From the IMG/VR virus record IMGVR_UViG_3300042540_000546, positions 1 through 23,373 of that record: a stretch of DNA of 23,373 nt. One strand, given 5' to 3'. Both the position numbers and the translations under genes were made by a program. The DNA comes from a virus. Positions 1 to 23,373 of this stretch are shown here, one piece after another; position 1 is the first letter of the stretch; every line of letters begins with the position of its first letter. The notes under the pieces are model-generated. The model was not told where the DNA came from. It was given only the letters and a program-made list of their open reading frames with translations, and did not search any database.

Positions 1-837
1 TTTACTCACTCGAGCGTTTGAACTATTTAAAGCCCAAATTCGATAATAACGCCAACCGAGAGAGGGGTCTGGCATTGATGTAACTATTGAATTACTTAGG
101 TTAGCGGGAAAGGCGGGAATTCCTAATTGTGGGCCCGCCGTTACTGTAACCGTAATTAGCGAAACCGAGCCCGCCGAGTCGGTGAATTCAATTCGATAAT
201 TTTCGGCCGTGTTAGGGGTGCAATAAGTATTTTCAGCCATATAAAAAAGGAGGCCCCAGTCGGTAGTAAAAGCGGGAATAAAAACGGTATTTGTGTCGAC
301 CGTTATTCCAAAGCTCTCAGCCATTGGCCAATTATGAGTATTGTATTTGCGATCGCTTTGTAAATAGTCGCTCGTTGCGTTAATTGCGATTTTAATATTT
401 TTATCTGAGCTGGCGAATACGTCGGGGCGATAACCGTCGATGGGTTGTAAATAGCCATTGTAAACGGCGGTTGTTGCCGTCGCGCTTACCCCCTCGTTTT
501 CTGATAATACGCCACCCACTACCCACCACTCGGTAAAAGTGAGCTCGTAACTTTTCCACGAATAACCCTCGGCCTCGATATGCTGGGCCGCCGTCTGAGA
601 GTGCTCGGCTGAATTTTCATCGTTGTATAATTGAACAATTGGGTTCAAATCAAAAAAGGCGCGGCCGCTCGGGTTAGGGTCTAGAAAAAAAGTGTACGTT
701 TTACTCGTTGCTACGTCGAGAACCGAAACCCCAAATTTAAAACCTGTATTCCCCGAATTGGTAGAGGTCAAATCATAAATGAGCTTTTGGCCTCGAGGCG
801 TCCACGTGTACGGCTGAGTATTGATTGTTATTGCCAT
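1..837 (-). CDS. Partial phage virion/tail structural protein (C-terminus off the left edge)
   Basis: Reading leftward from an ATG at 837, the frame stays open for 279 codons and runs off the window, so the C-terminus is missing. It starts MAITINTQPYTWTPRGQK. Residues about 5-70 have the look of an N-terminal beta domain shared by distal-tail and baseplate-region proteins of flavobacterial phages, with an FFLDPNPSGRAFFDLNPIVQ stretch. The rest is Thr/Ser/Asn-rich with many beta-prone segments and no membrane span or signal peptide. It begins 2 nt after the stop of the gp10-like gene, so it belongs to the same leftward late operon. A tail-surface or baseplate role is inferred from composition and position. 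The open frame and neighbours make the gene certain; the exact function is not. Confidence 0.75.
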   Translation of the reverse strand, partial: MAITINTQPYTWTPRGQKLIYDLTSTNSGNTGFKFGVSVLDVATSKTYTFFLDPNPSGRAFFDLNPIVQLYNDENSAEHSQTAAQHIEAEGYSWKSYELTFTEWWVVGGVLSENEGVSATATTAVYNGYLQPIDGYRPDVFASSDKNIKIAINATSDYLQSDRKYNTHNWPMAESFGITVDTNTVFIPAFTTDWGLLFYMAENTYCTPNTAENYRIEFTDSAGSVSLITVTVTAGPQLGIPAFPANLSNSIVTSMPDPSLGWRYYRIWALNSSNARVSK

Positions 838-839
838 TT

Positions 840-1364
840 TTATTTAATGTATTTGTCGGCTTTCAACCGCAACTGTTTAAATATTTCTTTTTGATACATA
901 GTGCGGAACTCTTTTCCGCTCTTTCTAAATTCGGTTTGGAACGCGTCTCGCATATAAAAAATCCCCACTATTCCACGCGTACCGATACTCTTTGCCATTC
1001 GCCCAGCTTCCCAAAGTTTAGTTTTTTCATCGTCTGATTTAAACAAGCTCTTCCCTTGCATCCATTCATATATCGGACTCACAGGGGGCCACGTTTTCGG
1101 GTCGCTATTCGGGCGGCGGCCCTTCTCGATTACGTCTGCATAGTTGCGCGTCGGGTCGTTTGCTTTTACCCCGAACCATTGTAATATTTGCGGCCCTCGT
1201 TTGAAGTAGCCCCAAGTTAAGGCATTCAACAAAGTACCTTTAAACACGCGATTAACCGAGCGCCCCCGAATCTCTCGCTTTTTCCTTAGATTAGCCTGAG
1301 CGCGTTTAATCACTTTCGCCCCGAATTCATCTAATAACGGTTTATATGTCTCTAATTTCGCCAC
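840..1364 (-). CDS. HK97 gp10-like tail completion / head-tail joining protein
   Basis: This is a 174-aa basic protein with the features of the HK97-gp10/minor tail family: a Lys/Arg-rich N-terminal helix (residues about 15-40), then YADVIEKGRRP and a WPPVSPIYEWM segment in mid-protein (about 76-105), and a C-terminal helix rich in Lys/Arg (about 145-174). Family members usually sit at the head-tail interface and complete the tail tube. The start is GTG at 1364, overlapping the TAG stop of the 86-aa gene by one base (TAGTG), which suggests translational coupling. Its position two genes after the tail-terminator-like domain matches the usual connector/terminator neighbourhood of siphophages. 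The family assignment rests on motif pattern and context, not on a database search. Confidence 0.65.
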   Translation of the reverse strand: MAKLETYKPLLDEFGAKVIKRAQANLRKKREIRGRSVNRVFKGTLLNALTWGYFKRGPQILQWFGVKANDPTRNYADVIEKGRRPNSDPKTWPPVSPIYEWMQGKSLFKSDDEKTKLWEAGRMAKSIGTRGIVGIFYMRDAFQTEFRKSGKEFRTMYQKEIFKQLRLKADKYIK

Positions 1365-1624
1365 TAGATTAGCGTAATGTTTAAAATTCCCGCCGCGATC
1401 GTGTAAGCCTCATTATTCGAGTCGCCACTATTACCCCAGTCTGAATAGGTTTGGCCGTCGAAAATTATTTGTCCCTCGTAAATGGTGCGGCCGTCAACGT
1501 CACAGAGTGAATATTGAAGAGCGGCGGTCGCTTGCAAATCGTCGTATGAAATATAAAGGCGAATACATACGGCGGTTTTCGTTTCGCCGTTGGCCCATAT
1601 GTCCAAAGGTTGTATATCTTTCAT
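1364..1624 (-). CDS. Small hypothetical virion-operon protein (86 aa)
   Basis: This 86-aa acidic, beta-rich protein starts with ATG at 1624. I do not recognise its family. It has no membrane span or Cys cluster. It contains an alternating hydrophobic pattern (KTAVCIRLYISYDDLQATAA) and ends in a hydrophobic strand. The gene begins directly after the TAA stop of the terminator-fibre fusion and overlaps the following gp10-like gene by one base. This tight packing inside the tail operon suggests a small structural or assembly protein. That role is inferred from position only. Confidence 0.6.
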   Translation of the reverse strand: MKDIQPLDIWANGETKTAVCIRLYISYDDLQATAALQYSLCDVDGRTIYEGQIIFDGQTYSDWGNSGDSNNEAYTIAAGILNITLI

Positions 1625-4210
1625 TTAGGAAATTTTTTCAAGTTGAATGTGTGTTGCGTTGCCGTAAACGGTGGCGGTTTGACCATTCGAAGAGGTCACG
1701 AAAGCGGGCGTTAAATTCCCCGAGTTGACCCCCGTATTTATGAAAATCTCAATAACCGCTAAACCGATTTGAGTTGCCGCCTGGTTGAGTCGGTTCGTTA
1801 ACGCGGTTCCACTCGTTACCGCCTGCCATTGCATAAATTGACCCGCAAGCGCCGCGCTCGATATTTGCCCTACGTTCATCGTGGATCCACTAGGGAACGT
1901 AAATAACAAGTTAAAACCCGTCGTTGTGGTAAAACCCGACGAAACAATTAAGCGGCCTATATAACTGCTATTCGCCTCGAGTGCTAAGGTGCACCCCGTA
2001 ATGTTAGTATTAGCTGCCGTGTTCGCGTTGGTTAGGTTAGTCGCTTGAACTCCTCGCAATAACCCGAGCTCACTTTTCAAGGTTGCTAGACTTATCGCGC
2101 TAACTGTATTATCTGCATTAATGCGAACATAACGAACCGCGCTAGGATTCGGAAGCGTGGCTAGGTTAGTCCCGACCGTAGTAAGTCCGATGCTATCTTG
2201 TTTGCCATTAAACGTTGACCAGTCCGCACTAGACAAAGCCCCTCGATTTGCCGCCGAGGCCGTCGGGAGGTTGAACGTATGAGTTGACCCCGCCGAGCTA
2301 ATCGCGAAATCTGTCCCCGCCGTTCCCGTGGCTAAATTTTGAACTTGAGCGGTGAGACCATTAATCGCATTTACCCCCGTGCTAAGCGTGGTTATTACTT
2401 GGCTTAGGTGCGAATCTTCGGTGTGTAGTTTAAGCGTACGGCCTGAGGTCGTTACGAACACCCGTAAAGCTAACCTATCGGTTAATGTCATAACCGTTGG
2501 CGGTACTGCGAGAGCCGTAAAATAGGCGTCTATTGTAGTTCCGTTAGTAATATCCTCAGGCGTTGCGACGTCGGTAGCCAATAGCGTAAAAGCGGCCCCA
2601 TCGTATTTGTACAACTCAACGTAAAACGAGGGTGAACCGCCACCCGAGGACGCGCTGAAATAAAGCTCTAAATTGAAATTTCCTCCAGGAATTAGTAAAA
2701 CGTTCGGGTCGTTTGTATCGGTAATGAATTGAGCGATTAACCCGTTACCCTGTGCATTCGTTCGCGTGAAATCCGTTCCCGCTCCGAATACGGCCGTTTT
2801 ACTCATTTGGTAATAAGTCGAACCGCCAATAGTACCTTGGTTAATTGAGCCGTTAAGGTAGTAGCTAACCGACGAACCGCCTCCGCTCGTTGTCGGGAAA
2901 TTGGCGAGTTGACCGTCGCCCCTTACATACTGAGTAGCAAGCCCCGCACCCGTAACGGCGAGAGTTCCCGCCGTGGTAACAGGCGACCCGCTCACATTAA
3001 ACGCCGACGGCATCGTTAACCCCACCGAGGTAACCGAACCCCCCGCCGCTGGCGTTACCGCTTCCCAATCGCCCGAGGTTGAGTTGAACGCGAGAACCTG
3101 ACCGTTCGAAGGTGAGGGCGTATTGACGTCGCTCAAATCGTCGAGATTGACAGGCGCGGCCGTGTATTGGCTCGTATTGTCGGGAAAGGTCAAACCGCCC
3201 GCGTTCACTATCATAACGTCGCCACCGCCTGTATTATCTGTTACTGTTAAACCCGCCTTATCTAAAACGGAAAACTTTAGTCCCGATGCATTTTGCACCC
3301 CAAAAAACGCGGGGTTTATTTCGGTGTTATCATTACCATCATTAGCGGTTAATGAGCGAATTCCCAAATCCACGTTAGCAGTCGCGCCCGTGTAAGGGAC
3401 AAAAGTAGAAGGGTCGGGAATAGTTGGGAACGTTTGGAGCGCCCCCGTACCGTCGATGTATTCGCTTGAGGTTCCCGCGCCACTTATTGCAAGCGTGCCC
3501 GCTCCCGTTATGGGCGAACCTGAAACCGCAAAAGCAGAGGGAACCGTTAACGACACACTCGTGACAGTCCCACCCCCGCCGCCACCCGAGGCGCTAATAG
3601 TCACAGTCCCCGAACCGTTATCGCTAATGGTTACGTTGGTTCCTTCTTGTAAGTTGAGGAGCGATTGTGAGCCATTGTTAACGCCGTTTGTTTGCAACGT
3701 CAACCCAACGCCGCCACCCGTGCCACCTGAGCCCGAGCCTCCGATAGTAAAGTCGGCGGGAATGTCACAGGCCGACCAGTCCCACGGAACCGAGAGCGTT
3801 AATTGCAAGTTGACGCCCGCGAGGGTATGGCTAAACTCATTAATGAAAACCTCGATATTTGCCGCGCCGTCTAATTCAACCGTCGGGCCGAATACAGTTA
3901 ACCCGTTTTGAACCTCGGCCAATAAGTCCTCTGCTAATTTGATGCAATCGGAAATACATTCCCTTTGATATTCGGCGGGCGTTTCCTTATCGCGTGGTAA
4001 GTCGGCGAAAATGATAACGAAGGAGTAAAGGCGCGAACCCGCTCGAGGCTCAACCTCAACGGGGAGAACGTGCATCCACGGAAATTGAACGCCTTTCTCA
4101 ATATCAATGTTTGATAAGTCGCCGTGGCTAAACCCCTTTATTAAAAAGTGAGCCGAGGCGAAAGCCCGAAACCTCTCGATTAAAACGTTATAACTTATCT
4201 GAGTAATCAT
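1625..4210 (-). CDS. Fusion of tail-terminator-like domain with tail-fibre repeats (861 aa)
   Basis: Residues 1-150 form a compact domain (MITQISYNVLIERFRAFA ... LAGVNLQLTLSVPWDWSACD) that resembles tail terminator/neck proteins of Bacteroidetes phages. A Gly/Ser hinge (about 157-168) and a second Gly run (about 208-214) follow. The remaining ~650 residues are fibre-like: low charge, Gly/Thr/Ser/Asn-rich. A block near residues 214-263 (TVTSVSLTVPSAFAVSGSP) recurs as a variant near 392-441. There is also a LDDLSDVNTPSPSNGQVL motif (356-373) and an ALSSADWSTFNGKQ motif (658-671), both typical of phage tail fibres. The ATG at 4210 overlaps the TGA of the frameshifted chaperone (ATGA), so translation is probably coupled to it. 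A fibre attached to a terminator-type domain is unusual: the fibre would sit at the neck rather than the tip. The fibre assignment is strong, the terminator assignment moderate. Confidence 0.75.
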   Translation of the reverse strand: MITQISYNVLIERFRAFASAHFLIKGFSHGDLSNIDIEKGVQFPWMHVLPVEVEPRAGSRLYSFVIIFADLPRDKETPAEYQRECISDCIKLAEDLLAEVQNGLTVFGPTVELDGAANIEVFINEFSHTLAGVNLQLTLSVPWDWSACDIPADFTIGGSGSGGTGGGVGLTLQTNGVNNGSQSLLNLQEGTNVTISDNGSGTVTISASGGGGGGTVTSVSLTVPSAFAVSGSPITGAGTLAISGAGTSSEYIDGTGALQTFPTIPDPSTFVPYTGATANVDLGIRSLTANDGNDNTEINPAFFGVQNASGLKFSVLDKAGLTVTDNTGGGDVMIVNAGGLTFPDNTSQYTAAPVNLDDLSDVNTPSPSNGQVLAFNSTSGDWEAVTPAAGGSVTSVGLTMPSAFNVSGSPVTTAGTLAVTGAGLATQYVRGDGQLANFPTTSGGGSSVSYYLNGSINQGTIGGSTYYQMSKTAVFGAGTDFTRTNAQGNGLIAQFITDTNDPNVLLIPGGNFNLELYFSASSGGGSPSFYVELYKYDGAAFTLLATDVATPEDITNGTTIDAYFTALAVPPTVMTLTDRLALRVFVTTSGRTLKLHTEDSHLSQVITTLSTGVNAINGLTAQVQNLATGTAGTDFAISSAGSTHTFNLPTASAANRGALSSADWSTFNGKQDSIGLTTVGTNLATLPNPSAVRYVRINADNTVSAISLATLKSELGLLRGVQATNLTNANTAANTNITGCTLALEANSSYIGRLIVSSGFTTTTGFNLLFTFPSGSTMNVGQISSAALAGQFMQWQAVTSGTALTNRLNQAATQIGLAVIEIFINTGVNSGNLTPAFVTSSNGQTATVYGNATHIQLEKIS

Positions 4211-4964
4211 TTACGGTAGCTTTGTTTTATTATTCTCGCCTGTTCGCTTTGAAAATCTCTCATATAACTAAGGTGTGTAAATATCGCGGCGGCTGGCTTA
4301 TCTAAAATTAATTCGTGTTTCGTTATATCATTCTCCGCAACCGACTCGAGCACGTGGAACCAACCCCAACGCGCTAGTCCCGAGGGTGAGTAATCTCCCG
4401 AATCTCCGTCTTCAACATTCTGTCCAAAGATTGCAGCGAATTGTTGACTAATTCGGCGGCGATAGTCGAAAAAAAAAGCAGTCCCCCCTGTACTCGATCC
4501 ATAGTCAAACCGTTAACGGCCTTCATATATTTTTTGACGTTATCGCTATCGTATTTCGAAATATTGTAATATTCCCCGAGCTGCTCGGTAACGGGCCTGT
4601 AAAGAATCGACATGAGCTGAGGTAAGTTCTTATAATCGACTGTCCCGTTTTCTAGCCAAATAGATTTTGAAAGTTGGTCCAAATCCACGTGCTCGCGAAA
4701 CGTCATTGAATTCAGGTCGGGAATAAACCCCAGCTTCACGCCCTCAATAGTTACGATTGGCGTGTGGGTTTCTTTGCCCGTCAAACAAGCGGCCTCGAAT
4801 AAATCGATAACGGTTTGCACGGTTTCAACTTTCAGCCCCTCGCAATATTCGCGGCTTTTGTTTACGGCGATCATTACGCGCTCAACGTTATCGTTGGCCG
4901 TGTGGTAATCGACAAACCTTTTTAGGGTTATTTGTTCGGCGCTGACAGGGATAAAGAGTTTCAT
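4207..4964 (-). CDS. Tail assembly chaperone, -1 frameshift product, GT-like (252 aa)
   Basis: The long chaperone form shares codons 1-165 with the short product, then shifts to the -1 frame at the T run. It continues as FFFDYRRRISQQFAAIFGQN... for 87 more codons to a TGA at 4207-4209. In that frame the region has no ATG, GTG or TTG between the preceding in-frame TAA (just upstream of codon CGG-TTT-GAC) and the slip site, so it can hardly be translated on its own. The extension reads as a normal protein (GLARWGWFHVLESVAEND, HLSYMRDFQSEQARIIKQ). Its TGA overlaps the ATG of the next gene as ATGA, the same junction style used throughout the operon. By analogy with lambda GT, the T domain would recruit tail-tube subunits to the tape measure complex. 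Confidence 0.8.
4374..4964 (-). CDS. Tail assembly chaperone, short (0-frame) product, G-like
   Basis: This 196-aa protein starts with ATG at 4964, overlapping the TGA of the small terminase (ATGA). It is largely helical (for example residues about 95-190) with no enzyme motif. Its role is read from architecture: it ends shortly after a nine-T run, and a second frame opened by a -1 shift there continues to the next gene. This is the classic arrangement of siphophage tail assembly chaperones (lambda G/GT), which bind the tape measure protein and set tail length. In the zero frame, only 31 residues follow the slip site. No tape measure gene lies in this window, so it is probably outside it. Function is inferred from the frameshift arrangement and tail-gene context rather than from recognisable sequence. 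Confidence 0.75.
   Translation of the reverse strand: MKLFIPVSAEQITLKRFVDYHTANDNVERVMIAVNKSREYCEGLKVETVQTVIDLFEAACLTGKETHTPIVTIEGVKLGFIPDLNSMTFREHVDLDQLSKSIWLENGTVDYKNLPQLMSILYRPVTEQLGEYYNISKYDSDNVKKYMKAVNGLTMDRVQGGLLFFSTIAAELVNNSLQSLDRMLKTEIREITHPRD
4437..4478 (-). promoter_or_regulatory. -1 ribosomal frameshift site with downstream hairpins
   Basis: On the minus strand, C followed by nine T (4478-4469) gives zero-frame codons CTT TTT TTT TCG. The heptamer T_TTT_TTT (4476-4470) allows both tRNAs to slip back one base with full re-pairing. Downstream are two mutually exclusive stems: CGAATT/AATTCG with a 7-nt loop (4455-4437), about 14 nt after the heptamer, and GACTA/TAGTC (4467-4463 with 4450-4446). 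Either could stimulate the shift. Transcriptional slippage on the T9 run is an alternative mechanism that would give the same fused product. Confidence 0.7.
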
Positions 4965-5317
4965 AAATTAGCGCTTATTGTGATTATAGGTTGGTTGTCG
5001 GCTCCCGTGAGCTCCTGGCGTTCCACGTAACCGCGTTTTTTTCCTTTGGTCTTCATATAAAAAATCGTGGCGGCCGTATCGCCGTCATTTATTAGCCCGT
5101 GTAATTTGCTCTCGGCAAAGTCCAAAACCATATCGTCTACCTGCTCAACCGCCGCTTTATACTCGGCGTCATTCTTGAGCCAATGATAATGTATCTCGCG
5201 GCTCATACCAACGGCGGCGGCTGCTTTGGTTACGATACCTAAGTTGGCCTCGAGAGCTTCGATAAAAGCTCTTTTTTTGTTGTTAAAACCCGCGTAATCA
5301 ATCTCGTTTTTTTCCAT
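4961..5317 (-). CDS. terS: Terminase small subunit, phBC6A51-type helix-turn-helix
   Basis: This is a 118-aa protein. Residues about 12-60 (FIEALEANLGIVTKAAAAVG, MSREIHYHWLKND) form a homeodomain-like HTH of the kind found at the N-terminus of many phage small terminases. The C-terminal half (LINDGDTAATIFYMKTKGKK, then RGYVERQELTG) matches the oligomerisation segment that usually follows it. The protein should bind the packaging site and load the large subunit onto DNA. The ATG at 5317 is the only sensible start, and the stop overlaps the chaperone ATG (ATGA). The location is odd: the gene lies in the leftward tail operon, while the large subunit is on the other strand about 2 kb away. A general HTH regulator is possible, but the 'FYMKTKGKKRGYVERQE' signature favours TerS. 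Confidence 0.75.
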   Translation of the reverse strand: MEKNEIDYAGFNNKKRAFIEALEANLGIVTKAAAAVGMSREIHYHWLKNDAEYKAAVEQVDDMVLDFAESKLHGLINDGDTAATIFYMKTKGKKRGYVERQELTGADNQPIITISANL

Positions 5318-5388
5318 AGCTCAAAAAGTCATTTTTCCCGTAAACATTGGTATTTCACCGACGGCGAAAACGCATTTCGGGAGTTTAT

Positions 5389-5541
5389 TTAGTTGTTATT
5401 TTGTAGGCGGTCGGCTTGGTTTTGGCATACCGCGTAGCGCTGGGCCGCGTCGGGGAACTCCTTTATAACGAGTGAGTCAGCCATACACCGCCCAATAAAT
5501 TCGTGTCGGTCCTCTTTTGGTAGTCTGATAGGTAAAGGCAT
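5389..5541 (-). CDS. 50-aa peptide with the RCM-EFPD-QR-AVC phage motif
   Basis: The ORF runs from ATG at 5541 to TAA at 5389-5391 and encodes 50 residues beginning MPLPIRLPKEDRHEFIGRCM. The pattern E-x-FI-x-RCM-x-D-x5-EFPD-x2-QR-x-AVC is one I associate with small proteins, or appended segments, near prohead protease, portal and capsid genes of many phages; no enzymatic role is known to me. Here it stands alone, between the small terminase and the Cys-rich protein, on the coding strand of the operon. The conserved Cys residues (19 and 39) may pair or bind metal. Motif recognition is confident; function is unknown. Confidence 0.65.
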   Translation of the reverse strand: MPLPIRLPKEDRHEFIGRCMADSLVIKEFPDAAQRYAVCQNQADRLQNNN

Positions 5542-5596
5542 TTTATCTGTTGTTTAATCTATTAACGGAATAACCGTCCATTTTTGCCCCGAAACG

Positions 5597-6049
5597 TTAG
5601 TCGAGGTTCGCGGCCTCGCGTCGAATCCATTGAACAAGCTCGGCTCCTTTGCAAGTTGAGCACGATAAACGGCGGCCCGTCATTTTATACACCCAGCTAT
5701 TGAGCTCCTTAACCGTTTGGACATCAATTTTACCGTTAATAGGTAGCCCCGAAACGAAAGTTCGAAGGATTTCGGTTTCCTCCTCTGTTAATCGATAGCG
5801 GCCCCATTTGTTTAGTGGGCATCTATACAGGGCAAATTTCGTTTTCGCGGGCATATAACAACCGCAAAGGCGCGTTTTACGTCGGTAGTGAGTTATTTTG
5901 TTATTCTCCTCGGCCTCGGCTAACTCTTCGGGGGTTAATTTGCGGCCTACTATTAAGGTTCCGCAACTTTCGGTTGACTCAATAAAGTGTTTACAGGCTT
6001 TACACGTCGCTAGACGTTGGGCCCGAATTGCTGGGGGTACGGTGAACAT
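5597..6049 (-). CDS. Cys-rich putative zinc-binding phage protein (150 aa)
   Basis: Visible Cys residues form pairs and clusters: C16-x2-C19, C29, C62-x-C64, C77 and C130-x2-C133. The pattern RLATCKAC...CGC-Y-MPAKT...RCPLNKW is typical of a small zinc-ribbon-like family that recurs in Bacteroidetes phage structural operons. Residues about 95-120 are helical, with no known catalytic motif. The ATG at 6049 lies inside the upstream sigma-like gene, giving a 50-nt overlap. A later start is unlikely because the first Cys pair begins at residue 16 and the next Met is at residue 66. Structural zinc binding is inferred; the biological role is unknown. Confidence 0.65.
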   Translation of the reverse strand: MFTVPPAIRAQRLATCKACKHFIESTESCGTLIVGRKLTPEELAEAEENNKITHYRRKTRLCGCYMPAKTKFALYRCPLNKWGRYRLTEEETEILRTFVSGLPINGKIDVQTVKELNSWVYKMTGRRLSCSTCKGAELVQWIRREAANLD

Positions 6050-6542
6050 TCTTTTTAATTCGTGTAATAGCGTTTTCGACTAATTTGTAAAGTGTTTTAA
6101 CGGGAATTCCTGTTTTCGAGCTTGCGTCTTTATAACTAAAGTCAGGCATAGCGTATAACCTCAAAATCACGGCGTCCATTTGTGGCATTAATGAAATGTA
6201 GGCGTCTAAATACTCGTTATCTATTCGGGAACCGAGCCACGGGCTTAACGGCTCCTCGAGATGTTTGGAACTATTTTCGTCCCATTGCCTCGAAAACTTT
6301 GAAAATTTGATATGATAGCGGCTTGAGCGGTCGATAGCCATAAGGAATAAAGAGCGGTTAACATAAAACTCTAGCGTCCCCTCAACCGCTAACCTTTCGG
6401 CCTTTTCGCGTTGGTTCTCGAGTATCTTCAAAAGGGTTTCGCTTAACAGGTCGTCACCCTTAACGGCGTCAGCCATTAGGCCCCGAGCGTGTGAGCGCCA
6501 TTTAGGTAATAAACGAGCCGTTTCAGTTTCCAAATTTTTCAC
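6000..6542 (-). CDS. Sigma-factor-like (ECF-type) protein, possible late transcription regulator
   Basis: This is a 180-aa basic protein. Residues about 1-75 are helical and contain a DAVKGDDLLSETLLKILEN stretch like sigma region 2 (the helix following 'D-DL-Q-T'). Residues about 112-165 look like sigma region 4 with an HTH: LMPQMDAVILRLYAMPDFSY, then KDASSKTGIPVKTLYKLVEN. Length and domain order fit a minimal two-domain sigma factor. It is the first gene of the leftward block, just after the divergent control region, where a factor redirecting host RNA polymerase to late promoters would be expected. Region 2 is weak by eye, so a sigma-like DNA-binding protein without true sigma activity is possible. 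Confidence 0.6.
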   Translation of the reverse strand: MKNLETETARLLPKWRSHARGLMADAVKGDDLLSETLLKILENQREKAERLAVEGTLEFYVNRSLFLMAIDRSSRYHIKFSKFSRQWDENSSKHLEEPLSPWLGSRIDNEYLDAYISLMPQMDAVILRLYAMPDFSYKDASSKTGIPVKTLYKLVENAITRIKKNVHRTPSNSGPTSSDV

Positions 6543-6570
6543 CCCGTTTGCAATGTAGCAAGATTTGCAC

Positions 6571-6588
6571 TAACTTCGCGGAAAGTTA
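6571..6588. repeat. 18-bp inverted repeat, candidate operator in the divergent region
   Basis: TAACTT-CGCGGA-AAGTTA forms two 6-bp arms around a 6-bp centre. It overlaps the -7-like element of the candidate leftward promoter, so a dimeric repressor bound here could block the sigma-like gene. The small HTH protein encoded nearby at 7130-7315 is one possible ligand, but this is inference. The remainder of the 6543-6627 gap holds a direct repeat TTTGCA (6547-6552 and 6564-6569) and nothing else recognised. Confidence 0.35.
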
Positions 6589-6618
6589 CGGCGGCGCGTT
6601 GCCCCGTGAACAAAAAAC
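6581..6618 (-). promoter_or_regulatory. Candidate Bacteroidetes-type promoter for the leftward operon
   Basis: On the minus strand, GTTTTTTG (6618-6611) is followed after 22 nt by TAACTTTC (6588-6581). This matches the Bacteroidetes pattern TTTG - about 19-23 nt - TAnnTTTG with one mismatch in the last base. Transcription would start near 6574, about 30 nt before the sigma-like gene. No comparable plus-strand promoter is obvious in this gap. Confidence 0.35.
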
Positions 6619-6627
6619 TAATTAACA

Positions 6628-6762
6628 ATGGAAATAACGATTAACTCGGCGTGGATATTCGTAGCGTGTACGTTTATTCTTGGCGCTTATTTCGCGGGCC
6701 ACTTTCGCGGGTGGATGGAGGCCAATAAAGATTTTTATAAAACTGATGAAGATAATGAGTGA
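6628..6762 (+). CDS. 44-aa single-span membrane protein
   Basis: ATG at 6628 opens a 44-codon ORF ending TGA at 6760-6762. Residues about 6-24 (NSAWIFVACTFILGAYFAGH) are hydrophobic and long enough for one membrane span. The tail is charged and acidic (EANKDFYKTDEDNE). It is the first rightward gene after the divergent region and overlaps the next gene by 8 nt. The family is not recognised. It could be a small inner-membrane modulator of the host cell, but nothing in the sequence says so directly. Confidence 0.5.
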   Translation: MEITINSAWIFVACTFILGAYFAGHFRGWMEANKDFYKTDEDNE

Positions 6763-7003
6763 GCCAAATACCCCCACCGCCGAGTTTTTAGATAAGATTC
6801 GGAAAAAACTACATTCGAACCCTCTTAGCCTTTCAGCGATGGCATACCGAGAAATCCTTTCCGAAGGCCCCGAAATGACGGCCAAAGAAAACGAACTCAT
6901 TCGACAGGCGTTTTTGGAGGGGTATAAACAAGCGTTCTCAGATATTAAGGAGGCAACTAGTGGAAAAGATAACGAGAAAGAGCCTGGAGAGGTTAACGAA
7001 TGA
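6755..7003 (+). CDS. Hypothetical helical protein (82 aa)
   Basis: The chosen start, ATG at 6755 (MSEPNTPTAEFLDKIRKKLH), overlaps the previous stop. The frame is open further upstream, but that part is the antisense-like shadow of the membrane protein gene. The 82-aa product is acidic and helical, with a segment (EGPEMTAKENELIRQAFLEG) that resembles a short amphipathic repeat, and a charged tail. There are no recognised motifs. Its overlaps on both sides (8 nt and 44 nt) suggest a real member of a compact operon. Function unknown. Confidence 0.5.
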   Translation: MSEPNTPTAEFLDKIRKKLHSNPLSLSAMAYREILSEGPEMTAKENELIRQAFLEGYKQAFSDIKEATSGKDNEKEPGEVNE

Positions 7004-7148
7004 CGAACTGAGGGGGCTACGTTGGCGCGTGTTATCGCTTCAAAACCTAAGCCCAACGGAATCGTCGAACATTTGCCGAATATTGGCCCGAATCAAAACC
7101 GAAATCGAATTTAGAAAATTAAGAAACGAATGGACGCAAACCGACTAA
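6960..7148 (+). CDS. Hypothetical small basic protein (62 aa), GTG start with strong Shine-Dalgarno
   Basis: The start is GTG at 6960, preceded by AAGGAGG at 6947-6953 with a 6-nt spacer. This is one of the few strong Shine-Dalgarno sites in the window and it decides the start. The 62-aa product is helical, Arg/Lys-rich and without known motifs (MEKITRKSLERLTNDELRGL...). It overlaps the previous gene by 44 nt and the next by 19 nt. A DNA-binding or packaging-accessory role would fit the position before the HTH gene and terL, but this is inference. Confidence 0.5.
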   Translation: MEKITRKSLERLTNDELRGLRWRVLSLQNLSPTESSNICRILARIKTEIEFRKLRNEWTQTD

Positions 7149-7315
7149 ACGCGATAGTTAACGAACACTTTGGAACCCGTGAATATTTCAGTCGTAAAAT
7201 GAAAGTAAGTCGGTGGACGGCCTACCGTTGGTTGAAAAACCCCGAAAGGATGGGCCTCGCCGACCTTCGAAGGCTGAGCACAATAACAGGAAAGCCGTTA
7301 AAAGAGCTCGTTTAA
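7130..7315 (+). CDS. Small HTH protein (61 aa) translationally coupled to terL
   Basis: Almost the whole 61-aa product is one Cro/XRE-like HTH domain: EYFSRKMKVSRWTAYRWLKN is a plausible helix-turn-helix, followed by a third helix (LADLRRLSTITGKPLKELV). Its TAA stop overlaps the ATG of terL (TAATG), so the two are probably coupled. It could be a repressor of the nearby control region, or a minimal DNA-recognition partner for TerL. The other HTH protein near the packaging genes (4961-5317) has a better TerS signature, so the regulator reading is slightly preferred. Confidence 0.6.
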   Translation: MDANRLNAIVNEHFGTREYFSRKMKVSRWTAYRWLKNPERMGLADLRRLSTITGKPLKELV

Positions 7316-8610
7316 TGATTGAGTTTTTACCCAAACAAAAAGATTGTCTAAACGCCCTCGGGTTGGATTCCCCCGCCGAGGTTGTATTATTTGGCGGAGC
7401 CGCTGGGGGCGCGAAATCGTTCACGGGTTGCGCGTGGCAAATTCAGCGCCGTTTGAAGTACCCAGGAACGCGCGGGCTAATCGGACGGTCCAAACTCGAT
7501 ACCCTGAAAAAAACCACTTTAAAAACGTTTTTCGAGGTTGCGGGAATGTTTGGGCTCAGGGCCAATGAACATTACACGTATAACGCACAGTCGAACGTAA
7601 TTAGTTTTTACAATGGTTCCGAAATCATTCTAAAAGATTTGTTCGCGTACCCCTCAGACCCGTCGTTCGATTCGCTAGGGTCGCTCGAAATTACTGATAG
7701 CTTTTTAGACGAATGTTCTCAGATAAGTAAAAAAGCCGTCGACATAGTTCGAAGCCGTATCCGATATAAACTCACTCAATACAATCTTAGCCCGAAAACG
7801 TTGCTAACCTGTAACCCGTCAAAGGGCTGGCTATATAACGAATTTTTCGCCCCGTTTCGTTCGGGACACCTCCCCGCTCATTTGCTTTTTATTCAATCGC
7901 GAGTGGCTGACAATCCACACCTACCCCCTACCTACGCCGAAACTTTGGCGCGATTGCCCGAGGTGGATCGTAAAAGGTTATTAGAGGGCGACTGGGACTT
8001 CGACGAAAGTCTAGACGCCTTATTTACTACCGACGACCTTTTGCGATGTTTTCGGGCCCCTCAAGAAAGCGGGGAGCTATATATAACGGCCGACGTCGCC
8101 CGCCTCGGTAAAGATAGGACGGTAATAGCCCTTTGGCGCGGTCTGTCTCTTATTCAAATAACCGAACTTAGAAAAAAGAAAATCGACGAAACGGCCGCAA
8201 TAATTCGCCAGCTCGCTGACTTTAACAAAGTCAAACTATCGAATGTAATCGCCGACGCCGACGGGCTTGGGGCGGGGCTCGTTGACGTTCTTAAGTGTCG
8301 GGAGTTTCGTAACGGCTCAAGGGCTACAAAGCCCGAACGATTCGTTAACCTGAAAGCCGAATGTTTTTTTAAACTGGCTGAGTTAATAGAGCTCAACCGC
8401 GTAATATTGCCCCAAAATCACCGCGACACAATCATTAAAGAGCTCGATTTAATACGCCGAAAGAACCCAGACGGGGACGGAAAACTAGCCGTAACAGGAA
8501 AGGAGGAAATTCAACGTGTTCACGGGCTGAGCCCCGACTACGCCGACGCGATTTCAATGCGAATGTTTTTCGAATTATTCCCGAATTACGGGCGTTATTC
8601 TTACGCCTGA
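7315..8610 (+). CDS. terL: Terminase large subunit
   Basis: This is a complete 431-aa two-domain packaging motor. The ATPase part has Walker A GGAAGGAKS (27-35), Walker B FLDEC with D132/E133, and motif C in TCNPSKGW (165-172). The nuclease part has the acidic residues expected for an RNase H-like fold: D260 in YITADVARLGKD, D314/D316 in VIADADGLG, and D408/D411 in SPDYADA. TerL translocates DNA into the prohead at the portal and cuts concatemers. The frame is open to 7213, but the start at ATG 7315 is chosen because it overlaps the HTH gene stop and the upstream part is a shadow of that gene. Its strand is opposite to the other packaging and head genes, which is unusual. Confidence 0.92.
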   Translation: MIEFLPKQKDCLNALGLDSPAEVVLFGGAAGGAKSFTGCAWQIQRRLKYPGTRGLIGRSKLDTLKKTTLKTFFEVAGMFGLRANEHYTYNAQSNVISFYNGSEIILKDLFAYPSDPSFDSLGSLEITDSFLDECSQISKKAVDIVRSRIRYKLTQYNLSPKTLLTCNPSKGWLYNEFFAPFRSGHLPAHLLFIQSRVADNPHLPPTYAETLARLPEVDRKRLLEGDWDFDESLDALFTTDDLLRCFRAPQESGELYITADVARLGKDRTVIALWRGLSLIQITELRKKKIDETAAIIRQLADFNKVKLSNVIADADGLGAGLVDVLKCREFRNGSRATKPERFVNLKAECFFKLAELIELNRVILPQNHRDTIIKELDLIRRKNPDGDGKLAVTGKEEIQRVHGLSPDYADAISMRMFFELFPNYGRYSYA

Positions 8611-8613
8611 GGT

Positions 8614-8630
8614 GGTTACAAATTGTAACC
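8614..8630. repeat. 17-bp perfect palindrome, candidate operator
   Basis: GGTTACAA-A-TTGTAACC lies 3 nt after the terL stop. The perfect arms around a single base are typical of a repressor site. There is no following T-run, so it is a weak terminator candidate. It lies about 95-105 nt upstream of the candidate early promoter. Confidence 0.45.
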
Positions 8631-8645
8631 GATTAAAGCTAACAC

Positions 8646-8708
8646 ATTGATAATCAATAATCGATTTGTTAAAGAATGTTAAAAATTAGGATGTAGCAAA
8701 AAAGCTAC
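8646..8708. repeat. Cluster of palindromes and repeats in the early control region
   Basis: Four elements are packed together in this AT-rich spacer: ATTGAT-A-ATCAAT (8646-8658); AATCGATT (8659-8666); TGTTAAA repeated at 8667-8673 and 8677-8683, one helical turn apart; and a hairpin GTAGC-AAAAAA-GCTAC (8693-8708). Together with the 17-bp palindrome, they fill the 131-nt gap before the early operon. They could be regulator sites or part of a replication origin. Neither can be decided from the sequence alone. Confidence 0.4.
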
Positions 8709-8710
8709 TA

Positions 8711-8718
8711 TATATTTG
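8711..8718 (+). promoter_or_regulatory. Candidate -7 element (TATATTTG) of the early promoter
   Basis: TATATTTG matches the Bacteroidetes TAnnTTTG element exactly. It is 24 nt upstream of the ATG at 8742, just after the GTAGC hairpin. No good TTTG -33 element sits at the usual spacing, so the promoter may need an activator or the hairpin region. It would drive the long rightward operon. Confidence 0.45.
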
Positions 8719-8741
8719 GCGAACAATTAAAAACACTTACA

Positions 8742-8936
8742 ATGTACCAAATCATTATAACCCACCTCCAAAACCGAACCGCTCAAATTTTAGAATACCC
8801 CAAGCTCGGCCAATGCCTCGAGTCATTCAAAGAAATTTGTAACTCAAAAGGATATGATTACGAATGGAGCGACGAACTCCCCACCGCTGGCGGTATTGGC
8901 CACGATTACCGAATCGAAGTTTATGTAAATTTTTAA
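8742..8936 (+). CDS. Hypothetical small early protein (64 aa)
   Basis: This is the first gene of the long rightward operon, starting ATG at 8742 and encoding 64 aa. The fold looks alpha/beta: a hydrophobic strand (MYQIIITHL), a helix (LGQCLESFKEICNSKG) and C-terminal strands (YRIEVYVNF). There are no catalytic motifs and the family is not recognised. Being first behind the candidate early promoter, it should be among the earliest phage products, which makes a host-takeover or anti-defence role possible but unproven. Confidence 0.55.
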   Translation: MYQIIITHLQNRTAQILEYPKLGQCLESFKEICNSKGYDYEWSDELPTAGGIGHDYRIEVYVNF

Positions 8937-8950
8937 AACCCATTTATAAA

Positions 8951-9238
8951 ATGAAAACCATTATTCTCGACATTAAGCGCCCCGCGACGGTTGACCGTAT
9001 GGAAATCGACCTCCCCGCGTTTACCAAATTAGGAAATTCTTATTACTGCGTAACAGGCGAAAAAACAGGCGTTCAAATTAACGCGTTCCCCTCGATTAGT
9101 TGCTACTCTATTCACAATATGACAGAGCGCGACGTAATGGGCGCTTTCGATTGGGAAGCCCAAACGATTAGCAAAGAAGATTTCGAGAAGGTCCTAAACT
9201 CGGCTTATGACTCAATTAACCACGCTTTGAACATATGA
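8951..9238 (+). CDS. Hypothetical early protein (95 aa)
   Basis: The start at ATG 8951 (MKTIILDIKRPATVDRMEID) is preferred over an upstream ATG that overlaps the previous gene in another frame. The 95-aa acidic product has alternating strands in the first half, and a C-terminal helix (SKEDFEKVLNSAYDSINHAL) in the second. The family is not recognised. Its stop overlaps the next gene's ATG (ATGA), so it belongs to the early operon. Confidence 0.55.
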   Translation: MKTIILDIKRPATVDRMEIDLPAFTKLGNSYYCVTGEKTGVQINAFPSISCYSIHNMTERDVMGAFDWEAQTISKEDFEKVLNSAYDSINHALNI

Positions 9239-9333
9239 GCCGCGACGCCTTACAATGGGCAAAGCTAGAAAACAGAATTTTGTTAGCGATTGCCCTCTTA
9301 GAGTTTATTTACATAGTCATTAAACACTTTTAA
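9235..9333 (+). CDS. 32-aa single-span membrane peptide
   Basis: ATG at 9235 overlaps the previous TGA (ATGA), and the ORF ends TAA at 9331-9333, only 3 nt before the next ATG. The peptide has a short charged N-terminus (MSRDALQWAKLEN) and a hydrophobic segment (ILLAIALLEFIYIVI) long enough for a membrane span, ending KHF. Small size lowers certainty, but the perfect fit between its neighbours supports translation. Function unknown. Confidence 0.5.
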   Translation: MSRDALQWAKLENRILLAIALLEFIYIVIKHF

Positions 9334-9336
9334 AAA

Positions 9337-9999
9337 ATGTATCCATTAAACCCCGACACGATGGGCCAACTGCAAAAGTTCACCCAGCGCTTAAACGCCG
9401 AGCCCGACCCGCTAGGCGTAGAACAAACACCCGACCAAAAAGCGAGCACGGTCGTTATTAGTCATATTGAGACCACACTAGACGAATTATTTTTCGGCCA
9501 ATGGAAAACCGAAAATTTTCAATGGAGTCAGGTAGCCAATGAAATTCAGGGAAGTCTAGAGCTCGTTGTAATTCACCCCGTAACAGGTTTCGAGATTCGA
9601 CGAACGGGAGCCGCCTCTATTGTTATTATGGTCGATCGCGCACCGATAAACCTCGCGGGCCAGGAGCGTAACCAATGGGCGCTAAACCCATCGAACAAAA
9701 AGCCCAACGCGCTCGATATGGCATTCCCCAAATTAAAAAGCGAATGCCTGAAGAACGCCGCTCAGTCACTCGGCAAAGTATTCGGCCGCGACCTTAACAG
9801 GAAAAATAAAGACACCTACAAACCTTTTAAACTCCCCGTTGCTGGCGAATTAAGCGAGTCAATGGTCGCACGTTTGGAGGTCGGTATTTTAAACCGCGAA
9901 GCGGCGGCTATTGAGGCTATTGAGTTACTGAGCGCCCATCTTTCGCCCGAGCAAAAAACCAAATTAGAAAACCTTAAAAATTCAATTGAAAATGAGTAA
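9337..9999 (+). CDS. Rad52-like single-strand annealing protein
   Basis: This is a 220-aa protein. The centre holds features of Rad52-type annealing proteins: an alpha/beta core around residues 43-100 (HIETTLDELFFGQW, GSLELVVIHPVTGFEIRRTG), then a helix with basic residues, AFPKLKSECLKNAAQSLGKV and FGRDLNR (about 129-154), resembling the DNA-binding helix of the Rad52 fold. The C-terminus is a charged helix. It should coat ssDNA and anneal complementary strands during phage recombination and replication. The next gene is a YqaJ-type exonuclease, the usual partner, which strongly supports the assignment. Sequence alone does not separate Rad52-like from other annealing families with full certainty. 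Confidence 0.72.
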   Translation: MYPLNPDTMGQLQKFTQRLNAEPDPLGVEQTPDQKASTVVISHIETTLDELFFGQWKTENFQWSQVANEIQGSLELVVIHPVTGFEIRRTGAASIVIMVDRAPINLAGQERNQWALNPSNKKPNALDMAFPKLKSECLKNAAQSLGKVFGRDLNRKNKDTYKPFKLPVAGELSESMVARLEVGILNREAAAIEAIELLSAHLSPEQKTKLENLKNSIENE

Positions 10000-10708
10000 C
10001 CCCTATTTAACCGAATTTATGCAACAAGTGGCCCAACAGTCGGCCGCGTGGGACAAATTACGCCTAGGACGTTTCACGGGCTCAGGAATTAGCGCCCTAA
10101 TGACTGACCCCAAAACGAAAGCAGCAAAAGAAGCGGGCGAACTTTCAGAAACGGCCAAACGGTACATTTACGAAAAGGCTATGGAAACCGTCACAGGCCA
10201 AAGCGGTAACGAGGCAACTAGCCGCGCGATCGACTGGGGTAATGAGTGGGAAGAACACGCCTTACTCGAGCTAAAAAAAGCCCTAGCCAGCCCCGACGAA
10301 TCGACGGAACTTAAACCCTCGTTTAAACTGTTTAATGATTATTTTGGATGTTCACCTGATGCCTTTATGATACACCCCGATTTCGGGGCCGTAGGTTGCG
10401 AAATTAAATGCCCGTGGAACTCAGTTAACCATTATTTACATAGCAGCGTGACCGATGGGGAACGCCTGAAAGCGGTTAACTCCGATTATTATTGGCAAAT
10501 TCTCGGGAATTGCTTAACCTTTAACCTCCCCGCCTGGATCTTTGCTAGTTACGACCCGCGCCAACCTGAGCATCGTCGACTACATTACGCGGTAATAGAG
10601 CCCGAAATCGACGAACTAACCCTCCTATGTGAACGAATGGAGGCCGCGCACCGAATGAAGCTCGAAATATTAAACGAATGGAATAACCCCGTAAAATTAG
10701 CAATATGA
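9992..10708 (+). CDS. YqaJ-family (lambda exonuclease-like) recombination nuclease
   Basis: This 238-aa protein shows the PD-(D/E)xK pattern of YqaJ/lambda Exo nucleases: RLGRFTGSGISALM (24-37), the acidic helix GNEWEEHA (83-90), D123 in GCSPDAF, E137-I-K139 in CEIKCPW, and the downstream Q169 in YYWQILG. The enzyme degrades the 5' strand of dsDNA ends to give ssDNA for the annealing protein made by the gene before it. ATG at 9992 is preferred over TTG at 9986; either overlaps the annealing-protein stop, so translation is probably coupled. Its stop overlaps the helicase ATG. Confidence 0.88.
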   Translation: MSNPYLTEFMQQVAQQSAAWDKLRLGRFTGSGISALMTDPKTKAAKEAGELSETAKRYIYEKAMETVTGQSGNEATSRAIDWGNEWEEHALLELKKALASPDESTELKPSFKLFNDYFGCSPDAFMIHPDFGAVGCEIKCPWNSVNHYLHSSVTDGERLKAVNSDYYWQILGNCLTFNLPAWIFASYDPRQPEHRRLHYAVIEPEIDELTLLCERMEAAHRMKLEILNEWNNPVKLAI

Positions 10709-12072
10709 AGTATTTAGAATTTTTAGAGTCTAAACGCCATAGCCAAAGCGACTACGGAATTGATCCCGTTTTCTATCCTGAGCGGCTTTTCGATTATCAA
10801 CGCCACGTAGCCAACTATGCTATTAAAAAGGGGCGTTGTGCGGTTTTTTTAGACACAGGACTAGGTAAAACAATAATAGAGCTCACAATAGCGGTCAATT
10901 ATTTACAAAGTACAAATAAGCCCGTTTTAATTATTACGCCCCTCGCGGTCGCTTTTCAATTTATCAAAGAGGCCGAGAAATTCGGTATTGATGATATTGA
11001 ATACAGTAAAAACGGAAAGTTTAAAAGTAAAATAGTTATCTGCAACTATGAGCGCCTCGACCATTTTAACCCGTCCGATTTTGAATGCGTAATTTTAGAT
11101 GAGTCTAGCATCCTGAAAAATTTTGACGGGGCTATTAAATCCAATATAACCTCGTTTCTTAAAAAAGTACGCTACCGATTTCTGTTTACCGCAACACCCA
11201 GCCCAAACGATTTTATAGAGTTGGGAACCTCATCGGAGGCGCTGGGGTATTTAGGTTATACCGATATGCTCACAAAGTTTTTTAAAAATAACGGCAACTC
11301 TATTGACATTAGGCACGCGGGCTCAGAGTGGTATTTAAAAGCTCATGCCGAGCGGGACTTTTGGCGCTGGGTTGCGAGTTGGTCGATATCAGTTAAAAAA
11401 CCTTCTGATATTGGTTTTAGTGATGAGTTACACGTATTGCCCGAATTAATCGAGGTTGAAACGGTAGTAAATAATAAAAACCCGCTAGCAATTAATGGTC
11501 AGACCTCAATGTTTAATTTCCCCGCCGTTAACTTTTTTGAGATAAAAAGCGAGGTCCGCTCAACTATTAACGAGCGTTGCGAAATGGCGGCCCAGAAAGC
11601 AGCTAATAACGATACGTCGGTTTATTGGGTTAATCTAAATGATGAGGCCAAACTAATCGGCCAATTGGATAAAAGCGCCGTAGAGATTAGCGGGAATATG
11701 AGTATAGATAAAAAAGAAGATATACTCTTAAACTTTGCGAGCGGCGAAATAAAAAAGCTCATAACCAAAACATCTATTACCGCGTTTGGTCTGAATTGGC
11801 AACACTGTAACCATACGGTCTATTTCCCTACCTACTCATATGAACAGTATTATCAAGCTATTCGACGCTTTTGGCGATTTGGACAGACCAAACCCGTTTA
11901 CGTGGATCTAATCTTGAGCGACGGCCAAACTCGAATAATGCAAAGTCTAAACATAAAAAAGGAAAAAGCGATCCGAATGTTTAAAGAGCTAACCTCCCAA
12001 ACGAATAGCGACTTTAAAATTTCGACAAAAGAATTTAATAAACAAATAACCCTTCCAAACTTTTTAAAATGA
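10705..12072 (+). CDS. SNF2-like superfamily 2 helicase/translocase
   Basis: This is a 455-aa ATPase: Walker A DTGLGKT (50-56), motif II DESS (132-135, in place of DEAH/DEAD), motif III TATPSP (162-167), and motif VI QAIRRFWRFGQ (384-394), which is characteristic of SNF2-type proteins. A variable region (about 200-290) separates the two RecA-like lobes. The ATG overlaps the exonuclease stop (ATGA), and its own stop overlaps the methyltransferase ATG in the same way. Phages often carry such a helicase beside a DNA methyltransferase. It may act in replication or recombination, or serve a modification-linked function. The gene is visibly more AT-rich than its neighbours upstream. Confidence 0.88.
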   Translation: MKYLEFLESKRHSQSDYGIDPVFYPERLFDYQRHVANYAIKKGRCAVFLDTGLGKTIIELTIAVNYLQSTNKPVLIITPLAVAFQFIKEAEKFGIDDIEYSKNGKFKSKIVICNYERLDHFNPSDFECVILDESSILKNFDGAIKSNITSFLKKVRYRFLFTATPSPNDFIELGTSSEALGYLGYTDMLTKFFKNNGNSIDIRHAGSEWYLKAHAERDFWRWVASWSISVKKPSDIGFSDELHVLPELIEVETVVNNKNPLAINGQTSMFNFPAVNFFEIKSEVRSTINERCEMAAQKAANNDTSVYWVNLNDEAKLIGQLDKSAVEISGNMSIDKKEDILLNFASGEIKKLITKTSITAFGLNWQHCNHTVYFPTYSYEQYYQAIRRFWRFGQTKPVYVDLILSDGQTRIMQSLNIKKEKAIRMFKELTSQTNSDFKISTKEFNKQITLPNFLK

Positions 12073-13049
12073 TTAAAGATCAATTAATTTCTGAAAACTT
12101 CGCTATATATAATAGCGATTGTATGTATGTTTTACCTAGTCTAAAAAACGATAGCATAGACCTCGCGGTTTATAGTCCCCCGTTTGCTGGGTTGTATAAT
12201 TATAGTAGCTCCGAAAATGATTTTAGCAACTGTGAAAGCAAAGAGCAATTTCTAGAGCAATATGAATTTTTAGTAGCCGAAATGGCTCGCGTTACTAAGC
12301 CAGGAAGAATAAACGCCGTCCATTGTACCGACGTATTTGATAACCGTAGTTTTTTGTGGGACTTTCCCCACGAGATTATCAGAATTCACGAAAAGTACGG
12401 GTTTCATTATCGTAACCGTATAACCATTTGGAAAGAGCCTTTAAAGGTTCGAATGAGGACTATGGTTCAAAGTCTGATGCATAAATTTATAGTTGAGGAT
12501 ACGACGCGATGTTTTACCGCTATGCCCGACTATGTTTTGATTTTTACCAAAACAGGCGAAAACGAAACTCCCGTAACTCACCCTTTCGGATTAACCGAAT
12601 ATTTTGGGGCTACTCCTTTTCTAAAAGAGCACAAAGAAACCTATGGAAATTACGCGGATTTTAAAAAGAAATGGAAAAATTTCACGGGTGACCCTAGAGA
12701 AAATAAACTAAGCCACATTACATGGCAACGCTACGCCTCTAGCGTTTGGGACGACGTGCGAATAGATAACGTTTTACCTTTTAAAGATTCAAAAGAGGAC
12801 GACGACGAAAAACACGTCCACCCATTACAACTAGACGTAATTGACAGAATAGTAGAACTATATTCCAACCCAGGCGAAACGGTTTTTACTCCATTTATGG
12901 GCGTAGGATCAGAGGTTTTTAGCCCCGTTTCGTTGGGCCGAAAAGGAATAGGAATAGAATTAAAAGACTCCTATTTTAAACAGGCTATTTTGAATATGAA
13001 GGAAGCCGAAAAGCGTTTTAATAAAGTCGAACAACTAACTATAATATAA
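12069..13049 (+). CDS. Beta-type DNA amino-methyltransferase (SPPF; m4C or m6A)
   Basis: The 326-aa protein has the catalytic motif IV SPPF (36-39) near its N-terminus and the AdoMet-binding motif I near its C-terminus: FTPFMGVGSE (273-282), then GRKGIGIELKDSYFKQA (about 290-306). This order (IV before I) is that of the beta class. SPPF rather than DPPY/NPPY favours N4-cytosine methylation, as in M.PvuII, though N6-adenine is not excluded. HVHPLQLD (249-256) matches the conserved segment before motif I. Motif I has Thr where most relatives have Asp (TPF for DPF), a variant I associate with phage enzymes. No restriction endonuclease is next to it, so it is probably an orphan protecting phage DNA. 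Both junctions overlap neighbours. Confidence 0.87.
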   Translation: MIKDQLISENFAIYNSDCMYVLPSLKNDSIDLAVYSPPFAGLYNYSSSENDFSNCESKEQFLEQYEFLVAEMARVTKPGRINAVHCTDVFDNRSFLWDFPHEIIRIHEKYGFHYRNRITIWKEPLKVRMRTMVQSLMHKFIVEDTTRCFTAMPDYVLIFTKTGENETPVTHPFGLTEYFGATPFLKEHKETYGNYADFKKKWKNFTGDPRENKLSHITWQRYASSVWDDVRIDNVLPFKDSKEDDDEKHVHPLQLDVIDRIVELYSNPGETVFTPFMGVGSEVFSPVSLGRKGIGIELKDSYFKQAILNMKEAEKRFNKVEQLTII

Positions 13050-13366
13050 TGCTTAATAACTACGTCACAAAATCACTCGCCAAATTATTAGCCGAAAACG
13101 TCGAAGCGCGCGACGATATGATGCAATGTGTAAAGCATATTCACGACCTCGAAATGGGCGTTTTAGGAATCAGCCAAAACGATTATTATAACGCTTTTTT
13201 TGGCGGTAAACTATCGAGCGTAAAAACAATTGATCGTATATGGCGAAAGATTCAAGAAGACATTCCCGAACTCAGGGGCTCAGAGTGGGAAGCCCGACAG
13301 GCCCAAAGCGGCCGCGTTGAAATAACCGACCTCAGTTATCTTAAAAACCAATTAAACCTTTTTTAA
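13049..13366 (+). CDS. Hypothetical early protein (105 aa)
   Basis: ATG at 13049 overlaps the methyltransferase TAA (TAATG). The 105-aa product is helical and charged, with a segment SVKTIDRIWRKIQEDIPELR (about residues 57-76) that recurs in phage early operons in my memory, but without an assigned function. There are no catalytic motifs. Coupling to the methyltransferase suggests an accessory role in modification or replication; this is inference. Confidence 0.55.
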   Translation: MLNNYVTKSLAKLLAENVEARDDMMQCVKHIHDLEMGVLGISQNDYYNAFFGGKLSSVKTIDRIWRKIQEDIPELRGSEWEARQAQSGRVEITDLSYLKNQLNLF

Positions 13367-13367
13367 T

Positions 13368-13766
13368 ATGAGCACGATTACGAATCGAATTGTAAAAATT
13401 CACCAAATTCTAGGAGAGGGCCACCCATTAACGGCCCCACAGTTAGCCGACATCTTAAACGAACCACTCGGAACGGTTAGCTCCTTTTGTTCGTTTATGT
13501 ATCACACCCGAAACTTGAAGCGCAATGAAAAAAACTGTTATTTTTTGCCCGCGTTTACAAAAGCGCCCGTAGAAGTAGCCAAAGAAATTCAACGGTATTT
13601 GAAAAACAAACGTCAGGAAAAAGCAAAATTTAAAGCCGAAAAAGAACCTGTTTTAAAATTGAACTTTGAGCGTATGGATTCAGAGGCAATTGAGGCCGCG
13701 ATTGAATTGTTAAAAAGTAGCGGGTATAAAATACTAAAGCCCACTACCGAGTTTAAGGAAATTTAG
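13368..13766 (+). CDS. Putative winged-helix DNA-binding protein (132 aa)
   Basis: Residues about 3-55 resemble a winged helix: an N-terminal helix, then LTAPQLADILNEPLGTVSSF as a helix-turn-helix, followed by a turn and basic stretch (RNLKRNEKNCYFL) as the wing. The middle is a Lys/Glu-rich helix (about 66-100) and the C-terminus a second helix (DSEAIEAAIELLKSSGYKIL). It could regulate the operon or act with the replication genes that follow. It starts 1 nt after the previous stop. Domain recognition is moderate. Confidence 0.55.
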   Translation: MSTITNRIVKIHQILGEGHPLTAPQLADILNEPLGTVSSFCSFMYHTRNLKRNEKNCYFLPAFTKAPVEVAKEIQRYLKNKRQEKAKFKAEKEPVLKLNFERMDSEAIEAAIELLKSSGYKILKPTTEFKEI

Positions 13767-13878
13767 TAATATTGCCCCGACACTCAGTTATGAAAATCTT
13801 GAATACAGACCGCCGCCGCATTGCCAAAGCCTAATCGGGCGCTGGGTGTCCTTTGCGTGCGGTGGTCGTATTTATACT
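13767..13878 (+). other. Structured leader before the replication genes
   Basis: This 112-nt gap contains GACACTCAG (13779-13787) and CTGGGTGTC (13842-13850), an inverted repeat with one G-U-type mismatch, enclosing about 54 nt. Inside it, an ATG at 13790 opens a 14-codon ORF (MKILNTDRRRIAKA) ending at 13834. The outer pairing and overall length first suggested a tRNA, but the arms do not fit. A folded leader, a leader peptide or part of an origin next to the replication genes are possible. Confidence 0.3.
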
Positions 13879-14490
13879 ATGAGAACATATTGCGTTTTTT
13901 ATCGCTCTTTTTACGAGGCTCTTTCCGAGCTTCCTGAAAAGAACCAACTCGAAATTTATCGAGCTATTTTTGAACTATCACTAAACGAAAATCGTATCGA
14001 ATTAACAGGACTTTCGAAAACTATCTTCACTCTGATCGAACCTCAAGTATTGGCTAATTTACAACGTTTTAAGAACGGAAGTAAACCAAAAGAAAAGCGA
14101 AACGGAAGCGAAACAGAAGCAAAAAAAAAGCAAAAGTTAAGCGAATCAGAAGCTAATAAGAATAAGAATAAGAATGAAAATAAGAAAGAGAATGAGAATA
14201 AGAAAAAGAATTTAGAACCGCCAACACTTGAGGACGTGAAAACGTGGTTTATCGAGCAAGGATCAACCGCCGAGCAAGGGGCGAAAGCGTGGCAATACTA
14301 CACCGACGGTAATTGGCACGATGCAAAAGGCCAACCCGTCAAAAATTGGCGGCAAAAAATGAGGGGCGGGCGGTGGCTGGAGGTGAAAGCCCAACACCCC
14401 CAAACCTCTGAATTAAAAACCTACAAACCATTAAACTCATATGAACCCGAACCAAATACCGAAATTAACGACTTTCTTACCACCGAGTGA
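13879..14490 (+). CDS. DUF6291-like replication accessory / helicase-loader-type protein
   Basis: This is a 203-aa product. Residues about 1-65 (VFYRSFYEALSELPEKNQLE, IYRAIFELSLN) match the DUF6291-like domain common in phage replication modules. Residues 66-112 are a low-complexity Lys/Asn/Glu linker. Residues 113-175 form a second domain (LEDVKTWFIEQGSTAEQGAK, AWQYYTDGNW, PVKNWRQKM) of the kind that follows primosome or DnaD-like proteins. The start ATG at 13879 is chosen over GTG 13846 because the conserved domain begins there. The gene overlaps dnaB by 50 nt, which suggests a helicase-loading or origin-binding role. A nine-A run (14121-14129) lies at the start of the linker; slippage there would truncate the protein to its N-terminal domain. 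Confidence 0.65.
   Translation: MRTYCVFYRSFYEALSELPEKNQLEIYRAIFELSLNENRIELTGLSKTIFTLIEPQVLANLQRFKNGSKPKEKRNGSETEAKKKQKLSESEANKNKNKNENKKENENKKKNLEPPTLEDVKTWFIEQGSTAEQGAKAWQYYTDGNWHDAKGQPVKNWRQKMRGGRWLEVKAQHPQTSELKTYKPLNSYEPEPNTEINDFLTTE
14155..14208 (+). repeat. AATAAG-type hexanucleotide tract inside the DUF6291-like gene
   Basis: Nine successive 6-nt units (AATAAG, with variants AATGAA, AAAGAG, AATGAG, AAAAAG) encode an Asn-Lys/Glu-rich linker. Four units are exact AATAAG repeats before or after variants, so the tract may change length by slippage in steps of two residues without breaking the frame. Confidence 0.7.
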
Positions 14491-15805
14491 CGTAGAACTC
14501 GAGAGAATGGTATTAGGAGCCGTTTTACTCGATTTTAAGGCACTTTCTCGCGTTGAAGGTATATTGACCCACGAAAAGTTTTTTGATAGCCGTAATGAGG
14601 CCGTAATGCAATCAATACAGGAATTGAAAAACGAGAACGAACCCATCGACATTTTAACCGTTACCCAAACACTCAGAAAAAAACAAAGATTAACCACGGC
14701 GGGCGGGGCTCAATACGTAGCCTCACTCACTAACCGAGTCGCCTCAACTGCAAACCTTGAAACGTGGGCGCTTCATTTGACTGAAATGTATCTAAAAAGG
14801 GAAATAAGCAAACGCGCCGCCCTAATGGCTGAGCTGGCGTTAGCACCCGAAAACGACCCTTTCGACATTTACAATCAATTCTCAAGTGAACTAACCGACC
14901 TCATTCGCCAAAACCTCAAGGGTGAAGTGTCGCACGTGTCAAACATTACCCCCGAAACGTCGCATAACATCGAAATGAGGGAAAAAACGGGAATAAGTGG
15001 AATACCGACAGGAATTAAGGTAATAGACGGGGTAATAGGAGGCCACCAACCGAGCGACCTTATTTACATAGCCGCGCGCCCAGGAATGGGAAAAACGGCC
15101 TACGCCCTGAGCGTTATTCTAAACATAGCCCAAAAAGGGAAACCCGTCGCATTTTTCAGTCTCGAAATGTCCCGCGCCCAAATCGTTTATCGTTTGGCTT
15201 CAATGCTGAGCGGTATAAACGCCGAATTGCTGGCTAAACACCGATTAGACCGCGACTCAAAAATTAAGTATTACCAAACAGTTGACAGGCTAAACGCGCT
15301 CCCCATCTATATAGACGATAACGCGGCGCTGAGCGTTCACGAACTTAAAACGCGCGTCCGTACACTCAGGGAAAAATTTAAAATAGAGGCCGTATTTATT
15401 GATTACGTGCAATTGATAGCGGCGGCAAAGAATAAAACCGCCAACCGCGAGCAAGAAGTAAGCGCGATAAGTCGGGGGCTTAAATTGATAGCCAAAGAAA
15501 ATAACATTCCTGTTATCGCTCTCGCCCAGCTCTCGCGATCACTTGAAACACGAGGCGATAAAAGGCCAATGCTTTCAGATTTGCGCGACTCGGGGAGCCT
15601 CGAGCAAGATGCCGACGTCGTTTGTTTTTTATACCGCGAAGATTATTATAACAAAGATTCAGGAACTAACAACGCCGAGTTTATAATCGCCAAACATCGA
15701 AACGGGAGAACGGGTTACGTCTCTGTTAATTTCACCCCCGAGACGATGCACTACACCGATATTCAAAATAAAGCAATAAACACTAGAGAAGAATGGGAAC
15801 TTTAA
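14441..15805 (+). CDS. dnaB: Replicative DNA helicase DnaB
   Basis: This 454-aa protein has a complete DnaB architecture. An N-terminal DnaB domain (about 15-110, with VELERMVLGAVLLD and GGAQYVASLTNRV) is followed by a linker and a RecA-like ATPase. The ATPase has Walker A RPGMGKT (213-219), the FFSLEMS motif (238-244), Walker B VFIDYVQL (318-325), ALAQLSR (360-366) and DSGSLEQDAD (383-392). It unwinds DNA at the phage replication fork. The ATG at 14441 lies within the end of the DUF6291-like gene (50-nt overlap). No separate primase is seen in this window. Confidence 0.95.
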   Translation: MNPNQIPKLTTFLPPSDVELERMVLGAVLLDFKALSRVEGILTHEKFFDSRNEAVMQSIQELKNENEPIDILTVTQTLRKKQRLTTAGGAQYVASLTNRVASTANLETWALHLTEMYLKREISKRAALMAELALAPENDPFDIYNQFSSELTDLIRQNLKGEVSHVSNITPETSHNIEMREKTGISGIPTGIKVIDGVIGGHQPSDLIYIAARPGMGKTAYALSVILNIAQKGKPVAFFSLEMSRAQIVYRLASMLSGINAELLAKHRLDRDSKIKYYQTVDRLNALPIYIDDNAALSVHELKTRVRTLREKFKIEAVFIDYVQLIAAAKNKTANREQEVSAISRGLKLIAKENNIPVIALAQLSRSLETRGDKRPMLSDLRDSGSLEQDADVVCFLYREDYYNKDSGTNNAEFIIAKHRNGRTGYVSVNFTPETMHYTDIQNKAINTREEWEL

Positions 15806-15963
15806 AAACAGAAAATGAAAAACTCGCCGAGGCTTTTAAATATGGCTTTCAGGCGGCAATTGAATGTTTACAAGGAGCTAGAAAGGGACTGGATCCACTA
15901 GCCGAAATATTAGTTACTGATTACTTAAAAGAAAAGAAAAAAAATAAAGGAGGTAAAAAATGA
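15793..15963 (+). CDS. Hypothetical small protein (56 aa)
   Basis: ATG at 15793 overlaps the end of dnaB by 13 nt and the ORF runs to TGA at 15961-15963, which overlaps the next ATG (ATGA). The 56-aa product is a charged helix (EKLAEAFKYGFQAAIECLQG) with a Lys-rich C-terminus. Its last codons contain AAAGGAGGT, a strong Shine-Dalgarno for the following gene. No family recognised. Confidence 0.55.
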   Translation: MGTLKTENEKLAEAFKYGFQAAIECLQGARKGLDPLAEILVTDYLKEKKKNKGGKK

Positions 15964-16283
15964 AAATAGTTGAATCAATAAGTAGGCAATTGACGCCTGA
16001 GGAAAGTTCAAACGGGCCCGATTCCGAAACTATTGGCGTGCGATATAGATGCAAAGTAAAGGTTGAAGATGACCGAGAGTTGGTAACTGCACACTACGAA
16101 ATATATAGATTACCGAATGAGATGCCACATCCAACATCAGAAGAATTTGCTGAATTTGTTTTATTTCGATTAACGCATGAAGATATAAAACCAACGCCTA
16201 CCGAATGGCAAATGTATAAATCGGCGAACGCTTTAGATGAACTGATAATTTTAATACGCAATTCAAAAGGAGGTGACAAATGA
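15960..16283 (+). CDS. Hypothetical acidic protein (107 aa)
   Basis: ATG at 15960 is preceded by AAAGGAGG with a good spacer and overlaps the previous stop. The 107-aa acidic product has a beta-rich first half (GVRYRCKVKVEDDRELVTAH, YEIYRLPNE) and a helical second half, with no known motifs. The gene is more AT-rich than dnaB and uses strong Shine-Dalgarno signals on both sides, suggesting a different origin from the surrounding genes. Function unknown. Confidence 0.6.
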   Translation: MKIVESISRQLTPEESSNGPDSETIGVRYRCKVKVEDDRELVTAHYEIYRLPNEMPHPTSEEFAEFVLFRLTHEDIKPTPTEWQMYKSANALDELIILIRNSKGGDK

Positions 16284-16525
16284 AAGTTTATAAGAACCAA
16301 AAAGCGGGGAGTTATGACGTACTAACCGAGAAAAACTTACTTTTTCACGTGGAAAAGTGGGGCGTTTCGTTTGTTGGCCTCGTTAATAATAGCTGGCAAC
16401 CGAACGGGCGATTACTGAAAAGAACACCGAACAAAATATATTTACGTCTCATTGATGAAATGGCGAAAAATGGGCGTAAATATCAATTTATTTTGAAGTA
16501 TTATGAAACGTTGCAGAGTGTGTAA
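16280..16525 (+). CDS. Hypothetical basic protein (81 aa)
   Basis: The start at ATG 16280 is fixed by AAAAGGAGGTGA just upstream, the strongest ribosome binding site in the window. The 81-aa product is basic and mixed alpha/beta (MKVYKNQKAGSYDVLTEKNL..., C-terminal YQFILKYYETLQSV). It overlaps ninG by 23 nt. The family is not recognised. As with its left neighbour, composition and ribosome binding site differ from the rest of the operon. Confidence 0.6.
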   Translation: MKVYKNQKAGSYDVLTEKNLLFHVEKWGVSFVGLVNNSWQPNGRLLKRTPNKIYLRLIDEMAKNGRKYQFILKYYETLQSV

Positions 16526-17039
16526 AGAGAAGTTCGTCCCGACTTATTCGAGCTTGCAAGCAACTTGCACTAAACCCACCTGTTTAATTGAATGGGGGCG
16601 AATGGTTGAGCGTAAAAAAGCGAAACGGGAAATTCGGCAAATGAGAGAGAACGTGAAAAGCGTCAGCCAATACCGCCGAGAATTGCAAAAAGTATTTAAC
16701 GAATTTATTCGGCTCAGAGATAAAAACGAATCCTGTATAAGTTGCGGCCGACCGCTGGCGGGAAAATATGACGCGGGCCACTTTTACTCGGTGGGAAGTT
16801 ACCCCAATTTAAGATTTAACGAGGACAACGTACACGGCCAATGTGTCGAATGTAACCAGCATAAGCACGGGAATTTGCTAGAATACGCCCCGCGACTTAC
16901 TGAGCGAATAGGTTACGAACGTTCGTCTAAATTGATGGTAATTAGAAACGAGCCTTTGCGGCTGAGTCTAGATGAAATAAAGGAACTTACCGCGCACTAT
17001 AAAAAGAAAGTAAACGAATGGAAAACGAGGAGCGAATAA
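16503..17039 (+). CDS. ninG: NinG/Rap-like recombination endonuclease
   Basis: This 178-aa protein resembles lambda NinG (Rap). An N-terminal zinc-finger-like part has C4-x2-C7, C22 and C27. A Lys/Arg-rich helix (about 36-60) follows. The nuclease-like part has C78-x2-C81, H93 in DAGHFYSVGS, N105-H111 and C114-x2-C117-x2-H120 in GQCVECNQH, which together look like a metal-binding HNH-type core. In lambda, Rap resolves branched recombination intermediates. It fits the annealing protein and exonuclease encoded earlier in the operon. Length is close to the lambda protein's (about 200 aa). Confidence 0.85.
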   Translation: MKRCRVCKEKFVPTYSSLQATCTKPTCLIEWGRMVERKKAKREIRQMRENVKSVSQYRRELQKVFNEFIRLRDKNESCISCGRPLAGKYDAGHFYSVGSYPNLRFNEDNVHGQCVECNQHKHGNLLEYAPRLTERIGYERSSKLMVIRNEPLRLSLDEIKELTAHYKKKVNEWKTRSE

Positions 17040-17179
17040 AGGAATTAAAAAACGAGTTGTTTACACTAATGGCGCGGCGATCGTTACGCCCGTGTGTAAA
17101 AGAGAACGCGCAAATGTGGTCGATAATGGCTGAGCTATATAAACTCACAGGCGACAAACGATGGAAAATGAATAGTTAA
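17018..17179 (+). CDS. Hypothetical small protein (53 aa)
   Basis: ATG at 17018 lies inside the end of ninG (22-nt overlap) and the ORF ends TAA at 17177-17179. The 53-aa product is helical with two Met/Trp-containing segments (KNELFTLMARRSLR, NAQMWSIMAELYKLTGD). The phage-style overlap and plausible helical content support it; no family is recognised. Confidence 0.5.
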   Translation: MENEERIKELKNELFTLMARRSLRPCVKENAQMWSIMAELYKLTGDKRWKMNS

Positions 17180-17198
17180 CAATTAAACCAATATAAAA

Positions 17199-17435
17199 AT
17201 GAGCAATTTTGAGCAAAAAGAGGGACAGGGTTCCCTATTCAAAAACGAAAAGAAAACAGGAACTCAACCCGACTACCGAGGCTCGGTCAAATGGAGGGGC
17301 GAAACGCTTAATCTAGTCGGCTGGGTGAAAGAATCCAAAACGGGAAAAAAATTCTTGAGCCTAAAAATTGAGGCGATTGACTTAACCCCAAAAAAGGAAA
17401 CCAATGAAGAGCCAGGAAACGACCTCCCTTTCTGA
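17199..17435 (+). CDS. Small beta-rich protein with SSB-like acidic C-terminal tip
   Basis: The 78-aa product has a beta-strand-rich core: GSVKWRGETLNLVGWVKESK, then TGKKFLSLKIEAI (about residues 28-60). An acidic tail ends NDLPF. That ending resembles the DDIPF tip by which single-strand DNA binding proteins recruit partners. The core looks like the DUF736-type family. A role at ssDNA in the phage replisome is a reasonable inference given the operon, but an OB fold is not proven. It overlaps the next gene by 32 nt. Confidence 0.6.
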   Translation: MSNFEQKEGQGSLFKNEKKTGTQPDYRGSVKWRGETLNLVGWVKESKTGKKFLSLKIEAIDLTPKKETNEEPGNDLPF

Positions 17436-17574
17436 GTTAATCGAGCAACTCGATTCGATTATAAGTCAGTATCGCGAAAAAAACGTTCAAATGAGCGACG
17501 GGCTTAGAAATTATCTAAATGGTATTCGACAGGCCCGCCACCTAGCCCAAAACCTTTTAAATCGTGAGTTATGA
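17404..17574 (+). CDS. Hypothetical small helical protein (56 aa)
   Basis: ATG at 17404 lies inside the preceding gene, and the TGA at 17572-17574 overlaps the next ATG (ATGA). The 56-aa product is one amphipathic helix region (ELIEQLDSIISQYREKN; GLRNYLNGIRQARHLAQN), which may form a coiled coil. No catalytic motif is visible. Its overlaps on both sides support it as a real operon member. Confidence 0.5.
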   Translation: MKSQETTSLSELIEQLDSIISQYREKNVQMSDGLRNYLNGIRQARHLAQNLLNREL

Positions 17575-17762
17575 ACCCGAAACTACTTAACGAAACCCTC
17601 AAGATTATGCTAGAAATTGAGGCTCTCAGAAAGGAACGGGTGGAATTACTCGGGAGCGAAAAACGAAACGCCAACGGGCGAAGGGCTACCGTGAAGGCTC
17701 GATTATCAAAAGTCAATAAACGACTTTATGAGCTGACAGGAAAAGAAATTTATAACTTTTAA
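17571..17762 (+). CDS. Hypothetical coiled-coil protein (63 aa), last early gene
   Basis: The 63-aa basic product is almost entirely helical with heptad-like leucines (LNETLKIMLEIEALRKERVE; ARLSKVNKRLYELTGKE). It starts by ATGA overlap and its TAA ends at 17762, immediately next to the bidirectional terminator, so it closes the rightward operon. Function unknown; an oligomeric adaptor is possible. Confidence 0.55.
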   Translation: MNPKLLNETLKIMLEIEALRKERVELLGSEKRNANGRRATVKARLSKVNKRLYELTGKEIYNF

Positions 17763-17783
17763 AAGGCCCGAAAGGGCTTTTTT
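17761..17783. terminator. Bidirectional intrinsic terminator between convergent operons
   Basis: AAAAGGCCC-GAAA-GGGCTTTTTT forms a 9-bp stem (including one G-U pair) with a GAAA tetraloop and a T6 tail. Read on the other strand, it is equally good: A6 GCCC-TTTC-GGGC CTTTT. It sits exactly where the rightward early operon (ending 17762) meets the leftward lysis genes (ending 17783). Confidence 0.9.
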
Positions 17784-18301
17784 CATTTATTATAACCCCT
17801 TTTGGCCCACTTAAAAGGGTCGGCGGTGTAGATGTTAGCCTCAGGGCAACCGCGGTCACGTAAATACAAAGGAACCCAAAACGAGGGACAGGCTTTATTG
17901 TCGAATTGATTGTGACCAGCTATCAAAACGTCGGGCGCGTAGTTCAAAACCTCGACGATAATATCTTGTAACGCGGCATCCTGAGCCTCGGTTAACGTGT
18001 TTAAACCTTTCTTTGTTTTACTACTCACCCCACCGACATAGCAAACGTGACGGGCTACCGAATTAATCGAGGCAACCCCCCACGTAATTTCCTTTTCATC
18101 AATAAACAGGTCGTTATCGTGCTCAACGAATTTGTGGCGCGTTCCGTCTAGTAAAATCAAATCGGAATAACCAACCCGCGACCAGCCTCGGCCCTTAGGA
18201 CGTGGCAACGTGTGAAAATCTTTGATTCTCTGAGCGGGCACGTCAACGCCCTCATAAGTGGCCGTGCAATGAATAATAAGATATTTAAACTTTTTTGCCA
18301 T
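17783..18301 (-). CDS. Endolysin: T7-lysozyme-type N-acetylmuramoyl-L-alanine amidase
   Basis: This 172-aa Amidase_2 enzyme cuts the bond between the glycan and the peptide of peptidoglycan at lysis. The zinc-ligand and catalytic residues are visible: H11 in LIIHCTAT, Y45 in RVGYSD, H130 in IAGHNQ, and K136/C138 in NKACPSF. These match H17, Y46, H122, K128 and C130 of T7 lysozyme. Start ATG 18301 (MAKKFKYLII) is preferred over 18364, because the extra 21 residues overlap the holin gene and lack family similarity. There is no signal peptide, so export depends on the holins encoded just upstream. Confidence 0.93.
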   Translation of the reverse strand: MAKKFKYLIIHCTATYEGVDVPAQRIKDFHTLPRPKGRGWSRVGYSDLILLDGTRHKFVEHDNDLFIDEKEITWGVASINSVARHVCYVGGVSSKTKKGLNTLTEAQDAALQDIIVEVLNYAPDVLIAGHNQFDNKACPSFWVPLYLRDRGCPEANIYTADPFKWAKRGYNK

Positions 18302-18866
18302 AATGGCTCCGAATAGTTTCGTCTTTAACTCGAGAGCCCCGAGAGCTTCCCACGTAATAAGCAAAAATTGAGGTTCCTATCGATAAAACACTCCCAAACG
18401 TCATATCTGCTAACCTTTGATTTTCGACGGGAATCACTATAAAAATTAGACTCAAAACTACGCCAACCGTCAACGCCAAACCGACGATCACAACGGCCCC
18501 GAAAAGCCAGTCTCTTTTCCCTGTGGTTTGCAGAAACAAACCTTCCCGCTCCCGTGCGCTTTTCCTGTCCTCAACCTCTGAGCGGAAAAAATCCAAATCG
18601 GTTTGCAAGTCTAGCCGCGTCATTTCAAGTTCAAAATTTAAACGCGCCTTTTCAAACTCTAGAGAAAGCTGGGTATGTTCTTCGCTTTTATGCTTTTGGC
18701 CGTTAATCCACGCGCCAACCATTTCGAGCGCTTGAATTCCTGTAATATCGCCCGCAATTTCGAGAATATCGCCCGCGACGGGTTTCACCTTATCTTTTAA
18801 AAAGGCGTTGAATTTTGAGCCTTTTAAGCGCTCAGAAATAGGCGGGCGTTTATTCTTTGCGTCCAT
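18285..18866 (-). CDS. Holin-like membrane protein with coiled-coil N-terminus (193 aa)
   Basis: Residues about 55-110 form a long charged helix or coiled coil (SLEFEKARLNFELEMTRLD). Two membrane spans follow: WLFGAVVIVGLALTVGVVLS plus LIFIVIP (about 119-146), and MTFGSVLSIGTSIFAYYVG (about 154-172). The C-terminus SSRGSRVKDETIRSHYGKKV is basic. The pattern, long cytoplasmic helix then two spans and a basic tail ending in S-x-G-S, recurs in holin-associated phage proteins. It lies between the first holin-like gene and the endolysin, with a 17-nt overlap with the amidase and a TAATG overlap with the upstream holin. It may be a holin, antiholin or spanin-like protein; topology is inferred. Confidence 0.65.
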   Translation of the reverse strand: MDAKNKRPPISERLKGSKFNAFLKDKVKPVAGDILEIAGDITGIQALEMVGAWINGQKHKSEEHTQLSLEFEKARLNFELEMTRLDLQTDLDFFRSEVEDRKSAREREGLFLQTTGKRDWLFGAVVIVGLALTVGVVLSLIFIVIPVENQRLADMTFGSVLSIGTSIFAYYVGSSRGSRVKDETIRSHYGKKV

Positions 18867-19192
18867 TACTTTTTCGGCATAAAAAACGAGAGTATTCCCG
18901 TAAATATTTTTTGATAGTTACTCATTACGTAAATGAAAATCTTTTCACCTAGTAGTGTAGCCATTGGGACGGCCCACGTCGACTCTGTTTCGTGCCCGTG
19001 CGTTTGGCAATAAATAGCCGTTTGATAACCGCAAAAAATGGAGAGGCCTATAACGGCGATCCATTGTAAAACTGTGAGAGCTCTTTTCATATAAATTTCG
19101 TAACTAATTTTTCCGAGAAGTCCGATAATGACACCCATTACCCAGCTATTCACATCGCTAATAATATCGGAAATGTAAGTAAAAAAACTCAT
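18866..19192 (-). CDS. Holin, superfamily III/LydA-like (108 aa)
   Basis: This 108-aa protein has three hydrophobic segments: VMGVIIGLLGKISYEIYM (about 18-35), VLQWIAVIGLSIFCGYQ (about 41-57), and LGEKIFIYVMSNYQKIFTG (about 81-99). The charged C-terminus MPKK is short. The G-K-x-S-Y-E and GEKIFIYVM pattern resembles LydA/superfamily III phage holins. It forms pores that let the amidase reach the wall. The start overlaps the 30-aa peptide stop and the stop overlaps the next holin-like gene (TAATG). Confidence 0.7.
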   Translation of the reverse strand: MSFFTYISDIISDVNSWVMGVIIGLLGKISYEIYMKRALTVLQWIAVIGLSIFCGYQTAIYCQTHGHETESTWAVPMATLLGEKIFIYVMSNYQKIFTGILSFFMPKK

Positions 19193-19281
19193 TTTGTTTT
19201 TTTGGTTTTTGAAAGTAACTGTTTTTCGTATTTTTTAAGCGCTTCGAGTTGAGAGCGTTTTTTTTCGTTTAGTTTTTTCAT
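19189..19281 (-). CDS. 30-aa Lys-rich peptide between connector and holin
   Basis: ATG at 19281 overlaps the connector stop (ATGA), and TGA at 19189-19191 overlaps the holin ATG (ATGA). The ORF encodes 30 residues, mostly Lys/Glu/Gln helix (MKKLNEKKRSQLEALKKYEK). Fitting exactly between both neighbours suggests it is translated. A regulator of lysis or a non-functional translational bridge are possible; size prevents a family call. Confidence 0.5.
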   Translation of the reverse strand: MKKLNEKKRSQLEALKKYEKQLLSKTKKTK

Positions 19282-19841
19282 GGTATTTGGCTAATTCTTC
19301 TGTCGCCATAAGTACGGCTCGAAGCCGTATTTCCCGAACTGAATAAATAAGTATTTGAGCCCTTTTTGATACCAATGGGGCAACGCTGAGGCCAAACGTT
19401 ATTCGAATATTCAGGAAATAAAAACGAGTTAGCACACAAATAATCGACCATTAATGAGGTGTAGTGTTCGGCGTTCATTTGCCACCTGTTTAGCTGGTCT
19501 TTAAAAACCACATCGGGCACGGGTTGAGAGTCCTCCGATGTTCTTTGGACCATTGTAGCGTTATCAATTTTATAAGTCAAAGCGGGGGCCGCCTCAACCA
19601 TTGACCACCATAACACCACGCGCCGCGCGTAATCGTCGACTAGTGTTAAATAATCGCCCGACAGGGTATTATTGGCCACGTCGTTTTTAATCTTTTCGTA
19701 AAGATTCGTTCCGAGATATGGCGCGAGGAATTTATCCTGAGCCAAATAAATCGACGGGTAAAGTAAATTTGGATCGACCGCCCCGTTGACGTTTGTATAT
19801 TTTTTAATATATACGTCACTTATTAAAAGTATTTCAGCCAT
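19278..19841 (-). CDS. Head-tail connector protein, DUF6712-like
   Basis: This 187-aa protein lies directly after portal, where an adaptor ring would be expected. It resembles the connector-type proteins annotated as DUF6712 in Bacteroidetes phages: an N-terminal helical part (VYIKKYTNVNGAVDPNLLYP, SIYLAQDKFLAPYLGT) followed by a helix-rich core (YARRVVLWWSMVEAAPALTY). It would join the portal to the tail. The start overlaps the portal stop by one base (TAATG-type), and its stop overlaps the small peptide ATG. Assignment by family resemblance and position. Confidence 0.65.
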   Translation of the reverse strand: MAEILLISDVYIKKYTNVNGAVDPNLLYPSIYLAQDKFLAPYLGTNLYEKIKNDVANNTLSGDYLTLVDDYARRVVLWWSMVEAAPALTYKIDNATMVQRTSEDSQPVPDVVFKDQLNRWQMNAEHYTSLMVDYLCANSFLFPEYSNNVWPQRCPIGIKKGSNTYLFSSGNTASSRTYGDRRISQIP

Positions 19842-21646
19842 TATCTTCTATAGTTTTTACCGTTAACGCCGTAAACTGGATTCGTAGCGAGAAACCCGTT
19901 AAAATCTTGATCCACGGGCAAAAGACTAACTCGAATATCGTTCCGAACAGTATAACCCATTTTTTCGGCTCTTCTCACCGCGATTTGTTGCGCGTCATTA
20001 GCCAACGGATTAATTCCTTTCGCATTTATATAAACCTCTTTTTGCCAAAAGTGGTGACAATTGCCGCCGCCTTTATAAAACCAAATATTGTAATAATCCG
20101 TTCCATTGGGCCCCCATCCTCTGTTGACGGGTTTATCTTCCATTGCCTCAATATCCTCTTTTCGATATAATTTGTCAGCCGACAACATCTTTTTACAGAA
20201 TTCGCGATTACTCGAGGCGCGGCCTTTATATCTGTAACGAGTCATAAATGTAACGCCCGCGTAGTTCGTTGAATCTTGATCGCTCGGCGCCATTGGTTTG
20301 GCGCTTCCCGTGCTCGCTAGTTCGTGAGCCTCTATTTTTACGAGTTCTTCGTTTTCTAAATCGTCGTTTTCGTAGTCGACCTCGTAACTATCTATTAAAA
20401 TATACCCCTCGGGCGCGTCGGTTCCTAGCGCTATTAATTCCTCGGCTATTTCAGAGCTCAAATTTTCGTTATGCGATTCGCAGTCACAGAATTTTTTTTT
20501 TTCGTCCTCAGCCATAACGGGAGCGGCTGGGGGTGGTGTGCTATCCACTTTTACAGGTGGGGTAAGCATTAACGGTGAATTTGGAATTACTGTTATTGTT
20601 AGCCCCTCCATTTCGTAACTCAAAATTTCCTCGAGTCCCGTCGCTAGTTTGCGCTGAGCGGGTTCGACCACTTGGTTTGTAAATATTTCCAAACCGACCG
20701 CCATTTCGTCTTTATTAGAACCAAAACCGCCGCCGACGTCACGAATACCAAATAACAAAGGAGTCACCACGCGGTGAGCTACCATTATAAGCGAAGTCGA
20801 TTCTTTGGACAAAAATTCATATTGTTTATCTGCATCCGAAAGCGGAAAAGTAGTTATCTCAGGTTTCGGCGTATCGCGCTCGTTGAAAGTCATTATAAAC
20901 TTTCCCGCGTTTCTTGCGCCCGTTAACTCGCGTTCCCAATCTCTTTTTATGTCTCGCTGAGCCTCGGGGTCGGGCGCGCCCTGAAACAAACTAACTATCA
21001 TTGACGGGCTCAAACCGTTCATAATATTATTCACGTGATAAACCGAAATTTCACGCGCCAACTCAATAGAATTAATAGCCGAATAATAGTCAGGTCGGGG
21101 GTAAATATTAGCCCCGCAATACGCGAACTTATAATAAACCTGTCGCGGCTCCTCGGTATTATTTGCGGGGTTATAAACGGGGAGAAATTCGGGCTTATTT
21201 CTTTTTTTTCTAGTATTGGCCCAGTCGTTTGAATGATAAACGCCGTTAATCTCCTCCTCCTCGCCTGTTATCGCTATTCGACACTCTTCAAAAGGTAGGT
21301 GTCTAATTTTGGCCACGCTTTGCCTATCGACTGAATAAATAACCTCGATGTAATACCCCCCGAATTTTTTATAGTCATGAGCGCAACCATAAAAAACGTC
21401 GTAAGCGCCGAGGGCCTCCAAACGTTTATTATAAACGCCAGCCTCAAGACCTTTGCCCGCGAACATATCGCCAATAGAAACGCATAGAGAACCGTGAACG
21501 GCGCCCGTGGCCGCGAGCTCATTTAAGTACTGGGGGAAAAGATTATCGACGCCGTAATTAACCCAGCCTCCACGGTCGGTTTTTTCGGCTGAGCTCTTAA
21601 CGGTATAATCCGCTAGGGCTAATCTTTTGACGTTATGGGTTTCCAT
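19841..21646 (-). CDS. Portal protein with fused C-terminal domain (601 aa)
   Basis: Residues about 1-375 form a portal: VDNLFPQYLNELAATGAVHG (33-52), a long clip/stem region, VAHRVVTPLLFGIRDVGGGF (289-308), and a C-terminal helix. This dodecamer is the channel for DNA packaging and the docking site of TerL. A Pro/Ala linker (PPVKVDSTPPPAAPVM, 363-378) leads to an acidic region (about 390-445). A distinct domain then follows (about 468-545) with RYRYKGRASSNREFCKKMLS and NIWFYKGGGNCHHFW; this is a conserved module found near portal, protease and MuF-like genes of Bacteroidetes phages. An 11-A run (coding, 20502-20492) encodes EKKK at 382-385, exactly at the junction. It overlaps the upstream gene by 14 nt. 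Confidence 0.82.
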   Translation of the reverse strand: METHNVKRLALADYTVKSSAEKTDRGGWVNYGVDNLFPQYLNELAATGAVHGSLCVSIGDMFAGKGLEAGVYNKRLEALGAYDVFYGCAHDYKKFGGYYIEVIYSVDRQSVAKIRHLPFEECRIAITGEEEEINGVYHSNDWANTRKKRNKPEFLPVYNPANNTEEPRQVYYKFAYCGANIYPRPDYYSAINSIELAREISVYHVNNIMNGLSPSMIVSLFQGAPDPEAQRDIKRDWERELTGARNAGKFIMTFNERDTPKPEITTFPLSDADKQYEFLSKESTSLIMVAHRVVTPLLFGIRDVGGGFGSNKDEMAVGLEIFTNQVVEPAQRKLATGLEEILSYEMEGLTITVIPNSPLMLTPPVKVDSTPPPAAPVMAEDEKKKFCDCESHNENLSSEIAEELIALGTDAPEGYILIDSYEVDYENDDLENEELVKIEAHELASTGSAKPMAPSDQDSTNYAGVTFMTRYRYKGRASSNREFCKKMLSADKLYRKEDIEAMEDKPVNRGWGPNGTDYYNIWFYKGGGNCHHFWQKEVYINAKGINPLANDAQQIAVRRAEKMGYTVRNDIRVSLLPVDQDFNGFLATNPVYGVNGKNYRR

Positions 21647-22028
21647 TGTAAATAATATCGTCGTTAATGGTTATGGTAGGGACGTCGTAATAAATCGTCG
21701 AGCTATTTAAATCGAGCCAACCGATTCGGCAAAGACCAACAACGGCCGCGTTATTCGGGTCTAAATTTACGGCCGAATTTTGCCCGTAAACCTCGAAACG
21801 ATAGCGGCCAGGCAAAGTTAAACCGACCGTTGTAACAGTTAATTGCGTTATTCTTTGATTCTCTAAAACAATAGTCGGGACTTGAGCCAATTCCTCGCCC
21901 ACGGTTGAGTTTTCCTCGTGGATAAGAATCAGTAAATAATGAGTAAACGCCACGGCGAAATATTGCCGCGATTCGTTTAAACTTAAATAGAGCGTTTGGC
22001 TCGACTGATTTGTGTTTAAATAATTCAT
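21633..22028 (-). CDS. Hypothetical virion protein (131 aa)
   Basis: The frame is open to 22052, but that upstream part lies in the terminator hairpin, so ATG 22028 (MNYLNTNQSSQTLYLSLNES) is chosen. The 131-aa product is beta-rich and acidic (ITQLTVTTVGLTLPGRYRFE; IYYDVPTITINDDIIY), without membrane spans. It is placed between the tail-tube-like protein and the portal, and overlaps portal by 14 nt. A minor tail or decoration protein is plausible; the family is not recognised. Confidence 0.6.
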   Translation of the reverse strand: MNYLNTNQSSQTLYLSLNESRQYFAVAFTHYLLILIHEENSTVGEELAQVPTIVLENQRITQLTVTTVGLTLPGRYRFEVYGQNSAVNLDPNNAAVVGLCRIGWLDLNSSTIYYDVPTITINDDIIYNGNP

Positions 22029-22042
22029 TTGTTTATTAAAAA

Positions 22043-22064
22043 GGGCGGGCAATAAGACCCGCCC
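22043..22064 (-). terminator. Intrinsic terminator after the tail-tube-like gene
   Basis: On the minus strand, GGGCGGG-TCTTATTG-CCCGCCC forms a perfect 7-bp GC stem and is followed by TTTTTAATAAA. It lies 27 nt after the stop of the 179-aa gene and just before the 131-aa gene. It would reduce transcription into portal and lysis genes relative to the capsid and tube genes. Confidence 0.8.
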
Positions 22065-22090
22065 CGTTTAAAAGTATAACCCAATAACCA

Positions 22091-22630
22091 TCAATAAGCT
22101 GGATCGACTGTAATAGTCGCGAAATTATCAAAAGGGTCAGCTGTATAAGCCTCCAAAAAGTCGGGCTGTCCTGGCTCTTGAGCGTTAACCGTAATTTGGT
22201 ATCCGTTCAAATCGCCTTTCGCCTTTCCTGACTGATAAGAACCCGTAGTTAAAAAGGCTCCGTCGGTACGGCCAACCATTAAAATTTGATCGTCATACAA
22301 ACGAACGAAAACGGCCAATTTCGCTTTACTCATATTCTCAAGCTCTTTCTTTTTATCGTTTGAAAGTTTGCCGAGAGTAAGTTCGACCGTTTGATCGTAA
22401 TAAAGCGTTCCGTTTTCTAGGTTAGCCGTTGGAACGACAGTAAGGCCGCCCGTGTTGCGGTTCGGTTGGTAGCGGAAAATTGTCGCAGTCGGTAAGCCGT
22501 CAATGATACCGTTAGCATCGAGTGTTATTCCGCTTTGAAAGTCTTCCCAATTGCAGAAAAACACCTCTTTAACGCCGCCGACGCCCTCGTTACATTCGAG
22601 CAAAAAACCTGAAGTTAATAAACAAGGCAT
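22091..22630 (-). CDS. Putative major tail (tube) protein (179 aa)
   Basis: The N-terminus (MPCLLTSGFLLECNEGVGGV KEVFF) is a signature I associate with a Bacteroidetes phage virion family. The C-terminal half (LAVFVRLYDDQILMVGRTDG, then GKAKGDLNGYQITVNAQEPG) resembles tube-type strands in major tail proteins. The protein is beta-rich with no membrane spans. It sits directly after the major capsid gene, separated by a short hairpin, and is followed by a strong terminator, as expected for a highly expressed virion gene. A decoration or head protein is the main alternative. Confidence 0.6.
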   Translation of the reverse strand: MPCLLTSGFLLECNEGVGGVKEVFFCNWEDFQSGITLDANGIIDGLPTATIFRYQPNRNTGGLTVVPTANLENGTLYYDQTVELTLGKLSNDKKKELENMSKAKLAVFVRLYDDQILMVGRTDGAFLTTGSYQSGKAKGDLNGYQITVNAQEPGQPDFLEAYTADPFDNFATITVDPAY

Positions 22631-22647
22631 AATTTTATATTTTAAAT

Positions 22648-22665
22648 GGGGGCTTTTACACCCCC
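22648..22665 (-). terminator. Hairpin after the major capsid gene, possible attenuating terminator
   Basis: On the minus strand, GGGGG-TGTAAAAG-CCCCC forms a 5-bp GC stem followed by ATTTAAAATATAAAATT. The tail is AT-rich rather than a clean T-run, so termination would be partial. It may also protect the capsid mRNA 3' end. Confidence 0.5.
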
Positions 22666-22672
22666 GTTATTA

Positions 22673-23373
22673 TTAGAAATTTGCACCGTAGGTTGCAATG
22701 TCGCCACCGATACCGTACTGAGCACCTGCGAAGAACTTCGCAGAGAAACGAACGTTATCTTCGGCAAATTGGCCCATATCTACTAATTGGATATTGTTCC
22801 AGTCAGCGAGGACGTTTGTACCGAACCACAAATTCGACTTTTGAGCCATTAACATATGATTGTTTGGAAGACCGCCACAAACCGCGATTTGGTAACCGAG
22901 GTAGGATTTAGGCATTTCAGGGCCTCCGAAAGTATACCAACCATTTCCCGCCGCCGCGTTCACAACCATAAAGGCTTCCCATACGTTTTGTGCGATGAAA
23001 ATAGTCGGCTTCTCAGTTGCGCGCTTAACCGCAATCGGACAATGAGCCACGAGGCGTTGAATTTGGGCCACTACGTTTGTAGAGTCGATAGTTAGGGGAG
23101 TAGATACGTTAACAGTATCGCCGCCCGCGGCCATCAATGTAATGAGTCCGTCGTATTCGGTTCCAGGGTTCGCCGTAGCGTCACCGTTCCAAATCAAATC
23201 CTCGTTTTTTGCCGCGATACCCTCGAGCATATTAGCGATAAGCGTCTCGGCCAATGCTGGCTCAACCTCGCCGCGCTGAAAATCGCCCGCCGCCCAGTCA
23301 GTCAAAAAATCATTTTTGCAAATGTTTCTCTGAACTTGGAATTTCGATAGGGTCAAAACGCGCTGAGTAATTG
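22673..23373 (-). CDS. Major capsid protein (HK97-like), N-terminus cut by the right edge
   Basis: The frame is open from the right edge (first complete codon ATT at 23371), so the N-terminus is missing; the TTG at 23356 need not be the start. The visible 233 residues have the appearance of an HK97-fold capsid protein of Bacteroidetes phages: a conserved strand-helix segment (RVLTLSKFQVQRNICKNDFL), a long acidic helix, a core (GDTVNVSTPLTIDSTNVVAQ), and a late GYQIAVCGGLPNNHMLMAQK and WFGTNVLADWNN region (P-loop/A-domain strands). It ends at TAG/TAA near 22673. A hairpin and the tail-tube-like gene follow. Genes upstream of it are off the window. Confidence 0.75.
   Translation of the reverse strand, partial: ITQRVLTLSKFQVQRNICKNDFLTDWAAGDFQRGEVEPALAETLIANMLEGIAAKNEDLIWNGDATANPGTEYDGLITLMAAGGDTVNVSTPLTIDSTNVVAQIQRLVAHCPIAVKRATEKPTIFIAQNVWEAFMVVNAAAGNGWYTFGGPEMPKSYLGYQIAVCGGLPNNHMLMAQKSNLWFGTNVLADWNNIQLVDMGQFAEDNVRFSAKFFAGAQYGIGGDIATYGANF

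Follow-up and report, generated by a model that had tools for sequence, protein, structure and literature searches.

A conserved T9 run and a start-less −1 extension point to a recoded, putative tail-assembly chaperone gene in uncultured phages related to Nonlabens phage P12024S

The locus analysed here resembles the gpG/gpGT pair of phage lambda, in which the extension likewise has no start of its own and the genes belong to a late structural operon; for this tail-chaperone gene class, ribosomal slippage is the rule (PMC5009743). It also resembles Thermus dnaX, with its A9 run, and Shigella mxiE and spa13, where an A or T homopolymer stands between two used frames, and it shares with spa13 a C-terminal extension that overlaps the next gene (PMC5009743). 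The window, i.e., the whole stretch of DNA that was analysed, is the IMG/VR viral contig IMGVR_UViG_3300042540_000546 with a length of 23,373 bases. Its relevant features are as follows.

4964 to 4374, minus strand: G-like open reading frame of 196 aa (0 frame), of which residues 1 to 165 would be common to both products
4477 to 4469, minus strand: putative T9 slip site, CTT TTT TTT TCG, with T_TTT_TTT in register with the 0 frame
4470 to 4207, minus strand: T-like extension in the −1 frame, 87 codons plus TGA, without its own start
4374 to 4468, minus strand: two-frame overlap of the 0-frame tail of G and the beginning of the extension, used for counting four-fold-site differences
4455 to 4450 and 4442 to 4437, minus strand: 6-bp inverted repeat CGAATT/AATTCG, 13 nt after the T run
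4961 to 5317, minus strand: small-terminase-like upstream neighbour of 118 aa (phrog_4044, E = 2.6e-8)
1625 to 4210, minus strand: downstream neighbour of 861 aa, whose ATG overlaps the TGA of the extension
840 to 1364, minus strand: tail-completion or neck-like protein of 174 aa in the same operon (phrog_5, weak match, E = 0.03)

Reading the sequence anew gave the same coordinates for the T9 run and its in-register heptamer as the original prediction, and the same start-less frame of 87 codons. On the minus strand, the 0-frame context of the run is CTG CTT TTT TTT TCG. The −1 frame is preceded by a TAA at 4515 to 4513 and is open from 4512, with no ATG, GTG, or TTG before or near the T9 run of the window; translated from 4470, it reads FDYRRRISQQF...KQSYRK and ends with the TGA at 4209 to 4207, which overlaps the ATG of the next gene (4210 to 4208) as ATGA. 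Normal decoding would yield the 196-aa G-like protein. In a minority of decoding events, reading would step back by one base at the T9 run, for which the simplest mechanism is that two Phe-tRNAs slip in tandem by −1 on T_TTT_TTT; adding the 87 codons read after the shift to the shared first 165 residues would make a GT-like protein of 252 aa. In this predicted fusion (165 + 87 residues), GLLFF is joined to FDYRR. If the pair works as in lambda, the tape-measure protein would be coated by G, and recruitment of the tail-tube subunit would fall to the extension. The manufacture of both proteins, their ratio, and their function as chaperones are what we infer, and we assign a probability of about 0.75 to a recoded G/GT-type tail-assembly chaperone pair, whichever machine slips. 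Recoding of this kind is known, was previously unrecognised in this virus group, and would yield a longer protein version that is missed by gene finders.

The likeness to lambda has limits. The slip site here is T9 rather than lambda's heptamer, the dual-coded overlap spans about 32 codons (in the window) or more, the small terminase precedes the gene and the tape measure follows it at a distance of several genes, and there is no match to a known chaperone family. G is longer and T shorter than their lambda counterparts. The original prediction had seen a match to lambda G/GT in length, order, and tail context; the late or tail operon is borne out, whereas the lengths (196 and 252 aa, with an extension of 87 codons) are not close and the gene order differs.

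A search with the 196-aa protein returned 38 loci at 55 to 99% identity, each with T9 at the same place and, wherever the locus was long enough to show it, with the −1 extension following. When the extension was the query, loci with identities as low as about 30% were recovered. In scans of viral contigs with extension profiles, covering the best 80 of several hundred relatives, with more distant slip sites lying outside the set, 69 of 69 distinct loci among the matches listed had nine T as their longest T run where the match begins. A long upstream frame together with a long −1 frame was found at 117 distinct sites, which belong to uncultured phages and to Nonlabens phage P12024S, a cultured one; the number counts sequences rather than independent events, as many sites are closely related. 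The run was T9 at 115 of the sites and T10 at two. The script behind this count was seeded on runs of at least seven T and detects no run-free sites, a limit from which the 69 of 69 result is free. The register is xTT TTT TTT T at 110 sites and TTT TTT TTT at five, the two T10 sites making up the rest, and the slippery heptamer T_TTT_TTT is in register at all 117. TTT accounts for 52% of Phe codons upstream in the same genes, and 770 kb of related sequence contain only 11 other coding-strand runs of at least nine T. Judged by these comparisons, the conserved arrangement of T9 and extension is far beyond chance, and homologues in the same −1 arrangement, which the original prediction had proposed to look for, are thus present at 117 sites.

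Selection was assessed by pN/pS. In 15 representatives, the extension past the overlap gave 0.27 (95% interval, 0.17 to 0.38) when read in the −1 frame, as against 0.90 for the 0 frame and 1.32 for the +1 frame; the same test with 33 sequences gave 0.255 in the −1 frame. As a control, the G part of the 15 representatives scored 0.35 in its own frame versus 1.51 in the −1 frame. Differences at four-fold third positions affected 0.27 of pairs in the overlap versus 0.52 upstream, a halving of synonymous change that is expected if both frames are used. At the sequence level, then, the run, the dual coding, and the selection on both frames are shown by comparison, and the −1-frame coding signal on which the prediction hinged is strong in that frame only. 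These values also bear on whether the true open reading frame is continuous and has been split by a sequencing or assembly error, or whether the gene is decaying. Homopolymers are error-prone, but T9 and both frames are kept in 117 sites, the cultured phage among them, with pN/pS below 0.4 on both sides of the run; error and decay are contradicted by this conservation, and we regard them as the least probable of all readings.

That the extension might be a separate gene, with its own start or translated by re-initiation, is suggested by the annotation of P12024S, where its counterpart is a gene of its own (gp39, 55 aa), and by an ATG, GTG, or TTG upstream of T9 in the −1 frame at nine of the 117 sites. 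No start codon is shared, however: no ATG position is common to the 117 sites, no group has conserved a start, and 67 sites are free of ATG, GTG, and TTG over the whole stretch between the upstream stop and a point 40 codons into the extension. Moreover, −1-frame similarity begins directly at T9, and the run itself is kept. The comparison of the 117 sites contradicts an own start, and a separate gene appears very improbable to us. Comparative genomics gives strong support to a conserved, start-less extension being reached by a programmed −1 shift, and the frameshift is taken to be real because none of the 117 readable sites departs from this arrangement.

The sole cultured relative, P12024S, infects a flavobacterium. 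Its gp38 shows 30% identity to the G part, with ATA CTT TTT TTT TAT at the corresponding position. The 55-aa gp39, annotated as "hypothetical," matches the C-terminal portion of the extension, read in the −1 frame. P12024S and P12024L thus share with the window a homologous G part and a homologous −1 extension, with CTT TTT TTT T read in P12024S; the difference is that gp38 and gp39 are annotated there as two hypothetical genes. The gp38 family is phrog_32199, of "unknown function." We consider gp39 probably to be the last part of an extension that gp38 gains by frameshifting, rather than an independent gene, so that this cultured phage is probably misannotated. In JQ823122, gp39 occupies 23663 to 23830 (L072, 12528 to 12695). 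The extension alone gave no match among annotated phages, and two scans of genome contigs with extension profiles, aimed at the host, revealed no relative. No description of recoding in these phages was found in the literature searched, which is weak evidence since subscription papers were mostly uncovered. Flavobacterium phage 6H was considered as a further relative on the basis of a fold match (E = 1.7e-5) but rejected, as the TM score is about 0.34, there is no T9, and the downstream frame is interrupted. The 6H locus (L171, 9950 to 10927) encodes a 191-aa protein ending in CFFYSTR after a T6 run, with a long frame beyond a TAG in the −1 frame.

The original prediction also included a hairpin downstream of the slip site. 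The inverted repeat CGAATT/AATTCG is present, 13 rather than 14 nt after the run, whereas folding z scores and covariation lend no support to a role as a frameshift stimulator. The mean z score for conserved downstream structure is −0.38 over 117 sequences, and that of the whole region in the window is +1.2. An RNAalifold consensus of −0.48 kcal/mol comprises five predicted pairs, none with a compensatory change. In the hairpin itself, 90% of the pairs are retained, more than in any of the slid controls. One of its pairs is invariant, and changes on both sides are confined to the outer pair, which is broken in 10 of 29 cases. Dual coding can explain conserved letters of this kind. With neither conserved structure nor compensatory pairs, the hairpin was rejected as a stimulator. 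Some known frameshift sites have no downstream stimulator structure.

As to what the recoded pair does, the assignment as tail-assembly chaperones is likely and rests on the arrangement, the operon context, and a marginal fold match. The AlphaFold2 model of the G part has a pLDDT of 81 and matches many unnamed phage proteins; in BFVD, it matches two annotated tail assembly chaperones with marginal E values of 0.074 and 0.079, and among solved structures in the PDB there is no fold match. For the extension, the model (pLDDT of 59.5) was too poor for use. Sequence searches produced no Pfam family, no meaningful PDB match, and no annotated chaperone family in PHROGs. Hence, with regard to the GT-like chaperone made by a programmed −1 shift that had been predicted, the recoding is strongly supported, and the chaperone part is likely while lacking a sequence-family match.

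Gene order was followed in three longer relatives. It begins with the small terminase, the recoded gene, a gene for 750 to 780 aa and, in two of the three only, a gene for 86 aa; the neck-like gene and genes for about 425 aa and, where complete, about 1,075 aa come next; a tape-measure candidate of 704 to 838 aa follows, and then capsid, tube-like, and portal genes. The tape-measure candidate is located four to five genes downstream of the recoded pair, and one such candidate matches phrog_58 (E = 6e-5); five other records searched gave no phrog_58 match, and the tape-measure candidate of P12024S itself matched none of six relatives. In the three relatives, the pair does not occupy the position immediately before the tape measure and behind a tail-tube gene; it belongs to the tail operon, yet the tape measure is not its neighbour. 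In the window, the first approximately 150 aa of the 861-aa gene (1625 to 4210) resemble P12024S gp41 by eye, and the remainder is glycine-rich and fibre-like.

This order speaks for recoding being real but serving another assembly step, e.g., head-tail joining: the neighbours are a small terminase and neck or tail-completion genes, not tube and tape measure, and no family match exists. A short and a long product, the latter extended by a −1 shift close to the 3′ end, are, on the other hand, the signature of long-tailed-phage chaperones, no other candidate pair was noticed beside the tape measure in the relatives read, and the marginal fold match is to chaperones. We judge a non-chaperone role to be unlikely. 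The chaperone reading would supply a likely tail-chaperone pair for a group of flavophage-like viruses in which almost every late gene is called "hypothetical."

Which machine slips is a question separate from the products. Ribosomal slippage, the rule for the class, is our inference, held with slightly better than even confidence; on T_TTT_TTT it accounts for the shift with seven T. Somewhat less probable, in our view, is that RNA polymerase slips instead and that ordinary translation of transcripts with ten U (or seven) enters the −1 frame, an estimate that concerns the machine and does not exclude the chaperone pair. Runs of nine T are known to make bacterial RNA polymerase slip, and published realignment sites are homopolymers of at least 8, with T runs above 8 (PMC3711429). 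The sites here agree with the homopolymer length associated with transcriptional realignment (at least 8 or 9 A or T), as T9 or T10 occurs at 117 of 117. The runs always have at least nine T, in two registers plus T10, whereas the ribosomal heptamer needs only seven; this excess is suggestive rather than decisive because the second T is fixed by Leu, Val, or Phe at codon 1 and the tenth is constrained by −1-frame coding, so that both are partly explained. The +1 frame also stops soon after the run at all sites (median, 6 codons; maximum, 21), in keeping with slippage by polymerase. Against it, all 117 sites need the −1 direction, which is associated with ribosomal shifting (PMC3711429), and the heptamer is in register at every one. 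The same uniform −1 direction sets these sites apart from dnaX, mxiE, and spa13, and slippage here is predicted from sequence. If the polymerase were responsible, this would to our knowledge be the first such case in the tail-chaperone gene class. For the question of whether tail-chaperone recoding is always ribosomal, the 117 sites are a sizeable and clean body of comparative material.

These phages carry a homopolymer in their portal gene as well. In the window (21646 to 19841, minus strand), A11 on the coding strand at 20502 to 20492 lies between the portal domain and a C-terminal extension. A run of A10 to A12 occurs at this junction in 59 of 66 distinct portals (the window and relatives L325 to L404), in all three registers; three of the others end before or near the site, and four (L354, L355, L366, and L383) have the extension without the run. 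The −1 frame stops 2 to 10 codons after the run and the +1 frame 1 to 22 codons after it. AAA makes up 56% of Lys codons upstream in the portals. Profile matches place the extensions in the C-terminal part of phrog_33693, the P12024S-type portal profile, and in the P12024S portal the extension is in frame without a run. The portal A run may be a second site of recoding, from which a truncated and an extended portal would arise. Its occurrence in all three registers suggests that these phages use polymerase slippage and raises the prior for it at T9; the main finding is independent of the portal run. A broader, speculative reading, which we hold doubtful, is that RNA-polymerase slippage on kept homopolymers is a general device, with T9 giving the extended chaperone and A10 to A12 two portal forms. 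Slippage in the portal gene is not described in the literature searched, again weak evidence with most subscription papers uncovered. A further homopolymer in the window, A9 on the coding strand at 14121 to 14129, is located in the gene at 13846 to 14490 (plus strand).
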